DNA from: Balneicella halophila | GTDB lineage: Bacteria > Bacteroidota > Bacteroidia > Bacteroidales > Balneicellaceae | DNA: 64,000 bases | Reading direction: 5' to 3' | Assembly (NCBI RefSeq): GCF_003096835.1 | Contig: NZ_QENZ01000003.1 | Coordinates: 62,001 to 126,000, forward strand | Shown here: in pieces, positions 1 to 64,000 of the stretch | How the letters are laid out: the number at the start of each line of letters is the position of its first letter | How positions within the stretch are numbered: the stretch's first letter is position 1 | The notes under the pieces: model-generated | Database searches by the model: none | Seen by the model: only the letters and a program-made list of their open reading frames with translations | Told to the model about the DNA's origin: nothing | Position numbers and translations under genes: made by a program

Positions 1-342
1 TTTGGTTTGATGTCTGTTTACTTTATAAATGAACCTTCCACTTTCATGATGGAATGGTTACCTATGATTGGTGTCGGCGTAGCTTGGGCAAGTATATTAT
101 CTATTCCATATGCAATGCTATCAGGTGCATTGCCGTCATCTAAAATGGGATATTATATGGGAGTATTTAACTTCTTTATCGTAATTCCTCAATTGGTAGC
201 AGCATCGATTTTAGGATTTTTAGTTTCCCAATTCTTTAACAACGAACCCGTTTATGCATTACTCGTAGGCGGTTGTTCCATGATTCTGGGAGGTATTTTA
301 TCCTTATTTGTAAATGATAGCCTTTCAAAACAATCTAATTGA
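1..342 (+). CDS. MFS sugar transporter, C-terminal end (partial)
   Basis: Only the last 113 residues are present; the frame is open from base 1, so the start lies left of the window. The visible part is hydrophobic with about three membrane helices. It carries WASILSIPYAM followed by MGVFNFFIVIPQ, segments I associate with SLC45/sucrose-maltose type major facilitator transporters of Bacteroidota. Such proteins import maltose or maltodextrin across the inner membrane. It is followed directly by two GH13 alpha-amylase lipoproteins, which fits a starch or maltodextrin operon. The substrate is inferred from this context. Confidence 0.75.
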   Translation, partial: FGLMSVYFINEPSTFMMEWLPMIGVGVAWASILSIPYAMLSGALPSSKMGYYMGVFNFFIVIPQLVAASILGFLVSQFFNNEPVYALLVGGCSMILGGILSLFVNDSLSKQSN

Positions 343-364
343 TAAGATAAAAAATCTTCAAAAC

Positions 365-2695
365 ATGAATAAGATAGCCTATAGTTTTATACTAATTATT
401 AGTTTTTTAAGTTGTAACAACGCAGAGAAAATCATCTATCCTTTAGAACCTGCAACAACAACCTTGCTTTCTCCTATCGTTTTAGATCTGGACAGCACTG
501 TGCTATATCTTGAAGACTATGTCTATGATGCAACTAAAATTGACAGCATTAGCGGTTTCGACAATATTAGTTGGAACAAAGACGAAAAGAAATGCATTAT
601 CTATAGCTCTGACACCATCCCAATGCTATCAACACTAAAGCTACACATCGATGGACAGAAATATGATTTAGCTATAAAAAAATCACTAAAACAGAAAGTT
701 TATTTAAAATACAATGCTAAAAGTCCCGATGACAAAGTACTTTTAAAGGGAGAAATGACATCTTGGGCAACTTTAGAACCTGCTAATATCGAGGGAAAAA
801 CAAACATTTTTTCATTCACCATACCTCCGGGTAATTATCAATATATTTATTTGGTCAATGATAAAGAAAAATTAGCTCCACAAGTAACAAAAGTGGATAA
901 TAATAACGGCGGTTACAACTCATTGCTAACAGTTGAAGGTTCAAAAACTAAACCTACATTGTCCACTTATTCTTTTACTGACGAGAAAGTCACTTTAAAG
1001 GTAGAAAATGTAGAAAATATTATAGTTTTTTGGGAAAATATAGAAGTTCCGAACAGCATGGTAAAAAGACACAACGACAAGGTTGAAATTGTAATCCCAG
1101 AAAGAGCATCAGAAAACCAACGCTCTTACATAAGAGTGTGGGGTTCAAATGATAACAGTTTTTCTAATGATATACTTATTCCGCTACAGGATGGAAAAGT
1201 GCTATCTGATGCAAAAGATATAAGTCGTAAAGACAAACATGCACAAACGCTTTACAGTTTAATGATTGACCGTTTTAATAATGGGAAAAAGGAGAATGAC
1301 CATCCGCTAAACCGTAAAGATGTATTGCCTCAGGTTGATTATCAAGGAGGTGATATTGCAGGAATCACAAAGAAAATAAATGATGGATATTTTACCAATC
1401 TCGGAATAAATACGATTTGGATATCACCCATAACGCAAAACCCTGAGGATCCGTACGGACAATGGACGAATCCGATGACTAAATTCTCAGGTTATCATGG
1501 CTACTGGCCGATTTCTTCCTCTGAGGTAGATTATCGTTTTGGAACGTCTGAAGAATTAAAAACATTGCTGAAAACAGCACATGACAACAATATAAATATC
1601 CTATTAGACTATGTGGCTAATCACGTGCATGAAGAGCATCCATTTTATAAAGAGCATCCTAATTGGGTGACTCCGCTCTATCTGCCTGATGGCACAAAAA
1701 ACACTGAACAATGGGATAACCATAGGCTCACAACTTGGTTTGATGATTTTATGCCAACATTAGACCTCCAAAACGACACAGTAATGGAGATGATGACCGA
1801 CTCCGCATTATATTGGGTGGAAAATTATGATTTTGATGGTTTCAGGCATGATGCCACCAAACATATTCCTATCAAATTTTGGAGAACTTTGACCAAAAAG
1901 ATACGACACAGTAATAATCCTACTGTTTATCAGATTGGAGAAACTTATGGCAGCCGTGAGCTCATTGCGAGTTATGTTAGCTCTGGCTTGTTAGATGCTC
2001 AGTTTGACTTCAATTTGTATGATAATGCAGTAGCTTGCTTCGCAAAACCAAGCGAAAACAGTTTTGAAAAATTAAAGAATGCTTTAAATGAAAGCTTTAA
2101 CTATTTTGGACATCATCATTTAATGGGTAACATTTCAGGTAATCATGACCGTAGTCGTTTTATATCTTACGCATCTGGTGATGTCAAGTTTGATGAAGAC
2201 GCAAAACTTGCAGGATGGACTCGCGATATCACTCTTACAGATACTACAGCTTATGCTAAATTAGTGCAACTTAATGCATTCAATTTAACAATACCTGGTG
2301 TTCCAGTCATTTATCAAGGTGATGAATACGGTGTTCCTGGCGGAAATGACCCTGATAATCGTCGCATGATGCAGTTCACTAATCTTGAAAAAAATGAAAT
2401 CAAAACACGTGAGCAAATTGCAAGCATTGCTAAATTAAGACGCGAAAATCTTCCTCTTATTTATGGTGATTTTACATTCTTAAAAACAAAAAAAAATATT
2501 TTAGCGTATCTCCGCAACTATTTTGATGAAGGAACAATAGTTATTTTCAATAAATCAACTGAAGAAAAATCGATGACGCTAAAATTACCTCAAAATGTAC
2601 ATGTAGAGAAGAGTTTATTCAAAACACCTTTCACAATTAAGAATAATACTGTTTCTTTGACTCTACCTGCAAATAGTACTGAAATAATATATTAA
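365..2695 (+). CDS. GH13 alpha-amylase family lipoprotein
   Basis: 776 residues. The ATG at 365 is chosen because it starts a lipoprotein signal peptide with lipobox FLSC; an in-frame ATG at 314 would put 17 hydrophilic residues before it and overlap the transporter. Residues from about 25 to 290 look like beta-sandwich carbohydrate-binding domains, as in neopullulanase/SusA-like enzymes. The GH13 barrel follows with the conserved regions DYVANH (about 413), GFRHD with the nucleophile Asp (about 495), IGETYG with the acid/base Glu (about 525) and NHD (about 593). It should hydrolyse alpha-1,4-glucans or maltodextrins at the cell surface or in the periplasm. It lies 22 bases after the transporter and 19 before a second GH13 gene, so one operon is likely. 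Exact specificity is not visible. Confidence 0.9.
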   Translation: MNKIAYSFILIISFLSCNNAEKIIYPLEPATTTLLSPIVLDLDSTVLYLEDYVYDATKIDSISGFDNISWNKDEKKCIIYSSDTIPMLSTLKLHIDGQKYDLAIKKSLKQKVYLKYNAKSPDDKVLLKGEMTSWATLEPANIEGKTNIFSFTIPPGNYQYIYLVNDKEKLAPQVTKVDNNNGGYNSLLTVEGSKTKPTLSTYSFTDEKVTLKVENVENIIVFWENIEVPNSMVKRHNDKVEIVIPERASENQRSYIRVWGSNDNSFSNDILIPLQDGKVLSDAKDISRKDKHAQTLYSLMIDRFNNGKKENDHPLNRKDVLPQVDYQGGDIAGITKKINDGYFTNLGINTIWISPITQNPEDPYGQWTNPMTKFSGYHGYWPISSSEVDYRFGTSEELKTLLKTAHDNNINILLDYVANHVHEEHPFYKEHPNWVTPLYLPDGTKNTEQWDNHRLTTWFDDFMPTLDLQNDTVMEMMTDSALYWVENYDFDGFRHDATKHIPIKFWRTLTKKIRHSNNPTVYQIGETYGSRELIASYVSSGLLDAQFDFNLYDNAVACFAKPSENSFEKLKNALNESFNYFGHHHLMGNISGNHDRSRFISYASGDVKFDEDAKLAGWTRDITLTDTTAYAKLVQLNAFNLTIPGVPVIYQGDEYGVPGGNDPDNRRMMQFTNLEKNEIKTREQIASIAKLRRENLPLIYGDFTFLKTKKNILAYLRNYFDEGTIVIFNKSTEEKSMTLKLPQNVHVEKSLFKTPFTIKNNTVSLTLPANSTEIIY

Positions 2696-2714
2696 AATAT
2701 AAAATCAATACATT

Positions 2715-4112
2715 ATGAAAAAATTAAAATTAGTATGGCTTTTAGCACTCTCTGCTTTATTCTTATTTTCAGCATGTAAGAAAAAGCAAGAAGCTGTAAT
2801 TCAAACTGATACTGGTGCTGATGAAAACTACATAGCAACACGTTCAACCAATCATGTTGATTGGGCAAAGGATGCGGTAATCTATGAAGTAAATGTAAGG
2901 CAATACACCAAAGAAGGTACTTTTAAGGCTTTCGAAGAGCATTTACCTCGCTTAAAAGAATTAGGTGTTGATATTTTATGGTTAATGCCTATAAGTCCTA
3001 TTTCTGAAAAAAACAGAAAAGGCGAAATGGGAAGCTATTATTCTGTACAAGATTATAAAAAAGTAAATCCGGAATTTGGAACAGAAGAAGATTTTAAGGC
3101 TATTATTGAAAAAGCTCATGAGTTAGGCATGCACGTTATTTTGGACTGGGTTGCCAATCACACGGGCTGGGATAATCCATGGATTACGGAAAATCCTGAA
3201 TGGTACACGAAAGATGAAAATGGAAAAATCATTCCTCCCAATCCAGACTGGACAGATGTTGCAGACTTAAATTACTATAACGTAGAAATGCGAGCTGCCA
3301 TGATTGATGCACTCGAATATTGGGTTAAAGAGTTTAATGTAGATGGTTATCGTTGTGATGTAGCGGGAGAAGTCCCTGTGGATTTCTGGAATGACGCACG
3401 TAAAGCTTTAGATGAAATAAAACCTGTATTTATGCTTGCCGAAGCTTGGGAGCCACAATTATCTGAAGATGCTTTTGATATGGTATATGGATGGGAAAGC
3501 CATCATATTATGAACGAAGTTGCTAAAGGAAATAAGACGGCTGTAGCATTGCATGACATTATCGTAAAAGATGCTAATCGTTATCATGAGGATACTTACA
3601 TTATGCAATTCATCACCAATCATGATGAGAATTCATGGAATGGGACTGAATTTGAACGCATGGGTGATGCCGTTAAAACATTTGCGACATTAACTTTCAC
3701 TATGCCAGGTATGCCACTCATTTACAGTGGACAAGAAGCCGGCTTAGATAAAAGATTAGCCTTTTTTAAAAAAGATGAGATTTCATGGGAAGATATGAAA
3801 CTTACTGATTTTTATAAAAAACTTACTGCATTGAAGCATGATAATGAAGCTCTTTGGAATGGTAATTCTGGAGGGAAATATATGGCTATTTCAGATTCAC
3901 CCAAAGATGTATTAGCTTTTTCAAGAGAAAAAAACAACAACAAAGTTGTTTGCCTCTTTAACTTTTCTGACGAAGAGCAAACTTACAATGGTAATGATTT
4001 TAAACTAAATGGAATTTATACTGAGTATTTTTCTGATGAGAAGTTGAACTTCAAAGAGAATAGTAGTATCTTATTGAAACCTTGGGAATATAAAGTTTTT
4101 ATCAAGAAATAA
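2715..4112 (+). CDS. GH13 alpha-amylase lipoprotein
   Basis: 465 residues with a lipoprotein signal (lipobox LFSAC) followed by KKK. The catalytic barrel starts soon after and shows the four GH13 regions: DWVANH (about 143), GYRCD with the nucleophile (about 214), LAEAWE with the acid/base Glu (about 242) and FITNHDE (about 303). A short C-terminal beta domain follows. There is no N-terminal carbohydrate-binding domain, unlike the upstream gene, so the two enzymes probably act on different chain lengths. Last gene of the transporter/amylase operon, followed by a terminator hairpin. Confidence 0.92.
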   Translation: MKKLKLVWLLALSALFLFSACKKKQEAVIQTDTGADENYIATRSTNHVDWAKDAVIYEVNVRQYTKEGTFKAFEEHLPRLKELGVDILWLMPISPISEKNRKGEMGSYYSVQDYKKVNPEFGTEEDFKAIIEKAHELGMHVILDWVANHTGWDNPWITENPEWYTKDENGKIIPPNPDWTDVADLNYYNVEMRAAMIDALEYWVKEFNVDGYRCDVAGEVPVDFWNDARKALDEIKPVFMLAEAWEPQLSEDAFDMVYGWESHHIMNEVAKGNKTAVALHDIIVKDANRYHEDTYIMQFITNHDENSWNGTEFERMGDAVKTFATLTFTMPGMPLIYSGQEAGLDKRLAFFKKDEISWEDMKLTDFYKKLTALKHDNEALWNGNSGGKYMAISDSPKDVLAFSREKNNNKVVCLFNFSDEEQTYNGNDFKLNGIYTEYFSDEKLNFKENSSILLKPWEYKVFIKK

Positions 4113-4132
4113 AAATCTAAGATTTAGGTTTG

Positions 4133-4163
4133 AAAAGGAGGACGAAAAGTCTTCCTTTTTTAT
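4133..4163. terminator. Rho-independent terminator, amylase operon
   Basis: Inverted repeat around AAGGAGGAC / GTCTTCCTT (one G-T pair) with loop GAAAA, followed on the plus strand by a run of T. It lies between convergent genes and may serve both. Confidence 0.7.
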
Positions 4164-4873
4164 TTCAGCAAATCTCTGATTACTGTTTCTGCCATGTGCA
4201 GACCAAACAAAGACGGCATATAACTTATCGTTCCATAAAACGATTTTTTGTAGCCAGAACCATCAGTCATTTCTAAGCTCTCAGCATTTGGCAACTCATT
4301 AGAAAAAACAACCTTTACTCCTTTTCGAATTCCAAAAAACTTCAACCTTTTTCTGATAGTTCTTGCCATCATACAGTTATAGCTTTTGCTGATATCTGTG
4401 ACTTGTACTGAGCTCGCTAACATTTTTCCGCCTGCTCCCATACTACTGATTATGGGAATCTCTCTCGCTTTTGCTTCAGCAATAATATGCAATTTTGGCG
4501 TAATGCTGTCAATACAATCTACCACATAGTCAAATCCTTCAGAAAGTAATGATTCAACACGGTCTGGCTCAATAAATTCTTCGATTTCTGTCAATATCAA
4601 CTTCGGATTGATATTTTTCAACTTTTGAGCTACGATGCTCACTTTGGATTTTCCAACAGTATTATGCAATGCTGGCAATTGCCGATTTATATTGCTAGTG
4701 TCTATAACATCTCCATCTACAATAATCATCTTACCAACTCCTGCGCGGACAATAAACTCAGTTGCAGCTGCACCAACTCCACCTAAACCAACAACCAAAA
4801 CATTTGCACTTTGTAATTTTCTAATCCCTTCCTCCTTAACCAGAAGCTCTGTACGGACTAACCAATCTGTCAT
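4160..4873 (-). CDS. tcdA: tRNA threonylcarbamoyladenosine dehydratase TcdA
   Basis: 237 residues of the ThiF/E1-like superfamily. GLGGVG at residues 29-34 is the ATP-binding loop, DGDVID ends the second strand, and NRQLPA is typical of TcdA/CsdL. The region YNCMMARTIRKRLK is also characteristic of TcdA. The enzyme uses ATP to cyclise t6A37 to ct6A37 in tRNAs decoding ANN codons. The gene abuts the TatD-like gene upstream without spacing, and the pair is probably co-transcribed with era. Confidence 0.88.
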   Translation of the reverse strand: MTDWLVRTELLVKEEGIRKLQSANVLVVGLGGVGAAATEFIVRAGVGKMIIVDGDVIDTSNINRQLPALHNTVGKSKVSIVAQKLKNINPKLILTEIEEFIEPDRVESLLSEGFDYVVDCIDSITPKLHIIAEAKAREIPIISSMGAGGKMLASSVQVTDISKSYNCMMARTIRKRLKFFGIRKGVKVVFSNELPNAESLEMTDGSGYKKSFYGTISYMPSLFGLHMAETVIRDLLK

Positions 4874-5503
4874 CTAAAAAATATCTTTGTAATTACTTTG
4901 AATCTGTTTTTGCAAATCTGCTAATTCGCAACCTAAAATTGTCTTTGCTTGTTCATAAATCTTTTGAATGGAGCATTCCATATCGTCTGTTTCGAGGAAC
5001 AACTTTGAATGGTCTAATTGTAGAAATTCTTTTTCAAAACTTTCACGAAAAAGTGCCTTTCCTACAGACATATAGATGTTTTTTTCTTGCAGTTGTTTTC
5101 CAAGTGTTGCATTTTTTCCAAAGTCGTGCAGAACCATAGAAACATTTGTGTGTTTTTGGTACCTCAACAATTCATCATAGGCTATTACGCAATGAATTAT
5201 TAGAGGTTTTTGTAAGTTCTCTGCTAATTGGATGTGATTTTCAAAAATTTCTTTTTGAACTTTTAGAGGGGTTTCACTATTTTTATCAAAACCACACTCC
5301 CCGATAGCTAAACATTGTTCAGAACTCGCTTTCTCTTTAACTTTTTCCATCTGTTTAGTCCATTCATCCTGAATATACCACGGATGAATACCCACAGAAA
5401 ATGGCTCGTTTAGAACTTCATCTTCTGGAAATAAACTTCGTAGCTGAAAAATATTTGGGGTGTTAGACTTATTGTGCGTATGTATGTCAATAAAACGATG
5501 CAT
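4874..5503 (-). CDS. TatD family metal-dependent hydrolase
   Basis: 209 residues, shorter than the roughly 255 of E. coli TatD but typical of compact Bacteroidota members. The N-terminal DIHTHNK gives the metal-binding HxH (His8, His10). GECGFD carries the conserved Glu, IIHCVIAYDELL holds a metal-ligand His, and LETDDME supplies the C-terminal Asp. Family members are Mg-dependent DNases or D-aminoacyl-tRNA related hydrolases; the substrate here is unknown. Stop and the tcdA start are adjacent, implying translational coupling. Confidence 0.8.
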   Translation of the reverse strand: MHRFIDIHTHNKSNTPNIFQLRSLFPEDEVLNEPFSVGIHPWYIQDEWTKQMEKVKEKASSEQCLAIGECGFDKNSETPLKVQKEIFENHIQLAENLQKPLIIHCVIAYDELLRYQKHTNVSMVLHDFGKNATLGKQLQEKNIYMSVGKALFRESFEKEFLQLDHSKLFLETDDMECSIQKIYEQAKTILGCELADLQKQIQSNYKDIF

Positions 5504-5530
5504 TGTATAAATTAGCTTAGTGATATCGTT

Positions 5531-6412
5531 CTATTGCTTGTATCCAAAGTTCTTGAGATGCCTGTCATTTTTACGCCAATCTTTAAGCACTTTTACAAAC
5601 AGCTCTAAAAATACTTTTTTACCAAAAAACGCTTCAATATCCTTACGTGCATTAGTGCCAACGCGCTTTATAGCTGAACCTCCTTTTCCTATAATAATCG
5701 GCTTTTGAGATTCACGCTCTACGTGAATTACTGCTCTTATGTTGATGATTTTTTCAGTATCATGAAATTCTTCGACCAAAACTTCAACAGCATAAGGAAT
5801 CTCTTTATCGAACTCCTCTAAAATCTTTTCGCGAATGATTTCTGTTACGAAAAAGCGTGCTGGTAAGTCTGTCAATTCATCTTTTGGGAAATAAGGAGGT
5901 CCTTCAGGCAGTAATTCTACGATTCTATCCATCAATCCTTCAACGTTAAACTTATGCAATGCTGAGGTAAAGAAAATTTCTGCTTGAGGAATCATCTTTT
6001 TCCACTGCTCTTGCAATTCCACAACTTTATCTTGTGAGCTTAAATCTATCTTATTGATAATCAACAAGACTGGAGCACTTTGTTTAGCTATCTTGTCTAT
6101 AAAGTCCCTGTTTTTCCCTACTTTCTCAACAACATCTGTAACTAAAACGACCACATCAGCATCTTGCAAAGCAGACTCTGAAAAATTGCGCATAGATTCT
6201 TGCAATTTATAATTCGGTTGGATTACCCCTGGAGTATCAGAAAAAATAATTTGATAATCGTCTGTATTCACAATACCTTTTATACGATGACGTGTTGTCT
6301 GCGACTTCGAAGTTATAATAGAAATACGTTCTCCCACAAGTAAGTTCATGAGTGTTGATTTCCCAACATTCGGATTACCCAATATATTTACAAAACCTGC
6401 TTTGTGTGCCAT
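5531..6412 (-). CDS. era: GTPase Era
   Basis: 293 residues, standard Era length. G1 is GNPNVGKST (12-20), G3 is DTPG, G4 is NKID, and a C-terminal KH domain contains IIIGKGGSAIKRVG. Era binds the 3' end of 16S rRNA and assists 30S assembly. It sits 13 bases after aspS on the same strand, with the TatD-like gene and tcdA following. Confidence 0.97.
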   Translation of the reverse strand: MAHKAGFVNILGNPNVGKSTLMNLLVGERISIITSKSQTTRHRIKGIVNTDDYQIIFSDTPGVIQPNYKLQESMRNFSESALQDADVVVLVTDVVEKVGKNRDFIDKIAKQSAPVLLIINKIDLSSQDKVVELQEQWKKMIPQAEIFFTSALHKFNVEGLMDRIVELLPEGPPYFPKDELTDLPARFFVTEIIREKILEEFDKEIPYAVEVLVEEFHDTEKIINIRAVIHVERESQKPIIIGKGGSAIKRVGTNARKDIEAFFGKKVFLELFVKVLKDWRKNDRHLKNFGYKQ

Positions 6413-6425
6413 TTTTAGGGTATTT

Positions 6426-8177
6426 TTATTTTTTCTCTACTTGCTTCAAATACAAATCATCCAATTGCTCTTTTGCTACTGGCGATGGTGAATCAATCAT
6501 TACATCACGTCCCATATTATTTTTAGGGAAGGCAATTACATCGCGGATAGACTCCAAGCCAAGGAACATAGAAACCAAGCGGTCAAATCCGTAAGCAATA
6601 CCGCCATGAGGAGGAGCACCATATTGAAAAGCATCCATTAAGAAGCCAAACTGCTCCTGAGCTTCTTCATCAGTAAAGCCTAATAATTGGAACATTTTCT
6701 TCTGTAACTCTTGGTCGTGAATACGCACAGAACCGCCACCAACTTCTACACCATTTATTACCAAGTCATAAGCATTCGCACGAACTTTTTCAGGCTCTGT
6801 CTCAATCATCGCTAAATCTTCTTCTTTCGGCGATGTAAATGGATGGTGCATAGCATGATAACGTTCTGTTTCTTCATCCCATTCTAAAAGAGGAAAATCT
6901 ACCACCCAAAGTGGCTGAAACGCCGTTTTATCTCTCAATCCCAGTCTATTACCCATTTCTAAACGCAGTGTAGAAAGTTGAGTTTGTGTCTTCTCTCTTT
7001 TACCGGAAAGGAGTAATAATAAGTCTCCTTTCGCTGCACCACAAGCCTCAGCCCACTTTTGCAACTCCTCGGCATTGTAGAACTTATCTACTGAAGATTT
7101 AAAACTGCCATCTTCATTATATTTTACATAAACCAATCCTTGTGCTCCCACTTGCGGACGCTTCACAAAGTCTGTTAATTGGTCTAACTGCTTACGACTG
7201 TAATTTGCACAGCCTTTTGCACAGATAGCACCTACGTACGCTGCACTATCGAATATCTTAAATGCTCCTATTTGTACCAAAGAAGTAATATCATTCAATT
7301 CCATTCCAAAACGAATGTCTGGCTTATCACTCCCATAGCGTTCCATCGCCTCTGCATAAGGCATACGTGGAAAGTCAGGCAATTCCACATCTTGTATTAC
7401 TTTAAATAGATGCTTGGTCATTCCCTCAAAAGTATTCAACACATCTTCTTGCTCAACGAATGCCATTTCGCAGTCTATCTGTGTAAACTCAGGTTGGCGG
7501 TCAGCACGTAAATCCTCATCACGGAAACACTTTACGATTTGAAAATAACGGTCGAATCCTGAAACCATCAGCAATTGTTTGAACACCTGTGGCGACTGTG
7601 GCAAGGCATAAAACTCACCTGGATTCATACGAGAAGGCACGATAAAGTCACGAGCTCCTTCCGGTGTCGATTTTATCAACATCGGAGTCTCTACGTCGAT
7701 AAATCCTTGCTCGTCCAAATACTTGCGCACTTCAATATTTACCTTATGTCGCAATATCATATTTCGTTGCAAAGGCTTACGACGCAAGTCCAAATAACGA
7801 TATTTCATACGCAATTCATCACCCCCGTCTGTTTCATCTTCAATCGTAAATGGTGGTGTTTTCGCAATATTCAAAATCTTAAATTGAGAAACTGCAATTT
7901 CAATATCACCGGTTGCAAGCTTGTCATTTTTGCTCGTTCTCTCCTCAACTTTACCAACCACCTGTACCACAAACTCACGGCCCAATTTACGCGCTCTACT
8001 ACACAAAGTAGCGTCTGTCTCCATATTAAAAGCCAATTGCGTGAGACCATAGCGGTCACGAAGGTCGACAAATGTCATTCCTCCCATATTTCTTACACGT
8101 TGCACCCAGCCCGAGAGGGTCACTTCTTTACCGACATCCGAGATACGTAATTCTCCACAAGTATGTGTTCTGTACAT
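6426..8177 (-). CDS. aspS: Aspartate-tRNA ligase
   Basis: 583 residues, the length of bacterial-type AspRS. It has an N-terminal OB-fold anticodon-binding domain (about 1-110), class II motif 2 ([18 protein letters not shown]), a GAD insertion domain in the middle and motif 3 ([16 protein letters not shown]) near the C terminus. It charges tRNA-Asp in the cytosol. The ATG at 8177 is preceded by a candidate promoter about 60 bases upstream. Confidence 0.98.
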
Positions 8178-8240
8178 AATTTTTTTGTTCTATGATATTA
8201 TTCCTATGTTACTTTTCTCTGCTCATTGCAAGCGAATTTA

Positions 8241-8248
8241 CAAAAATA
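8241..8248 (-). promoter_or_regulatory. Candidate -7 box for aspS
   Basis: On the minus strand this reads TATTTTTG, a match to the Bacteroidota -7 consensus TAnnTTTG, 63 bases before the aspS ATG. No clear TTG lies at the -33 position, so this is a weak call. Confidence 0.45.
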
Positions 8249-8289
8249 CAGTTTTTATGTTTTGTTTCCACTAACTCACTCGAATTCTT

Positions 8290-8474
8290 TTCTTTTGTAG
8301 CGATACGTCATCTCAATTTTTACAACGAAGTCCCGCTTTCCGTTCCTATCTTTTTTCCTCACGCACCAATTACCGCTACCCTTAAAAAAGGATAACCACT
8401 ACAATCGGGGCTAATTATTTCTAGTTTATCTGTATTTATTTTGTCACTCTGAACTCCGTGAAGAGTCTCACGTG
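8290..8474. repeat. Left composite inverted repeat of the accessory island
   Basis: This stretch is repeated in inverted orientation at 10983-11172, with shared blocks in the same order. The blocks are CTTTTGTAGCG (8292-8302), a 30-base block from AAGTCCCGC to TCTTTTTTC, GCACCAATT, a 29-base block ending in ATCGGGGCTA (8413), TCTGTATTTATTT, GTCACTCTGA and GAAGAGTCTC. Linkers between blocks differ. It begins about 110 bases upstream of aspS. It either bounds an inserted unit or records two copies of a repeat cluster. Confidence 0.85.
8328..8413 (-). ncRNA. Structured flavobacterial repeat element, left copy
   Basis: An 86-base core with near-identical ends to 11051-11134. Its 5' end (minus strand) is TAGCCCCGATTGTAGTGG and its 3' end is GGAACGGAAAGCGGGACTT. 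AGCCCCG can pair with CGGGACT, and CCTTTTT with AAAAAAG, giving a closed stem around a variable middle. I recall similar AGCCCCGAT...AGCGGGA elements scattered through flavobacterial genomes; it may correspond to Rfam Flavo-1, which I could not check. Whether it is transcribed is unknown. Confidence 0.4.
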
Positions 8475-8532
8475 ATTATTATCAAGTAGAAATAGAACAA
8501 CAACGTGAGTTTCTTCATTGCATTCAGAAAGA
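8443..8532. repeat. Imperfect palindromic intergenic repeat
   Basis: The left arm 8443-8472 (starting GTCACTCTGAA, ending CTCACG) pairs with 8503-8532 (starting CGTGAGTTTCTTC, ending CAGAAAGAC), about 22 of 30 positions. It resembles the GTCATTCTGA...GAAGAATCTC repeats common between genes in Bacteroidota. The left arm is also part of the composite inverted repeat that flanks the island. Confidence 0.6.
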
Positions 8533-8641
8533 CAAAAAATTGTTAACGTACTAAAAGTTAGAGAAGCATCTCTTTGTCAGTCCGTATTCCCTCATAGAGA
8601 GGAGAAGAAAAATTTACTGCATTTTTTTCTTTCTATTCATT

Positions 8642-8776
8642 TTGGCTTGAGCCAAAACGAACCAAAAACTCAAGACTGTGAAAACATACGCTAAAACGAA
8701 GCAACGTAACCTAAAAACAGAAAAACTCGCTACACTCAAACAGTTTCTGTTTTTTTACGGCTACAACACTTCGTTT
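8642..8776. repeat. Large nested palindrome, REP/MITE-like
   Basis: TTGGCTTGAGCCAA (8642-8655) is a small palindrome followed by a nested hairpin. AAAACGAAG (8693-8701) pairs with CTTCGTTT (8769-8776), and inside it AAAAACAGAAA (8713-8723) pairs with TTTCTGTTTTT (8744-8754). The opening resembles a repeat (TTGGCTTGA...CCAAAACGAA...) I know from many Bacteroidota intergenic regions. No coding frame is supported. Together with 8290-8532 it fills most of the 682-base gap between aspS and the 32-codon ORF at 8860. Confidence 0.55.
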
Positions 8777-8859
8777 CTTAACGCGATGCTCTCAATGTCT
8801 CTCATGTAACGTTATAATAGCTATTAATTAAGGTGTCATTATCGTGCTATTTTGGCAGG

Positions 8860-8958
8860 ATGAACAGGAATACTCAAAAAAGAAGAAGTTTTATTAACTA
8901 TGATTTATATAAACGAGTTCCCACAAGAACAAAAAGTAAAATCATCAAAAAACTATGA
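8860..8958 (+). CDS. Possible 32-aa basic leader peptide of the ATPase-TOPRIM gene
   Basis: A 32-codon ORF starting at an ATG after GGCAGG. Its TGA stop overlaps the ATPase start as ATGA, an arrangement typical of translational coupling. The peptide is strongly basic (11 Lys/Arg of 32; it contains QKRRS and ends KSKIIKKL) and has no membrane segment. I recognise no family. It could be a leader peptide, a small partner protein or a chance ORF. A 20-codon ORF in another frame (8900-8962) overlaps the same region and is less likely. Confidence 0.3.
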   Translation: MNRNTQKRRSFINYDLYKRVPTRTKSKIIKKL

Positions 8959-10178
8959 ATAAAGATATAATTTTAGAATTAATTGATAAGAAAATAAATC
9001 ATCTAAGCTACATTGAAGAAAAGATAAAAGATTTCAATAATATAGATGAAAAAATATCCGAATATTTGAAAGAATTAGTCTTTTCTAAAAATTATCTGAA
9101 AGATGTATGTAATGAATTAAACAACAATATCATTCCTAATGATTTTTACAGCAAAATACACACTAGTGTTGAGATGATAAATACAAAAGAATTGTTCACT
9201 GCATTAAACATGCCTCATTTTCAAATAAACACAGATAGCTTGAAGAGTTATTGCCAAAACTATCCTTTAAATTCATTTAGTTCATTCGTCACCTATAAAT
9301 TTTATAAAGATTTAGGATTTTTGACAGATAATATTGTTGTTGTTGGTGCAAATGGCTCAGGAAAATCAACTTTAGCAGACAACTTAAAAACTATAATTGA
9401 CGGAAAATATGGTGTAGTTATTCCTGCCCAAAAATTATTAATTATTCCAACCTTTGAGAATATCCCAAATTATAATAGCTCAAGTAGAGAATATGATGAA
9501 TATCAGAAAAATTACACCGATGGGAAAACGACCTATAACGCATCGCAAACAAATGATATTCCATATACAGATACACAAAAATACGGATCCGAATATAAAT
9601 ATGTATTAAAAACATTAATGGCTGAAAGATCTCATATTAGAAATATTTTTTGCACAAACTACTCTAATGATGTAAATGTAAATAAAACAGACTTACACAG
9701 TAAATTAGATACAGCTATTGAAATTTGGAATTCATTAATTGAGCATAGAGTAATGTATATTAATGAAAGTAATGAATTGAATATCAAAGATCCTTCAAAA
9801 CAAGAAGAGTATCCTGCATATCGAATGAGTGATGGAGAAAAAAATATCCTTTATTTAATAGGAAGAGTTTTATTAGCAAAAGAGGACTCAGTAATTATAA
9901 TTGATGAACCCGAAATGTACCTTCATAAATCAATTGTAAATAAACTTTGGGATAAACTAGAATTATTAAGACAAGACTGTATATTTATATATTTAACGCA
10001 CGATTTAGATTTTGCATCATCAAGAAAAGCTAATAAATACTGGATTAGAGATTTTAAATATCCTATGATTTGGGATATAAACGCTATCCCTGAAAATGAA
10101 ATTCCTGAAAATCTTCTAATGAAGCTTTTAGAAAGTAGAAAAAAATATTGTTCTGTGAGGGTAAAAATAACAGCTTAG
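8955..10178 (+). CDS. PARIS AriA-like ABC ATPase (5' part of a frameshift-split ATPase-TOPRIM gene)
   Basis: 407 residues in the zero frame. Residues 1-120 are helical and charged with no recognised motif. Walker A is GANGSGKST (131-139), the ABC signature-like loop is MSDGEK (291-296), Walker B is VIIIDEPEMYLH (313-324) and the H-loop is THD (348-350). This is the compact OLD/RecF-like ABC ATPase type found in defence systems. The last ten residues after K397 (YCSVRVKITA) look random, whereas the -1 frame continues smoothly into a DUF4435 domain. The pair matches AriA plus AriB of PARIS, where the ATPase holds the TOPRIM effector until a phage protein triggers release. Base composition is markedly AT-rich compared with its neighbours, suggesting transfer. 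AriA identity rests on architecture, not alignment. Confidence 0.7.
   Translation: MNKDIILELIDKKINHLSYIEEKIKDFNNIDEKISEYLKELVFSKNYLKDVCNELNNNIIPNDFYSKIHTSVEMINTKELFTALNMPHFQINTDSLKSYCQNYPLNSFSSFVTYKFYKDLGFLTDNIVVVGANGSGKSTLADNLKTIIDGKYGVVIPAQKLLIIPTFENIPNYNSSSREYDEYQKNYTDGKTTYNASQTNDIPYTDTQKYGSEYKYVLKTLMAERSHIRNIFCTNYSNDVNVNKTDLHSKLDTAIEIWNSLIEHRVMYINESNELNIKDPSKQEEYPAYRMSDGEKNILYLIGRVLLAKEDSVIIIDEPEMYLHKSIVNKLWDKLELLRQDCIFIYLTHDLDFASSRKANKYWIRDFKYPMIWDINAIPENEIPENLLMKLLESRKKYCSVRVKITA
10139..10145 (+). promoter_or_regulatory. Candidate -1 frameshift site A_AAA_AAA
   Basis: Seven A residues span codons AGA AAA AAA in the ATPase frame, a perfect X_XXY_YYZ heptamer. A -1 slip makes the next codon ATA at 10145, and reading then continues as ILFCEGKNNSLD in the DUF4435 frame. 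The result is 397 + 250 = 647 residues. Programmed ribosomal frameshifting, transcriptional slippage, a real inactivating mutation and a homopolymer sequencing error would all look like this. Confidence 0.55.
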
Positions 10179-10897
10179 ATGTACAAATATTTGAAATATT
10201 ATTCCCCAATTTTACAATAAATCCTCTATCAAGTTGTAAAGATGTAATCAATTATGTTCGTTCATTCAATAAAATTCCTAATAAGAACATAGAAGCTATT
10301 GGATTTATTGATAGAGATTTTAGGACTCCAGAGCAACTTGATAAACTAAAAACAGAAAACATATATTCTTATCAAGTTGCCGAAATTGAGAACCTATTTT
10401 TAATAAAAGATTTTATCAAAGAATATGCTTCGTATAAAAATGAAAACATTAATTTATATGATGTAGAAAATAAGGTATTAAAACTCCTTGAAAAAAATAA
10501 GATACAACAAAGCTCTTATTTTGTATCCTCACTTATAAATTATAAGTTTTCTGAGTCACACGTAAAAAAAGGTAATAATTTAGACAGCATAAAGGCTAAT
10601 TTAAATAAGTTCACCAGCGACTTAAACATAGATAACATCTATAATGAGCGAATAAAATTACTCGAACAAATCATTCTTGATAAAGAATATGAAAAAGCTA
10701 TAATGCATTACAACAATAAAGGATTGCTATGTGTTATTGAAGATTTAATTTCACTAAAACCCAATACATACAGAACTAAAGCTTTAGAATTTTTAAAGAA
10801 TAATAATAATGCTCAGGATATATTGAGAGCAGCTTTACCTAATATTTTAAATCCTGTAACCAACACTGTGCATAAACAGAAGCGGTTTAACCACTAA
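10148..10897 (+). CDS. PARIS AriB-like DUF4435/TOPRIM nuclease (3' part of the split gene)
   Basis: 249 residues if started at TTG 10148, but there is no ATG near this position, and the frame joins the ATPase at 10145. FCEGKNNSLD carries the TOPRIM glutamate and GFIDRDFR the DxD motif (E402, D453 and D455 in the fused numbering). EIENLFL is the third segment I associate with DUF4435. In PARIS the AriB TOPRIM nuclease cleaves tRNA-Lys after activation and stops growth of infected cells. The remaining helical region (about 100-249) is Lys/Asn-rich. Fused ATPase-DUF4435 proteins are known in Bacteroidota, so a single fused product is the simplest ancestral form. Confidence 0.7.
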   Translation: MFCEGKNNSLDVQIFEILFPNFTINPLSSCKDVINYVRSFNKIPNKNIEAIGFIDRDFRTPEQLDKLKTENIYSYQVAEIENLFLIKDFIKEYASYKNENINLYDVENKVLKLLEKNKIQQSSYFVSSLINYKFSESHVKKGNNLDSIKANLNKFTSDLNIDNIYNERIKLLEQIILDKEYEKAIMHYNNKGLLCVIEDLISLKPNTYRTKALEFLKNNNNAQDILRAALPNILNPVTNTVHKQKRFNH

Positions 10898-10982
10898 AAC
10901 GAAAAGTTCGTGAGTAGAAATCTGTAACTACTCATGCTCGCCATTGACGCTAATCTCATACGGTATGAAAAATACTCGAAAA

Positions 10983-11172
10983 GAGAGACTCTTCCTGCCG
11001 TCAGAGTGACAAAAAACAAGGATAAATAAATACAGACAACGCACGCAAAATAGCCCCGATTGTAGTGGTTATCCTTTTTGTAGGTTGGGAATTGGTGCGA
11101 AAGCGAAAAAAGATAGGAACGGAAAGCGGGACTTTGATTGATAAAATGGGTAAACCTACCGCTACAAAAGAA
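10983..11172. repeat. Right composite inverted repeat of the accessory island
   Basis: Inverted counterpart of 8290-8474, with shared blocks in mirror order: GAGACTCTTC, TCAGAGTGAC, AAATAAATACAGA, the block starting TAGCCCCGATT, AATTGGTGC, the block ending GCGGGACTT, and CGCTACAAAAG (11160-11170). It ends 38 bases before the 3' end of rlmD. It occupies most of the 312-base gap between the TOPRIM gene and rlmD. Before it, at 10911-10935, lies a small GTGAGTAG/CTACTCAT hairpin without a T-run. Confidence 0.85.
11051..11134 (+). ncRNA. Structured flavobacterial repeat element, right copy
   Basis: An 84-base core sharing the first 29 and last 30 bases with the left copy in inverted orientation; the middle differs. 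The conserved ends pair (AGCCCCG with CGGGACT, CCTTTTT with AAAAAAG). Beyond the core, GTAGGTT (11080-11086) could pair with AACCTAC (11153-11159). Identity with Rfam Flavo-1 is a guess. Confidence 0.4.
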
Positions 11173-11209
11173 AAAATACATTTAACTTTATACAAAATAT
11201 CAAAACCAA

Positions 11210-12619
11210 CTACTTCAACTCCATTAATACTACATTTTCTATATGGTGCGTATGCGGAAACATATCTACCGCTTGGGATTTTACGACTTTATAGTTTTCC
11301 TGCATCATGTATAAATCACGTGCTTGTGTGGCTGAATTACAACTCACATACACAATGCGTTTCGGCAAAATACGCAACAACGTATCAACCACATCAGGGT
11401 GCATGCCTGCACGTGGCGGGTCGGTAATTACCACATCGGGCTGTCCGTGCTCTGCAATAAATTCATCGGTAAAAATATCTTTCATATCTCCGGCATAAAA
11501 CAGCGTATTGTCAATGCCGTTTTGCTCGGAATTTAACTTTGCATCTTCGATAGCTTCTGGAACATACTCCACACCAACCACTTGCTGTGCTTGTCTCGCC
11601 ACGAAATTGGCAATCGTTCCTGTTCCCGTGTATAGGTCATAGACATTTTCCTTGCTTGTAAGTCCTGCAAAATCACGTGTTACTTTATACAATTCGTAGG
11701 CTTGCTCGGAGTTCGTTTGGTAAAATGATTTGGGTCCAATACGAAATCGTAAGCCTTCCATTTCTTCTTCTATATACGCCCTCCCTTTGTAGCAAATAAC
11801 TTCTTGGTCAGTTATCGTATCATTCTTCTTTTCATTTATCACATAATTCAATGAAGTAATTTCAGGGAATTTCTCTGCCAGAAAGTTCATCAATCCTTCA
11901 CGAGATTCTTTATCTTCATAAAAAAACACTACAATAACCATTATTTCCCCCGTTGAAGCAGTTCGAATTGTCAAGGTTCGCAAAAATCCTTCATGCTTTC
12001 TCAAATGAAAGAAGCTCAATCCATTTTCAAAGGCATAGTCTCGTATGGAATTTCTTATAGCATTCGATGGGTCGGGTTGCAGATAGCATTTCTCAACATC
12101 TACTACTTTATCAAAAAAACGAGGAACATGAAACCCAAGTGCAGGGCGTTCCTTAAATTCAATATCGCTCGCTACCTCCTCTTTTGTCAACCAACGATCG
12201 GCGGAAAACGTAAACTCCAATTTATTTCTGTAATATTCTTGTTTTGCTGAACCTTTTATGGGCAAAACTTGCTCAATTTCCACCTTGCCAATACGTTGCA
12301 AATTATCCAAAACCTCTTGCTCCTTTGCCTCCAGCTGTTTTTCGTACGGAAGATGTTGCCATTTGCAACCGCCACACACACCAAAATGCTCGCAAAAAGG
12401 TTCTACTCTATCTTCAGAATATTTATGAAACGCCAACGGAAAAGCTTCATAATAATTTTTCCGCTTCTTAGAAACCTGTACATCTACAACATCTCCGGGT
12501 ACTACGTTGGGCACAAACACAACTTTTTCATTATAGTAGCCCATAGCCTTACCTTCAGCCGCGTACTTGACAATCTCTAACTCTTCAATCTTAGGATTTC
12601 TGCTTTTCTTTCTCCCCAT
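11210..12619 (-). CDS. rlmD: 23S rRNA (uracil-5-)-methyltransferase, RlmD type
   Basis: 469 residues from the ATG at 12619. The longer reading starting at 12664 would begin inside the promoter, so the downstream ATG (MGRKKSRNPK) is chosen. An N-terminal TRAM domain (VPNVVPGDVVDV) is followed by the 4Fe-4S cysteine cluster CEHFGVCGGCKW. The SAM domain has YDLYTGTGTIA and VITDPPRAG, and the catalytic motif is VYVSCNSAT with the methyl-accepting Cys. The enzyme makes m5U in 23S rRNA in the cytosol. U1939 is the expected target of RlmD, but RlmCD-like specificity is not excluded. Confidence 0.88.
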   Translation of the reverse strand: MGRKKSRNPKIEELEIVKYAAEGKAMGYYNEKVVFVPNVVPGDVVDVQVSKKRKNYYEAFPLAFHKYSEDRVEPFCEHFGVCGGCKWQHLPYEKQLEAKEQEVLDNLQRIGKVEIEQVLPIKGSAKQEYYRNKLEFTFSADRWLTKEEVASDIEFKERPALGFHVPRFFDKVVDVEKCYLQPDPSNAIRNSIRDYAFENGLSFFHLRKHEGFLRTLTIRTASTGEIMVIVVFFYEDKESREGLMNFLAEKFPEITSLNYVINEKKNDTITDQEVICYKGRAYIEEEMEGLRFRIGPKSFYQTNSEQAYELYKVTRDFAGLTSKENVYDLYTGTGTIANFVARQAQQVVGVEYVPEAIEDAKLNSEQNGIDNTLFYAGDMKDIFTDEFIAEHGQPDVVITDPPRAGMHPDVVDTLLRILPKRIVYVSCNSATQARDLYMMQENYKVVKSQAVDMFPHTHHIENVVLMELK

Positions 12620-12636
12620 ATACTCTATTTTGACTG

Positions 12637-12664
12637 CAAAGATAGTATCAATATATTTAACCAA
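12637..12664 (-). promoter_or_regulatory. Promoter of rlmD
   Basis: On the minus strand TTG, 17 bases, then TATCTTTG: a full match to the Bacteroidota -33/-7 promoter. The ATG at 12619 follows 17 bases after the box, fixing the rlmD start. Confidence 0.8.
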
Positions 12665-12724
12665 GAGCGTCTTTATTTTTTCGTTAAAAAATCAAAACAA
12701 GATATTTTTATAAATTTATACTAT

Positions 12725-12732
12725 TACTTTTG
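12725..12732 (+). promoter_or_regulatory. Candidate -7 box for the TonB/DUF4625 cluster
   Basis: TACTTTTG matches TAnnTTTG and lies 23 bases before the ATG of the small protein at 12756. No clear -33 TTG. Confidence 0.5.
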
Positions 12733-12755
12733 TTGTTGGTAAAAAGTGAAGAAGA

Positions 12756-13103
12756 TTGATAAAAAGAAAGTATCATAGTACGATAGCAAGTTTACTGTTG
12801 GGTTGTATGCTCATCATGAGTGTACCTTTCCATAATTTTCTGCATCAACACATTCACGCTCACAAAGGTTCAATCACTGACGTATCCAAGCAGAAACAAC
12901 TAGTAAATGTTGATAATTCAATAGACTTTCACAATTGTATTGCCTGTACTATTCATCAAGTTGCGCATTCATTTTTTGTAAAAGGACAAGATTTTTATCT
13001 TTTTACATTGTCCGCCGTTTCATCATTCATTGAGAAAGATGTAGTAACGGTTTGTCATTTTTTGCTACAATCACCAGGCAGAGCACCTCCTATTATTTCA
13101 TAA
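12756..13103 (+). CDS. Small His/Cys-containing secreted or membrane protein
   Basis: 115 residues. The N terminus has a hydrophobic segment (about 8-25) after a basic start, read as a signal anchor or signal peptide. HNFLHQHIHAH and HNCIACTIHQ place several His and a CxxC in the exported part, suggesting metal binding. The C terminus SPGRAPPIIS resembles the R-x-P-P endings of DUF2946-like proteins encoded beside metal-related TonB receptors. The TonB receptor starts 118 bases downstream. Metal binding is inferred. Confidence 0.6.
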   Translation: MIKRKYHSTIASLLLGCMLIMSVPFHNFLHQHIHAHKGSITDVSKQKQLVNVDNSIDFHNCIACTIHQVAHSFFVKGQDFYLFTLSAVSSFIEKDVVTVCHFLLQSPGRAPPIIS

Positions 13104-13221
13104 TTGCAATTCCACAATTTTAATTAAACTGATACGACTGTAGCAGAGTATTATGTACTTAATGTGTCGATTGGTTTCTATATTATTATTTTTTATCTAA
13201 TCATTTAATAATTACTCAAAT

Positions 13222-15606
13222 ATGAGAACAATTTTAATTTGTTTCTCCTTATTATGTTGTTTGAATTTTACGTATGCAAAGAAAACACATAGTATCTCGG
13301 GAACAGTAAAAAGTCGCTATAAGGAAGCTATACCAGGCGTTTCAATATATATAACTAAATTACAAAAAGGGACAGCTACTGATAAATATGGGAAATTCAA
13401 TTTAGATAATATTCCAAATGGCGAACATCTACTAGAGATTTCATTTATTGGCTATAAAACGCTGATTAAGAAGATTACTATTAATCATACTGACTTAGAT
13501 GTATCGATACTTATGGATGAAGAAATTGAGAAGCTTGATGAGGTGGTCGTATCTGGCGATGCTGAAAGGAGCACCAAGTTAAAATCAGCCATTACTGTTG
13601 AAGTTGTCAATTCTGAATTTATAGATAAAAACAGAGGTGGCAGTTTAATGCAATCATTAAACAAAATAGGCGGAATCAGCAGTATTGAAATAGGATCAGG
13701 ACAATCAAAGCCCGTAATCCGTGGCTTAGGTTTTAATCGGGTTTTAGTAGCTGAAAAAGGTTTGAAGCATGAAGGACAACAATGGGGAGCTGACCATGGT
13801 TTAGAAATAGACCAGTTTGATGTGCAAAATATCGAAGTATTAAAAGGTCCTAGTTCTTTGGGCTTTGGCTCTGATGCTATGGGAGGGGTTATTCACATAA
13901 AACGTAATTATTTCCCGGCAAAAAACAGCCTACACGGTGAAGCAAGCACCTCTTATATGACGAACAACCATTCACTTTCAGGCTCTGTTCAATTTGAAAA
14001 ACGCACGAACCATTTTCTTGTGGGAGCTCGGGCAACAGGTATTAAATATGGAGACTATCGTGTCCCAACGGATCACGTAAATGTCTATGATTTTGTAGTT
14101 CCTCTTCATAAGAATCACTTGCGAAATACAGCAGGACAGGAATACAATTTCCATTTTCATACCGGCTATTTAGGAGAAAATTTCCACAGTGTATTTTACA
14201 TAAGCAATTACAATGCTAAATCAGGATTTTTTGCCAATGCACATGGTTTGGAACCTCGAAAGGTAGATAATGAGGCTTATGATGCATCAAATTCTGATAT
14301 CGACAAACCTTTACAAGAAGTCAATCATTTAAAGGTAACCAATGAAACCACCCTAAAATTAGGTGAGCATGAGTTACAACTTCTTTTAGGATATCAAAAA
14401 AATATTCGTAAGGAAAAGGGAGACTACGTAAATCATGGTTATATGCCTCCACAATATCCGAAAGAACTAGATATTCCATCAGATTTAGAGCGAAAATTTG
14501 ACAAAGATTTTTATGCCATAAAATTATCAGATAAGTTTAAAGCAAAACATCATCAATTGGAATTCGGCTTGGATGCCAATCTGCAAAAAAACAATATCGG
14601 AGGATGGGGATTTATCATTCCTAATTTCACTCAATATAATATAGGTGCTTTTGCATTAGACAGTTATACTTTAAATAAAAATCTAAAACTGAAAGCAGGT
14701 CTTCGTTATGATTATGGACATATAGACATTGAAGAATATACGGATTGGTTTACTTCTCCAACAGAAGGAAATAACAGGGGAAATCTTACCCGAGTAGAAT
14801 CTTTGAAAAAAGGTTATCATAATGTATCAGGCTCAGTAGGCTTAGTTTACACTAAAGATGCATGGACACTAAAAACGAATGTAGGAAACAGCTTTAGAAT
14901 GCCAATCGCTAAAGAATTAGCAGCTAATGGTGTAAACTATCACTACTTCAGATACGAGCGAGGTAATCGTGATTTGTCGCCTGAGCGTTCTTTCCAATGG
15001 GATGTTACTGCAGAATGGGAAAATAATATTTGGTTGATTGAGTTTAGCCCTTTTGCCAATTATTTTCCTAATTACATTTATCTAAACCCGACCTCTGAAT
15101 TTGATAATTTATATGGTGCAGGAAATCAAATTTTTAATTACACTCAGAGCAAAGTATTTCGCTACGGAGGAGAATTACATTTACATAAAACGTTGTTTGA
15201 TCATTTAGATCTCACTTCCATTTCGGAATATGTAAAGTCTCGCCAGTTGAGTGGAGAAAAAAAAGACTACGGCTTACCGTTTTCTCCTCCTTTCAGCACC
15301 AACTTATCAGCCAAATATAATTTCAATTCTTTCAATTGTTTTAAAAAAAGTTATTTCAGTGTTGATTTTAGATATACTGCAAAACAAACAGACATTGTTC
15401 CACCGGAAAAAGTAACGGATAGTTACCAACTCATAAACTTAGGCATGGGAACAAACTTAAGATTTGGCAGATACAAAGCACAAGTAAACCTGCAAGTAAA
15501 AAATCTATTTGATACCAAATATTATAATCATACAAACTTTTACCGCTTGATTGATTTGCCCGAACAAGGTCGAAACTTTTTAGCGTCGGTAAAATTTACA
15601 TTTTAG
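13222..15606 (+). CDS. TonB-dependent outer-membrane receptor
   Basis: 794 residues. The signal peptide ends near TYAKK. A carboxypeptidase-regulatory-like domain (about 25-110, SGTVKSRYKEAIPGVSIYI) is followed by a plug domain (about 115-225, with VIRGLGFNRVLV and VLKGPSSLGFGSDAMGG). A 22-strand beta-barrel runs to the C-terminal Phe (FLASVKFTF). It imports a ligand across the outer membrane using TonB energy. It has no SusD partner; its neighbours are a His/Cys small protein and His-rich DUF4625 lipoproteins. That points to a metal ion or metallophore rather than a glycan, by inference. Confidence 0.9.
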   Translation: MRTILICFSLLCCLNFTYAKKTHSISGTVKSRYKEAIPGVSIYITKLQKGTATDKYGKFNLDNIPNGEHLLEISFIGYKTLIKKITINHTDLDVSILMDEEIEKLDEVVVSGDAERSTKLKSAITVEVVNSEFIDKNRGGSLMQSLNKIGGISSIEIGSGQSKPVIRGLGFNRVLVAEKGLKHEGQQWGADHGLEIDQFDVQNIEVLKGPSSLGFGSDAMGGVIHIKRNYFPAKNSLHGEASTSYMTNNHSLSGSVQFEKRTNHFLVGARATGIKYGDYRVPTDHVNVYDFVVPLHKNHLRNTAGQEYNFHFHTGYLGENFHSVFYISNYNAKSGFFANAHGLEPRKVDNEAYDASNSDIDKPLQEVNHLKVTNETTLKLGEHELQLLLGYQKNIRKEKGDYVNHGYMPPQYPKELDIPSDLERKFDKDFYAIKLSDKFKAKHHQLEFGLDANLQKNNIGGWGFIIPNFTQYNIGAFALDSYTLNKNLKLKAGLRYDYGHIDIEEYTDWFTSPTEGNNRGNLTRVESLKKGYHNVSGSVGLVYTKDAWTLKTNVGNSFRMPIAKELAANGVNYHYFRYERGNRDLSPERSFQWDVTAEWENNIWLIEFSPFANYFPNYIYLNPTSEFDNLYGAGNQIFNYTQSKVFRYGGELHLHKTLFDHLDLTSISEYVKSRQLSGEKKDYGLPFSPPFSTNLSAKYNFNSFNCFKKSYFSVDFRYTAKQTDIVPPEKVTDSYQLINLGMGTNLRFGRYKAQVNLQVKNLFDTKYYNHTNFYRLIDLPEQGRNFLASVKFTF

Positions 15607-15667
15607 GACATTAAGGCAATAATTATCAAACAAAACAATTAAATAACATTTTAAAAAATTCAACATT

Positions 15668-16132
15668 ATGAAAAATTTATTGAAATTCTTATTCGTGTTT
15701 TTAGCATTAAGTCTTGCTATCACTTCATGTGATGACGATGACGACGATAATAGAAACCCTGAAATTACAAACCTTGAACTTGGCAGTGGACATGATGGAG
15801 ATAGTCGCAATAACGCAACGGCATATCCCGGTAGAGATATTCATGTAGCAGCTGATGTTTTTGCAAAGAACAAAATAGAAAAAGTTGTAATCACTATCCA
15901 TGAGGAAGAACACCACCATGCCGGAACTAAAGCGGAAGGAACAGAAGAATGGGAAACAACTGTAGAATACAAAGATTATGAAGGACAGCTCAATGCAAAA
16001 TTTCACAAACATATAGACATTCCTAAAAATGCAGAGCCGGGAGATTATCACTTCCATTTCAAAGTTGTTGATAAACAAGGCTTAACAACAGAAGTTAATA
16101 GAGAATTAAAAGTATTAGCCAAAAAGAAATAA
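15668..16132 (+). CDS. DUF4625 lipoprotein
   Basis: 154 residues with lipobox ITSC followed by seven acidic or Asn residues, a surface-lipoprotein-like start. The body reads as a DUF4625 immunoglobulin-like domain: YPGRDIHVAADVFAKNKIE, IHEEEHHH, KFHKHIDIP and GDYHFHFKVVDKQG. The many His suggest metal chelation. It lies 61 bases after the TonB receptor and 18 before a related gene. Its role may be delivery of metal to the receptor; this is inference. Confidence 0.75.
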   Translation: MKNLLKFLFVFLALSLAITSCDDDDDDNRNPEITNLELGSGHDGDSRNNATAYPGRDIHVAADVFAKNKIEKVVITIHEEEHHHAGTKAEGTEEWETTVEYKDYEGQLNAKFHKHIDIPKNAEPGDYHFHFKVVDKQGLTTEVNRELKVLAKKK

Positions 16133-16150
16133 AAATTAATTTTACAAAAA

Positions 16151-16920
16151 ATGAAGAATATATTTTATATACTATTGCTCATCTCGTCAGCTTTATTAGC
16201 AATAAGCTGTAGTGATGATGACAATGACACAATAGATAAATCAGCCCCAACTATCGATATTAGCGGTAGCGACTTTCAAAACTGTACTGTAGTTACCAAA
16301 GGTATTCCTTTTACCTTTACGGCAAAGATTTCCGATAATGAGGCTTTGGGCAGTTATAATTTTAACATTCACCACAATTTCGACTTGCATACACACTCTA
16401 CTGAAGCAGAAGTTGTAGAATGCGAAACCGGTGAAAAGAAAGAAGCAACAAATCCTTTTAAATTGGTAAAAGCATTTACTATTCCTGATAGTCCAAAAAC
16501 ATTCACAATAAAGGAAACATTTACAATCCCAGAAGAGTATGAAGCCGGCAATTACCACTTTATGATTACTGTGGTTGACAAAGCAGGTTGGTCTAAAGTA
16601 AAAGGATTAAGCTTCAAGGTCGTGGACAAGGAAGAAGAAAAAAAGAGGAACAAAGTTCGGAAAAGGTTGAAATAGCTAAGATTCACATTATGATGCATGA
16701 AGGACATCTACACGGAGCTAATTTCCATGCCAATCCTCAGGTAGAAGGTAGTCCATTAAAGAAAAGGCAAGACATGATATTGGTATAAGATGACGATGCT
16801 TGGAAACAGGAAGTTTCTGAACTCAAAGGAGAAGTTGGAGAAAATAAACCTTTTGTTTTAGCTAAAGGGATAAACCTTGAAAAGGAATTGACTAATGAGA
16901 ATATTGGATGTAAAAAATGA
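16151..16920 (+). pseudogene. Second DUF4625-like lipoprotein, C-terminal part shifted and interrupted
   Basis: The intact frame runs to 16675 (174 residues): lipobox AISC, then an Ig-like domain with FNIHHNFDLHTH and GNYHFMITVVDKAGW. It ends in a K/R-rich tail at an A7 tract (16638-16644). In the -1 frame from 16645 the sequence continues as coherent His-rich protein (IAKIHIMMHEGHLHG, ANFHANP), meets a TAA at 16786, and carries on in the same frame (AWKQEVSELKGEVG) to TGA at 16918. One frameshift plus one nonsense codon therefore separate three pieces of what looks like one longer gene. The heptamer at 16639-16645, A_AAA_AAG, is a classic slippery site, but slippage would not pass the TAA, so decay is the simplest reading. 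Confidence 0.6.
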
Positions 16921-16942
16921 AATGTGTTTGGTTTTAAAAAGG

Positions 16943-16978
16943 ACCGTTACAGTTTTCTGTAGCGGTTTCTTTTTTTTG
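16943..16978 (+). terminator. Rho-independent terminator, TonB/DUF4625 cluster
   Basis: Stem ACCGTTACAG / CTGTAGCGGT (one wobble), loop TTTT, followed by a long T-run. Confidence 0.85.
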
Positions 16979-16992
16979 TATTTTAGTAAAAA

Positions 16993-17331
16993 ATGACTGA
17001 TATGAGCATACAAAAATTACAACAGCAAGTAGATGAATGGATAAAGCAACATGGAGTACGCTACTTTAGCGAGTTAACAAATATGGCTATTCTTAGCGAA
17101 GAAGTTGGCGAAGTAGCACGGATTATGGCTCGGAGATACGGTGAACAATCGGAAAAAGAAAGTGATAAAAACAAAGACTTGGGAGAAGAATTAGCAGATG
17201 TTTTATTTGTCGTTCTTTGCCTTGCTAACCAAACAAATACTGATTTGGAAACTGCTTTTTCAAGGAAAATGGAAATCCGCACTAAACGAGACCATGACAG
17301 GCATCAAAGGAATGAAAAGTTGCAGGAGTAA
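16993..17331 (+). CDS. MazG-like nucleotide pyrophosphohydrolase
   Basis: 112 residues, a single MazG/all-alpha NTP pyrophosphohydrolase domain. The metal-binding helices show SEEVGEVARIMARRYGE (EExxE) and LGEELADVLFVVLCLAN (ExxD). Such enzymes hydrolyse NTPs or dNTPs to NMP and PPi for pool sanitation. It starts 73 bases after the DUF4625 remnant, with a terminator in between, so it is probably its own unit. An alternative start is the ATG four codons downstream (MSIQKLQQQ). Confidence 0.88.
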   Translation: MTDMSIQKLQQQVDEWIKQHGVRYFSELTNMAILSEEVGEVARIMARRYGEQSEKESDKNKDLGEELADVLFVVLCLANQTNTDLETAFSRKMEIRTKRDHDRHQRNEKLQE

Positions 17332-17351
17332 AAAATTAAGCTCAATCAAGT

Positions 17352-17387
17352 ATAAAAAAAGAAAAGCTGCCTTTGCAGACAGCTTTC
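17352..17387 (-). terminator. Terminator of the first OmpA/TSP3 gene
   Basis: On the minus strand the stem AAAGCTG / CAGCTTT with a short internal helix is followed by CTTTTTTT. It sits between convergent mazG-like and ompA-like genes. Confidence 0.7.
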
Positions 17388-17414
17388 CAAATTGATATAA
17401 TATTTATTATTTGA

Positions 17415-18893
17415 TTATTCTACAACAATCTCAGTACGTCTATTTTGCGCTCTACCTTCTGCTGTATCATTAGTAGCAATCGGTTGTGTTTCACCATAAC
17501 CTATACTACGAATTTTTGAAGCATCAATTCCTTTTTTAACCAAGTAATCTCTTACAGAAGCTGCGCGTCTTTCAGATAATTTTTGATTATAAGCATCGTT
17601 ACCTTTACTGTCAGTATGACCTTTTACTATAATCTTGAAATCTTGATCTGAATGAGGCTTAATTAATTCAACTACTTTATCTAAAACAATAAATGATTCT
17701 GTTTTCAGTGTTGCTTTATCAAAGTTAAAATAAATTTGTTTTGCAAACTCATTTAATTGATCCTGTACTGGACAACCTTGAGTTTTAGCGGGTCCTGCCT
17801 CGTTAGGACATTTATCTAAATAGTCAGCAATACCGTCTCCATCAGTATCAATTGGACAACCATCCTTGTCAACTTCCACACCTACAGGTGTATTCGGACA
17901 TTTATCTTGTAAGTTCAACACACCATCTTTATCATCATCAGAGTCAGGACAACCTTGTAATTCTTTCAAACCTGCCACTTTAGGACATTTGTCTTCGCTA
18001 TCTATAATTCCATCACCATCTATATCAGGGCAACCATTAATTGTTCCTGGTTCTTTAGGACATTTATCCATATAATCAGGTACCCCATCACCATCAGTGT
18101 CAATTGGGCAACCATCTTCATCTACAGCAACACCTATTGGGGTGTTAGGACATTTATCTTTTCTATCAGCAACTCCATCACCGTCAGAGTCTTGTTTAGC
18201 ACCTAAATTATAAGTGAAACCCACTGAGTATTGTAAAAATCTATCATCACTCTTATCAGCACCTTCCCAACCGGGAGCAGAACTAACATCCACGCCATCA
18301 TAAACATCCGTTGTAGGATTGATAACATTAGCTTCTAAAACCATATTTAGACGCTCACCTAAGCGAATATTAAAACCACCTCCATAGTTCAACGCTAAGT
18401 TTGAATACTCTTTACTTTGACCATAAATACGTTGATGATCTACATCCATATAAGTCATTCCAACACCACCATTGATAAACGGTCCAACTATAGCATCTTC
18501 ACTAAAGAACCATCCATTATTAAATTTTAACTTCAAGTTTAATGATGCATTCCAAAGATTTCCATCAAAGCCCCAGCTTCTTGGTGAATTTAATAAATCG
18601 GCATATCCACCATTACCTACACCATAAGTACCATTTTCATCAGTATAATCTACCTCTGCATAACCAAAACGAGCATTTAGATCAAATGTTGGAGATAAAT
18701 AATAACCCACATTTAACATCACACCGGGATCAAAATCATCAAAATCAAAGAAACCGTTACCGAGATCGCCTCGATACTCAGTTTGAGTCATATGCAAACC
18801 AATGTTCCATTTGCTGTCTGCTGTTTGTGCAAACCCAATTGCAAAAAGTGCCATAAAGGCAACTGTTAAACTAATTCTTTTCATATTTTTCAA
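17415..18893 (-). CDS. OmpA family protein with thrombospondin type 3 repeats
   Basis: 492 residues. The signal peptide ends at FAIGFAQ. Residues about 22-235 form an outer-membrane beta-barrel-like domain. Five or so Ca-binding TSP3 repeats of the form DxDGDGxxDxxDKCPNTP fill about 240-370. The C-terminal OmpA domain (about 378-492) has IYFNFDKATLKTES and KGHTDSKGNDAYNQKLSERRA, the peptidoglycan-binding signature. It should anchor the outer membrane to the cell wall. It is a tandem paralogue of the gene at 19136-20641, separated by a terminator, so each is probably transcribed alone. Confidence 0.92.
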   Translation of the reverse strand: MKNMKRISLTVAFMALFAIGFAQTADSKWNIGLHMTQTEYRGDLGNGFFDFDDFDPGVMLNVGYYLSPTFDLNARFGYAEVDYTDENGTYGVGNGGYADLLNSPRSWGFDGNLWNASLNLKLKFNNGWFFSEDAIVGPFINGGVGMTYMDVDHQRIYGQSKEYSNLALNYGGGFNIRLGERLNMVLEANVINPTTDVYDGVDVSSAPGWEGADKSDDRFLQYSVGFTYNLGAKQDSDGDGVADRKDKCPNTPIGVAVDEDGCPIDTDGDGVPDYMDKCPKEPGTINGCPDIDGDGIIDSEDKCPKVAGLKELQGCPDSDDDKDGVLNLQDKCPNTPVGVEVDKDGCPIDTDGDGIADYLDKCPNEAGPAKTQGCPVQDQLNEFAKQIYFNFDKATLKTESFIVLDKVVELIKPHSDQDFKIIVKGHTDSKGNDAYNQKLSERRAASVRDYLVKKGIDASKIRSIGYGETQPIATNDTAEGRAQNRRTEIVVE

Positions 18894-19077
18894 TTTTTTA
18901 AGATACGTGAAATGTATTACAAATAATGTGCTAAACTAATTAGACAAACCAATTTTATCACATTAGGTTCAGCTTCCTTCTTATTATATCCTTTTTTAGC
19001 TCTAACCACCTTAGTTTAGAAAGAGAGTTTCTGTTTGGTAAAATATTAAAAATGTATCTCCCTGTACAAAACACAAT

Positions 19078-19113
19078 AAAAAAATAAGGGGTTTCTTGTC
19101 GAAAACCCCTTAT
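19078..19113 (-). terminator. Terminator of the second OmpA/TSP3 gene
   Basis: Minus strand: ATAAGGGGTTT / AAACCCCTTAT, an 11-bp perfect stem, followed by T-rich DNA. It lies 20 bases after the stop. Confidence 0.88.
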
Positions 19114-19135
19114 CTCTTCTCTTAAAGAACTATTG

Positions 19136-20641
19136 TTATTTCAATCTAATTCTTACTTCTGCACGTCTGTTATTAGCTCTACCTTCAGAAGTTTCGTTAG
19201 TATCAACTGGAGAATTTTCACCATAACCTACGGTTTTAATTCTATTTTCATCAATACCTTTCTTCACTAAGTACTTCTTCACTGCTTCAGCACGTCTTTC
19301 TGAAATTCTTTGATTGATAGGATCTGTACCAATCCAGTCTGTATGACCTGCAACATTAGCTGTAAGAGTTGTGTCTTCCATCATCTTAGTAGCAACTTCA
19401 TTTAATGTTTCGATATCTACTCTTCTAATATTCCACTTGTTAAAATCAAAGTGTACAACTCTGTCATAATATACTGGTGTGTCGTCTACCTTTGGACATC
19501 CGTTATTCTCTTTAACACCTGCTTCGTTAGGACATTTGTCTAAATAATCAGGAATTCCGTCGCCGTCAGTATCTACTGGACATCCTTTGCTGTCAACTTT
19601 AACTCCTTTTGGAGTGTCAGGACATTCATCTTTCATATCAGGCACACCGTCACCGTCAGTATCTGGACAACCATTGAATTGAGCTAATCCTGCTACATCT
19701 GGACAATCATCATCCTTATCTGCTACACCGTCACCATCTCTATCTGGGCAACCATCAACAGTTCCTGGTTGGTTAGGACACTTATCTAAGTAATCAGGTA
19801 CACCGTCACCATCGGTATCGATAGGACAACCATCTTCGTCAACTGCTACACCTGCTGGTGTGTTTGGACATTTATCATTTCTATCTGACACACCGTCGCC
19901 GTCTGCATCCTTTTTCTTACCTAAATTATATGTTACTCCTAATGAATATTGCATGAATAGATCATCACTTGCTCCTGCATCTCCTCCTTTATCATTCATA
20001 TCAGCAGTCCATCCTGGTGCAGTATGAGGATCAATACCATCATAAACATCAGTCATAGGATTGTAAATACCTGCCTCCAAAACCATATTCCAACGTTCTG
20101 TAATGCGGAAATTAAAACCACCACCATAATAAAATGCTAAATTTGAATAGTTTTTAGAATTACGCCAAGTATTTCTAAATGATTCTGAATGTATTCTAGT
20201 AACACCTACACCACCTATAACAAACGGACCTACAACTGCATCCTCCTTGATTAACCAACCATTATTAAACTTGAACTTTAAGTTGGCAGTAGCTGTCCAC
20301 ATATCTCCATTGAATCTCCAATCTCCATAAGGTGCTCCTAGGTAATCTGCATACCCACCGTTTCCTTTACCATAGGTACCATCTACATCTCTATAGTCGA
20401 GATGGAAATAAGTAACTTTACCAGTTACATCAAAAGATGGAGATAAATAACGACCTACAGAAAGCCCTACACCTTGGTCTTCCCAAATCTCATCGAAATC
20501 AAAGAATCCATTTCCTAAGTCACCTTGATATGCATTTAAATTAAAATGCAAACCAACATTCCACCTATTGTCCTCTGTCTGGGCAAATGACATTGTAAAT
20601 AATGTCAAAAAGGCAATTGCCAATAAACTAAATTTTTTCAT
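19136..20641 (-). CDS. OmpA family protein with thrombospondin type 3 repeats (paralogue)
   Basis: 501 residues with the same plan as its downstream neighbour: signal peptide (ending MSFAQTED), barrel-like domain to about 245, TSP3 repeats (DADGDGVSDRNDKCPNTP and similar) to about 380, and a C-terminal OmpA domain with VHFDFNKWNIRRVD and AGHTDWIGTDPINQRISERRA. Length, order and sequence show a tandem duplication. Repeats are richer here (DRDGDGVADKDDDCPD). I saw no clear TAnnTTTG box in the 225 bases upstream on this strand. Confidence 0.92.
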   Translation of the reverse strand: MKKFSLLAIAFLTLFTMSFAQTEDNRWNVGLHFNLNAYQGDLGNGFFDFDEIWEDQGVGLSVGRYLSPSFDVTGKVTYFHLDYRDVDGTYGKGNGGYADYLGAPYGDWRFNGDMWTATANLKFKFNNGWLIKEDAVVGPFVIGGVGVTRIHSESFRNTWRNSKNYSNLAFYYGGGFNFRITERWNMVLEAGIYNPMTDVYDGIDPHTAPGWTADMNDKGGDAGASDDLFMQYSLGVTYNLGKKKDADGDGVSDRNDKCPNTPAGVAVDEDGCPIDTDGDGVPDYLDKCPNQPGTVDGCPDRDGDGVADKDDDCPDVAGLAQFNGCPDTDGDGVPDMKDECPDTPKGVKVDSKGCPVDTDGDGIPDYLDKCPNEAGVKENNGCPKVDDTPVYYDRVVHFDFNKWNIRRVDIETLNEVATKMMEDTTLTANVAGHTDWIGTDPINQRISERRAEAVKKYLVKKGIDENRIKTVGYGENSPVDTNETSEGRANNRRAEVRIRLK

Positions 20642-20773
20642 CTGTCAGTATATTTATATAAGTTTTTAATTATTCGGTTAATAACAAAACAACGCAAAAA
20701 CTGTGCCAATTTTCACAATCAGCTATAATTTAGTAAAAAACTTAAACTCTGTGTAAATTTTTGTAATTCTATT

Positions 20774-20781
20774 TACTTTTG
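20774..20781 (+). promoter_or_regulatory. Candidate -7 box of the lemA-menE gene cluster
   Basis: TACTTTTG matches TAnnTTTG, 85 bases before the first ATG at 20867. No good -33 element. Confidence 0.4.
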
Positions 20782-20866
20782 TAATCTATTCATTATTTTC
20801 ACAGGATATTTGAAATAATGAATTATATTTGAAGTAATAATACTATTATATCAATAAACACACATT

Positions 20867-21244
20867 ATGCGATTACATTATATCTTTTTTTTGATTAGCT
20901 TCTTATTATTTTCTTGTTCATCGAAAGTAGAAGTCCAGATATCTTCGAGCGAGATTGATAGTATTTTATCCAAAGATGATAATAACGAGCTTCCCGTATT
21001 TAAAGATAGTTTGGCTAGTAGTTATGTGAAAGAATATCATAAATTCGTGAAAGATTATTTGACTGCATTAAAAAATATAGACCAAAAAGCAATAAAACAA
21101 CTTCAGGAACAAAGTGCAGAACTCACAGAAAAAGCAAAATTAGTGTCTAAGAAATTTGAAACTGATGCTGAATTAAGTCGATATCAAGAATGGATGTCCA
21201 GACAACAAAGAAATATAAGATTATTGAATACTCCTAAAAAATAA
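20867..21244 (+). CDS. Small lipoprotein of unknown function
   Basis: 125 residues with signal peptide and lipobox LFSC, then SSKVEVQISSSE. The mature part is charged and helical, probably coiled coil (about 55-110: KDYLTALKNIDQKAIKQLQE). No family recognised. It lies 6 bases before lemA and is presumably co-transcribed with it, so an envelope role beside LemA and the TPM proteins is plausible. Confidence 0.7.
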   Translation: MRLHYIFFLISFLLFSCSSKVEVQISSSEIDSILSKDDNNELPVFKDSLASSYVKEYHKFVKDYLTALKNIDQKAIKQLQEQSAELTEKAKLVSKKFETDAELSRYQEWMSRQQRNIRLLNTPKK

Positions 21245-21250
21245 ATACTC

Positions 21251-21829
21251 ATGAAATTATTAAGAAACTTACTCCTTATCGTATTAATCATTCCTTTCTT
21301 TAGTAGTTGTGGATATAACACTATGGTAAATAAGGAAGAAACTGTAGAATCACAATGGGCAAATGTTCAAGATGCTTATCAGCGTCGTGCCGATCTTATT
21401 CCAAACTTAGTAAATACCGTAAAAGGATATGCTGAGCATGAACAAGAAACATTTAAAGAAGTCATTGAAGCTCGTTCTAAGGCAACCTCAACGACTATAG
21501 ATGCAGGAAATCTAGATGCTGACAAACTGGCACAGTTCCAACAGGCACAACAAGGTTTATCTGGAGCACTTTCTAAGCTAATGGTAGTGGTCGAGAAATA
21601 CCCTGATTTGAAAGCGAATACCAACTTTCTAGCATTACAAGATCAACTTGAAGGAACAGAAAACAGAATATCCACAGAGCGACGCCGTTTCAATGAAGCT
21701 GCAAAAGAATATAATCAATATACACGTAACTTCCCTCAGAACATTGTTGCTATGATTTTTGGCTTTGATAAAAAACCATATTTCGAAGCTCAAGCAGGTT
21801 CTGACAGAGCACCTGAAGTAGAATTTTAG
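21251..21829 (+). CDS. lemA: LemA family protein
   Basis: 192 residues. The N-terminal hydrophobic segment ends in FFSSCGYN, a lipobox-like site. The family core follows: EETVESQWANVQDAYQRRADLIPNLVNTVKGYAEHE and, later, ENRISTERRRFNEAAKEYNQYTRNFP. LemA proteins are membrane-anchored four-helix proteins of unclear role, usually encoded with TPM-domain proteins, as here. Confidence 0.93.
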   Translation: MKLLRNLLLIVLIIPFFSSCGYNTMVNKEETVESQWANVQDAYQRRADLIPNLVNTVKGYAEHEQETFKEVIEARSKATSTTIDAGNLDADKLAQFQQAQQGLSGALSKLMVVVEKYPDLKANTNFLALQDQLEGTENRISTERRRFNEAAKEYNQYTRNFPQNIVAMIFGFDKKPYFEAQAGSDRAPEVEF

Positions 21830-21836
21830 TCAGTAG

Positions 21837-22280
21837 ATGGAGGAAAATACAGCAAAAAATTTCTTCTCTTTAGAAGAACAAAAAAAGATTGTGGACGCAA
21901 TCAAAAAAGTAGAACTTAGAACTTCTAGCGAATTGCGGTTTCATATTGACACTCACACAGAATTAACGGCACTAGATCGTGCAGCCTATCTTTTTAAAAA
22001 GATGAAAATGCACAAGACAAAAGCACGTAATGGAGTCTTACTTTATATGTCGGTGCAAAATAAACTATTTGCTATTATTGGTGATGCAGGTATACACCAA
22101 TATGTAAAGGATGAGTTTTGGAATGAACGCACTGAGGAAGTTCTAGCTGACTTCAAAGTCTCTAATTTTTGCCAAGGTGTGGTTAGCTGTATTTTGAAGG
22201 TCGGCGATGCTCTCCAAAAACATTTTCCTTACCAAGAAAATGACGTAAATGAACTACCTGACGAAATTACCTTTGAATAA
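21837..22280 (+). CDS. TPM domain protein (cytoplasmic form)
   Basis: 147 residues with no signal peptide. It reads as a shortened TPM (TLP18.3/Psb32/MOLO-1) domain: IKKVELRTSSELRFHI, ARNGVLLYMSVQNKLFAIIGDAGIHQYV and FWNERTEEVLADF. TPM domains are found next to LemA. The enzymatic claim (acid phosphatase) made for some plant members is not supported here. It sits 7 bases after lemA. Confidence 0.85.
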   Translation: MEENTAKNFFSLEEQKKIVDAIKKVELRTSSELRFHIDTHTELTALDRAAYLFKKMKMHKTKARNGVLLYMSVQNKLFAIIGDAGIHQYVKDEFWNERTEEVLADFKVSNFCQGVVSCILKVGDALQKHFPYQENDVNELPDEITFE

Positions 22281-22281
22281 T

Positions 22282-23103
22282 ATGCCAAGAAAAATATTCA
22301 CTATATTACTGTGTTGCCTCTGGCTGGTTTCCTTTGCCCAAGAAGGAATTCCTGAAAAACCAAAGGTGGAGCGTTTGGTCAATGACCTAGCAGGCATACT
22401 GACCGAACAAGAAGAACAGCAATTGGAACAAAAACTGGTAAAATATGCACAAGAAAGTTCTACACAAGTTGCTGTTGTAACAGTGAAAAGTCTTAACGGA
22501 TACGAAAGAGCAGATTTTGCCACCCGATTAGCTCACAAATGGGGTATTGGTAGTTCTAAGAATGACAATGGCATCCTGCTTCTAGTAAAACCAAAATATC
22601 GAGATAGTAAAGGGCAAATACAAATTGCTGTAGGCTACGGACTTGAAGGAGCAGCAACCGATCTGGCTTCAGGACAAATTAGAGACAATATTATTATTCC
22701 TCATTTTAAAAACAACGATTATTTTAGTGGCATTGATAAGGGAACCGATGCACTTATCGCTCTAACGAAAGGCGAATATAATGAGTCTGCGTATCCCGCT
22801 AATGAACACAGTGATTTTCCAATATTCCTTCTCCCTATACTCTTTATTCTCTTTGTCATCATCTTATCTACTCTCAGAAGAAAAGCTTCAAAACAATACC
22901 AAATGAGTAAAACAGGAGGCAGTATTCCTTCTTGGATGCTCATTGAAATGCTTACACGAAGAAGCGGTAAAGGTGATTTTGATGACTTCAACTCGGGAAG
23001 TGGCGGGTTCGGTGGTTTCGGCGGAGGATTTGGCAGTGGCGGTGGTTTCGGCGGTTTTGGTGGCGGAGGCTTCGGTGGCGGAGGTGCTGGTGGAAGCTGG
23101 TAG
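22282..23103 (+). CDS. TPM domain membrane protein with Gly-rich tail (YgcG-like)
   Basis: 273 residues from the ATG at 22282, which follows the previous stop by one base and opens a signal peptide ending LVSFAQ. The TPM domain spans about 30-165 (LVNDLAGILTEQEEQ, STQVAVVTVKSLNGYE, NDNGILLLVKPKYRD, QIAVGYGLEGAATD). One membrane helix follows (about 185-205, FLLPILFILFVIILS), and the tail is almost pure Gly/Phe/Ser (about 235-273). This layout is typical of YgcG proteins paired with LemA. Confidence 0.9.
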   Translation: MPRKIFTILLCCLWLVSFAQEGIPEKPKVERLVNDLAGILTEQEEQQLEQKLVKYAQESSTQVAVVTVKSLNGYERADFATRLAHKWGIGSSKNDNGILLLVKPKYRDSKGQIQIAVGYGLEGAATDLASGQIRDNIIIPHFKNNDYFSGIDKGTDALIALTKGEYNESAYPANEHSDFPIFLLPILFILFVIILSTLRRKASKQYQMSKTGGSIPSWMLIEMLTRRSGKGDFDDFNSGSGGFGGFGGGFGSGGGFGGFGGGGFGGGGAGGSW

Positions 23104-23119
23104 TAAACAACAAACATTT

Positions 23120-24133
23120 ATGATGAAGAAATTGCTCCTGTTTTTAGCCATTTTAGGCTTTATACTTATAGGTATTATTGGCTTTGCCTATTATAAAATT
23201 AATGATTCATTATTCTTGCAAGATTATGGATTAGTTGTTAATAAACATACAACTCCGGAAGACATCTTTACTGAACTAAAAAATAAAGATATTATTAATT
23301 CCAAGTTACTACCCACATATTTAGCTAGAGCCAAACAAGTCAATCAATTCAAAGAAGGTTTTTATTATTTCCCAAAAGGGACTTCTACGAATGCCTTTAT
23401 TAACACCCTACGAGCTGGCAGGCAAAGTCCTGTCAAATTAACTTTTAATAACACACGCACACTTTTTGAATTCGCGGGAAAAATCTCTAGACAAATAAAA
23501 CCCGATTCGTTAGAATTACTAAATCATTTGACTAACGATTCTGTGGCTAATTCTTATGGATTTGATAAGAATAATTTCATTGGGATGTTTTTACCCAATA
23601 CCTATGAAATGTATTATACAGCTACACCCAAAGAATTTACTGACAGGATGAATAAGGAGTATCTCAGGTTTTGGAATACACAGCGTAAGAAAAAGGCTGA
23701 GGAACTTGGCTATACACAGAAGCAAATAAGTATAGTAGCCTCTATAGTAGATGAAGAGACGAATAAGAGTGATGAGAAATCTCGAATTGCAGGAGTTTAC
23801 CTTAATCGCTTAGAGAGAAATATTCCATTGCAAGCAGACCCTACTTTGAAATTTGCAGTAGGAGATTTTACAATCAAAAGATTGCTCAATAAACACATGG
23901 AGGTCGACTCTCCATACAACACCTATAAATACTCCGGACTTCCCCCAGGTCCTATTCGCCAGCCCTCGATAAGTGCAATAGATGCAGTTCTCAACGCTGA
24001 AAATCATAATTATATTTACTTTTGTGCCAAAGCCGACTTCTCAGGATACCATGTTTTTTCTAAAACACTTTCTGAGCACAATAGGAATGCCAGAGCATAC
24101 CATAGAGCTTTAAATAAAAGGGGGATAAGATAA
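23120..24133 (+). CDS. mltG: Endolytic murein transglycosylase MltG
   Basis: 337 residues from ATG 23120; a longer reading through the Gly-rich gene in another frame is rejected because a proper N-terminal membrane anchor starts here (LLLFLAILGFILIGIIGF). The YceG domain shows SIVDEETNKSDEKSRIAGVYLNRL with the catalytic Glu region, IPLQADPT and SPYNTYKYSGLPPGPIRQPS. It cleaves nascent glycan strands at the inner membrane and sets their length. It lies 16 bases after the TPM gene and 1 base before menA. Confidence 0.93.
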   Translation: MMKKLLLFLAILGFILIGIIGFAYYKINDSLFLQDYGLVVNKHTTPEDIFTELKNKDIINSKLLPTYLARAKQVNQFKEGFYYFPKGTSTNAFINTLRAGRQSPVKLTFNNTRTLFEFAGKISRQIKPDSLELLNHLTNDSVANSYGFDKNNFIGMFLPNTYEMYYTATPKEFTDRMNKEYLRFWNTQRKKKAEELGYTQKQISIVASIVDEETNKSDEKSRIAGVYLNRLERNIPLQADPTLKFAVGDFTIKRLLNKHMEVDSPYNTYKYSGLPPGPIRQPSISAIDAVLNAENHNYIYFCAKADFSGYHVFSKTLSEHNRNARAYHRALNKRGIR

Positions 24134-24134
24134 A

Positions 24135-25037
24135 ATGACTAAAACACAAGCTTGGATACGTTCATTCCGTTTACGCACACTCCCACTGTCCTCAGCTGGA
24201 GCTATTTTAGGAGCAGGATTGGCTTTTCGTGATGGGAATTTCTCATGGTTTATTGCAATTCTATGCCTCGTGACAGTTCTCCTGCTACAGATATTAGCAA
24301 ATATGGCTAATGATTTGGGCGATGCTGAAAAAGGTACAGATAATGAATACCGTGCTGGTCCTTTGCGCTCTGTACAAAGTGGCATTATTTCTCCTAAGGA
24401 AATGAGAATAGGAATTGTCATTTGTATCATTATGATACTTGCATCTGGATTATCATTGCTCTTCTATAGTTTTAATACAATTAATTATGCTTTTATAGGA
24501 ATTCTTTTGCTTGGTTTAGCAGGTATTGGAGCAGCCATAAAATATACAGTCGGTCGGAAAGCATATGGATATTATGGACTGGGTGACCTATTTGTTTTCT
24601 TCTTTTTCGGATGGATACCTGTCTGCATTGCATATATAGTCCAAACGGTAGACTGGAATTGGGAAATACTTCTACCAGGTCTGACAGTTGGGCTATTAAG
24701 TGTAGCCGTTCTTAACCTCAATAATCTCCGTGATTTTAAAAATGACAAACTTTGTAATAAAAAAACGCTGGTTGTAAACATTGGTGTTTACAATAGTAAA
24801 ATCTATCACACTATTTTATTGGGCATGGCTTTATTAAGTGCTGTTTTCTATACGATTTTAACTTATCAATGCACATATCAGCTACTCTATCTTCTTGTTT
24901 TTATTCCTCTGACAATACATTTAATTAGAGTTTGGAAAACGAAGCAAATAAAAGACTTAGATCCCGAATTAAAAAAAGTAGCATTAAGTACCGTTTTTCT
25001 AGTGGTATTATGGATTACTGGATTTGCTCTATGTTAA
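24135..25037 (+). CDS. menA: 1,4-dihydroxy-2-naphthoate octaprenyltransferase
   Basis: 300 residues, a UbiA-superfamily membrane protein with about eight or nine helices. NMANDLGDAEKGTD is the first Asp-rich prenyl-diphosphate site and NNLRDFKNDKLCNKKTL the second. It attaches the polyprenyl chain to DHNA in menaquinone synthesis. First of a menA-menC-menE run; the other men genes are not in the window. Confidence 0.93.
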   Translation: MTKTQAWIRSFRLRTLPLSSAGAILGAGLAFRDGNFSWFIAILCLVTVLLLQILANMANDLGDAEKGTDNEYRAGPLRSVQSGIISPKEMRIGIVICIIMILASGLSLLFYSFNTINYAFIGILLLGLAGIGAAIKYTVGRKAYGYYGLGDLFVFFFFGWIPVCIAYIVQTVDWNWEILLPGLTVGLLSVAVLNLNNLRDFKNDKLCNKKTLVVNIGVYNSKIYHTILLGMALLSAVFYTILTYQCTYQLLYLLVFIPLTIHLIRVWKTKQIKDLDPELKKVALSTVFLVVLWITGFALC

Positions 25038-25073
25038 TTCCTTTTTCATTAATTTTGAAGAAAATCAATTTAA

Positions 25074-26114
25074 ATGCTGAAAGCAGACTACAAATATCAT
25101 AAACTTGAATTCAAACAGCCAAGCGGAACTTCAAGAGGAGTTTTGAAGACAAAGGATTCATGGTTTATCAGTATCTGGGACGAATCCAACCCATCTGTAA
25201 AGGGCATTGGCGAGTGTTCCCTTATTCCTAAGTTATCATATGACGATAATGACACCATAGAAGCTAAAATAAAAGAGGTTTGCGAGAATATTGAAGACTA
25301 TTTTTACTGGCTAAATGGGGGATTGACAGAATATCCTGCGTTGCAATTTGCTGTAGAAACCGCTTTATTAGACTTACAAAAAGGAGGCAAGCACCTATTA
25401 TTTCCCTCCCCCTTTACAGAGGGCAACTATGGCATCAAAATCAATGGACTGCTTTGGATGGGGAGCTATGATTTTATGGAAGAGCAACTACACTCAAAAA
25501 CAAACTCCGGGTTCAAATGTATTAAAATGAAAGTCGGAGCAATAAATGTAGAGAAAGAAAGAGAACTGCTCAAAAAGATTCGTCAAAACTTTCCTGAGCA
25601 TACTATAAGAGTTGATGCCAATGGGGCTTTCACTCCCACAGATGTCATGGAACATTTAGATTTCTTTGCTGAGTTGGGTATTCATTCTATTGAGCAACCA
25701 TTAAAACAAGGGCAATGGAAGGAAATGGCAAAACTTTGTAAAAATACCCCGCTTCCTATCGCCTTAGATGAAGAATTGATCGGTATTTTCCCAACCATAG
25801 AGAAAATAGCCTTGTTAGAAACTATAAAGCCTCAGTATATCATTTTGAAACCCAGCTTATTAGGTGGTTTTAAAGCATCTAAAGAGTGGATAGACTTAGC
25901 AGAAGAAAGAAATATTGGCTGGTGGGTAACCTCAGCACTTGAGAGTAATATTGGACTCAATACTATAGCCCAATGGACTGCTACTTTAAATACAGAGAAT
26001 AGTTACCAAGGATTAGGCACTGGGAGTCTTTACACAAATAACATCAATTCACCATTAGAAATACGAGGAGAAGAACTTTGGTACAACCCTAAAAAAGAGT
26101 GGGAATGCTTTTAG
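25074..26114 (+). CDS. menC: o-succinylbenzoate synthase
   Basis: 346 residues of the enolase superfamily. The barrel residues are visible: CIKMKVG (KxK acid/base), RVDANGAF (metal Asp), SIEQPL (metal Glu), ALDEEL (metal Asp) and ILKPSLLGG (second catalytic Lys). It dehydrates SHCHC to OSB in the menaquinone pathway. Its last codons overlap the menE start region, implying coupling. Confidence 0.93.
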   Translation: MLKADYKYHKLEFKQPSGTSRGVLKTKDSWFISIWDESNPSVKGIGECSLIPKLSYDDNDTIEAKIKEVCENIEDYFYWLNGGLTEYPALQFAVETALLDLQKGGKHLLFPSPFTEGNYGIKINGLLWMGSYDFMEEQLHSKTNSGFKCIKMKVGAINVEKERELLKKIRQNFPEHTIRVDANGAFTPTDVMEHLDFFAELGIHSIEQPLKQGQWKEMAKLCKNTPLPIALDEELIGIFPTIEKIALLETIKPQYIILKPSLLGGFKASKEWIDLAEERNIGWWVTSALESNIGLNTIAQWTATLNTENSYQGLGTGSLYTNNINSPLEIRGEELWYNPKKEWECF

Positions 26115-27109
26115 ATTTCAGTCAATATGCACATCCTGAAGATATAGTTAATTCTACAAATGAATTTGACGAAAAAGTTTTGTTATTTATCAGGAAATGG
26201 CATTCTCAAAAAAAATTTACAGTTCATACATCTGGATCAACTAGTACACCAAAATCGATCGTTCACACAAAGGAAGCCATGGTAAATAGTGCTAAACTTA
26301 CTGGAGTTTTTTTTCAATTTCAAAAAGGAAATACCGCATTACTTTGCTTGCCAGTAACTAAAATTGCAGGAATGATGATGGTAGTAAGAGCTATCGTATG
26401 GAAGCTCAAGCTCTATACTTTACCTCCAAAATTCAAACTTGATTTAAACTCTCTACCCAAGATTACTTTTGGGGCATTAATTCCGCCTCAAGCAATTGAA
26501 AATTTTGAACACTTAGATAGAATAAAAACAATTCTTTTAGGTGGAGCTGGCGTTCCTGAGCATTTTCAAGAAAAAATAAAAAATCATCCTTCCAAATTTT
26601 ATCTTTCTTATGGAATGACAGAAACAGTTAGTCATATTGCCTTACGAAAACTCAATGGATATGACGCCTCATCATCATTTAACGTAATGAAAAACATAAC
26701 ATTGAGTACTGATGAAGAATCAAGACTTTGTATTAGTGCACCTCATTTAGGAATAGATTTATTGAAAACCAATGATGTAATAAAATTGTATTCCAATAAT
26801 ACTTTTGAGTTTGTAGGACGTTATGATAACATCATCAACAGTGGAGGATTAAAGATAAATACTGAGGATATTGAAAAACAGCTTTATCCCTATATTTCAA
26901 AACCATTTTATATTAAAGGAGCTCCTGATTCAAAATTAGGAGAACGAGTAGTATTGTTCATTGAAGACAAAATTTGGAATAAGAAAAAGATTGAAAAGCT
27001 AAAAGAAAAGTTTAGGAACTTAAAACCAAAACAATCCGCACCGAGAGATATTGTGTTTAAAGAAAACTTCTCCTACACTTCTACTGGGAAAATAATTCGA
27101 AAAATATGA
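26105..27109 (+). CDS. menE: o-succinylbenzoate-CoA ligase (short form)
   Basis: 334 residues. The ATG at 26105 is preferred over GTG two codons earlier; both overlap the end of menC. An AMP-binding adenylation domain shows VHTSGSTSTPKSIVHTKE (P-loop), YGMTETVSH and GRYDNIINSGGLKI. The C-terminal lid ends in SYTSTGKIIRKI with the catalytic Lys. The protein is about 100-150 residues shorter than E. coli MenE, as usual for Bacteroidota. It activates OSB to OSB-CoA. Confidence 0.9.
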   Translation: MLLDFSQYAHPEDIVNSTNEFDEKVLLFIRKWHSQKKFTVHTSGSTSTPKSIVHTKEAMVNSAKLTGVFFQFQKGNTALLCLPVTKIAGMMMVVRAIVWKLKLYTLPPKFKLDLNSLPKITFGALIPPQAIENFEHLDRIKTILLGGAGVPEHFQEKIKNHPSKFYLSYGMTETVSHIALRKLNGYDASSSFNVMKNITLSTDEESRLCISAPHLGIDLLKTNDVIKLYSNNTFEFVGRYDNIINSGGLKINTEDIEKQLYPYISKPFYIKGAPDSKLGERVVLFIEDKIWNKKKIEKLKEKFRNLKPKQSAPRDIVFKENFSYTSTGKIIRKI

Positions 27110-27197
27110 TTTATAATAGAAGCTATTCTTATTTATTCTATCTATATTACTAAGCTATTAACAATATATTTTCTTTCTATAGATGGTATATTTAATG

Positions 27198-27205
27198 TAT
27201 TTTTG
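27198..27205 (+). promoter_or_regulatory. Candidate -7 box of the Prx/Trx operon
   Basis: TATTTTTG matches TAnnTTTG, 35 bases before the Prx ATG. Confidence 0.55.
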
Positions 27206-27240
27206 TTAGTGTAATATTTAAAATTAAAAACTGAATAATC

Positions 27241-27882
27241 ATGAGAACATTAGTAGGGAAAAAATTCCCAAACTTAACAGCGACAGCGATAGACGAAATG
27301 GGTGACAATTTTGAAATCAACATTTTAGAAGAGGCGACTAAAAATAATAAAAAAGTGTTATTATTTTGGTGGCCAAAAGACTTCACCTTTGTATGTCCTA
27401 CAGAGCTTCACGCATTTCAAGCAGCTGCTGAGGAATTAAAAGAACGTAATACTATTCTTGTAGGTGCATCATGTGATACTGCAGAGGTACACTTTGCATG
27501 GTTAAATACTGAAAAAGATAATGGTGGAATCTCAGGAGTTAAATATCCATTAATTGCAGACTCTAATCGTAACTTGGCAGAGGCATTAGGAATTTTGGAT
27601 TCAAGCGAAGAGGAGTTTAACGAAGAGACACAAACTTTCTTAAGAAATGGTGATAGCGTAACTTACCGTGCTACATTCCTAATCGATGAAGAAGGTAAAG
27701 TATTCCATGAAAGCATTAACGATATGCCATTGGGTAGAAATGTTTCTGAATACCTTCGTTTAATCGATGCTTATGCACACGTACAAACACACGGTGAAGT
27801 ATGTCCTGCTAACTGGGAAAGAGGTCAAGAGGCAATGAAAGCTGACCGTGATGGAGTTGCTTCTTATTTAAGTAAACACTAA
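27241..27882 (+). CDS. Peroxiredoxin (AhpC/TSA family, 2-Cys)
   Basis: 213 residues. FTFVCPTEL holds the peroxidatic Cys (about 49), and GEVCPANW near the C terminus holds the resolving Cys. WWPKDFTF and FLIDEEGKVFHESIND complete the Prx1/AhpC fold. It reduces H2O2, organic peroxides or peroxynitrite. The thioredoxin-like protein 13 bases downstream is the likely reductant. Confidence 0.95.
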   Translation: MRTLVGKKFPNLTATAIDEMGDNFEINILEEATKNNKKVLLFWWPKDFTFVCPTELHAFQAAAEELKERNTILVGASCDTAEVHFAWLNTEKDNGGISGVKYPLIADSNRNLAEALGILDSSEEEFNEETQTFLRNGDSVTYRATFLIDEEGKVFHESINDMPLGRNVSEYLRLIDAYAHVQTHGEVCPANWERGQEAMKADRDGVASYLSKH

Positions 27883-27895
27883 AAAAAACAAAATT

Positions 27896-28204
27896 ATGGA
27901 AATTTTAGAGAAAGATAATTTAAAAGAAGTAGTTGAGAATAATGAGTTGGTTTTCGTACAGTATGCAGCAGGATGGTGTGGAAATTGCAGAATTATGAAA
28001 CCTAAATTCAAAAAATTCTCAGAAGAGAATGATGCAACTTTTGTAGTTGTAGATGCAGAGAAATTTCCAGAATCAAGAAAGTTAGCTAATGTAGACAATC
28101 TACCTACGTTTGCAGCTTTTAAAGATGGGAAACTTGTTAATCAAACACAGACAAACAAAGCTGATGTTTTAAAAGATTTTATCAATGAAGTTACCGGTAA
28201 TTAA
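27896..28204 (+). CDS. Thioredoxin family protein
   Basis: 102 residues, cytosolic. The active site is AGWCGNCRIMKPKFKKF (CGNC rather than CGPC), with DNLPTFAAFKDGK carrying the cis-Pro. It probably reduces the peroxiredoxin encoded just upstream. The gene overlaps the next one by 20 bases. Confidence 0.93.
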   Translation: MEILEKDNLKEVVENNELVFVQYAAGWCGNCRIMKPKFKKFSEENDATFVVVDAEKFPESRKLANVDNLPTFAAFKDGKLVNQTQTNKADVLKDFINEVTGN

Positions 28205-28442
28205 AAAAATCACAGAGTTCATAGATAATCATGATGCTGACTATGTAACGGAAGCAATAGAGACTCTTGAAGCTATCTCGGAGGCTCCAAGTCTTAAAGA
28301 TGAAGAGTTAGATGTAATAGGAGAGCTTATCTCTAATATGTATGGAGCATTAGAAGTACATAAAGAAATAGAAAAAGGAACTCCACAAAGAGAAGCTTTG
28401 AATGGTTTTATGAAAAGAGTTTTAGGTTCTATTGATAAGTAA
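28185..28442 (+). CDS. DUF6952 family protein
   Basis: 85 residues, acidic and helical (IDNHDADYVTEAIETLEAISEAP). I recognise it as the small protein that regularly follows Prx-Trx in Flavobacteriia (DUF6952). The function is unknown; the conserved operon suggests a role in peroxide defence. The start lies inside the Trx gene, consistent with coupled translation. Confidence 0.8.
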   Translation: MKLPVIKKITEFIDNHDADYVTEAIETLEAISEAPSLKDEELDVIGELISNMYGALEVHKEIEKGTPQREALNGFMKRVLGSIDK

Positions 28443-28473
28443 TTTAACAATTACAATTTTGGATATAAGTTGA

Positions 28474-28511
28474 GAAGCTCATGAAAATTGAAATCAATTT
28501 TCATGAGCTTC
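28474..28511. terminator. Bidirectional terminator between DUF6952 and the Mpg gene
   Basis: A perfect 17-bp stem, GAAGCTCATGAAAATTG / CAATTTTCATGAGCTTC, with loop AAAT, followed by TATTTTTTTA. The last codons and stop of the minus-strand glycosylase gene lie inside it. Confidence 0.9.
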
Positions 28512-29120
28512 TATTTTTTTATGAATTTCACTAGCAGGAATCACGAATCGCCAAGGTCTATGTTTATCTTCTTCTGCGTAATCAATCCCAATGCGAGGAG
28601 TGGCTTCTATTAATTTATCATCTACAGAGATTCCCTCCTCAATCCATATGATTTCATGCTCTTTTTTCTCTCCAAGTAATAAGCCTGTATGTTGGGGTAA
28701 AATGCCTAAAGCCTGAGCAACTTTACCCGGTCCATTAGCAATATTTTTTAAATTTAAGATTCCTCTCCTATCACACATCGTATTTAATCCAAAATCTGGA
28801 ACGATACTACGTATCAATATTGCATGAGGAATGTCTCTCCTATTGGTAACTATATTCAATAACGAATGGATTCCATAGCAAAGGTAAACATAAATATGAC
28901 CACCTTGCTTGTACATAATTTCCGTGCGTTTAGTTCTACGATTGCCGTATGCATGAGAAGCTTTGTCTATTACTCCTGCATAAGCTTCTGTCTCATTAAT
29001 AATACCAGAAACTCTTTCTCCGTCAATAACGGTAACGACACGTTTCCCTAACAATTCCTTAGCCAAGGCAACAACATTTTCTTTTAAGAAATAAGAGTGT
29101 GGAACAACATTTTGGCTCAT
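28494..29120 (-). CDS. 3-methyladenine DNA glycosylase (Mpg/AAG family)
   Basis: 208 residues, typical for the bacterial AAG family. NETEAYAGVIDKASHAY contains the catalytic Glu, and MYKQGGHIYVYLCYGIHSLLN is the DNA-intercalating and base-flipping region. NGPGKVAQALGI is another family block. It excises alkylated purines in base-excision repair. The 3' end overlaps the terminator. Confidence 0.92.
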   Translation of the reverse strand: MSQNVVPHSYFLKENVVALAKELLGKRVVTVIDGERVSGIINETEAYAGVIDKASHAYGNRRTKRTEIMYKQGGHIYVYLCYGIHSLLNIVTNRRDIPHAILIRSIVPDFGLNTMCDRRGILNLKNIANGPGKVAQALGILPQHTGLLLGEKKEHEIIWIEEGISVDDKLIEATPRIGIDYAEEDKHRPWRFVIPASEIHKKIEAHEN

Positions 29121-29129
29121 ATTTTTTTG

Positions 29130-30431
29130 TTAAGGTGCTACAATGCGCATCAGCTCAGCAGTAAGTAAAGCTCCATATGTGCCCACGACATATCCTAGTA
29201 CTGCTAGCAGGACTCCAACCGTTGCAAGTGCCGGATGAAATGCCGTGGCTACAATAGGTGCTGAAGCTGCGCCTCCTACATTAGCAGTACTTCCCACTGC
29301 CATAAAAAAGAAAGGTGCTTTAATCAGTTTAGCAACAACTAATAATATGATAAAATGAATGCTTATCCAAATCAGTCCAACTATAAATAATCCAGGATTT
29401 TCGAAAATAGTACGCAAATCCATCTTCATTCCAATGGTCACCACTAATATATAAATAAAGAGACTTCCTATTTTACTGGCACCAGCACCTTCATACTCTC
29501 TGAATTTAGTAAATGATAATGCTACACCTAGAATAACAGACAATGATATCAACCAAAAAAACTCAGACCCAAAAGATGAAAATGCTGAAGTTTTGTTACT
29601 TACAATTTCGTAATTAGAGACTAAGAAATCCGTAATATGACCTCCGGCAAAGTGAGCAAAACCTACAGAACCGAAGGCAATCGCTAAAATAACCATATAA
29701 TCAGTAAGTGAAGGAATTCTTTTTAGACTTTCGGCATAATCGGAAACTTTTTTTCTCAAATTCTCAATAGCTGACGTATCTGCCTTCAACCAACGATCTA
29801 TCTTGTCCTTACGTCCAATTCCAAAAAGCAATACAGCCAATAAAATGTTTGCAACAATAATATCGACTAAAACGAAACCGCCGTATCGTTGTGGATTAAA
29901 TTCATAAATTTCCAACATCGCAATTTGATTCGCTCCTCCACCTATCCAACTTCCTGCTATAGTAGCCAAACCTCTCCAAACCGCATCAAACCCGGCTCCA
30001 CCTACAGTTTCAGGAGAAACTAATGAAACTAACAAAACAGCCAAAGGACCTCCTGCTACTATTCCTATCGTTCCAGCAAAAAACATCACTAAGGCTTTAT
30101 ACCCTAATTTAAATACCGCTTTCAAGTCAACACTTAATGTCATAAGAACTAAAGAGGCAGGAAGTAAATAGCGACTTGCCACAAAGTAGAGTTGTGAACT
30201 TCTTTCAATAATTTCTCCATCAGCAGTTACTTCTTTCCATTCCGGAGCAATCAGTCCCATTGAAGTCAGTACAGCAGGAAGCATATAAGCCACCAACAAA
30301 GAAGGAATAATCTTGTAAAACTTAGCCCAGAAACCTGTAGCCTTTGCAGAGGTGTAGAAAATACCCCCAAGCAGAATCATTAAAATGCCTAAGACAACGG
30401 CATCGTTTGTAATAAAAGGTATCGTATCCAT
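29130..30431 (-). CDS. DUF819 family membrane protein
   Basis: 433 residues with roughly eleven to twelve hydrophobic helices and conserved Gly-rich segments (GSWIGGGANQIAM, GSTANVGGAASAPIVATA). This is the DUF819 (YjcL-like) family, distantly related to secondary transporters; the substrate is unknown. The ATG is only 6 bases from a TATCTTCG box on its strand, so the mRNA may be leaderless. Confidence 0.85.
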   Translation of the reverse strand: MDTIPFITNDAVVLGILMILLGGIFYTSAKATGFWAKFYKIIPSLLVAYMLPAVLTSMGLIAPEWKEVTADGEIIERSSQLYFVASRYLLPASLVLMTLSVDLKAVFKLGYKALVMFFAGTIGIVAGGPLAVLLVSLVSPETVGGAGFDAVWRGLATIAGSWIGGGANQIAMLEIYEFNPQRYGGFVLVDIIVANILLAVLLFGIGRKDKIDRWLKADTSAIENLRKKVSDYAESLKRIPSLTDYMVILAIAFGSVGFAHFAGGHITDFLVSNYEIVSNKTSAFSSFGSEFFWLISLSVILGVALSFTKFREYEGAGASKIGSLFIYILVVTIGMKMDLRTIFENPGLFIVGLIWISIHFIILLVVAKLIKAPFFFMAVGSTANVGGAASAPIVATAFHPALATVGVLLAVLGYVVGTYGALLTAELMRIVAP

Positions 30432-30437
30432 AGCGAG

Positions 30438-30445
30438 CGAAGATA
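30438..30445 (-). promoter_or_regulatory. -7-like box close to the DUF819 ATG
   Basis: Minus strand TATCTTCG (one mismatch to TAnnTTTG), 6 bases before the ATG. Confidence 0.4.
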
Positions 30446-30515
30446 GTAAATAAACCTAAGTTTCAAAAGACAAAGAGGAAACCTTAGCTAATTAAGCCTA
30501 TTTCCAAAAAGTTCG

Positions 30516-30523
30516 TATCTTTG
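30516..30523 (+). promoter_or_regulatory. -7 box of clpP-clpX
   Basis: TATCTTTG, an exact consensus box, 27 bases before the clpP ATG. Confidence 0.65.
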
Positions 30524-30550
30524 CATGATATTTAAACGATAAAATACAAG

Positions 30551-31234
30551 ATGTTTCCAAAAGACGAATTTAAAAAATATGCCACCAAACATAAAGGCAT
30601 TAACAGTAATATATTTGACAAATATGCTGACATTACCAGCAGTTATATTTCTCCAACTATCATCGAGGAACGCCAGCTGAATATTGCATCTATGGATGTG
30701 TTTTCTCGACTAATGATGGATAGGATTATCTTCTTAGGTGTGCCAATTGATGACCACGTAGCCAATATCATTATGGCTCAATTATTATTTTTGGAATCTG
30801 TTGACCCTTCAAAAGATATCCAAATTTATTTCAACACTCCTGGTGGTTCTGTTTATGCAGGCTTAGGTATTTACGACACCATGCAGTACATTAAATGTGA
30901 TGTAGCGACTATCTGTACAGGAATGTCTGCATCTATGGGGGCTGTTTTGCTTACTGCCGGTGCTCCAGGGAAAAGATCTGCACTGCAACATTCACGTGTG
31001 ATGATTCACCAACCTATGGGCGGTACCCAAGGGCAAGCTTCTGACATAGAAATTACAGCAAGAGAAATTATCAAAATTAAGCAAGAACTCTATAGCATTA
31101 TCTCACAACATTCTGGACAACCAATCGAAAAAGTAGCAAAGGATTCTGATCGTGATTATTGGATGACAGCTCAAGAAGCAAAAGATTATGGAATGATAGA
31201 TGAGGTACTTTCACGTAAAACAAAAGAGGACTAA
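30551..31234 (+). CDS. clpP: ATP-dependent Clp protease proteolytic subunit
   Basis: 227 residues. The serine protease triad is visible: [11 protein letters not shown] (Ser), [10 protein letters not shown] (His) and the Asp in the [11 protein letters not shown] region. The N-terminal extension of about 25 residues is common in Bacteroidota. It forms the tetradecameric chamber fed by ClpX, which is encoded 5 bases downstream. Confidence 0.97.
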
Positions 31235-31239
31235 ACTAT

Positions 31240-32448
31240 ATGGATAAATGCTCCTTTTGCGGTAGAGAACGCAAAGACGTTGAACTGCTAATATCTGGTG
31301 TAGATGCTTTTATCTGTGAGAATTGTGCAGAACAGGCACACGTCATCGTCAAAGAAGAACTAAAAGCACAAAGAAAAAGTGAAGCTCCTGACTTTAAACT
31401 TCTAAAGCCACACGAAATAAAATCTTTTTTAGATTCCTATGTTATTGATCAAGATGTTGCTAAAAAACAACTATCAGTAGCCGTTTACAATCATTACAAA
31501 CGATTACAACAAGAAGTCAAAGATGATGTGGAGATTGAAAAGTCAAACATCATTATGGTCGGTCGCACAGGAACTGGAAAAACTTTAATAGCAAAAAGTA
31601 TTGCTAAGATGCTCCAAGTGCCTTTTGCTATCGTAGATGCAACAGTACTTACAGAAGCTGGATATGTAGGTGAAGATATTGAATCACTTTTGACTCGATT
31701 GCTTCAAGCTGCCGATTATGATGTTGAAGCTGCAGAAAGAGGGATAGTATTCATTGATGAAATCGATAAAATTGCTCGCAAAGGTGATAATCCATCGATA
31801 ACACGTGATGTGAGTGGTGAAGGAGTACAACAAGGTTTGCTAAAGTTACTAGAAGGCTCTATAGTAAATGTACCACCACAAGGCGGAAGAAAACATCCTG
31901 ACCAGAAAATGATCGCTGTAGACACAAAAAATATACTATTTATTTGTGGTGGTGCTTTCGATGGCATTGAGAAAAAAATTGCGCAAAGACTAAACACTCA
32001 AGTTGTTGGATTTAATGCGAGCAAAGCTGTAGAAAACCTCGACCGTGAGAATTTCTTGCAGTATGTTGCTCCACAGGATTTAAAGGCTTTTGGTCTGATT
32101 CCAGAAATTATTGGTCGTTTACCTATTCTTACATATCTAGAACCGTTGAATAGAGATGCGCTCCTTCGTATTCTTACGGAACCTAAAAATGCTATTATCA
32201 AACAATACAAGAAGTTGTTTGAAATGGATGGTATTACGTTGAAAATAGAAAAAGAAGCACTTGATTATATTGTAGATAAAGCGATTGAATTTAAACTTGG
32301 CGCCCGAGGTTTACGTGGTATTTGTGAAACCATTATGACCGATGCAATGTTTGAAATGCCAGCTACTGGCAAAAAAACTTTTACGCTCACTCGCAAGTAT
32401 GCAGAGAAAAAACTCGATAATACGAATGCACAGCGATTGAGAGCTTAA
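31240..32448 (+). CDS. clpX: ATP-dependent Clp protease ATP-binding subunit
   Basis: 402 residues. The N-terminal zinc finger is [12 protein letters not shown]...CENC. Walker A is GRTGTGKT, Walker B is [12 protein letters not shown], and GYVGEDIES is the pore-loop 1 region. It unfolds tagged substrates and passes them to ClpP. The clpP-clpX order and spacing indicate one operon. Confidence 0.97.
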
Positions 32449-32462
32449 AAATATCTTGATAT

Positions 32463-32561
32463 ATGAAGATAAAATGGAACAAAAAAATAACCTTACTCGT
32501 TTTCTTGGCGATTATGCTAACGAGTTGTGGATTATTTAATAATGGTTGTGGTTGCCCATAA
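32463..32561 (+). CDS. Tiny (32-aa) lipoprotein
   Basis: An ORF too short for standard calling: basic start (MKIKWNKK), hydrophobic core, lipobox MLTSC, and a ten-residue mature part CGLFNNGCGCP. After processing only about eleven residues would remain, with three Cys including the lipidated one. It starts 14 bases after clpX and lies before the operon terminator, so it is co-transcribed. I have seen similar short lipoproteins in Bacteroidota. The lipobox makes chance unlikely. Confidence 0.55.
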   Translation: MKIKWNKKITLLVFLAIMLTSCGLFNNGCGCP

Positions 32562-32592
32562 AATACATTGCACATCGCATTATTTTATTGCT

Positions 32593-32621
32593 AAGCTTGC
32601 ACACTATGCAAGCTTTTTTTT
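32593..32621 (+). terminator. Terminator of the clpPX operon
   Basis: Perfect 9-bp stem AAGCTTGCA / TGCAAGCTT, loop CACTA, followed by a T-run. Confidence 0.9.
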
Positions 32622-32665
32622 ATTGTTTTCATTATCTTTACCTTATTAGCTAAAGCAAATATATT

Positions 32666-34420
32666 ATGAGAAAGACAAAAATCGTATGCACAATAGGACC
32701 TGCTAGTAACGACAAAAATACATTTAAACAACTCGTGGAAGCAGGATTGGATGTCGCCAGACTTAACTTTTCCCATGGAGATCATGATACTCACAAAGAG
32801 TTAATGGATATGATTAAGGAAGTGAGAAGTGAATTGAATAAACCTATTGGAATTCTTTTAGATACCAAAGGTCCAGAAATCCGTTTAGGAGAGGTAGAAC
32901 CAGACACCATATTGATCAAAGGTGAGCCTTTCATTCTAACTCCAGAAGAGGTGTTGGGAAATCATAAAAAAGTGCAAATTAATTATGATGGATTGCACGA
33001 AACAATCAAACCTGGAAATAGAATCTTGATTGATGACGGACTAGTCGGACTCCGAGTTAATGATATTCATGATAATGAAATACATACTGTAGTTGAATTT
33101 GGAGGTAAAATTAGCACTAAAAAAGGTGTAAATACGCCTGGTGTAAAACTCAATCTACCCGCAATGACTGCTAAAGACAAAAGTGATATTTTATTCGGAC
33201 TTTCTCAAGATATAGACTTTATCGCAGCTTCCTTTATTCGTAAAGCCGACGATGTCTTAGCTATACGTAAATTATTAGAAGAAAATAATCATACCGATGT
33301 GCAAATTATCTCCAAGATAGAGAATGAAGAAGGCTATGCAAATATTGATGAGATATTAGACGTATCTGATGGAATTATGGTGGCGCGTGGTGATTTAGGT
33401 GTCGAAATACCTTTTGAAGAAGTGCCAATTGCTCAAAAATCAATGATTAAAAAATGTAATATGTTGGGCAAACCCGTGATTACTGCAACCCAAATGCTAG
33501 ATTCTATGATGCGTAATCCGTCACCTACACGCGCAGAAGCTGCAGACGTTGCCAATGCTATATATGATGGCACTGATGCCATAATGCTCAGTGGGGAGAC
33601 TGCGGCAGGTTCTTATCCTGTAAAATCTGTGGAGACAATGGCAATTATTGCCGAACGAACAGAACGAAGTTTAAGTCAGGTTGGATTCCTTTCAAATTTA
33701 GACCGACACCCTTTTCATGATAGTGTTACCTTTACGGTGTCGCAAGCCACAGTTAATTCTGCTTATCATTTAGGTGCCAAGTGTATTCTGCTTATTACAA
33801 CTTCAGGCTTTACAGCCAGACGGATTGCGATGCACCGTCCATCATGCATGATTATAGCTGTGACACCTTATCCTGAGGTCAGAAGACAGTTAGCATTGGT
33901 TTGGGGAGTCACCACTTTATTATTAGACGAATTAGGAAACGATAATACTATCTACGAGAAAATTGAAAATTGTGCATTAAAATCAAAACTCGTTGAATTT
34001 GGTGATCTTGCAGTTATTGCATCTGGTGTCCCCATAGGAATCTCTGGTGCAACCAACACCATGAGAGTTAGAGCCTTAGGAGCTTTTTATATGAAAGGTT
34101 TAGGTATTGGCAAAGGCAAACATACCGCACCAGTTCGTATAATCAACTCTTTAAACGATGCAAAGACAAAAATTCAGGAAGGTGATATTATTTATTCAGA
34201 TATACTCAATGAATCCTATGCGCCATATATAAAATTAGCTGGAGCTATTATTACGAAAGAAAGTCGCTACACGTCCTATGCCGCATTTGCAGGGCGTACC
34301 TTAAAAATACCTGTGGTTGTCGGTTTGAAAAATATCCTCGATTTTTTAGTTGATGGTAATGTAATTTGTGTGAACGCCTCATCAGGCATGGTACATAACA
34401 GTAGTAAAGAATTGAGCTAA
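32666..34420 (+). CDS. pyk: Pyruvate kinase with C-terminal PEP-utiliser-like domain
   Basis: 584 residues against about 475 for the common bacterial form. The first 475 residues are the normal A/B/C domains (KIVCTIGPAS, RLNFSHGDH, LLDTKGPEIR, MVARGDLGVEIP, KPVITATQMLDSM). The last 100 or so (EGDIIYSDILN...TSYAAFAGRTLKIPVVVG) resemble the extra C-terminal sequence of Bacillus-type pyruvate kinases, a PEP-utiliser mobile domain. DVANAIYDGTDAIMLSGETA also looks Firmicutes-like. It makes pyruvate and ATP from PEP and ADP. It lies back-to-back with gapA's 3' end. Confidence 0.93.
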   Translation: MRKTKIVCTIGPASNDKNTFKQLVEAGLDVARLNFSHGDHDTHKELMDMIKEVRSELNKPIGILLDTKGPEIRLGEVEPDTILIKGEPFILTPEEVLGNHKKVQINYDGLHETIKPGNRILIDDGLVGLRVNDIHDNEIHTVVEFGGKISTKKGVNTPGVKLNLPAMTAKDKSDILFGLSQDIDFIAASFIRKADDVLAIRKLLEENNHTDVQIISKIENEEGYANIDEILDVSDGIMVARGDLGVEIPFEEVPIAQKSMIKKCNMLGKPVITATQMLDSMMRNPSPTRAEAADVANAIYDGTDAIMLSGETAAGSYPVKSVETMAIIAERTERSLSQVGFLSNLDRHPFHDSVTFTVSQATVNSAYHLGAKCILLITTSGFTARRIAMHRPSCMIIAVTPYPEVRRQLALVWGVTTLLLDELGNDNTIYEKIENCALKSKLVEFGDLAVIASGVPIGISGATNTMRVRALGAFYMKGLGIGKGKHTAPVRIINSLNDAKTKIQEGDIIYSDILNESYAPYIKLAGAIITKESRYTSYAAFAGRTLKIPVVVGLKNILDFLVDGNVICVNASSGMVHNSSKELS

Positions 34421-34447
34421 AGAATATAACTTACTTCTAGATAGAAA

Positions 34448-34479
34448 AAAAACGCATCGTATTTAATGATGCGTTTTTT
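34448..34479. terminator. Terminator between pyk and gapA
   Basis: Stem AAAAACGCATC / GATGCGTTTTT with a 9-base loop; A-run and T-run on both sides make it usable by both convergent genes. Confidence 0.85.
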
Positions 34480-34501
34480 CTATTTTCAAAATTTATTCTT
34501 C

Positions 34502-35509
34502 TTATTGAAACAATTTCTCAGCTAAATCTACAACTCTTGTTGAATATCCCCATTCGTTATCGTACCAAGAAATAACTTTTACTGTTTTTCCATCAACCAT
34601 TGTGCATAGTGAATCAAATATCGAAGAGTAAGAACTATGAATAATATCCACAGATACAATCGGATCTTCACAATATTCTAGAATTCCCTTCATTTCTCCT
34701 TCAGCAGCCTCTTTCATTGCAGCATTCACTTCTTCTACTGTCACCTCCTTTTTTAAGTTAGCAACCAAATCTACCATGGAGCCTGTTGGAGTCGGTACAC
34801 GCACAGCCATTCCGTGCATTTTTCCATCTAACTCCGGTAGTACTTTCCCTACTGCTATTGCTGCCCCAGTAGTTGTTGGTATCTGCGAAACAGCACATGA
34901 ACGAGCTCTTCTAAGGTCTTTATGTGGACCATCTAAAATACTCTGATCATTCGTATATGAGTGAACTGTTGTCATAAATCCTGTTTCAATGCCAAATTTA
35001 TCATTTAACACTTTTGCAACTGGTGCTAAGCAGTTTGTAGTACATGATGCATTTGAAACACATTCATCTTCTGGTGTCAACTTATCATCATTCACGCCAA
35101 TCACAATCATGTTGTCAATCTTGTCTTTAGCAGGAACAGTTAATATTACTTTTTTCGCTCCATTTTTTAAGTGATCGCCATATCCGCCTCTTTCACCGTC
35201 ACGTGTTCTAAAAACACCTGTTGATTCTATCACTACATCTGGTTCTCCGCCCCAGTCAATATCTTTTGGACTACGTTGAGCATCTATTTTAATGAATTTA
35301 CCATTAACAGTAATTCCCTCATCACTAGCCTCTACAGTTCCATTAAATTTACCTTGAGTAGAGTCATACTTCAATAAATGTGCGAGCGTCTTATTATCTG
35401 TAAGGTCATTAATTCCAATAACCTCAATATCGTCTCTTTCCATTGCGATTTTGAATACATTTCTTCCAATGCGGCCAAAACCATTGATAGCCATTTTTAC
35501 TTTAGACAT
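34502..35509 (-). CDS. gapA: Glyceraldehyde-3-phosphate dehydrogenase
   Basis: 335 residues. The NAD-binding start is INGFGRIGRNVF; the catalytic Cys is in SNASCTTNCLAP and the His in TTVHSYTND. NDL after the second strand favours NAD over NADP. Glycolytic enzyme; its gene faces pyk. Confidence 0.97.
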   Translation of the reverse strand: MSKVKMAINGFGRIGRNVFKIAMERDDIEVIGINDLTDNKTLAHLLKYDSTQGKFNGTVEASDEGITVNGKFIKIDAQRSPKDIDWGGEPDVVIESTGVFRTRDGERGGYGDHLKNGAKKVILTVPAKDKIDNMIVIGVNDDKLTPEDECVSNASCTTNCLAPVAKVLNDKFGIETGFMTTVHSYTNDQSILDGPHKDLRRARSCAVSQIPTTTGAAIAVGKVLPELDGKMHGMAVRVPTPTGSMVDLVANLKKEVTVEEVNAAMKEAAEGEMKGILEYCEDPIVSVDIIHSSYSSIFDSLCTMVDGKTVKVISWYDNEWGYSTRVVDLAEKLFQ

Positions 35510-35554
35510 ATTCTATGATTTTTTTAATTGTTTTTTATTCCTTTTTGAGCTGTA

Positions 35555-35586
35555 CAAATATATCAATTATGAAGTACATGTACAAA
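35555..35586 (-). promoter_or_regulatory. Promoter of gapA
   Basis: Minus strand TTTG, 20 bases, then TATATTTG; the ATG follows 45 bases later. A GTACATGTAC palindrome lies between the two elements and could be an operator. Confidence 0.6.
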
Positions 35587-35676
35587 TGTTTTTTTCCTGA
35601 CCCGCAAAAACACAATTGACATAATCTTCTATATTTCAGAAACTTCCAACAAACCTAAAACGTTTGCTATGAATTT

Positions 35677-35817
35677 CTATCCTACTTCAGATTCTACCGT
35701 TTTTTGTGAAATTTGAGTATATGCCGGACATGGTTTTCGCTCTCCAAAAAGTGCACAAGAGCTAAGTCCTAGTCCGACAACTAAACATATTGCTATAGCT
35801 TTTAATTTCTTTTTCAT
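35677..35817 (-). CDS. Small (46-aa) lipoprotein
   Basis: A short ORF with a complete lipoprotein signal: MKKKLKAIA, a hydrophobic core, lipobox LSSC, then ALFGERKPCPAY and a polar tail. The mature part is about 26 residues with one further Cys. It starts 10 bases after the stop of the upstream dehydrogenase gene on the same strand. The C-x-L-F-G-x-R...CPAY pattern recalls short lipoproteins found across Bacteroidota. Function unknown. Confidence 0.6.
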   Translation of the reverse strand: MKKKLKAIAICLVVGLGLSSCALFGERKPCPAYTQISQKTVESEVG

Positions 35818-35827
35818 AATAATGGTG

Positions 35828-36907
35828 TTATTGTTTCTCTATTGAGAATGTTATATCTAGTTTATTTGCCAGTTGTTTTAAGTCGTCAATGACTTGTGGC
35901 TGAACGGGGACGCCTTCTTTAAGCCTTTTCGCTGTTAGCAAGCGTTCAGGATCACCGGGAATAAGTACTTTTTCATCGCCTGTTGGTTTCGCATTTCTAA
36001 AGGTTTCAATCCACTGATCCATATGCTTCTTGAATTCATCTACAGGACGGAAAGCATCTACCCTCCATACTCCTACAAAATGTCCTAAGCCTTCACCCAC
36101 CAAGTTTTCTAAAGGATCTAAGAATGCCACAAACGGTGGTACCCATGGTCCATAATTAGCACCAGAAAGTATTCCTGAGAAAATATCAACCCATGAGCCT
36201 AGGCAGTACCCTTTATGACTTCCATGTTGACGGTCGCTACCCAATGGAAGCATAGCTCCCCCTTTCTTTAAAATTGAAGCATCTATTGATGGATTGCCCT
36301 CAGCATCCTGCGCCCAACCCTTTGGAGCATTTTCTCCAGCACGTTGTAATACTTCGAGCTTCCCATTGGCAGCAGGTGTTGTTGCCAAATCAATAACCAA
36401 AGGAGGTTGTTTAGCAGTAGGTATGGCAACAGATATTGGATTTGTTCCTAGTAATTTACTCTTGGAGAACGTTGGCGCGACCAAAGGACTGGCATTCGTC
36501 ATAGCAAAACCTATCATATTCTCCTCCAAAGCAACCATACTATGTGCTGCTGCAATCCCAAAATGATTGGAATTTTTTATTGCTACCCAGCCTGAACCTA
36601 CAGTCTTAGCTTTTTCAATCGCTACCTGCATCCCTTTTTGAGCAGAAACGAGACCCATTGCGAGGTCAGCATCTAAAACTGCAGTCGATGGAGTTTCATG
36701 TACCACTTTCATTTTTGGCTGAGCATGCAATCGCTTCTTCTCCCATAAACGTACATAACCACTCAATCTCGCAACTCCATGAGAATCTACCCCTCTTAAG
36801 TCAGCCTGTGACAATACTTCTGAAGCGATACACGCATCGACAGAAGAGCATCCAATAGCTCGAAACACTGAATAGGTAAATTCTTTAAGAGATTTGCTTG
36901 AATACAT
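35828..36907 (-). CDS. Ldh family oxidoreductase (malate/L-lactate dehydrogenase type 2)
   Basis: 359 residues from the ATG at 36907; the GTG two codons upstream lies inside the -7 box and is rejected. The fold is the LDH2/MDH2 family: SHGVARLSGYV, NSNHFGIAAAHS (with the catalytic His), GTNPISVAIPT and GSDRQHGSHKGYCLG. Members reduce 2-oxoacids with NAD(P)H (malate, sulfolactate, ureidoglycolate and others); the substrate is unresolved. Confidence 0.88.
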   Translation of the reverse strand: MYSSKSLKEFTYSVFRAIGCSSVDACIASEVLSQADLRGVDSHGVARLSGYVRLWEKKRLHAQPKMKVVHETPSTAVLDADLAMGLVSAQKGMQVAIEKAKTVGSGWVAIKNSNHFGIAAAHSMVALEENMIGFAMTNASPLVAPTFSKSKLLGTNPISVAIPTAKQPPLVIDLATTPAANGKLEVLQRAGENAPKGWAQDAEGNPSIDASILKKGGAMLPLGSDRQHGSHKGYCLGSWVDIFSGILSGANYGPWVPPFVAFLDPLENLVGEGLGHFVGVWRVDAFRPVDEFKKHMDQWIETFRNAKPTGDEKVLIPGDPERLLTAKRLKEGVPVQPQVIDDLKQLANKLDITFSIEKQ

Positions 36908-36912
36908 AGACA

Positions 36913-36920
36913 CAAAGATA
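36913..36920 (-). promoter_or_regulatory. -7 box 5 bases before the Ldh ATG
   Basis: Minus strand TATCTTTG, exact consensus, with only 5 bases before ATG 36907; transcription would start at or near the A of the ATG. Confidence 0.55.
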
Positions 36921-36936
36921 CGTTTTCTGTCTGAAC

Positions 36937-37308
36937 TTATGGATTGATGAGTTCTACACTATCTACAAAATACTTTGTTTCACCCCAAAAAGGAATCGGG
37001 ATATACTTCTCTTCGTAATACAATTTTACACGCTTGCCTTTATCAACGGCCTCTTCAATTTTTTCAATTGTTCTTTTTTCTGATTGTCTTACAGAAAAAT
37101 TCCAAATCATGGAAGTCATGTCACCACCTGTCACATCTCCCGAGAAACCTCCGGTATTCAGCTGTCCTTCATAGGTTTTGATAACGTAACCTTTACGACT
37201 CATTTTCATGATAATGCCAGAACGATACCCTTTGCTATAGTTAGCAAATACAGCTAAAGTCAGTACCAGTACTAGTATTAAAGCTAATAAGATTAATATG
37301 CGTTTCAT
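36937..37308 (-). CDS. Conserved membrane-anchored protein of unknown function
   Basis: 123 residues with one N-terminal hydrophobic helix (about 3-22) and an exported soluble part (SGIIMKMSRKGYVIKTYEGQL, VKLYYEEKYIPIPFWG). I associate this with a small flavobacterial family sometimes labelled 6-phosphogluconate dehydrogenase, which is far too long to match and is surely wrong. The gene is 3 bases after the glycosyltransferase. Confidence 0.65.
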   Translation of the reverse strand: MKRILILLALILVLVLTLAVFANYSKGYRSGIIMKMSRKGYVIKTYEGQLNTGGFSGDVTGGDMTSMIWNFSVRQSEKRTIEKIEEAVDKGKRVKLYYEEKYIPIPFWGETKYFVDSVELINP

Positions 37309-37311
37309 TTT

Positions 37312-38436
37312 CTATTTTTTTAAGTTGGATATAAATTCTAGTAATTCTTCACAAAAAGCTTTCCAAGATAATTCTTTTTTTAATTCTCGAATTCCTTTTT
37401 GAAAAGTTTCTCTTTTATTTTCATTAAAATAATATACAATAGCATCAACAATAGCTGTTGCATTAATCTCTTCAACAATCAAACCTGTCTTTTCATGTCT
37501 CACATCTTCTTTTAAGCCTCCAACATTCGTGACTATCATAGGAACATCAAAATGATAAGAAACAGCAGTAATCCCACTTTGCGTAGCTGAGCGGTAGGGT
37601 TGCACACAAACATCAGCACAGGAGAATAAGCTTGCCACTTCTTCATCAGCAATATAACGATTGAGCAACACTATTCTTTCTTTATTAGGATTTTTATTAA
37701 TTAAATATTGATATTTTGAAAAGTCAGTATAGCTCTCCCCTGCAATTATCAACTGATAGTTATCATTTAGTTTTGCAAAAGCTTCAATCAAGATATCCAA
37801 ACCTTTGTATTCTCTAATAAATCCAAAGAAAAGCAATGTTTTTTTATTAGTTGCTAAACTGTATTTTTTTAGCATTTTTATCTTGTCTTTTTTTTCTCCA
37901 AAATGATTATACAGCGGATGCTGTTTCAGCAGACAAGGAACTTTAGGAGCTAACCTTCGTAAATCATTCTCCACAATTTTACTCATCGCTACAAAACCGT
38001 CTGATTGCTTGGTAAAATAATGAGTGAAAGGTTTATAAATTGCTTTATCTTCATGAGGTACAGCATTATCTACAAGTGTAATCACTTTCACATCCTTTTT
38101 AAGCATTTTAGCAACTGTACCGAGAGAAGGAGCAAAAAAAGGATGCCAATATCTGAGAAAAAGAACATCAGGATTCCACGTTTTAATGGTTTTGCCAGTT
38201 TTCCAGTAGGAAAAAGGATTTACACTGTCTAAGATACGAACAGCATTTACTTTTTCAGCATCTTTAGCATCTACGACATATTGGGTTTTTCCCGGAAAAA
38301 GCAAGGAAGGGTATTGTCGACTAAAAGTGTAAGCTCTTACATCATGTGATTTACTCAATTCATTATACAAACGTGCATTGAACTGGGCAATTCCTCCGCG
38401 ATAAGGATAAAATGTAGAGAGCATTGCAATTTTCAT
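37312..38436 (-). CDS. Glycosyltransferase family 4 protein
   Basis: 374 residues, GT-B fold. The N-terminal PYRGGIAQFNARLYNEL loop is typical of GT4 acceptor domains. The C-terminal donor domain has LLFFGFIREYKGLDILIEAF and the E-x7-E-like segment VQPYRSATQSGITAVSYHFD, plus VPMIVTNVGGL. It transfers a sugar from a nucleotide donor to a lipid or polysaccharide; the exact role is unknown. Six bases separate it from miaA upstream. Confidence 0.88.
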   Translation of the reverse strand: MKIAMLSTFYPYRGGIAQFNARLYNELSKSHDVRAYTFSRQYPSLLFPGKTQYVVDAKDAEKVNAVRILDSVNPFSYWKTGKTIKTWNPDVLFLRYWHPFFAPSLGTVAKMLKKDVKVITLVDNAVPHEDKAIYKPFTHYFTKQSDGFVAMSKIVENDLRRLAPKVPCLLKQHPLYNHFGEKKDKIKMLKKYSLATNKKTLLFFGFIREYKGLDILIEAFAKLNDNYQLIIAGESYTDFSKYQYLINKNPNKERIVLLNRYIADEEVASLFSCADVCVQPYRSATQSGITAVSYHFDVPMIVTNVGGLKEDVRHEKTGLIVEEINATAIVDAIVYYFNENKRETFQKGIRELKKELSWKAFCEELLEFISNLKK

Positions 38437-38442
38437 AAGTGA

Positions 38443-39375
38443 TTATTTTGTTAATAATGCTACTTTCTTCTCTTCAATAAACTTTATAATCTGTTCTATG
38501 TCCTTCGGATGAAACCACTGAATATCTTCATCTCGGCGAAACCATGATAGCTGTCGTTTTGCATAATATCTTGTATTTCTTTTAATCAATCGAATAGCTT
38601 CATTCTTATCATACTCACCTTCAAAGTAACCGAAGAGTTCTTTATAGCCTACCGTTTTCAACGCATTCAGTCCCTTTTTAGGATGCAAATTCTTCGCCTC
38701 TTCTTCTAACCCCTCCTCTATCATTATATCAACACGTCTGTTAATTCGATCATATAATTCTTCTCTCTCTCTATTTAATCCAATCTTCACAATCGTAAAT
38801 GGACGGTTTGCTGGCTCACCTTTACGCAAGTTTGAGTAAGGCTCACCTGCTTCTAAGCAAACTTCCACGGCATGCATCACTCTTTTAGGATTTAACAAAT
38901 CAACCTCCTCATAAAACTTAGGATCTAGTTCCTTGAGTTGCAGTTGTAATGATGTTAGTCCATTTTCCTCATAGTCCTGTTCCACTTTTTCTCTTATTTC
39001 CTTGCTTATGGTAGGAATCTCGTCAATTCCCTCGCATATTGCATCAATATAGAGCATGGATCCTCCCGTAAGTACGACTATATCTTTCTTCTGAAAAAGA
39101 TTCTCCAACAATGCTAATGTATCTTGTTCAAAATCATAGCTACTGTATTTGTCATCAATAGATAGGTTTTGTATAAAATGATGCTTAACTTCTTCAAGTT
39201 GCCGAGAGTCGGGCACAGCAGTTCCAATAGACATTTCTTTAAAAAATTGCCGAGAATCCGCAGAGATAATTTCAGTATTATAGTGCCTAGCAATTGCGAT
39301 GCTCGTATCTGTCTTTCCCACTGCCGTAGGTCCAATGAGAACCACTAAGATTTTATCATTAGTATAAGTCGTCAT
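38443..39375 (-). CDS. miaA: tRNA dimethylallyltransferase
   Basis: 310 residues starting at MTTYTNDK; ATGs 3-12 bases upstream are possible, and all overlap the preceding gene. The P-loop is GPTAVGKTDTS, ISADSRQFFKEMSIGTA is the DSxQ-like motif, and KRNTRYYAKRQLSWFRR is the C-terminal tRNA-binding signature. It adds a dimethylallyl group to A37 of tRNAs reading UNN codons. The overlap with the upstream gene implies coupling. Confidence 0.95.
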   Translation of the reverse strand: MTTYTNDKILVVLIGPTAVGKTDTSIAIARHYNTEIISADSRQFFKEMSIGTAVPDSRQLEEVKHHFIQNLSIDDKYSSYDFEQDTLALLENLFQKKDIVVLTGGSMLYIDAICEGIDEIPTISKEIREKVEQDYEENGLTSLQLQLKELDPKFYEEVDLLNPKRVMHAVEVCLEAGEPYSNLRKGEPANRPFTIVKIGLNREREELYDRINRRVDIMIEEGLEEEAKNLHPKKGLNALKTVGYKELFGYFEGEYDKNEAIRLIKRNTRYYAKRQLSWFRRDEDIQWFHPKDIEQIIKFIEEKKVALLTK

Positions 39376-39922
39376 CATCCAAATCATCTAAAGATTGGAA
39401 ATCAATATCATCTCCCTTACAATCATCAAAAGAGGAAAGGTAGCTTTCGTAATCTTTCTCATCGCTATTTTGATTTTCAGCAGCTAAGTCAAGTCCTTCA
39501 AAACCGTCTAAAGAAATCTGTGGAGGCGGTGTCCCGTTCTTATTTACAAGGGCTATTGCATCTTGTGAACCTTTTTGTATTTCTACAACTTTTAACGTAA
39601 AGTATCGATCACCAAAGAAATCATATTGATATTCTACCGTTTTGATTTTCTCCCCAATAAATTCACCTAAAGTTGAGACATCCATCACAGCCTCATTGAG
39701 TTCAGCATCTTCTGATGAAAGTTCCATCAAACTTATTTCCTGCAAACGTTGCCCATTTTCAGCAATTGTAAAAAAAGAAGCCATCTGTGTAGGATCGTAC
39801 TGACAAACCTCTATTAAAAAATCGTGTAACTCTAAAAAGGTAGCTTCAGCATCTATTTGTAGCAGGATACCGAAAGATTTCTCTTCTTCTGATTTGACTT
39901 GAATTAAATATCGCATTTTCAA
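39359..39922 (-). CDS. PRiA4_ORF3-like (pRiA4b ORF-3 family) protein
   Basis: 187 residues. The N-terminal domain (about 1-125: YLIQVKSEEEKSFGILLQIDAEATFLELHDFL, VEYQYDFFGD) resembles the pRiA4b ORF-3 family, often annotated as IS1096 passenger TnpR. No transposon features are present, and I regard it as chromosomal. The tail from about 145 is strongly acidic, ending SLDDLDDDDLY. It lies between miaA (overlapping) and the acyl-CoA reductase (3-base gap). Function unknown. Confidence 0.75.
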   Translation of the reverse strand: MKMRYLIQVKSEEEKSFGILLQIDAEATFLELHDFLIEVCQYDPTQMASFFTIAENGQRLQEISLMELSSEDAELNEAVMDVSTLGEFIGEKIKTVEYQYDFFGDRYFTLKVVEIQKGSQDAIALVNKNGTPPPQISLDGFEGLDLAAENQNSDEKDYESYLSSFDDCKGDDIDFQSLDDLDDDDLY

Positions 39923-39925
39923 CTA

Positions 39926-40954
39926 TTATAAAGTACTTAAAAAGGCTAACGTATCGATATTATCTGCATAATCATCTGCTTCCGGATACTGCGCCTTGCC
40001 CAAAGGTACAAAATCATTTGATTTAATATTGCTTACTATGCACTGCAATTGTTCGTTATTAGCATATAGAAACAATAACAAATCCGATAATGACTCATAT
40101 TCTTCATAGTAAACAACTGCAATTGGAGAAATCAAAGAGGAACTCTCCTGAAACAGTGCAAATTCTGTCTCGTAAAAATGTTGTTGGTTTACCAGATTAA
40201 TAGACCGATTATAATTGTAGTTATTTATCCACTTATGATGATGTTGATAATTAGAATATTTAGTAAAATGAGAAAAAATACCTCGAATATCAAAGCCTTT
40301 TGGAATGTATATTTTAGAGACATTTCGACAACCTAATCCGAAATACATAAAAATATCATCTCCCAATCCTTCCAGCGCCTCCTTTGTCTCATTTCCTGAT
40401 AAAATAGCCACTGATGAACGCCCCTTACGAATAATATGTGGTAAATGTCCAAAGTATTGTTGAAAATAACGTGCTGTATTATTACTTCCTGTAGCTATCA
40501 CCGCATCATACTTAATATCTTTCAAGTCTGAAACAAACGTGATTCTCTCTTCAAACCTTTTATCAGCCTGTATAATTATTTCAGCTAAGACAGGTAAAAG
40601 CTGTTTGTCTTTGCTTGATGTTTTGCCAATAAAATGATGCCCGGATAATAAAACACAAAGCATATCATGAAAGCCCACCATTGGTATATTCCCAGCCAAA
40701 ATACAGGCTACAGTCTTGCTGTCTTCTGATAACGAATAATTTGACACCCAATTTTCTAACTTTTTGTTATCTAAAAGCGTGATAATTCCTCGTATAGCGT
40801 TTGCTACTGATTCATCAGTAAACCAAGGATTATCTACTTTTGCTTTTTCTATAGCATTATCTAAAAAGGTATTGTAAGTGCCTTTATTTGCTAAAAACGC
40901 TTGCAGTTCTTGTCCTAAAATAGAAAAAGCCACTAACCTATCTTCAAGTCTCAT
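39926..40954 (-). CDS. Acyl-CoA reductase (LuxC family)
   Basis: 342 residues. It follows the LuxC/aldehyde dehydrogenase-like fold: ACILAGNIPMVGFHDMLCVLLSGH, DAVIATGSNNTARYF, and the active-site region FGLGCRNVSKIYIPKGFD with the candidate catalytic Cys. Members reduce fatty acyl groups to aldehydes. The role in this organism is unknown. The ATG is 5 bases after a consensus -7 box. Confidence 0.82.
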   Translation of the reverse strand: MRLEDRLVAFSILGQELQAFLANKGTYNTFLDNAIEKAKVDNPWFTDESVANAIRGIITLLDNKKLENWVSNYSLSEDSKTVACILAGNIPMVGFHDMLCVLLSGHHFIGKTSSKDKQLLPVLAEIIIQADKRFEERITFVSDLKDIKYDAVIATGSNNTARYFQQYFGHLPHIIRKGRSSVAILSGNETKEALEGLGDDIFMYFGLGCRNVSKIYIPKGFDIRGIFSHFTKYSNYQHHHKWINNYNYNRSINLVNQQHFYETEFALFQESSSLISPIAVVYYEEYESLSDLLLFLYANNEQLQCIVSNIKSNDFVPLGKAQYPEADDYADNIDTLAFLSTL

Positions 40955-40959
40955 AGCGA

Positions 40960-40967
40960 CAAAGATA
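40960..40967 (-). promoter_or_regulatory. -7 box 5 bases before the acyl-CoA reductase ATG
   Basis: Minus strand TATCTTTG, exact consensus; the spacing implies a leaderless or nearly leaderless mRNA. Confidence 0.55.
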
Positions 40968-41005
40968 GAGAATTAGTAGCTTTTAAGATTTAAATATGCG
41001 AACTT

Positions 41006-41398
41006 TTATTGATATTGTTCTAGCGCCTGTTGATATTGTTCCATATAAGCATCCCAACCTACAGTTGATACAGAATATATAGTATAAATAATAGATAAAG
41101 CAATAAGAACTAAACCTACTATTGATGCAATTCTACCTGCATTCAAATTGGTATATGAAGAGCGAGTGTAGCCTGTAGGGTTTGCATTATACATAGCTAC
41201 TCCTTTATTTCCTTTAATCAATCCTATAATTCCTGGAATAAGTGCAAAAGGACCACAGCAACAAGAAAGTACGATAGACAAAATACCCATAGTCAGCACC
41301 AATTCTGAATTAGGCAATTTCTCCTGAAAAGGAGGTTCTACTCTCTGTTCCTGCATAGCGGGTTCTACTCTTTCTTCAAAAAACTTTTTCTCTTCCAT
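41006..41398 (-). CDS. CCC-motif membrane protein
   Basis: 130 residues: a polar N terminus (about 1-30), then two membrane helices. The first contains VLSCCCGPFALIPGIIGLI, the tandem-Cys motif defining this Bacteroidota family, and the second is IASIVGLVLIALSIIYTIYS. It is often encoded next to a DUF2752 protein, as here (22-base gap). Function unknown. Confidence 0.8.
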   Translation of the reverse strand: MEEKKFFEERVEPAMQEQRVEPPFQEKLPNSELVLTMGILSIVLSCCCGPFALIPGIIGLIKGNKGVAMYNANPTGYTRSSYTNLNAGRIASIVGLVLIALSIIYTIYSVSTVGWDAYMEQYQQALEQYQ

Positions 41399-41420
41399 AG
41401 TTTATATTTTAGTGTTAGTT

Positions 41421-41723
41421 TTATAATGCTAATATTCTGTAAATATAATTGAAAATCATAAAAAAACCGGTAGCTAAACCTAAATATTTTAAGCAAATAC
41501 CCCCATTTTTAAAACGAAATATCAAATGCAATAGTAAATATATTAGGGTTAAAACTATAAGAACCAGGGGCGGATACATTTTAAAAGATCCTGCCACATC
41601 ACCTTCCATCAATAATAAAATAGCTCTCTGTGTACCGCAACCAGGACACTCTACGCCAAAGTTGCTTTTGTAAAAGCATGATTGCATATTATTATTAAAA
41701 AGTTCTTTTATAGCTTCCCACAT
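41421..41723 (-). CDS. DUF2752 membrane protein
   Basis: 100 residues with two hydrophobic helices and the signature VECPGCGTQRAILLLMEGD (CPGCGxxRA). This is the DUF2752 family of unknown function. It pairs with the CCC-motif gene downstream. The ATG lies 4 bases after a TAAATTTG box. Confidence 0.85.
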   Translation of the reverse strand: MWEAIKELFNNNMQSCFYKSNFGVECPGCGTQRAILLLMEGDVAGSFKMYPPLVLIVLTLIYLLLHLIFRFKNGGICLKYLGLATGFFMIFNYIYRILAL

Positions 41724-41727
41724 GCTA

Positions 41728-41735
41728 CAAATTTA
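41728..41735 (-). promoter_or_regulatory. -7 box 4 bases before the DUF2752 ATG
   Basis: Minus strand TAAATTTG (TAnnTTTG), 4 bases before the ATG. Confidence 0.45.
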
Positions 41736-41827
41736 AATATTTGTGGTATTAATCTCTATTCTTAGCAAAAATTTCACATCTTTTTAATATTTTAAATTAA
41801 TTTAGTACCGAAATAAAGTGAATTAGT

Positions 41828-42952
41828 TTGTATAAAATTGTCATTGCTCCAGATAAATTTAAAGGCTCTTTAAAGGGCATAGAGTTCTGTAAAATTGTAG
41901 CAGAAGAACTTCATCGGGGGCTGCCTTCTGCTCAAATAATACAACTACCTCTGGCTGATGGTGGTGATGGTACTGCATCTATATTAGCACACTATTCAGA
42001 CACACAGGCAATTAAAATAGAAGCCCACAATCCGCTATTTCTTAAAGTAGAGTCCTCTTATTATTATTCTCAAGCAAAGAATACAGCGTATATAGATATG
42101 GCTTCGGTGTCTGGACTTTCTTTGCTAAATAAAGATGAGTATAATCCAATGCTTACCACTACATACGGTACAGGAGAGTTAATTGCCGATGCTATAGAAC
42201 GAGGTGCAAAACATATTGTTTTAGGCATCGGTGGCAGTGCCACTAATGATGCGGGTATCGGAGTGGCGAGAGCATTAGGCTACCAATTCTTAGACAAAGA
42301 TGGAAATCCACTAAAAGGCATTGGTGCAGATTTAAATAAAATCCAAAAAATCAGCTCAAAAAATGTGCATCCCAAACTATTTAGTACAAAGATTACAGTC
42401 GCTTGCGATGTTACAGCTCCTCTATTTGGAAAAAATGGAGCTTCTTATGTTTACGCTCCACAAAAGGGTGCTGACAGTGCAATGGTAGCAACATTAGATG
42501 AAGGCTTACGCCATTTTAATAAAATAGTAAAACAACATTTTAATATTGACGTTTCACAAATGAAAGGAGCAGGTGCTGCTGGCGGATTGGGTGCAGGTGC
42601 AATGCTATTTCTAAATGCAAAATTAAAATCTGGAATAGCAATAGTTAAAAGAGAAGCTAAATTTAGCGAACAGATAAAAAATGCTGATTGGATTATTAGT
42701 GGAGAGGGCAGTATGGATGCACAGACTTTTCAAGGCAAAGTTATAAAAGGAGTCCTTGATGAAATATCCACCCAAAAAGTAGCACTTTTTTGTGGGCAAA
42801 ACCAATTGACAAAGCAAGAAGTAGCCAACTATACAAAAATTTGCTACATAGATGAAATCTTAGCCTATTCACAATCGCAAGACGATGCTATCATTAATGC
42901 AAAAAAATATTTAAAAGAGATGACTAAAAGGTTTTTGGAGTACCAACTTTAA
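41828..42952 (+). CDS. Glycerate kinase (GlxK/GarK family)
   Basis: 374 residues from a TTG start; no in-frame ATG lies near the conserved N terminus, MYKIVIAPDKFKGSLKG. LADGGDGTASIL, GIGGSATNDAGIGVARALG and SGEGSMDAQTFQGK are the family blocks. It phosphorylates D-glycerate to 2-phosphoglycerate. It stands alone between two divergent units. Confidence 0.92.
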   Translation: MYKIVIAPDKFKGSLKGIEFCKIVAEELHRGLPSAQIIQLPLADGGDGTASILAHYSDTQAIKIEAHNPLFLKVESSYYYSQAKNTAYIDMASVSGLSLLNKDEYNPMLTTTYGTGELIADAIERGAKHIVLGIGGSATNDAGIGVARALGYQFLDKDGNPLKGIGADLNKIQKISSKNVHPKLFSTKITVACDVTAPLFGKNGASYVYAPQKGADSAMVATLDEGLRHFNKIVKQHFNIDVSQMKGAGAAGGLGAGAMLFLNAKLKSGIAIVKREAKFSEQIKNADWIISGEGSMDAQTFQGKVIKGVLDEISTQKVALFCGQNQLTKQEVANYTKICYIDEILAYSQSQDDAIINAKKYLKEMTKRFLEYQL

Positions 42953-42973
42953 AGCAGAAATACTAATATTTTT

Positions 42974-43003
42974 TTGTTTCACAAAAAATCTATCGTATAT
43001 TTG
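42974..43003 (+). promoter_or_regulatory. Promoter of the arsR-type operon
   Basis: TTG at 42974-42976, 19 bases, then TATATTTG at 42996-43003; the ATG follows at 43013. The -7 box is enclosed by the operator palindrome. Confidence 0.75.
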
Positions 43004-43008
43004 CGATA
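42991..43008. promoter_or_regulatory. ArsR-type operator 1
   Basis: TATCG-N8-CGATA palindrome with the -7 box TATATTTG as its centre, ideally placed to block RNA polymerase. The same arms and spacing recur at 43336-43353. Confidence 0.7.
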
Positions 43009-43012
43009 AACA

Positions 43013-43318
43013 ATGAAAAGAAGTTTAGAACATATCCAATACACGGATGATACTGAAACTTTGGCTAGATTTGCCAAAGCCTTAGGACATCCTACGCGTA
43101 TCACTATTCTGCAATATCTTGAAAAGCAATCTTGTTGTTTTACTGGAGATTTGGTTGATGTATTACCTTTTTCGCAATCTACCATTTCACAACATTTAAA
43201 AGAACTGAAGAACGCAGGGTTAATTCAAGGGGAAGTCAATCCTCCAAAAATAAAGTATTGTATCCATCAGGAAAATTGGAAAATAGCAAAACGTTTGTTT
43301 AAAAGCTTCTTTGAGTAA
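43013..43318 (+). CDS. ArsR/SmtB family transcriptional regulator
   Basis: 101 residues, winged helix. The recognition helix is in LPFSQSTISQHLKELKNAGLI. Ahead of it, KQSCCFTGDLVDVL offers two adjacent Cys near the ELCVC-type metal site of ArsR, so a thiophilic metal or arsenite is a plausible signal. Metal release from the regulator would free the operator that overlaps its own promoter. It heads an operon with a thioredoxin-like protein and a permease. Confidence 0.92.
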   Translation: MKRSLEHIQYTDDTETLARFAKALGHPTRITILQYLEKQSCCFTGDLVDVLPFSQSTISQHLKELKNAGLIQGEVNPPKIKYCIHQENWKIAKRLFKSFFE

Positions 43319-43335
43319 ATATTTTTTAATAACCG

Positions 43336-43353
43336 TATCGTTTATTGGCGATA
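43336..43353. promoter_or_regulatory. ArsR-type operator 2
   Basis: A second TATCG-N8-CGATA palindrome in the 52-base gap between the regulator and the thioredoxin-like gene. The centre (TTTATTGG) is not a consensus -7 box, so it may act as a second binding site or control an internal promoter. Confidence 0.6.
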
Positions 43354-43370
43354 AACTAAGAACAAAAATT

Positions 43371-43607
43371 ATGAGTAAATCTATCAAAGTATTAGGAACT
43401 GGATGTGCAAAATGCCAATCAGTAACGAAAGTCGTTAAAGACGCAATTTCCGAAAACAATATCGATGCTACAGTGGAAAAAGTAGAAGATATGATGGAAA
43501 TCATGAAATACAATGTCATGGTTACGCCTGCATTAGTTATAGACGGCGAAGTTAAAATAAAAGGCAGAGTTCCATCAAAAGATGAAGTGCTGAAATTTTT
43601 GAAGTAA
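43371..43607 (+). CDS. Thioredoxin-like redox-active disulfide protein (TM0996/MTH895 type)
   Basis: 78 residues starting at MSKSIKVLG; an upstream in-frame ATG at 43311 would read through operator 2 and is rejected. GTGCAKCQSVTK is the CxxC site and VMVTPALVIDGEVKIKG holds the cis-Pro. These very small thioredoxins are typically encoded with ArsR and a DUF318/ArsP permease. A likely role is thiol reduction for the metal or metalloid system. Confidence 0.9.
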   Translation: MSKSIKVLGTGCAKCQSVTKVVKDAISENNIDATVEKVEDMMEIMKYNVMVTPALVIDGEVKIKGRVPSKDEVLKFLK

Positions 43608-43614
43608 TATCCAC

Positions 43615-44589
43615 ATGTTTGATTGGTTACAAAATTTTGCTGACTGGCTTATCTACTCAGTCTTTGAAATTAGTGAAACAACTCGTTTGGGGACAGCACT
43701 CAATTTTTTCGTCTATGACACCATAAAGATTCTCATCCTGTTGTTTGTTATTATTTTCTTTATGGGTATTGTAAATGCTTACTTCCCAATTGAGCGGTTG
43801 AAGGATTATTTGCATCGAAAAAAACTATATGGCTTAGAATATTTTTTTGCTTCTCTATTTGGTGCAGTCACGCCGTTCTGTTCTTGCTCCTCCGTTCCAT
43901 TGTTTATAGGATTTGTTCAAGGAGGGATTCCTTTGGGAGTAACCCTTGCTTTTTTGATTACTTCACCCCTGGTCAATGAAGTTGCAGTAGCTATGTTCTT
44001 AGGACTATTTGGAGTAAAAGTAACCTTAGTTTATGCCATTTCAGGAATATTGTTGGGAACGTTAAGCGGGTGGATATTAAGCAAATTCAAGTTAGAGCCC
44101 CATCTTTCTGACTGGACAAAAGAGATTCTAGCAAAAAAAATGGAGCAAGTTAACTACCAAATTGATAAAAGAAGTTTTCTCCAAAGATTACCAGATATCA
44201 CACGATCAGCTTGGGATATTGTAAAAAATGTTCTCTTATATATCATTATCGGTATTGCCATTGGTGCAGCCATGCATGGTTATGTACCTGAAAATTTCTT
44301 TGATCAATATTTGGGTGGTGATGAATGGTGGACGGTTCCGCTGGCAGTTATTTTTGCAGTACCTATGTACGCCAATGCTGTTGCAATTGTTCCAGTTATT
44401 GAAGTTTTTGTGGCAAAGGGAGTACCTCTCGGTACTGCTATTGCCTTCATGATGGCAACAGTTGGTTTATCTATCCCTGAAGCAACCTTGCTGAAAAAAG
44501 TTATGACTTTTAAACTAATAGCAATCTTTTTTAGTGTAGTGACTCTCGCAATTATAATCTCTGGATATTTGTTTAATGCTATTCTTTAG
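43615..44589 (+). CDS. Permease of the ArsP/DUF318 (YraQ-like) family
   Basis: 324 residues with about eight membrane helices. VTPFCSCSSVPLFIGFVQGGIPLG carries the conserved CSCSS motif and TSPLVNEVAVAMFLGLFG follows. Family members export organoarsenicals or possibly other thiophilic compounds. It is 7 bases after the thioredoxin-like gene, ending the ArsR-controlled operon. The exact substrate is unknown. Confidence 0.88.
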   Translation: MFDWLQNFADWLIYSVFEISETTRLGTALNFFVYDTIKILILLFVIIFFMGIVNAYFPIERLKDYLHRKKLYGLEYFFASLFGAVTPFCSCSSVPLFIGFVQGGIPLGVTLAFLITSPLVNEVAVAMFLGLFGVKVTLVYAISGILLGTLSGWILSKFKLEPHLSDWTKEILAKKMEQVNYQIDKRSFLQRLPDITRSAWDIVKNVLLYIIIGIAIGAAMHGYVPENFFDQYLGGDEWWTVPLAVIFAVPMYANAVAIVPVIEVFVAKGVPLGTAIAFMMATVGLSIPEATLLKKVMTFKLIAIFFSVVTLAIIISGYLFNAIL

Positions 44590-44618
44590 TAACAACTTTT
44601 AGAAATTAGAGTTTAAAC

Positions 44619-45542
44619 TTATCTGAAAGACAAAACTCGTCTTTTAAAGAAAGATGGCCTTGTCTGCAATGTTTTCTGTAGATAAAATTTTGAAATTAGG
44701 AAAAGTGAGAGTGTAAGACCAATCATTGCAATATAAAAAATGGTCAAGTTGGTATCTACAATTTTTTGTACAATGACACTTGTCCATATCATTAAAATTA
44801 ATATCGAAATCGGATAAAACTGCTTTCTTCTCACACAATTTATTTTGGTGCTTAACTTAATACCTATCACTGTTAGAGAAAATCCAAGCGCACTTCCAAT
44901 AAGCACGTCTTGTGGGTAGTGAGCACCAACTGCTACTCTTGATAATGCTATAAATAATCCTAAAAGCGTCATGAAAAGAATCCAAATCACTCGGTTTATT
45001 TTCTTTCTAGACATAAACGCAAACAAGACTATCGTAATAACTAAAAAAACTGATGATGAATGCCCTGATGGTAAAGAAGTTGCACCCGTCAGCTTTTTAC
45101 CTACGATAACAAAACTATCTAGTTCTAAGATTCTTGCTGTTCCCAGACCAGCAAGAATCTTTTTCAAGCCTCCGACTACAATTAAAGAGAATAAAGAAGA
45201 GACTCTTAAAGCTTCCCACATCTTAGGTGCATACAGAATAAAAACACTAATCAAAGGAAAGAATATAAGCACGTCACCCAACTGAGTGATATTATATTGA
45301 GAATGGGGAAATTTTGAAAGATGTGAATTCAGGTAAATAAAAAGTTGCTTCTGCATATTAATATAACCTTCTACAAAACTATCTTCAGTATTAAAAAAAA
45401 CAAAATACAGACAGAAAAGCACCATTATAAACAGAGGAATCATCAATATCCTAAAACTAACTCGATCGAAATTATCAATCACTTTATCATTCAATTTACA
45501 GTTGCAAAGAAAACCTCCTGTTTGTTGTTGAAATGTACCCAT
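44619..45542 (-). CDS. PAP2-family phosphatase
   Basis: 307 residues with six or so membrane helices. The phosphatase motifs are TSLPSGHSSS (C2) and SRVAVGAHYPQDV (C3); the C1 segment GGLKKILAGLGTARI lacks the usual RP and is degenerate. Substrates would be lipid phosphates such as undecaprenyl diphosphate or lipid A phosphates. It converges on the permease gene with a 29-base gap. Confidence 0.88.
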   Translation of the reverse strand: MGTFQQQTGGFLCNCKLNDKVIDNFDRVSFRILMIPLFIMVLFCLYFVFFNTEDSFVEGYINMQKQLFIYLNSHLSKFPHSQYNITQLGDVLIFFPLISVFILYAPKMWEALRVSSLFSLIVVGGLKKILAGLGTARILELDSFVIVGKKLTGATSLPSGHSSSVFLVITIVLFAFMSRKKINRVIWILFMTLLGLFIALSRVAVGAHYPQDVLIGSALGFSLTVIGIKLSTKINCVRRKQFYPISILILMIWTSVIVQKIVDTNLTIFYIAMIGLTLSLFLISKFYLQKTLQTRPSFFKRRVLSFR

Positions 45543-45586
45543 ATCGGTTTACATATTTATAGTTCTAGTAGAGTGAGTTTGTGATT

Positions 45587-45614
45587 AAATAGCGATTAAA
45601 ATTCGCTATTTTTT
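45587..45614 (+). other. Terminator-like hairpin without an upstream gene on its strand
   Basis: AAATAGCG / CGCTATTT with a 9-base loop and a short T-run, in the 417-base gap 45543-45959. The rest of the gap shows no ORF or repeat apart from the promoter at 45846. Confidence 0.45.
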
Positions 45615-45845
45615 AAGTAAAAACAAATGCTTAGGGTCAATAAAACAGGAAACAAATAAGCACACAAACAGCTAAATATCAGAAAGTTAACTATATATTG
45701 AAACCATTTAATAACCATATAATAAACTTAGAACATTGAGATTACACATTACCTTCAAAATCACTTCATTTTAAGAAAACATTTAAGTAAAACAGTTGTC
45801 AAACTCTCGAAGTGAAACACAAAATCGTGTCTATATTATATTTCG

Positions 45846-45853
45846 TATCTTTG
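45846..45853 (+). promoter_or_regulatory. -7 box of the DbpA-like helicase operon
   Basis: TATCTTTG, exact consensus, 106 bases before the ATG at 45960; the mRNA would have a leader of about 100 bases, long for this window. Confidence 0.6.
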
Positions 45854-45959
45854 CACATAATATTGCGAATATCTTTTAAAGTATTTCTTTCATGGGAAAT
45901 TACACCTTATTTTTTCATGCGAAATATCAGAATCACCAATCTAATAAGCCTGTATCCAA

Positions 45960-47312
45960 ATGCCAAAGATTCCCAAAAATCAACTAAGAACATCAAACAA
46001 AACTCTAATATCAAACATATTAGAAAAATTTGAGATAACTACTTTAAATCCAATGCAGCGTGAGACTCATAAAGCTATACGTTCAGAAAATGACATCGTG
46101 TTACTTTCACCTACAGGAACTGGTAAAACTTTAGCTTTCATATTGCCCTTATTGGAAAGATTAGATCCAAACCTTAATGAGATTCAAATACTTATTTTAG
46201 TGCCTTCTCGTGAACTGGCTCAACAAATAGAACAAGTTACACGGAAAATGGGTTCTGGTTACAAAGTAAATGCAGTTTATGGTGGACGTTCCGGACAACA
46301 AGATAAACTGGATTTAAAACAAAGACCAGCTGTTTTGATAGGAAGTCCTGGGCGTATTGCAGATAGATTGAGGCGTGATGATTTCACATTACAACATATT
46401 AATACACTTATCATTGATGAATATGACAAATCTTTGGAAATTGGCTTCGATAATGAAATGGAAGAAATCATTCAAGCTCTACCTAAAGTCCAGCAAAGAA
46501 TTTTAACCTCAGCTACCAGTGATGTAGGAATTCCTGAGTTTTTAGGTTTAGACAATCCTATTTTCATCAATTATATCAAAGAAAATCATTCTAAATTAGT
46601 CGTTAAAACCATTTCTTCTACTGATAAAGATAAACTGGAAACGCTGAAGAAAACACTGACTTTCATTGGACCTCATCCCGGTATTGTTTTCTGTAATTTT
46701 AAAGATTCTCTTGAAAGAATCAGTGAATTCTTAAATCAAAACGACTTTACCCATGAGTGCTACCATGGTAGCATGGAGCAGATTGACCGTGAACGTGCTT
46801 TAGTGAAGTTTAGAAATGGAACCACTCAATTACTCTTAGCAACCGACTTAGCCGCTCTAGGACTGGATATTCCTGATTTAAAATTTATCGTTCACTATCA
46901 TCTTCCGATGCGTGAGAAGGAATTTACTCATCGAAATGGACGTACTGCACGTATGAATAATGACGGTATGGCATATGTTTTGCACTGGGAAGGCGAAGAA
47001 TTACCAGAGTTTATTCAAGAAGTAGACCCTGAAATTCTCAAAGCAGAAGAATTACCACAACCTAAGTACCCTAAAGGAGTAAAAAGGAGAACACTTTATA
47101 TTACAGGAGGTAGACGAGATAAAATTTCAAAAGGAGATATTGCAGGACTATTTATAAAAAAAGGAGGCATCCAGCCCGAACAGTTAGGAGTGATAGAAGT
47201 AAAACAAAATTGTGCTTATGTTGGAATAGATGCTAAAGTTGTTAACAGGGTGATTGAAAAGTTAAACAACACCAAATTAAAGACAAAAAAAGTACGAATT
47301 AGTCTCATCTAA
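45960..47312 (+). CDS. DEAD-box RNA helicase, DbpA-like (DEYD motif)
   Basis: 450 residues. Motifs: Q-motif region TTLNPMQRETH, I SPTGTGKT, Ia PSRELAQQ, II DEYD in place of DEAD, III SAT, V TDLAALGLDIP and VI HRNGRTAR. The C-terminal 75 residues (RRTLYITGGRRDKISKGDIAGLFIKKGGI) are a DbpA-type RNA-binding domain, which recognises hairpin 92 of 23S rRNA in E. coli. A role in large-subunit assembly is likely. It precedes rlmF, another 23S rRNA factor, by 12 bases. Confidence 0.92.
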   Translation: MPKIPKNQLRTSNKTLISNILEKFEITTLNPMQRETHKAIRSENDIVLLSPTGTGKTLAFILPLLERLDPNLNEIQILILVPSRELAQQIEQVTRKMGSGYKVNAVYGGRSGQQDKLDLKQRPAVLIGSPGRIADRLRRDDFTLQHINTLIIDEYDKSLEIGFDNEMEEIIQALPKVQQRILTSATSDVGIPEFLGLDNPIFINYIKENHSKLVVKTISSTDKDKLETLKKTLTFIGPHPGIVFCNFKDSLERISEFLNQNDFTHECYHGSMEQIDRERALVKFRNGTTQLLLATDLAALGLDIPDLKFIVHYHLPMREKEFTHRNGRTARMNNDGMAYVLHWEGEELPEFIQEVDPEILKAEELPQPKYPKGVKRRTLYITGGRRDKISKGDIAGLFIKKGGIQPEQLGVIEVKQNCAYVGIDAKVVNRVIEKLNNTKLKTKKVRISLI

Positions 47313-47324
47313 ATCTAATATCCA

Positions 47325-48320
47325 TTGAAGAAATACGAATCGATATTGAAGTCAAAAGTCCAAACTAAAGATAGTAAATCGAAGCTACATCCTCGAAATA
47401 GGAACAGAAAACGCTACGATTTGAAAGCTCTAATAGAAGTTACTCCCGAGCTTGAAAATTATCTTAAACCTAATAAATTAGGAGAAGATTCTGTGGATTT
47501 CTCTAATCCAACAGCAGTAAAACTTCTCAATAAAGCATTATTGAAACACTACTATAACATCAAATACTGGGAATTTCCTGACAATCATCTTACACCTCCG
47601 ATTCCCGGACGTGCAGACTATATACACCGAATGGCAGATTTGTTAGCGGAAAAAAACTTTGGGAAGATTCCTACTGGCGATAAGGTTATTTGTTTTGACA
47701 TTGGTGTAGGAGCAAGTTGCATCTATCCTATTTTAGGCATTACAGAATATGATTGGAATTTTATCGGCTCTGACATTGATAAAGAATCCATAGGTTCGGC
47801 AAATCAGATTATTTATAACAACGACACTCTTAAAGAGAAGATTGACCTACGCTTACAAAAAAATTCAAAAGATGTCATTTTTGGGATAATTAAAGAAGAT
47901 GAAAAGTTTGATCTAACTATTTGCAACCCTCCGTTTCATTCCTCTACAGAAGAGGCTACAAAAGGAACCCGAAGAAAAATCAGAAATCTGACAGGGAAAA
48001 CCAGTAAAAATCCAATGTTGAATTTTGCTGGAGTGAGCAATGAATTGGTATGCGATGGAGGTGAGAATAAATTTATTCAAAACCTTGTAAGAGAAAGCAA
48101 AAAACACAGTAAAAATTGCTTTTGGTATTCTACTTTGGTTTCTAAACAATCTAATCTTAAAGGAATTTACAAAGTTTTAGACAAAGTTGAGGCGGAAGTT
48201 GTGAGGACTATACCTATGGGAACAGGAAATAAATCTACACGTATTGTCGCTTGGACGTTTTTGACCAGTGCCGAGCAAAAAGAGTGGGTTAAAGAACGAT
48301 GGAAAAAACAATGCGACTAA
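47325..48320 (+). CDS. rlmF: 23S rRNA (adenine(1618)-N(6))-methyltransferase
   Basis: 331 residues from a TTG start; no ATG lies before the conserved block LHPRNRNRKRYDLKAL. IGVGASCIYPILG is the SAM-binding region and LTICNPPFHSS is the NPPF catalytic motif of N6-adenine methyltransferases. It makes m6A1618 in 23S rRNA. It is coupled to the DbpA-like helicase. Confidence 0.93.
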   Translation: MKKYESILKSKVQTKDSKSKLHPRNRNRKRYDLKALIEVTPELENYLKPNKLGEDSVDFSNPTAVKLLNKALLKHYYNIKYWEFPDNHLTPPIPGRADYIHRMADLLAEKNFGKIPTGDKVICFDIGVGASCIYPILGITEYDWNFIGSDIDKESIGSANQIIYNNDTLKEKIDLRLQKNSKDVIFGIIKEDEKFDLTICNPPFHSSTEEATKGTRRKIRNLTGKTSKNPMLNFAGVSNELVCDGGENKFIQNLVRESKKHSKNCFWYSTLVSKQSNLKGIYKVLDKVEAEVVRTIPMGTGNKSTRIVAWTFLTSAEQKEWVKERWKKQCD

Positions 48321-48388
48321 AAACATATATTTGGAACGCAAAAAGAATAAAATAGAATATCATTAATTACTTAACAGTAAAAAAATAA

Positions 48389-49006
48389 ATGTCAGAATTT
48401 TGGAATAAAAGATACGCACAAGAGGAGTATATTTATGGCAAAGAGCCAAATAATTTCTTTAAAAGAACTATTGATAGACTTAATCTAAAAGGAAAAATAT
48501 TATTCCCAGGTGAAGGTGAAGGTCGGAATGCTGTGTATGCAGCTAAAAAGGGATTGGAGGTTGTTGCCTATGACATTAGCAGTGAAGGAAAAAAGAAAGC
48601 CCTGCAATTAGCAAAATCAGAGAATGTAGAAATAGACTATAAAGTGGGTAGTATAGAGCAGTTGGACTTTGAAGAAAATAGTTTCGATGCCATTGTGCTG
48701 ATTTATGCTCACTTTCCTCCTGAGAAAGAAAACGATATTCATAAAAATTTGACTAAATTATTGAAGCGAAATGGTTACGTAATCTTAGAAGGTTTCAGTT
48801 TAGATCATATCAAAAATCAAGAAAAAAATCCAAAGGCAGGTGGTCCTAGTAACCCAAACATGCTTTTCTCCATCGAAAAAATAGACGATTTTTTTCATAA
48901 TTTTGAAAAGATACAGCTTCATGAAACTGAAATTGTACTAGAAGAAGGAGACCACCATAAAGGTAAAGCTAATGTTATCCAGTTTATCGGAAAGAAGCTT
49001 ATGTAA
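48389..49006 (+). CDS. Class I SAM-dependent methyltransferase (TehB-like)
   Basis: 205 residues. SEFWNKRYAQEEYIYGKEPN is the typical N terminus of small TehB-like methyltransferases. ILFPGEGEGRNAVYAAKKG is motif I (GEGEGRN) and YDISSEGKKKA the ribose-binding Asp region. The substrate is unknown; tellurite, thiopurine or thiol methylation has been shown for relatives. Confidence 0.85.
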   Translation: MSEFWNKRYAQEEYIYGKEPNNFFKRTIDRLNLKGKILFPGEGEGRNAVYAAKKGLEVVAYDISSEGKKKALQLAKSENVEIDYKVGSIEQLDFEENSFDAIVLIYAHFPPEKENDIHKNLTKLLKRNGYVILEGFSLDHIKNQEKNPKAGGPSNPNMLFSIEKIDDFFHNFEKIQLHETEIVLEEGDHHKGKANVIQFIGKKLM

Positions 49007-49134
49007 ATATCAAGAATGATTTACACCCATAAATATTTTAAGGAATTGTCCTAAAAACCTTATAAAATAACTAAGTTAGTAAAATATTCAAATTGTTATA
49101 GAATCTTTATAAATAATCTCAAACATACCAAAAT

Positions 49135-50211
49135 ATGATACAAACTAATTCAAAAATCACTTTCCCTTGTGGTAAAACTATGCCCAATAGATTTATGCTA
49201 GCACCACTAACAAATAGACAAAGTCTCGAAAATGGACAGGCCACAGATACTGAAATTAAATGGTTAACGATGCGTGCTGAGGGAGGTTTTGGCATTGTAA
49301 TGACCTGTGCGGCACACGTACAAAAAGCAGGCAAAGGTTTCCCCGGACAGTTAGGCATATTTAGTGATGATTTAATTGAAGGACACAAAAAAATAACTAA
49401 AAATATCAAACAACATGGAAGTTTAGCAATCATACAGTTGCATCATGCGGGAATGCGTTCACCAATTGAGCTCCTCGAAGATAGACCTGTGTCAGCCTCT
49501 GATGATAAGGAAACCAATTCGAGAGGACTCTCTTTAAAAGAAGTAGAGCAATTAAGAGATGATTTTATCAGTGCAGCCGTACGGTCAAAGAAGTGTGGCT
49601 ATGATGGCGTACAAATACACGGAGCACACGGCTACATTATCACCCAATTTTTAAGCGCTGAAATAAATAAGCGAACTGATAAATATGGAGGCATATTAGA
49701 AAATAGAGCTTGTTTATTGTTTGAAATTGTCGATGGGATTAGGCAAGAATGCGGTAAAGACTTCTTGATATGTATCCGCTTATCTCCTGAAAGATTTGGG
49801 ATGGATATTGATGAAATAAAGACGATTGCCCAACGATTGATAGATGGAGGAAACATTGATTGTTTGGATTTTTCACTTTGGGATTGTTTCAAATATCCTG
49901 AAGAAGAAAAATACCAAGAAAAAACCTTGCTTGAGCATTTTAAGGAATTAAATTTTAAAAAGGTAAAATGGACTGTCGCTGGTAAAATATATACTGCTGA
50001 AGATGTACATAAAGTGCTAAAAGCTGGCGTTGATTTCGTCACCATTGGAAAATCTGCTATTTTGCACCATGACTTTCCTAAGTTAGTAATGAACAATCCA
50101 AATTTTACTCCTATTCAGCTACCAGTTTCAAAAGAACACCTTCAAAAAGAAGGTTTGGGCAATACATTTATTCAGTACTTAAACAACAGATGGGAAGGCT
50201 TTGTAAAGTAG
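49135..50211 (+). CDS. NADH:flavin oxidoreductase (Old Yellow Enzyme family)
   Basis: 358 residues, FMN-binding barrel. NRFMLAPLTNRQSLENG, AIIQLHHAGMRS, YDGVQIHGAHGYIITQFLS (active-site HxxH-like) and VDFVTIGKSAILHHDFP are the family blocks. It reduces activated alkenes or related compounds. The gene is probably a single unit, with 128 bases before it in which I saw no consensus promoter. Confidence 0.9.
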   Translation: MIQTNSKITFPCGKTMPNRFMLAPLTNRQSLENGQATDTEIKWLTMRAEGGFGIVMTCAAHVQKAGKGFPGQLGIFSDDLIEGHKKITKNIKQHGSLAIIQLHHAGMRSPIELLEDRPVSASDDKETNSRGLSLKEVEQLRDDFISAAVRSKKCGYDGVQIHGAHGYIITQFLSAEINKRTDKYGGILENRACLLFEIVDGIRQECGKDFLICIRLSPERFGMDIDEIKTIAQRLIDGGNIDCLDFSLWDCFKYPEEEKYQEKTLLEHFKELNFKKVKWTVAGKIYTAEDVHKVLKAGVDFVTIGKSAILHHDFPKLVMNNPNFTPIQLPVSKEHLQKEGLGNTFIQYLNNRWEGFVK

Positions 50212-50246
50212 TTTGGTAAGATTATATAATAAAAAAAGATAATTCA

Positions 50247-50828
50247 ATGAAAAAATTAATAACTTTATTAAGCCTAGCTCTCCTTATCGCATGCACGAAA
50301 AACAATAACAATGTGGTAAATATAGAGATAGAAACAGATTTGGGAATTATAAAAGCAGAGCTTTACCCTGATAAAGCACCAATAGCTAGCCAGAATTTCA
50401 TACGTTACATTAAAAACAATAAGTTTGAGGAAGCTCATTTTTATCGCGTTGTTCGTAAAAATAACCAACCAAATAATGATGTAAAAATCGAGGTGATACA
50501 AGGGGGACTTGGTTTTGATGTGGAAGAAGCTCCATACCCAGCAATAAAACACGAAACCACACAAGAAACTGGGATTTTACACGTAAATGGTGCGATTTCG
50601 ATGGCTCGTAATGAACCCGGAACTGCGAGTTCGGAATTTTTCATATGTATCGGTGATCAACCGGAATTAGACTTTGGCGGCAAAAGAAATCCGGATGGAC
50701 AGGGTTTTACTGCCTTTGGAAAAGTCATTGAAGGAATGAATGTAGTTAGAGAAATCCAATCGATGGAAGCTGATGGACAGATGCTAAAACAGGTTGTAAA
50801 TATTAAGAGTATCTCTATAGTGGAGTAA
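50247..50828 (+). CDS. Cyclophilin-type peptidyl-prolyl isomerase, lipoprotein
   Basis: 193 residues with lipobox LIAC and a KNNNN linker. The cyclophilin domain reads IETDLGIIKAELYPDKAPIASQNFIRYI, FYRVVR and ISMARNEPGTASSEFFICIGD; the usual active-site Trp is not seen. It would assist folding in the periplasm or outer membrane. It converges on ggt with a 5-base gap. Confidence 0.92.
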   Translation: MKKLITLLSLALLIACTKNNNNVVNIEIETDLGIIKAELYPDKAPIASQNFIRYIKNNKFEEAHFYRVVRKNNQPNNDVKIEVIQGGLGFDVEEAPYPAIKHETTQETGILHVNGAISMARNEPGTASSEFFICIGDQPELDFGGKRNPDGQGFTAFGKVIEGMNVVREIQSMEADGQMLKQVVNIKSISIVE

Positions 50829-50833
50829 GATAT

Positions 50834-52537
50834 CTAAAAACCTACTGCCTTATCATCACCTCGTCGGTCAGCACCACCTTCTAATCTGCCGTCGGGTAAA
50901 ACTAAGATGCCTTCAACTTTACCGAGTATTAAGGTTTCTTGCTCTTTTACGTTATAGCCTTTACCTTTTAGCGTATCCAGAATTTTAGAACTAAATCCAT
51001 TGGGTTCAAAAATTACTTCATCGGGCAACCACTGGTGATGAAATCGTGGTTGATTTATCGCTTCTTGCATTGGCATACCATACTCATGTACGTTCAAAAT
51101 TGTTTGTAGCACAGAAGTTATGATTGTAGAACCTCCTGGTGTCCCGACTACCATAAACAACTTTCCATCTTTCTCCACAATCGTTGGACTCATCGAACTC
51201 AACATACGCTTTTCAGGTTGTATTTCATTGGCTTTTGCACCTATGAGCCCAAACATATTAGGAACTCCGGGTTTACTCGAGAAGTCGTCCATCTCATTGT
51301 TTAGAAAGAAACCTAGCTCGTTACTATACAGTTTTGAACCATAATTACCATTGAGCGTAGTGGTTACAGCCACTGCATTACCATATTGATCTACTATTGA
51401 ATAATGTGTCGTTTCAGTACTTTCGATGATTTCTATCACTCCATGTGCTACTTCAGATGATGGCGTTGCCTTTTTAAAACTGAAATTTTGCATGCGATTT
51501 TTAGCGTAGTCTTTACTCATCATCTGTTTTGTAGGAATAGATACAAAGTCTGGGTCTCCTAAGAAAAAGTTCCTATCAGCATAGGCTCTGCGTTCTGCCT
51601 CTGTAATGACTTGTATCGCTTTTACAGAATTATGTCCATACTTTTGCAAATCGTAAGGCTCTATTGTGTTAAATATTTGAGCTAAAGTTATTCCTCCACT
51701 TGACGGAGGTGACATAGAAATGATACGTAAATTATCATAATTAAAAGAAACCGGTTTTCTCCAAACTGGTTTGTAACTTGATAAATCTTCATGGTTGATA
51801 ATACCACCATTATCTTGAATGAATTTCGTCAAAATCTTGGCAGTCTCTCCTTTATAGAATTCATCTTCACCATTTTTCTGAATTCTAACCAAAGTTTTAG
51901 CTAAAGCCTTATACTTAATAGTATCACCAGCTTTCCAATTATTCTGAAGCAAAATAGAGTCTTTATTAATCTTTCCGAAAATCTCTTGATATTTTGCAAT
52001 ACGCTCAGCTTCCTTTTCAGTAACTACCACTCCCCGGTTAGCCAAATCAATTACAGGTTGGATAATTTCTTTCACGGAGAGTTTCCCAAATTTCCGATGT
52101 GCTTCAAAAATACCTGCTATTGTACCGGGAACTCCAACTGCCATAGCACCGTTAATACTTTTATTTGGAATCACATTGCCTGAAGAATCCAAATACATAT
52201 CTCTATACGCTTTTTTAGGTGCTTTTTCTCGATAATCTAATGCTCCTATTTCTCCTTCATTTGTTCGATATACCATAAAACCTCCTCCTCCTATGTTTCC
52301 TGCATTCGGATAAGATACAGCAAGGGCAAGTTCTGTAGCCATCATAGCATCCCAAGCATTTCCCCCATTTTTTAATATCTCAATTCCAATGTTAGAAGCT
52401 TCCTCTCTTGCAGTTACCACCATTGCATTTTCGACAATCACGCCTATAGCTTTATCTTTTGTAGGTGCACATGATGATAAAAGACCTATAATTAAAATGG
52501 CAAAAGAAAAGTTGATATACTTTAATAATGGACACAT
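50834..52537 (-). CDS. ggt: Gamma-glutamyltransferase, lipoprotein form
   Basis: 567 residues. The N terminus has a hydrophobic segment with lipobox LLSSC, so the enzyme is probably membrane-anchored, unlike the soluble E. coli form. The precursor cleaves itself before the Thr in STETTHYSIVDQYGN, creating the nucleophile. NGNYGSKLYSNELGFFLNNEMDDFS and GTPGGSTIITSVLQTI are further family blocks. It cleaves glutathione and other gamma-glutamyl compounds in the periplasm. Confidence 0.95.
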   Translation of the reverse strand: MCPLLKYINFSFAILIIGLLSSCAPTKDKAIGVIVENAMVVTAREEASNIGIEILKNGGNAWDAMMATELALAVSYPNAGNIGGGGFMVYRTNEGEIGALDYREKAPKKAYRDMYLDSSGNVIPNKSINGAMAVGVPGTIAGIFEAHRKFGKLSVKEIIQPVIDLANRGVVVTEKEAERIAKYQEIFGKINKDSILLQNNWKAGDTIKYKALAKTLVRIQKNGEDEFYKGETAKILTKFIQDNGGIINHEDLSSYKPVWRKPVSFNYDNLRIISMSPPSSGGITLAQIFNTIEPYDLQKYGHNSVKAIQVITEAERRAYADRNFFLGDPDFVSIPTKQMMSKDYAKNRMQNFSFKKATPSSEVAHGVIEIIESTETTHYSIVDQYGNAVAVTTTLNGNYGSKLYSNELGFFLNNEMDDFSSKPGVPNMFGLIGAKANEIQPEKRMLSSMSPTIVEKDGKLFMVVGTPGGSTIITSVLQTILNVHEYGMPMQEAINQPRFHHQWLPDEVIFEPNGFSSKILDTLKGKGYNVKEQETLILGKVEGILVLPDGRLEGGADRRGDDKAVGF

Positions 52538-52775
52538 AATCTTTAAATTTAAAATAGTTTCTGATTACGAATTAATAATTGAGTAAACTATTTATAGTTT
52601 GTACGAAAGTAGCTAAAATAAAACATACTTTTTTATAAAAAATTGAAGTTGTCTCTACAATATATCAATATTGATTCTTTTTTTTAGTATATTTACTTTT
52701 AAAATGTAGAGTACATGAGTGTGCATAATCCACACTTGGAGAGTCATAAATATAAACCTTTAAAAACGTAAAGAT

Positions 52776-53081
52776 ATGAAGTACACAGAAGGTAATACAG
52801 GAATTAACATCAACATCCAGGCTGTGGATATAAGTATTGGAGATGATGTGAAGGAAAGAATTAACAAGTGCGTTAATCGTCTTAGTCGATTTTATGACAG
52901 AATAGAATGGGTAGATGTCTATCTAGAAGATAAAAAAGAAAAAGCCACAGAACAAAAGCAAGTCGGCATCCGTTTAGGAATACCAGGGAAAGATCCATTT
53001 GCTTCTGAATACGGAGACAACTTCCATAAATTAATTGCTAACGTAGAAGATAAGTTGCGCATGCAATTAGAGAAATTATAA
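52776..53081 (+). CDS. hpf: Ribosome hibernation-promoting factor (short HPF/YfiA)
   Basis: 101 residues. NINIQAVDISIGDDVKERINKCVNRLSRFYDRIEWVDVYLED is the beta-alpha S30AE domain. There is no C-terminal dimerisation domain, so this is the short type. It binds the 30S decoding site and silences ribosomes in stationary phase. It is followed by its own terminator. The 238 bases between ggt and this gene hold only AT-rich sequence. Confidence 0.93.
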   Translation: MKYTEGNTGININIQAVDISIGDDVKERINKCVNRLSRFYDRIEWVDVYLEDKKEKATEQKQVGIRLGIPGKDPFASEYGDNFHKLIANVEDKLRMQLEKL

Positions 53082-53107
53082 TAATCTTTGATTGAAGAGA
53101 GAGTAAT

Positions 53108-53137
53108 GAGGAATTTAGGAATAAGTTCCTCTTTTTT
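53108..53137 (+). terminator. Terminator of hpf
   Basis: GAGGAA / TTCCTC stem with a 12-base loop, followed by TTTTTT. Confidence 0.8.
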
Positions 53138-53170
53138 ATTGCAGGAAATAAAAAATTGAAGTAAACGAAA

Positions 53171-53194
53171 AAGTCGCTGAATAGTCAGCGACTT
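53171..53194 (-). terminator. Terminator of the tRNA-Gly/tRNA-Leu unit
   Basis: Perfect 10-bp stem AAGTCGCTGA / TCAGCGACTT with a 4-base loop; T-run follows on the minus strand, 17 bases after tRNA-Leu. Confidence 0.85.
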
Positions 53195-53210
53195 TGTCTT
53201 TTTACTAGAG

Positions 53211-53295
53211 TACCCAGGGCGGGACTTGAACCCGCACGGGCGCAATGCCCACTGGATTTTAAGTCCAGCGTGTCTACCAATTCCACCACCTGGGC
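53211..53295 (-). tRNA. tRNA-Leu (anticodon TAA)
   Basis: 85 bases, class II with long variable arm. The acceptor GCCCAGG pairs with CCTGGGT (one G-T). The anticodon loop CTTAAAA gives TAA. The T arm is GCGGGTTCAAGTCCCGC. Discriminator A as expected for Leu; CCA is not encoded. Confidence 0.95.
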
Positions 53296-53312
53296 TACTA
53301 CTAATAAAAAAG

Positions 53313-53385
<73 letters not shown>

Positions 53386-53395
53386 ATTAGCGGTG

Positions 53396-53423
53396 CAAAT
53401 ATATGTTTTTTTTCGCTTTCCAA
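53396..53423 (-). promoter_or_regulatory. Promoter of the tRNA-Gly/tRNA-Leu unit
   Basis: Minus strand TTG, 17 bases, TATATTTG, then 10 bases to the tRNA-Gly 5' end: a full consensus promoter. Confidence 0.8.
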
Positions 53424-53447
53424 CAAACATCAGAGACATTTTTTTAG

Positions 53448-54170
53448 TTATTGCTCCTTACTTTGATTAATTTTTGATAATGTTTCTTTCGAAGCTTCTT
53501 GTTGAGATTTCTTCTTGGAAAGCCCTTCCCCTTCGCCAAAAGGCATATCATCTAGATAGACTTTCGTGTAAAAATAAGGTCGCCCATTTTTTTCAGTCTC
53601 ATCAGTAGAAAAGACCAATTTCTTCTTCTCATGCTGTGCCCACTCTACCAGTTTGCTTTTATAATTTTTGTCATTCTTGATTAAGGCATCAAAGTCAACA
53701 TATTTTTTGATAATTTGCCGAGAGATGATTTTCTTCGTTTTCTCGTAACCTAAATCTAAATAAATAGCACCAACAAGTGCTTCAATACAATTTCCTAAAA
53801 CGTTTTCTGCCAAAGTACCATGATAAACCAAAAATTGTTGCACTCCAAGCAAAAAGCCTAATTGATTTAACTGTTTTCGACCCACTATTTTAGACCGCAA
53901 TTTAGTAAGAAATCCTTCTTTTTGATTTGGATATTTTTCAAATAAAATATCAGCAATGATAGCACCGAGTACAGCATCTCCAAGATACTCTAACCTTTCG
54001 TTATTCAATTTCTGCCCCTCTATATACAATGATGCAGACTTATGACGAAATGCCAAAGCATACAGTTCTCTCTTTCGAGGCTTCTGCCCCAGTAATTGAA
54101 TTAAAAAACCGTAAAAAGCATCTTTTTTAGATTTGCCCTTTACGGTTCTAAATATCTTATGAATTAACAA
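53448..54170 (-). CDS. rnc: Ribonuclease III
   Basis: 240 residues. The RNase III domain contains NERLEYLGDAVLGAIIADILF (signature with the metal-binding Glu and Asp) and NCIEALVGAIYLDLGY. The C-terminal dsRNA-binding domain shows KSKLVEWAQHEKKKL and GEGLSKKKSQQEASKE. It processes rRNA precursors and other dsRNA. It follows fabF by 3 bases; fabF-rnc is a common arrangement. Confidence 0.96.
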   Translation of the reverse strand: MLIHKIFRTVKGKSKKDAFYGFLIQLLGQKPRKRELYALAFRHKSASLYIEGQKLNNERLEYLGDAVLGAIIADILFEKYPNQKEGFLTKLRSKIVGRKQLNQLGFLLGVQQFLVYHGTLAENVLGNCIEALVGAIYLDLGYEKTKKIISRQIIKKYVDFDALIKNDKNYKSKLVEWAQHEKKKLVFSTDETEKNGRPYFYTKVYLDDMPFGEGEGLSKKKSQQEASKETLSKINQSKEQ

Positions 54171-54173
54171 AAC

Positions 54174-55427
54174 TTATGCTTTGAACTTTTTGAATAGAAT
54201 TGATGCATTGTGTCCTCCGAAACCAAAAGTATTGCTAATAGCTACATCCACTGTACGTTTTTGTGCTTCATTTGGAGTAAAGTTAAGCTTATCATCAATT
54301 TCAGGATCTAAATTATCCAAATTGATGGTCGGTGGAACTATATCATTAGCCACTGCATAAATGGAAGCAATAGCTTCAATTGCTCCTGCACCTCCTAATA
54401 GATGACCTGTCATAGATTTTGTAGAACTGATGTTTAAATCATAAGCATGCTCACCAAATGCAAGCTTTATAGCCCGGGGTTCAGCAATATCTCCTAAACC
54501 TGTCGAAGTTCCATGCACATTGATATAATCAACCTCCTCAGGTTTCATTCCTGCATCCTCAACAGCTAAAAGCATTACGTCTTTAGCTCCTTCGCCATCA
54601 GGATGTGGTGCCGTCATGTGATAAGCATCTGCATTGATTCCTACTCCAGCAACTTCTCCATAAATCTTAGCACCTCTTGCTTTGGCATGCTCATAATCTT
54701 CAAGGATTAAAATCCCTGCACCTTCGCCTATAACAAAACCATCTCTATCAACATCGAATGGTCGAGATGCAGACTTAGGATCATCATTTCTTGTAGAAAT
54801 AGCTTTCATGGAGTTAAAACCACCGACACCTGTTTCATTGATAGGTGCTTCTGCTCCACCAGTAACGATAACATCTGCCTTGCCTAAACGAATATAGTTT
54901 ACTGCATCTACAATAGCATTTGCTGATGAAGTACATGCTGAAGTTGTTGTAAAATTTGGTCCTTTCAACCCATGTCTTATAGAAATCAAGCCTCCAGCGA
55001 TATTCCCAATCATTTTAGGAATGAAAAATGGATTAAACTTCGGAGTGCCATCACCTTGAGCAAAATTAGAAACACCATCCATGAAAGTATCAATGCCTCC
55101 TAAACCAACACCAAGAATTACTCCTGCTCTTTTGAGATTTATTTTTTCTAAGTCTAACTGAGAATCTGCGATGGCTTCATCTGCTGCAACCATAGCATAT
55201 TGTGAATAACGATCGTATTTTCGAACTTCTTTTTTATCAAAATAGTCTAAAGGATCGTAATTCTTTATCTCACATGCAAACTGAGTTTTAAATTTTGAAG
55301 CATCAAAACGTGTTATTTTTTGAGCGCCACTGACTCCTTTTATAAGATTCTCTGTGTATTCTTTCCAATTATTTCCAATTGGAGTAAGAGCTCCCATTCC
55401 TGTAACAACTACACGTTTTAATTCCAT
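54174..55427 (-). CDS. fabF: 3-oxoacyl-ACP synthase II
   Basis: 417 residues. The catalytic triad of KAS II is visible: TTSACTSSANAIVDAV (Cys), INVHGTSTGLGD (His) and STKSMTGHLLGGAGAIE (His). It elongates fatty acids with malonyl-ACP. It lies downstream of acpP with an 81-base gap that holds a strong hairpin. Confidence 0.97.
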   Translation of the reverse strand: MELKRVVVTGMGALTPIGNNWKEYTENLIKGVSGAQKITRFDASKFKTQFACEIKNYDPLDYFDKKEVRKYDRYSQYAMVAADEAIADSQLDLEKINLKRAGVILGVGLGGIDTFMDGVSNFAQGDGTPKFNPFFIPKMIGNIAGGLISIRHGLKGPNFTTTSACTSSANAIVDAVNYIRLGKADVIVTGGAEAPINETGVGGFNSMKAISTRNDDPKSASRPFDVDRDGFVIGEGAGILILEDYEHAKARGAKIYGEVAGVGINADAYHMTAPHPDGEGAKDVMLLAVEDAGMKPEEVDYINVHGTSTGLGDIAEPRAIKLAFGEHAYDLNISSTKSMTGHLLGGAGAIEAIASIYAVANDIVPPTINLDNLDPEIDDKLNFTPNEAQKRTVDVAISNTFGFGGHNASILFKKFKA

Positions 55428-55443
55428 AGTTTTTAATTGTTAA

Positions 55444-55471
55444 ATGTCCCTCACCGAACAGTGAGGGACAT
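55444..55471 (-). other. Intercistronic hairpin between acpP and fabF
   Basis: Perfect 11-bp stem ATGTCCCTCAC / GTGAGGGACAT with a 6-base loop and no T-run. It is probably a transcript-stabilising or processing element that lets acpP exceed fabF in expression; attenuation is an alternative. Confidence 0.5.
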
Positions 55472-55508
55472 GAGTTTTCTTGTTTTTAATGACTATGCGT
55501 CGATAAAA

Positions 55509-55745
55509 TTAAGCTTTTGCTTTTTCGATATGAGCAACTGCTTCACCTACAGTAGAGATATTCTCTGCTTGATCATCAGGAATTTCAATATCAAATGCTG
55601 ATTCAAACTCCATGATTAACTCAACTGTATCCAATGAGTCAGCTCCCAAGTCATTGGTAAAGTTAGCATCGTTAGTTACTTCTGACTCATCAACGCCTAG
55701 TTTCTCTACGATGATTTCCTTTACTTTTTCTGCAATTTCAGACAT
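55509..55745 (-). CDS. acpP: Acyl carrier protein
   Basis: 78 residues. [17 protein letters not shown] holds the Ser carrying phosphopantetheine (about 38), and the protein is highly acidic. It shuttles acyl chains in fatty-acid synthesis. Confidence 0.97.
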
Positions 55746-55781
55746 AATTTAATTGTTTAGTTCAACTTCTAAAATTTGGGA

Positions 55782-55811
55782 CAAAGATAAACTTTAAATT
55801 TTAAAGTCCAA
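55782..55811 (-). promoter_or_regulatory. Promoter of acpP-fabF-rnc
   Basis: Minus strand TTG, 19 bases, then TATCTTTG, ending 36 bases before the acpP ATG. Confidence 0.75.
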
Positions 55812-55883
55812 TTTTTGAACTTCATCCATAGTGCAAATTTAACTTTTTTTCAGGAAAAACGAAAGAATATTACCTGAATACTC

Positions 55884-57128
55884 TTAATTTGGACTCTGTA
55901 AGTCACTCGGTTTCTTATCAATTAGGTATAATAGGCTATCTCTAGTTTCCATAAAACGCTCTAACAGCTCCCCTTTCAACGGTTTTGAAGGAGGTAATTT
56001 CATTGACAATGGATTGATGTATTTCCCATTTTTAATGACACCATAATGCAAATGCGGTCCAGTGGCACTTCCCGTCATACCAACATAGCCGATAACATCC
56101 CCTTGGCTGACACGTTGTCCTACTTTTAAGCTTTTTACATGGCGTACAAAGTGCATATAAACCGTCGTAAACGTTTTGTTGTGCTTTATCTTCACATAAT
56201 TTCCTGCGCCACCTCTTTGGTAAGCCTTTTTTATCACTGTTCCATTACCAACGCTTCTTACGGGTGTTCCTGTTGGTGCGGCATAATCAACGCCTCGGTG
56301 TGCTCTACGGTATTTTAATACTGGATGTAGTCGACTGCCTGAAAATTTGGAACTAATGCGTGTAAATTTTAATGGCGCTTTTAAAAATGCTTTGTGCAGA
56401 CTTGCTCCATTTTCATCAAAATAGCCTTTTGTCTCTCCTTTTTGAAACCAAAAAGCATAATATGTAGAATCTTGATGAGTAAATGATGAGGCTATCGGTT
56501 TAATATTTCCAATTGGCTTACCTTCTACATAATCCTGTGTGTAAGCTATTTTATAGGAGTCGCCTTTTTTAATATTGTAGAAATCAATAGCCCACTGATA
56601 AACAGATGCCATTTCCATCGCTAGGGCAGGTGTCTCTCCGTTTTCAACAAATGAATGCCACAAACTTTTATTGATTGTATTCCCATAAACATCAGTGTGA
56701 TTTTCTTTAGGATGTTGCTCTAAAGATACAGTGATAGAATCCGAAAAATCTATAACAGCATATTCGGATAAGCTTTTTTCATAAATCATATATTGAGGCA
56801 TCGCTGTACTATCATCTGAGCAGAAAAGCAACGAATATTGTTTATCCGCACGGATATTTCTGACATTAAAGATATTCTCAGAACGTTCGACCAAACGATG
56901 AACAATAGCTGATGAAACATTATATCTGCCTAAAATATCTGATAAAGTCTCATTGGATCTTACGGTGTCTATCACTACACGATATTCATCTATTGGAAAT
57001 CCGTATTTTATTCTTGACTGTGACTCTTCTTCAACAATTTCTTCTTTTACTTGACCTTGTTTATTGCAACTGCTTAAAACTGAAACAATTATTATTAGTA
57101 TAATTGCGATTCGCCAATTTCTATTCAT
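55884..57128 (-). CDS. M23 family metallopeptidase, lipoprotein
   Basis: 414 residues with lipobox LSSC. The middle contains LysM/OapA-like regions (VRSNETLSDILGRYNVSS). The C-terminal LytM domain has HRGVDYAAPTGTPV (HxxxD zinc ligands) and GSATGPHLHYGV (HxH). It cleaves peptidoglycan cross-links or regulates amidases in the periplasm. It follows the YitT gene by 17 bases. Confidence 0.92.
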   Translation of the reverse strand: MNRNWRIAIILIIIVSVLSSCNKQGQVKEEIVEEESQSRIKYGFPIDEYRVVIDTVRSNETLSDILGRYNVSSAIVHRLVERSENIFNVRNIRADKQYSLLFCSDDSTAMPQYMIYEKSLSEYAVIDFSDSITVSLEQHPKENHTDVYGNTINKSLWHSFVENGETPALAMEMASVYQWAIDFYNIKKGDSYKIAYTQDYVEGKPIGNIKPIASSFTHQDSTYYAFWFQKGETKGYFDENGASLHKAFLKAPLKFTRISSKFSGSRLHPVLKYRRAHRGVDYAAPTGTPVRSVGNGTVIKKAYQRGGAGNYVKIKHNKTFTTVYMHFVRHVKSLKVGQRVSQGDVIGYVGMTGSATGPHLHYGVIKNGKYINPLSMKLPPSKPLKGELLERFMETRDSLLYLIDKKPSDLQSPN

Positions 57129-57145
57129 TCGTATTCTCTTTTTTA

Positions 57146-58024
57146 CTATCTTATTAATTCAAATCCATTTCCATAAACTCCATTTACGATATTCATAGAA
57201 ACAAAAGCTTTATCATCAACTTCCTTTACGACTCTAAAAATCTGTCGGTTCTCCACCTTTCGTGTCAATACCATCACAATCTTCTTGTCTTTTTTAGTGT
57301 ACCAACCATAGGAATCAATTAAAGAAACTCCCCTACCAATTTCTTCACTAATTCGATTAGCCATCTCTTCATGTTTTTCGGTAAATATAAAAAATTGTAC
57401 AGATTGTTTACGCCCTTCGATGACTAAATCGACAAAATAAGCCGTCATTGCTAAAGCAACAAATCCATAAATCACCGAAATTGGGTTCTCTACTACGAAA
57501 AATGATGAGGATACGATAAGTATATCTACGTATAATATCGTACGACCTAAGGGTACATTCCAGTAATGATTAGCAATAAGAGCAATAATATCTGTGCCTC
57601 CTGTACTTCCTCCTTGGGCAATAGCAATTCCCACTCCAGCACCGGTGCACATTCCGCCTATTATGGCAACCAAAAGTGGCTCTGTATTGGCTAAAGTCTG
57701 AAAAATCTCAGGCGTAGCAAACAACTGTCCAACAAATAAGAATACGAACGTAACTACGATGGCAAAAACTGTTTTAATGCCAAATTTAGGCCCAAAAAGT
57801 TTCATCCCAATTGCAACCAACACTCCGTTGATAATCACAAAAGGTATCGCTACAGGAATAGTTCCTCCGGAATAGAAATAAACGAGCGACGCGATACCCG
57901 TGACTCCACCACCAACCACCTCGGCAGGTATTAGGAAGAATATTACACCTGTGGTGTATAACAATAAGGAAAGTGTAATGACTACATAGTCCTTAATTTC
58001 TGTAAAGAGATTATTGCTCTTCAT
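57146..58024 (-). CDS. YitT family membrane protein
   Basis: 292 residues: about six membrane helices (YitT_membrane region, with GGVTGIASLVYF and AQGGSTGGTDIIALIANHYW) and a soluble C-terminal DUF2179 domain (FFIFTEKHEEMANRISEEIGRGVSLIDSYGWYT). Function unknown. Three bases separate it from leuS, so leuS-yitT-M23 is likely one operon. Confidence 0.9.
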   Translation of the reverse strand: MKSNNLFTEIKDYVVITLSLLLYTTGVIFFLIPAEVVGGGVTGIASLVYFYSGGTIPVAIPFVIINGVLVAIGMKLFGPKFGIKTVFAIVVTFVFLFVGQLFATPEIFQTLANTEPLLVAIIGGMCTGAGVGIAIAQGGSTGGTDIIALIANHYWNVPLGRTILYVDILIVSSSFFVVENPISVIYGFVALAMTAYFVDLVIEGRKQSVQFFIFTEKHEEMANRISEEIGRGVSLIDSYGWYTKKDKKIVMVLTRKVENRQIFRVVKEVDDKAFVSMNIVNGVYGNGFELIR

Positions 58025-58027
58025 TTT

Positions 58028-60871
58028 CTAAAATACAATATTTATAATTTTTTTAGGCACATAAATGATTTTTTTAGGAGTTTTCCCACCTAGCCATTTT
58101 TGTGTTTCCTCATCTGCCAATATTATTGACTCCACATCATCTCTTGAAACTGAAACATCAAGCTCACGTTTAAAACGCATTTTCCCGTTAAATGATACTG
58201 GATAACTATAAGTGTCATCTTGTAAATACTTTTCTTCAAAAACAGGGAAAGTTGCATAACTAATAGAATCCTTATGCCCTAGCTTCTCCCAAAGTTCTTC
58301 TGCCAAGTGTGGAGCATAAGGCGATATGAGTATCGCTAAAGGCTCTAAAATTGCACGTTTATTACACTTCATTCGCGTAAATTCGTTAACAGCAATCATA
58401 AAATGGCTCACTGAAGTATTGAACGAAAAATGATCCATATCATCTTGCACTTTCTTGATCATTTGGTGAAGCACTTTCAATTCTTCTTTTGTAGGCTCAG
58501 CATCAGATACTTCAAACTGCTCATTGGTATGATATAATCTCCATAGCTTCCTTATGAATCCTGAAACACCACTCAACCCTTGTGTGTTCCAAGGCTTAGA
58601 TTGCTCTAAGGGACCGAGAAACATTTCATACAGACGTAAAGCATCCGCTCCATAATCTTCACAGATATCATCTGGATTCACCACATTGTACCAGCGCTTT
58701 GACATCTTTTCCACCTCACGACCGACAATATATTTACCGTCCTCTAAAATAAACTCAGCATCTTCGAACTCAGGCATCCATTTTTTCAACCCTTCCACAT
58801 CAAGAACATCTCCTTGCCCTACTAAGTTTACATCTACACGCAAAGGGTCGGTTTCATATTGCTCTTTTAATCCGTTCGATACATACTGATTCGTTCCCCT
58901 CACACGATATACCAATGCAGAAGTTCCTAAAATCATTCCTTGGTTGATTAATTTTTTCGCATATTCATCTTTAGGGACTAAACCACAATCGTACAAGAAC
59001 TTTTGCCAAAAACGACTGTATAATAAATGCCCAGTGGCATGCTCACTACCTCCGAGATACAAATCAACATCTTTCCAATAATTCAAAGCCTCTTTTGATG
59101 CAAACTCTTGATCATTATTGGCATCCATATATCTAAGGAAATACCAAGAAGAACCTGCCCAGCCAGGCATGGTATTCAATTCCAAAGGGAAAACAGTTTT
59201 ATCATCTATCAGGTCATTGCTAACCACCTTATTTTTATTGGTATCCCATGCCCAATTTTTCGCACGTCCTAATGGTGGATCTCCTGCCTCTGTGGGCAAG
59301 TATTCATCAATTTCCGGCAGTACTAAAGGTAAGCATTCTTCTGGGAGCATCTTCGGCATCCTATCAGCATAATAAACAGGAAAAGGCTCGCCCCAATAAC
59401 GTTGGCGAGAAAAAACAGCATCACGCAGTCGGTAATTTGTTTTTTGTTCTCCAGCCCCTATTTCTTCAAGTTTAGCTATTACTTTTGGCATGGATTCAGT
59501 GACAGATAAACCATTTAAGAACTCTGAATTTGCTAAAGTCGCTTCTTTACTGTCACAAGCACCCTCACTTAGGTCTGCCCCTTCAAATATATTTGGAATA
59601 GGAATATTGAAATGCTTAGCAAAATCATAATCTCTTTGATCACCCGCAGGAACTGCCATTACTGCACCAGTACCATAACCGGCTAATACATAATCTCCAA
59701 TCCAAATAGGCACTTCATCACCGGTAAGAGGGTGGATAGCATATGCCCCTGTAAACTGTCCTGTAATACGTTTAACCTCTGCCATTCGCTCTCTTTCAGA
59801 ACGCTTTGAGGTCTCATAAATGTAGTTTTCTACATCTTCTTTGTACTCTGAGGTTGTTATCTCTCTTACTAGTTCATGTTCTGGAGCTAAAACCATAAAA
59901 CTGACACCAAACAAAGTATCAGGTCGCGTGGTAAATACTTCTATAATTTCATCGCTACCTTTTATCGAGAAGTTGACGGATGCACCGTGTGATTTTCCAA
60001 TCCAATTACGTTGTGCATCTTTTAAAGCATCAGTCCAGTCTATGGTTTCCAAGCCTTGCAACAGGCGTTCTGCATAAGCAGAAATTCGCATGCTCCATTG
60101 TTTCATTTTCTTGCGAACTACAGGATAACCACCACGCTCAGAAACACCATTTACGACTTCATCATTGGCTAAAACGGTTCCTAATTCTGGGCACCAGTTT
60201 ACTTCAGTTTCTGCGAGGTATGTCAGTCTATACTGTAGCAAAATCTCTTCCTTCCTTTTTTCGGAGAAATTCTTCCATTCGTTTGCTGAAAATTGGGGAG
60301 TATCTGCATCACAGGCTGCATTGATTCTCAAATTTCCTTCTTTTGAAAAGATTTCTGCCAATTCGGCAATAGGACGTGCCTTTTGAGCATTATTATCAAA
60401 ATAATGATTGTATAGTTGAATAAAAATCCATTGTGTCCATCGATAATATGATGGATCTGATGTCCGATATTTTCGTGACCAATCAAAGGAAAGTCCTAAG
60501 CGCTTGAGTTGTTTCTCATACCCCGGAATTTTATTTCCTGCTTTATCAACACCTCCATTAATATTCACCATAGTAGTGATTGCAGGATGTTGACCTGTTT
60601 GTATAGCGTATTGTTCTGCAGGAAGTCCAAAAGAATCGTAACCCATAGGATGCAAAACATTGAATCCATGCAGTCTTTTGTATCTTGCATAAATATCTGA
60701 CGCAATATACCCTAAAGGATGTCCTACATGCAATCCAGCTCCTGATGGATAGGGAAACATATCTAACACATAATATTTAGGTTTTTCAGAATTATTTTCT
60801 GCTTGGAAAACTTGATGATTTTCCCAATACTTTTGCCACTTTTTTTCTACTTCAATAAAATTATATTCCAT
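58028..60871 (-). CDS. leuS: Leucine-tRNA ligase
   Basis: 947 residues from ATG 60871 (MEYNFIEVEKKWQKYWE); three residues further upstream are possible. The class I HIGH motif appears as HVGHPLGY and KMSKS as EKMSKRW. The CP1 editing domain contains TTRPDTLFGVSFMVLAPEH and GTGAVMAVPAGDQRDYDFA. Before KMSKR there is an insertion of about 80 residues (LVYRVRGTNQ...EDGKYIVGR) that I associate with Bacteroidota LeuRS and that accounts for the length above the E. coli 860. It charges tRNA-Leu; a tRNA-Leu gene lies nearby. Confidence 0.97.
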   Translation of the reverse strand: MEYNFIEVEKKWQKYWENHQVFQAENNSEKPKYYVLDMFPYPSGAGLHVGHPLGYIASDIYARYKRLHGFNVLHPMGYDSFGLPAEQYAIQTGQHPAITTMVNINGGVDKAGNKIPGYEKQLKRLGLSFDWSRKYRTSDPSYYRWTQWIFIQLYNHYFDNNAQKARPIAELAEIFSKEGNLRINAACDADTPQFSANEWKNFSEKRKEEILLQYRLTYLAETEVNWCPELGTVLANDEVVNGVSERGGYPVVRKKMKQWSMRISAYAERLLQGLETIDWTDALKDAQRNWIGKSHGASVNFSIKGSDEIIEVFTTRPDTLFGVSFMVLAPEHELVREITTSEYKEDVENYIYETSKRSERERMAEVKRITGQFTGAYAIHPLTGDEVPIWIGDYVLAGYGTGAVMAVPAGDQRDYDFAKHFNIPIPNIFEGADLSEGACDSKEATLANSEFLNGLSVTESMPKVIAKLEEIGAGEQKTNYRLRDAVFSRQRYWGEPFPVYYADRMPKMLPEECLPLVLPEIDEYLPTEAGDPPLGRAKNWAWDTNKNKVVSNDLIDDKTVFPLELNTMPGWAGSSWYFLRYMDANNDQEFASKEALNYWKDVDLYLGGSEHATGHLLYSRFWQKFLYDCGLVPKDEYAKKLINQGMILGTSALVYRVRGTNQYVSNGLKEQYETDPLRVDVNLVGQGDVLDVEGLKKWMPEFEDAEFILEDGKYIVGREVEKMSKRWYNVVNPDDICEDYGADALRLYEMFLGPLEQSKPWNTQGLSGVSGFIRKLWRLYHTNEQFEVSDAEPTKEELKVLHQMIKKVQDDMDHFSFNTSVSHFMIAVNEFTRMKCNKRAILEPLAILISPYAPHLAEELWEKLGHKDSISYATFPVFEEKYLQDDTYSYPVSFNGKMRFKRELDVSVSRDDVESIILADEETQKWLGGKTPKKIIYVPKKIINIVF

Positions 60872-60902
60872 GATTTTCAAAAATATTTCTCATAGTTTCA
60901 TG

Positions 60903-60910
60903 CAAAGGTA
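60903..60910 (-). promoter_or_regulatory. -7 box of leuS
   Basis: Minus strand TACCTTTG (TAnnTTTG), 31 bases before the ATG. Confidence 0.6.
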
Positions 60911-60962
60911 CGTTATTTGTAATATATTTTGCGCTGGATTATGGATATTTAGAGTTTTATAA

Positions 60963-60970
60963 TAATTTTG
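60963..60970 (+). promoter_or_regulatory. -7 box of tRNA-Arg
   Basis: TAATTTTG, 11 bases before the tRNA 5' end. Confidence 0.55.
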
Positions 60971-60981
60971 CAAAATAATAA

Positions 60982-61055
60982 GGCTCCGTAGTTCAGCTGA
61001 ATAGAACGTCAGATTCCGGTTCTGAAGGTCACGGGTTTGAATCCCGTCGGAGTCT
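60982..61055 (+). tRNA. tRNA-Arg (anticodon CCG)
   Basis: 74 bases. The acceptor GGCTCCG pairs with CGGAGTC (one G-T). The anticodon stem TCAGA/TCTGA encloses loop TTCCGGT, giving CCG. The T arm is ACGGGTTTGAATCCCGT. The base after the acceptor is T, unusual for Arg. CCA is not encoded. The DUF1573 gene follows by 35 bases. Confidence 0.93.
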
Positions 61056-61090
61056 CACGTTAAACATAAAGTATAATAAAATCATTAATT

Positions 61091-61516
61091 ATGAAAAGAA
61101 GTATTTTAATTGCAATTGCATTGTTCGCAGGTCTATCCTTTGCTATTGCACAAGACCAAAACACTAATAAGCCTGCACCAAAGTCAGAATCAAGCTTAGA
61201 ATGGTTAAACCCTGTTGCTGATTTAGGTGAAATTCCAAGAGGCATTCCTGCTACTGCAACTTATGAATTTATCAATAATGGTGATAGGCCTGTAAGAATT
61301 ACGAACGTAAGAACTTCATGTGGTTGTACTAGTAAAAAATATACTAAAGAGCCGGTAAAACCAGGTGAAAAAGGAGAGGTATTAGCAACTTACAATGCTG
61401 CTAGCTTAGGAACTTTCCAAAAAACAATCACTGTAACTACCAACGAAGGTTCTCAAAGAAAAGTTCTAAGAATCAAAGGAAAAGTAGTGAACAAAACAGA
61501 CGAAGCTAAGAAGTAA
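61091..61516 (+). CDS. DUF1573 exported protein
   Basis: 141 residues with a cleavable signal peptide (ends LSFAIAQ). The DUF1573 immunoglobulin-like domain reads ADLGEIPRGIPATATYEFINNGDRPVRITNVRTSCGCTSKKY, with the family's CGC motif. DUF1573 proteins are periplasmic Bacteroidota proteins of unknown role. It may be co-transcribed with tRNA-Arg, as no other promoter was seen. Confidence 0.9.
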   Translation: MKRSILIAIALFAGLSFAIAQDQNTNKPAPKSESSLEWLNPVADLGEIPRGIPATATYEFINNGDRPVRITNVRTSCGCTSKKYTKEPVKPGEKGEVLATYNAASLGTFQKTITVTTNEGSQRKVLRIKGKVVNKTDEAKK

Positions 61517-61544
61517 CAACTGTAAAATAATTTCGATTAAAGAG

Positions 61545-61578
61545 AGCATTAAGGTAATCCACTTTAATGCTTTTTTTA
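61545..61578. terminator. Bidirectional terminator after DUF1573
   Basis: AGCATTAA / TTAATGCT with an 11-base loop, then TTTTTTT on the plus strand; it reaches the 3' end of the minus-strand gene. Confidence 0.75.
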
Positions 61579-62202
61579 TTCATAGAAATCAGCTATTTCT
61601 TGCAATAAGGAAGCATAAGCTGTACGCATTTTAAGGTTTTGATTCATCATTTGATAAACTTTTTTATCTCTCACTCCAACTTTTAGCAATACACGTTGCA
61701 TACATTTTTCAAGATAGCTCCCTTTTCTAACCTCTATTCGCATGATGCTTTGTAAAATATGGGTAGAGAATAAGTTGGGCAAATAACCTAAGGATAAAAT
61801 GGCAAAAATATGCAAGACCTCTTCATCATCATTCAACCACCGATGGATGTACGAATCAATATCAGGCAAACGCCTTAATAATTGTCGGGTAATCTGCTCC
61901 CACAGTTCAGGCGTATTCGCAACAAGGATATTAGCCTCCAATTCTTTAACCTCTACTTTATCTGGTTCTTCTAGCATAGCTGCCATAATGGTTTGTTCTC
62001 TTCCCCCAAATTCCCAAAATAATCGGGCTAACTCATGAGATGGCGCATAGTCAGATGCTATGGATTCTAAAAATACGATAGGTACTCCAAGTGACTTTTT
62101 ATAAGTTGCACCATATTCTTTGTGCATTTCACGAATTTCACCATCTCTATGGTTAAAAATCCGTTTATTAATTTCCGTAAATAATTCTCGTAAAGGCTTC
62201 AT
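61576..62202 (-). CDS. HEAT-repeat-like protein, possibly AlkD-related
   Basis: 208 residues from ATG 62202; the ATG three codons upstream lies inside the -7 box. All-helical: GVPIVFLESIASDYAPSHELARLFWEFGGREQTIMAAMLEE resembles the start of AlkD-type DNA alkylation repair proteins, with further helical pairs following. The AlkD catalytic Trp/Asp/Arg set is not evident to me, so glycosylase activity is doubtful. Stands alone. Confidence 0.6.
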   Translation of the reverse strand: MKPLRELFTEINKRIFNHRDGEIREMHKEYGATYKKSLGVPIVFLESIASDYAPSHELARLFWEFGGREQTIMAAMLEEPDKVEVKELEANILVANTPELWEQITRQLLRRLPDIDSYIHRWLNDDEEVLHIFAILSLGYLPNLFSTHILQSIMRIEVRKGSYLEKCMQRVLLKVGVRDKKVYQMMNQNLKMRTAYASLLQEIADFYE

Positions 62203-62208
62203 AAGAAA

Positions 62209-62216
62209 CAAAAATA
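62209..62216 (-). promoter_or_regulatory. -7 box 6 bases before the HEAT-like gene
   Basis: Minus strand TATTTTTG, 6 bases before ATG 62202; implies a leaderless mRNA. Confidence 0.45.
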
Positions 62217-62271
62217 ATAAATTATTTGCTCAAAAAACAAGGATCTTTTAATCTATCTAAAGAAAAATATG

Positions 62272-62279
62272 TATATTTG
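62272..62279 (+). promoter_or_regulatory. -7 box of tRNA-His
   Basis: TATATTTG, 14 bases before the tRNA. Confidence 0.55.
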
Positions 62280-62293
62280 CACCCGATAAAAAT

Positions 62294-62368
62294 GGTAGGC
62301 GTAGCTCAGTTGGTTAGAGCGCTGGATTGTGGTTCCAGAGGTCGCCGGTTCGACCCCGGTCGCTTACC
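62294..62368 (+). tRNA. tRNA-His (anticodon GTG)
   Basis: 75 bases including the encoded G-1, which pairs with C73, the His identity element. The acceptor GTAGGCG pairs with CGCTTAC (one G-T). The anticodon stem CTGGA/TCCAG encloses loop TTGTGGT, giving GTG. The T arm is GCCGGTTCGACCCCGGT. Confidence 0.95.
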
Positions 62369-62371
62369 CTC

Positions 62372-62405
62372 AAAGCTTGTAGCAAAATGTTACAAGCTTT
62401 TTTTT
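62372..62405 (+). terminator. Terminator of tRNA-His
   Basis: AAAGCTTGTA / TACAAGCTTT, 10-bp stem with a 9-base loop, then a T-run. Confidence 0.9.
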
Positions 62406-62466
62406 ATTTCTTTAGCATACTATTTTTTCTTTATTTTGCATTAACGTTTCATTTTTTAAGAAGGCT

Positions 62467-62925
62467 ATGTTGAAATATTATTTTACGAAAAATAAATCCT
62501 TGTGGGGATTGTTTCTTCCCATCATACTTATCGGGCTTTATTCCTGTACAGATGATGATTTTGTTAAGGACTTTAACTATGTATCTATCCCTATAAATAG
62601 CGTTGACATTCCTGATACAATCTTTCTAGACCAGAAAACCACATTTACTGCGCACTCATTAATAAAGCAAGGTTGCCAGGTATATTTAACTATGGACTAC
62701 GTAACTTTTGGGAAACAGATAATATCTACGGCTAAAGCAATAGAACATGAGGATCAAGATTGTGGAGAACTTACAGATCTTACGTTAAATATTGACTTCA
62801 CGCCGAATAACATTGGATCATACACTTTTTTGTTTTGGGCTGGTGAGAATCCCACTACTGAAGTTGACAAGTACATCACTAAAGAAATTTTTGTGAAGGC
62901 TAAAAATACACAGGCTGTAGAATAA
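62467..62925 (+). CDS. Lipoprotein of unknown function (paralogue A)
   Basis: 152 residues. The signal segment ends in lipobox LYSC, followed by TDDDF, an acidic start typical of surface-exposed Bacteroidota lipoproteins. The body is one beta-rich domain: SIPINSVDIPDT, CQVYLTMDY, ISTAKAIEHEDQDCGEL, IDFTPNNIGSYTFLFWAG and YITKEIFVK. The same blocks occur in the next gene, so the two are tandem paralogues. No known family recognised. Confidence 0.75.
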   Translation: MLKYYFTKNKSLWGLFLPIILIGLYSCTDDDFVKDFNYVSIPINSVDIPDTIFLDQKTTFTAHSLIKQGCQVYLTMDYVTFGKQIISTAKAIEHEDQDCGELTDLTLNIDFTPNNIGSYTFLFWAGENPTTEVDKYITKEIFVKAKNTQAVE

Positions 62926-63028
62926 TATTTATAGACTATCAATTCCGATATTTTTTCTGACTTTAGACGCAACCTTTTGCATTTTTTCACGTCTATACTA
63001 TAGATTTTAATTTTAAAAGCTAAATGAT

Positions 63029-63460
63029 ATGAAAAAGTATTTGTTATTGGGAGTAGCTTTAGTAACGGCTACCCTTTTGTTACAGTCTTGTTTTGATGAC
63101 GATGATGATTATATCAATTATGGTTACTTCGTAACCCCATTTGATAGCATCAGTATGCCTGATACTGCAGATTTTGGAGGAGTCATTAAAATCACTACCT
63201 ACACTAAGTTAAAGGATAAGTGCCAAGCATTTTATACCTTTGACTACAAACCTCAAGATTCTATACGAACTGTATCAGCTATTGCAATTCAATATGATGA
63301 AGAGGAGGTTGCATGTGGTGAGGAAAAAACTATAGCTCCTGTATTGGATTTTAATCCTATACGCTCTGGAAATTACAAGTTTAAATTCTGGGCTGGGAAA
63401 GACACGACCACGAATACGGATATCTTTATAACAAAAGACATCCATATTAAAATGAAGTAA
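63029..63460 (+). CDS. Lipoprotein of unknown function (paralogue B)
   Basis: 143 residues; lipobox LQSC then FDDDDDY. The shared blocks are FDSISMPDTADF, CQAFYTFDY, RTVSAIAIQYDEEEVACGE, LDFNPIRSGNYKFKFWAG and IFITKDIHIK. Two conserved Cys (in CQAFY and ACGEE, counterparts of CQVYL and DCGEL) may form a disulfide. Its stop is in frame with, and immediately before, the sigma factor reading frame. Confidence 0.75.
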   Translation: MKKYLLLGVALVTATLLLQSCFDDDDDYINYGYFVTPFDSISMPDTADFGGVIKITTYTKLKDKCQAFYTFDYKPQDSIRTVSAIAIQYDEEEVACGEEKTIAPVLDFNPIRSGNYKFKFWAGKDTTTNTDIFITKDIHIKMK

Positions 63461-63466
63461 GTACAA

Positions 63467-64000
63467 CTGGATCAAGATATAGACATACTCATTGCTCTTT
63501 GTTGTAAAAACGACAAAAAAGCACAGCAAGCATTGTACAATAAATATGCAAGTACAATGTTTGCTGTATGTATGAGATATTGTCATTCTAGGCAAGATGC
63601 TCAAGACGCCTTCCAAGACGGTTTTATCAAAGTCTTTCAACATATTCAATCTCATAAGAGGTCTGAGTCTATTGAAGGCTGGATACGACGCATTATGGTA
63701 AACACTTGTATTGACAAGCACCGTAAAGAAAACTGGATAGTGACAGACACCGTTGAACACCAATACAATGCACAGACTCTAAACCATGTGACTAAGGAAG
63801 ATAGTCCCGTTACACTTCCGACAAACGAGAAACTTATTGAACTCATTCAGCAACTGCCTAAACAATATCGGACAGTCTTTAATATGTATGTGCTTGAGGA
63901 ATATACGCACCAAGAAATAGCTAACCAATTGCAAATAAGTGTAAGCACCTCCAAGTCGAACCTCTATAGGGCTAGAAAGTGGTTGCAAAATGCAATAGCT
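63467..64000 (+). CDS. ECF-type RNA polymerase sigma factor (3' truncated by the window)
   Basis: At least 178 residues. Sigma region 2 is KYASTMFAVCMRYCHSRQDAQDAFQDGFIKVFQHI and region 4 is LPKQYRTVFNMYVLEEYTHQEIANQLQISVSTSKSNLYRARKWL, so little of the C terminus is missing. There is no ATG, GTG or TTG between the upstream in-frame TAA (63458) and the conserved N terminus; CTG at 63467 is the best guess. Reinitiation after the lipoprotein stop would fit. It probably controls envelope or stress genes, perhaps the lipoproteins before it. Confidence 0.85.
   Translation, partial: MDQDIDILIALCCKNDKKAQQALYNKYASTMFAVCMRYCHSRQDAQDAFQDGFIKVFQHIQSHKRSESIEGWIRRIMVNTCIDKHRKENWIVTDTVEHQYNAQTLNHVTKEDSPVTLPTNEKLIELIQQLPKQYRTVFNMYVLEEYTHQEIANQLQISVSTSKSNLYRARKWLQNAIA

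Follow-up and report, generated by a model that had tools for sequence, protein, structure and literature searches.

Balneicella halophila carries a small gene cluster that encodes an ArsR/SmtB repressor (arsR), a small thioredoxin-like protein (trx) and a permease. The cluster was analysed within a 64-kb stretch of DNA (the window) from the B. halophila genome assembly (2.09 Mb, 11 contigs, 98.2% complete). A glycerate kinase gene lies upstream of the cluster and a convergent PAP2 gene lies downstream. The gene products were assigned by profile search. The arsR product matched HTH_5 (PF01022) with 51 bits (cut-off 22) and the metalloregulator model NF033788 with 65.3 bits (cut-off 55), and the trx product matched TIGR00412 with 119 bits against a cut-off of 62. 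The permease scored below the cut-offs of SaoE (134.2 against 325 bits) and of the SO_0444 Cu/Zn exporter (CuZnOut, 104.3 against 300 bits). The genes and the sequence features discussed below are listed in Table 1.

Table 1. Genes and predicted regulatory features of the B. halophila arsR locus (positions within the 64-kb window).
Feature	Position	Strand	Remarks
-33 element of the arsR promoter	42974..42976	+	TTG; 19 nt before the -7 box
O1, predicted ArsR operator	42991..43008		TATCG-N8-CGATA, encloses the -7 box; upstream palindrome in 131/160 loci
-7 box	42996..43003	+	TATATTTG, inside O1, at its centre
arsR, ArsR/SmtB repressor	43013..43318	+	101 aa; recognition helix SQSTISQHL with Gln55; Cys41, Cys42, Cys83
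T-run	43322..43327	+	TTTTTT, candidate U-tract under halted RNA polymerase; ends 9-10 nt before O2; conserved
O2, second predicted ArsR operator	43336..43353		TATCG-N8-CGATA between arsR and trx, no -7 box; present in 112/160 loci
O2 right-flank element	43354..43359	+	AACTAA (family pattern nACnAA); kept in relatives
trx, small thioredoxin-like protein	43371..43607	+	MTH895/ArsE family; TIGR00412, PF13192
ArsP_1-type permease	43615..44589	+	324 aa; score above the PF03773 cut-off

Among the relatives of ArsR described below, Cys42 and Cys83 were present in 165/165 proteins and Cys41 in 144/165. From Cys42 and Cys83 we infer that the inducer would be a thiol-reactive metal or metalloid. A RexT-like cysteine pair was also considered and was rejected, because the pairs did not coincide when residues were counted from the published positions. 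A second ArsR was encoded elsewhere in the B. halophila genome (L164, C3:841671-843943). The gene of this paralogue lies at 842638-842967 on the minus strand, and its product has Gln at the same place of the helix. It is followed by the start of an SBF-family (PF01758) transporter, Acr3-like by eye, and the protein encoded between the two, arsC-like by eye, matches LMWPc below threshold (20.6 against 23.2 bits). Upstream of the paralogue gene stands ATCGCAATATTGCAAT, a near-version of the TATCG-N8-CGATA operator.

The preliminary description of this DNA had reported two identical TATCG-N8-CGATA sites, one of them centred on the -7 box of the regulator's promoter. Both statements were confirmed. 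The positions of O1 and O2 were exact, and the two sites were the only copies in the window; shuffled windows held 0.03 copies on average, and none of 100 shuffles held two. The whole genome was then covered by the same search. O1 and O2 were its sole exact copies. Places with one mismatch numbered 55 (O1 and O2 included), compared with 98 for a reversed-pattern control, so the near-matches were regarded as noise. A wider regulon in the genome was rejected, since the exact motif occurred at the arsR locus only and the one-mismatch count did not exceed the control. The repeat was longer than stated earlier: TATCGTATATTTGCGATAAAC and TATCGTTTATTGGCGATAAAC were identical at 19 of 21 positions.

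The promoter consensus of Bacteroidota is TTG-N19-TAnnTTTG. The sequence at O1 scored 9/9 against this consensus, and the best score at O2 was 7/9. The arsR ATG begins 9 nt past the -7 box, which makes an arsR messenger with little or no leader likely. In many close relatives O1 starts 19-24 nt ahead of the first matched arsR codon, and leaderless arsR messengers may be common in that class. At one locus (L010), O1 forms the core of a perfect 40-bp palindrome upstream of arsR.

The conservation of the two sites was investigated in relatives of ArsR. Two surveys of the order to which B. halophila belongs yielded matches in 49 of 60 and in 269 of 393 genomes, and the best 80 of at least 584 loci were added from named genomes. 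The closest named relatives among these best 80 were mostly Flavobacteriaceae with 81-83% identity, such as Kordia, Formosa and Maribacter. The main set contained 165 loci, made up of ArsR matches from the surveys and 38 usable hand-picked stretches, with duplicates dropped. Protein similarity was the criterion for choosing loci; L161 was the exception and was included for a motif seen before it. Full flanks were available for 160 loci, and these formed the base for counting the sites. O1 was found in 131 loci, O2 (behind the arsR stop) in 112, both in 95 and neither in 12. With symmetric arms only, the numbers were 129, 109 and 90 for O1, O2 and both. As a control, the remaining sequence of these loci held the same pattern at 0.136 sites per kb.

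The position of O2 was also conserved. When the distance was counted from the first stop-codon base, O2 most commonly started at 21 nt, and 86 of 116 O2 sites lay at 18-23 nt. An open reading frame on the plus strand started within 220 nt past O2 in 113 of 114 cases. Matches to both trx and the permease were found downstream in 12 of the 17 loci L033-L049, some with extra sequence between. A phylum set of 59 loci was assembled from 28 new loci and 40 picked outside family f136 (68 in total), minus 9 with already-seen proteins. O1 was present in 55 of them and a match behind the arsR stop in 29; a few of the latter, within or close to coding sequence, may be due to chance. Judged from these sequences, the two-site layout is real and generalises to many relatives.

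The arm letters of the operators were compared with residue 55, at the start of the recognition helix. This residue was Gln, Lys or Arg in all 165 proteins. Gln55 occurred with ATCG arms (A/A) in 64 O1 and 44 O2 matches, and Lys/Arg55 with TTCG arms (T/T) in 69 O1 and 71 O2 matches. The remaining 6 matches of the main set were asymmetric, and no symmetric exception to the rule was found there. The phylum set gave Gln with A/A arms 75 times, Lys/Arg with T/T 6 times, Asn with T/T twice and asymmetric arms 5 times; Asn with TTCG arms was seen at two loci only, L287 and L292. According to the accessible text of PMC8960804, Gln56 of NolR makes contact with A or T, and RexT, which has Lys at the matching helix place, binds ATTCG-N15-CGAAT.

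The set of more distant paralogues was what remained of 30 loci and 40 picked stretches once proteins already included were removed. Their upstream matches were Gln-A (2), Lys-T (8), Arg-T (1) and Arg-G (7). Arg was thus found with both T and G arms, so Arg alone does not set the arm letter. In the Arg-GTCG paralogues (L219, L224, L226, L233, L234, L241 and L242) the next residue is Thr in six and Ser in L224, and these seven are pointing to a wider recognition code. Another paralogue subfamily carries GACGTA/TACGTC-like repeats.

Residues 14, 34, 44 and 76 of ArsR likewise separate the arm classes. On the tree, 2 (supported) or 3 independent switches lie behind the residue 55-arm rule and the pairs agree, a number with which a phylogenetic test cannot reach significance alone. 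With other class-separating positions and about three switches, the rule is therefore strong as a label and weak as independent evidence. O1 and O2 co-occur around the relatives of ArsR. This recurrence of the layout, together with an arm letter that tracks residue 55, makes it very probable that the ArsR encoded between O1 and O2 reads both sites, in agreement with the earlier proposal of one binding protein.

The right flank of O2 was conserved as nACnAA at +17 to +22, with A18 in 84%, C19 in 88%, A21 in 91% and A22 in 78% of 116 sites. Its form differed by class: ACGAA was found in much of the TTCG class and AAAC[A/T]A in the ATCG class.

A further feature, missed by the preliminary description, is a T-run at a fixed distance before O2. 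T was present in 85-92% of 116 O2 sites at -13 to -11 (91-92% at -12 and -11). A T-run of at least 5 ending at -13 to -8 preceded 80 of 116 O2 sites; at O1 the count was 15 of 134, and at shifted positions 22 of 2079. The run keeps its distance to O2 and not to the arsR stop: it was found at 58 of 87 O2 sites up to 23 nt from the stop, at 18 of 20 sites at 24-35 nt and at 4 of 9 sites beyond 35 nt. Behind arsR, a T-run of at least 6 occurred in 5 of 48 loci without O2, compared with 74 of 115 with O2. When a gap of at least 40 nt was required, a T-run of at least 5 was found in 6 of 18 loci without O2 versus 68 of 92 with O2; the contrast was weaker but still present. In the phylum set, 13 of 29 O2 matches had the T-run ahead of them; family f136, which is over-sampled and more G+C-rich, had it at 1 of 11. 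A tree test of the link between T-run and O2 gave 11 supported independent pairs, with a mean of 5.1 changing the same way and 0.3 the opposite way (median p 0.06). The fixed distance points to a block on ongoing transcription.

The sequence before the T-run was searched for a terminator hairpin. In B. halophila its folding did not exceed that of shuffled sequence (z about -0.2). Taken together, the 87 loci whose O2 lies at most 23 nt from the stop lacked a hairpin signal (mean z +0.1), with 6 of 87 folding at -6 kcal/mol or better. O2 lay farther than 23 nt from the stop in 29 loci; 16 of them folded before the T-run at -6 kcal/mol or better, and several of these are plain hairpin-T-run terminators. 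Such loci are what would be expected if an intrinsic terminator followed arsR independently of O2 and the T-run were merely its U-tract. However, 58 of the close-O2 loci have a T-run although the set has no hairpin signal, and the spacing of the run is fixed to O2 rather than to the stop. An independent terminator is therefore quite improbable as the general explanation.

The earlier description had also suggested separate control of trx and the permease, with a transcript start near 43355. O2 would then overlap or just follow a second promoter, which ArsR would repress by occlusion. In the Gln class, the O1 spacer is mostly TANATTTG, which holds the -7 box, and the O2 spacers resemble YTTATTGG or TTTATTTG; O2 has lost the -7 letters that O1 kept. 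Full 9/9 promoters were found at 34% of 64 Gln-class O1 sites (background 4%) and at 0 of 45 O2 sites, and a score of at least 8 at 72% of the O1 sites (background 44%) and 20% of the 45 O2 sites (4%, a background that breaks up the T-run). These O2 scores mostly came from the T-run taken as a -7 box. Full 9/9 scores in the Lys/Arg class were reached by 41% of 70 O1 and 10% of 71 O2 sites (O2 background 2%), and 31% of the 71 O2 sites scored at least 8 (background 18%). The most frequent place of the -7 box in these O2 signals was immediately ahead of the operator (12 sites), which parallels O1. Some species of this class may thus have a promoter at O2.

The -33 place was also compared between the two sites. 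Before O1, a TTG peak was found at -18/-19 from the ATCG/TTCG core in both classes. Before O2, no TTG peak was found at this place in either class; its peaks lay at -22 and -26 for Gln and at -12 for Lys/Arg. The T-run as a -7 box, with TTG 17-21 nt upstream, occurred at 6 of 45 Gln-class O2 sites versus 1.9 in shuffles. The corresponding arrangement at promoter distance occurred at 3 of 71 Lys/Arg-class O2 sites versus 1.7 in shuffles. The TA and G of a -7 box are absent from the T-run in most sites. A second promoter is, on this evidence, unlikely. The suggested start near 43355 was not supported in B. halophila, where O2 reaches 7/9 and its class has no 9/9 site, and the idea of separate control keeps a weak signal in some relatives.

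Two other uses of the paired sites were considered. O1 and O2 have identical arms and lie 345 bp apart, and ArsR bound to both could form a DNA loop with tighter repression, as had been proposed. No 10.5-bp helical phasing of the O1-O2 spacing was found in 98 loci (R = 0.07), which argues against this proposal. At other periods, with relatedness among the 98 loci ignored, p was about 1e-4 at 9 bp, 0.003 at 11.5-12 bp and 0.055 at 11 bp; the nominal signals at 9 and 11.5-12 bp could not be linked to the helix turn. Looping is very improbable. O2 could also act as RNA, its hairpin protecting or processing the arsR-trx messenger. The palindrome does fold, with a mean z of -3.4 over 116 O2 regions, but any palindrome would fold. 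The arm letters change with the recognition helix at O2 as at O1, so the constraint lies in DNA binding. A role as RNA can hardly be expected.

O2 is located between the arsR stop and the co-directed trx, in a gap without a full promoter, and the T-run lies where the RNA end of a halted polymerase would be. A transcriptional roadblock is therefore the best explanation. With a probability of about 0.6, O2 would act as a roadblock that seals leak into trx and the permease, while O1 would serve to repress initiation. The T-run lies 9-15 nt upstream of O2, compared with the 14 nt reported for EcoRI-Q111, which according to the part of the literature consulted stops polymerase at that distance upstream of its site. 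ArsR on O1 would cover the -7 box and stop initiation at its own promoter (autorepression). ArsR on O2 would stand before an RNA polymerase that had leaked past O1, between arsR and the trx-permease pair. The polymerase would halt about 10-16 nt upstream of O2, over the conserved T-run, and the weak rU-dA hybrid there would favour its release. A hairpin ahead of the T-run would, in some relatives, complete an intrinsic terminator. The inducer would remove ArsR, and the blocks at O1 and O2 would lift together. The predicted outcome is a switch that responds more sharply, with arsR expressed at a low level and the efflux genes free of leak.

A more specific form of the roadblock is proposed tentatively. 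O2 and the T-run may form a ligand-controlled, protein-positioned terminator, in which bound ArsR parks the polymerase on the U-tract with no RNA hairpin and the metal releases the block. Some observations speak against a roadblock: the T-run is not universal, and 48 of the 160 loci lack O2. The conserved right flank of O2 is a feature for which a roadblock gives no explanation. The T-run could serve DNA shape instead; that the sense strand carries T and not A makes this less likely.

If the terminator proposal is true, Bacteroidota ArsR operons would contain a natural class of conditional terminator. The locus would be the natural counterpart of the engineered leak-sealing ArsR operator, with conserved parts that can be named (operator, T-run and spacing), and tests of roadblock termination would become possible in a native system of small size. 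For many unstudied ArsR proteins the residue-55 rule predicts the operators, and it could guide the design of biosensor parts for Bacteroidota. No account of the natural two-operator layout in Bacteroidota was found in the literature searched, which covered few subscription papers, so its novelty is provisional. ArsR roadblocks are already known from engineered biosensors, and the natural version proposed here is provisionally new.

An engineered ArsR biosensor with an added downstream ArsR operator was reportedly described by Stocker in 2003. In the accessible parts of later reports, added downstream ArsR operators lower the leak of biosensors (PMC6176005, PMC9134189, PMC5116461, PMC10310618), and ArsR is named as an E. 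coli roadblock (PMC10310618, section 5). As far as these texts describe them, such biosensors share with the present locus an ArsR operator downstream of the promoter and ahead of the controlled gene. They are man-made in E. coli, whereas the B. halophila layout is natural, has a Bacteroidota-type promoter and carries a conserved T-run before the operator. In the consulted part of PMC10310618, PurR, GalR, CcpA and CodY are described as repressors that block elongating polymerase from a position downstream of the start, as proposed here. These belong to other families, whereas the B. halophila protein would, as an autorepressor, stop polymerase on its way out of the regulator's own gene towards the target genes. 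For the LacI roadblock, the portion of one study consulted reports release mainly by Mfd. CmtR of Mycobacterium tuberculosis is, by the title of its report, which is the sole basis of this comparison, likewise an ArsR-SmtB autorepressor with multiple operator sites; in B. halophila one of the sites lies behind the gene. RexT of Nostoc and NolR, as presented in the accessible text of PMC8960804, have the same ArsR-SmtB fold, and the matching recognition-helix residue contacts the operator. RexT Lys50 with ATTCG arms resembles the Lys/Arg class found here, and the spacing of its inverted repeat is 15, compared with 8 in the operators of the present family.
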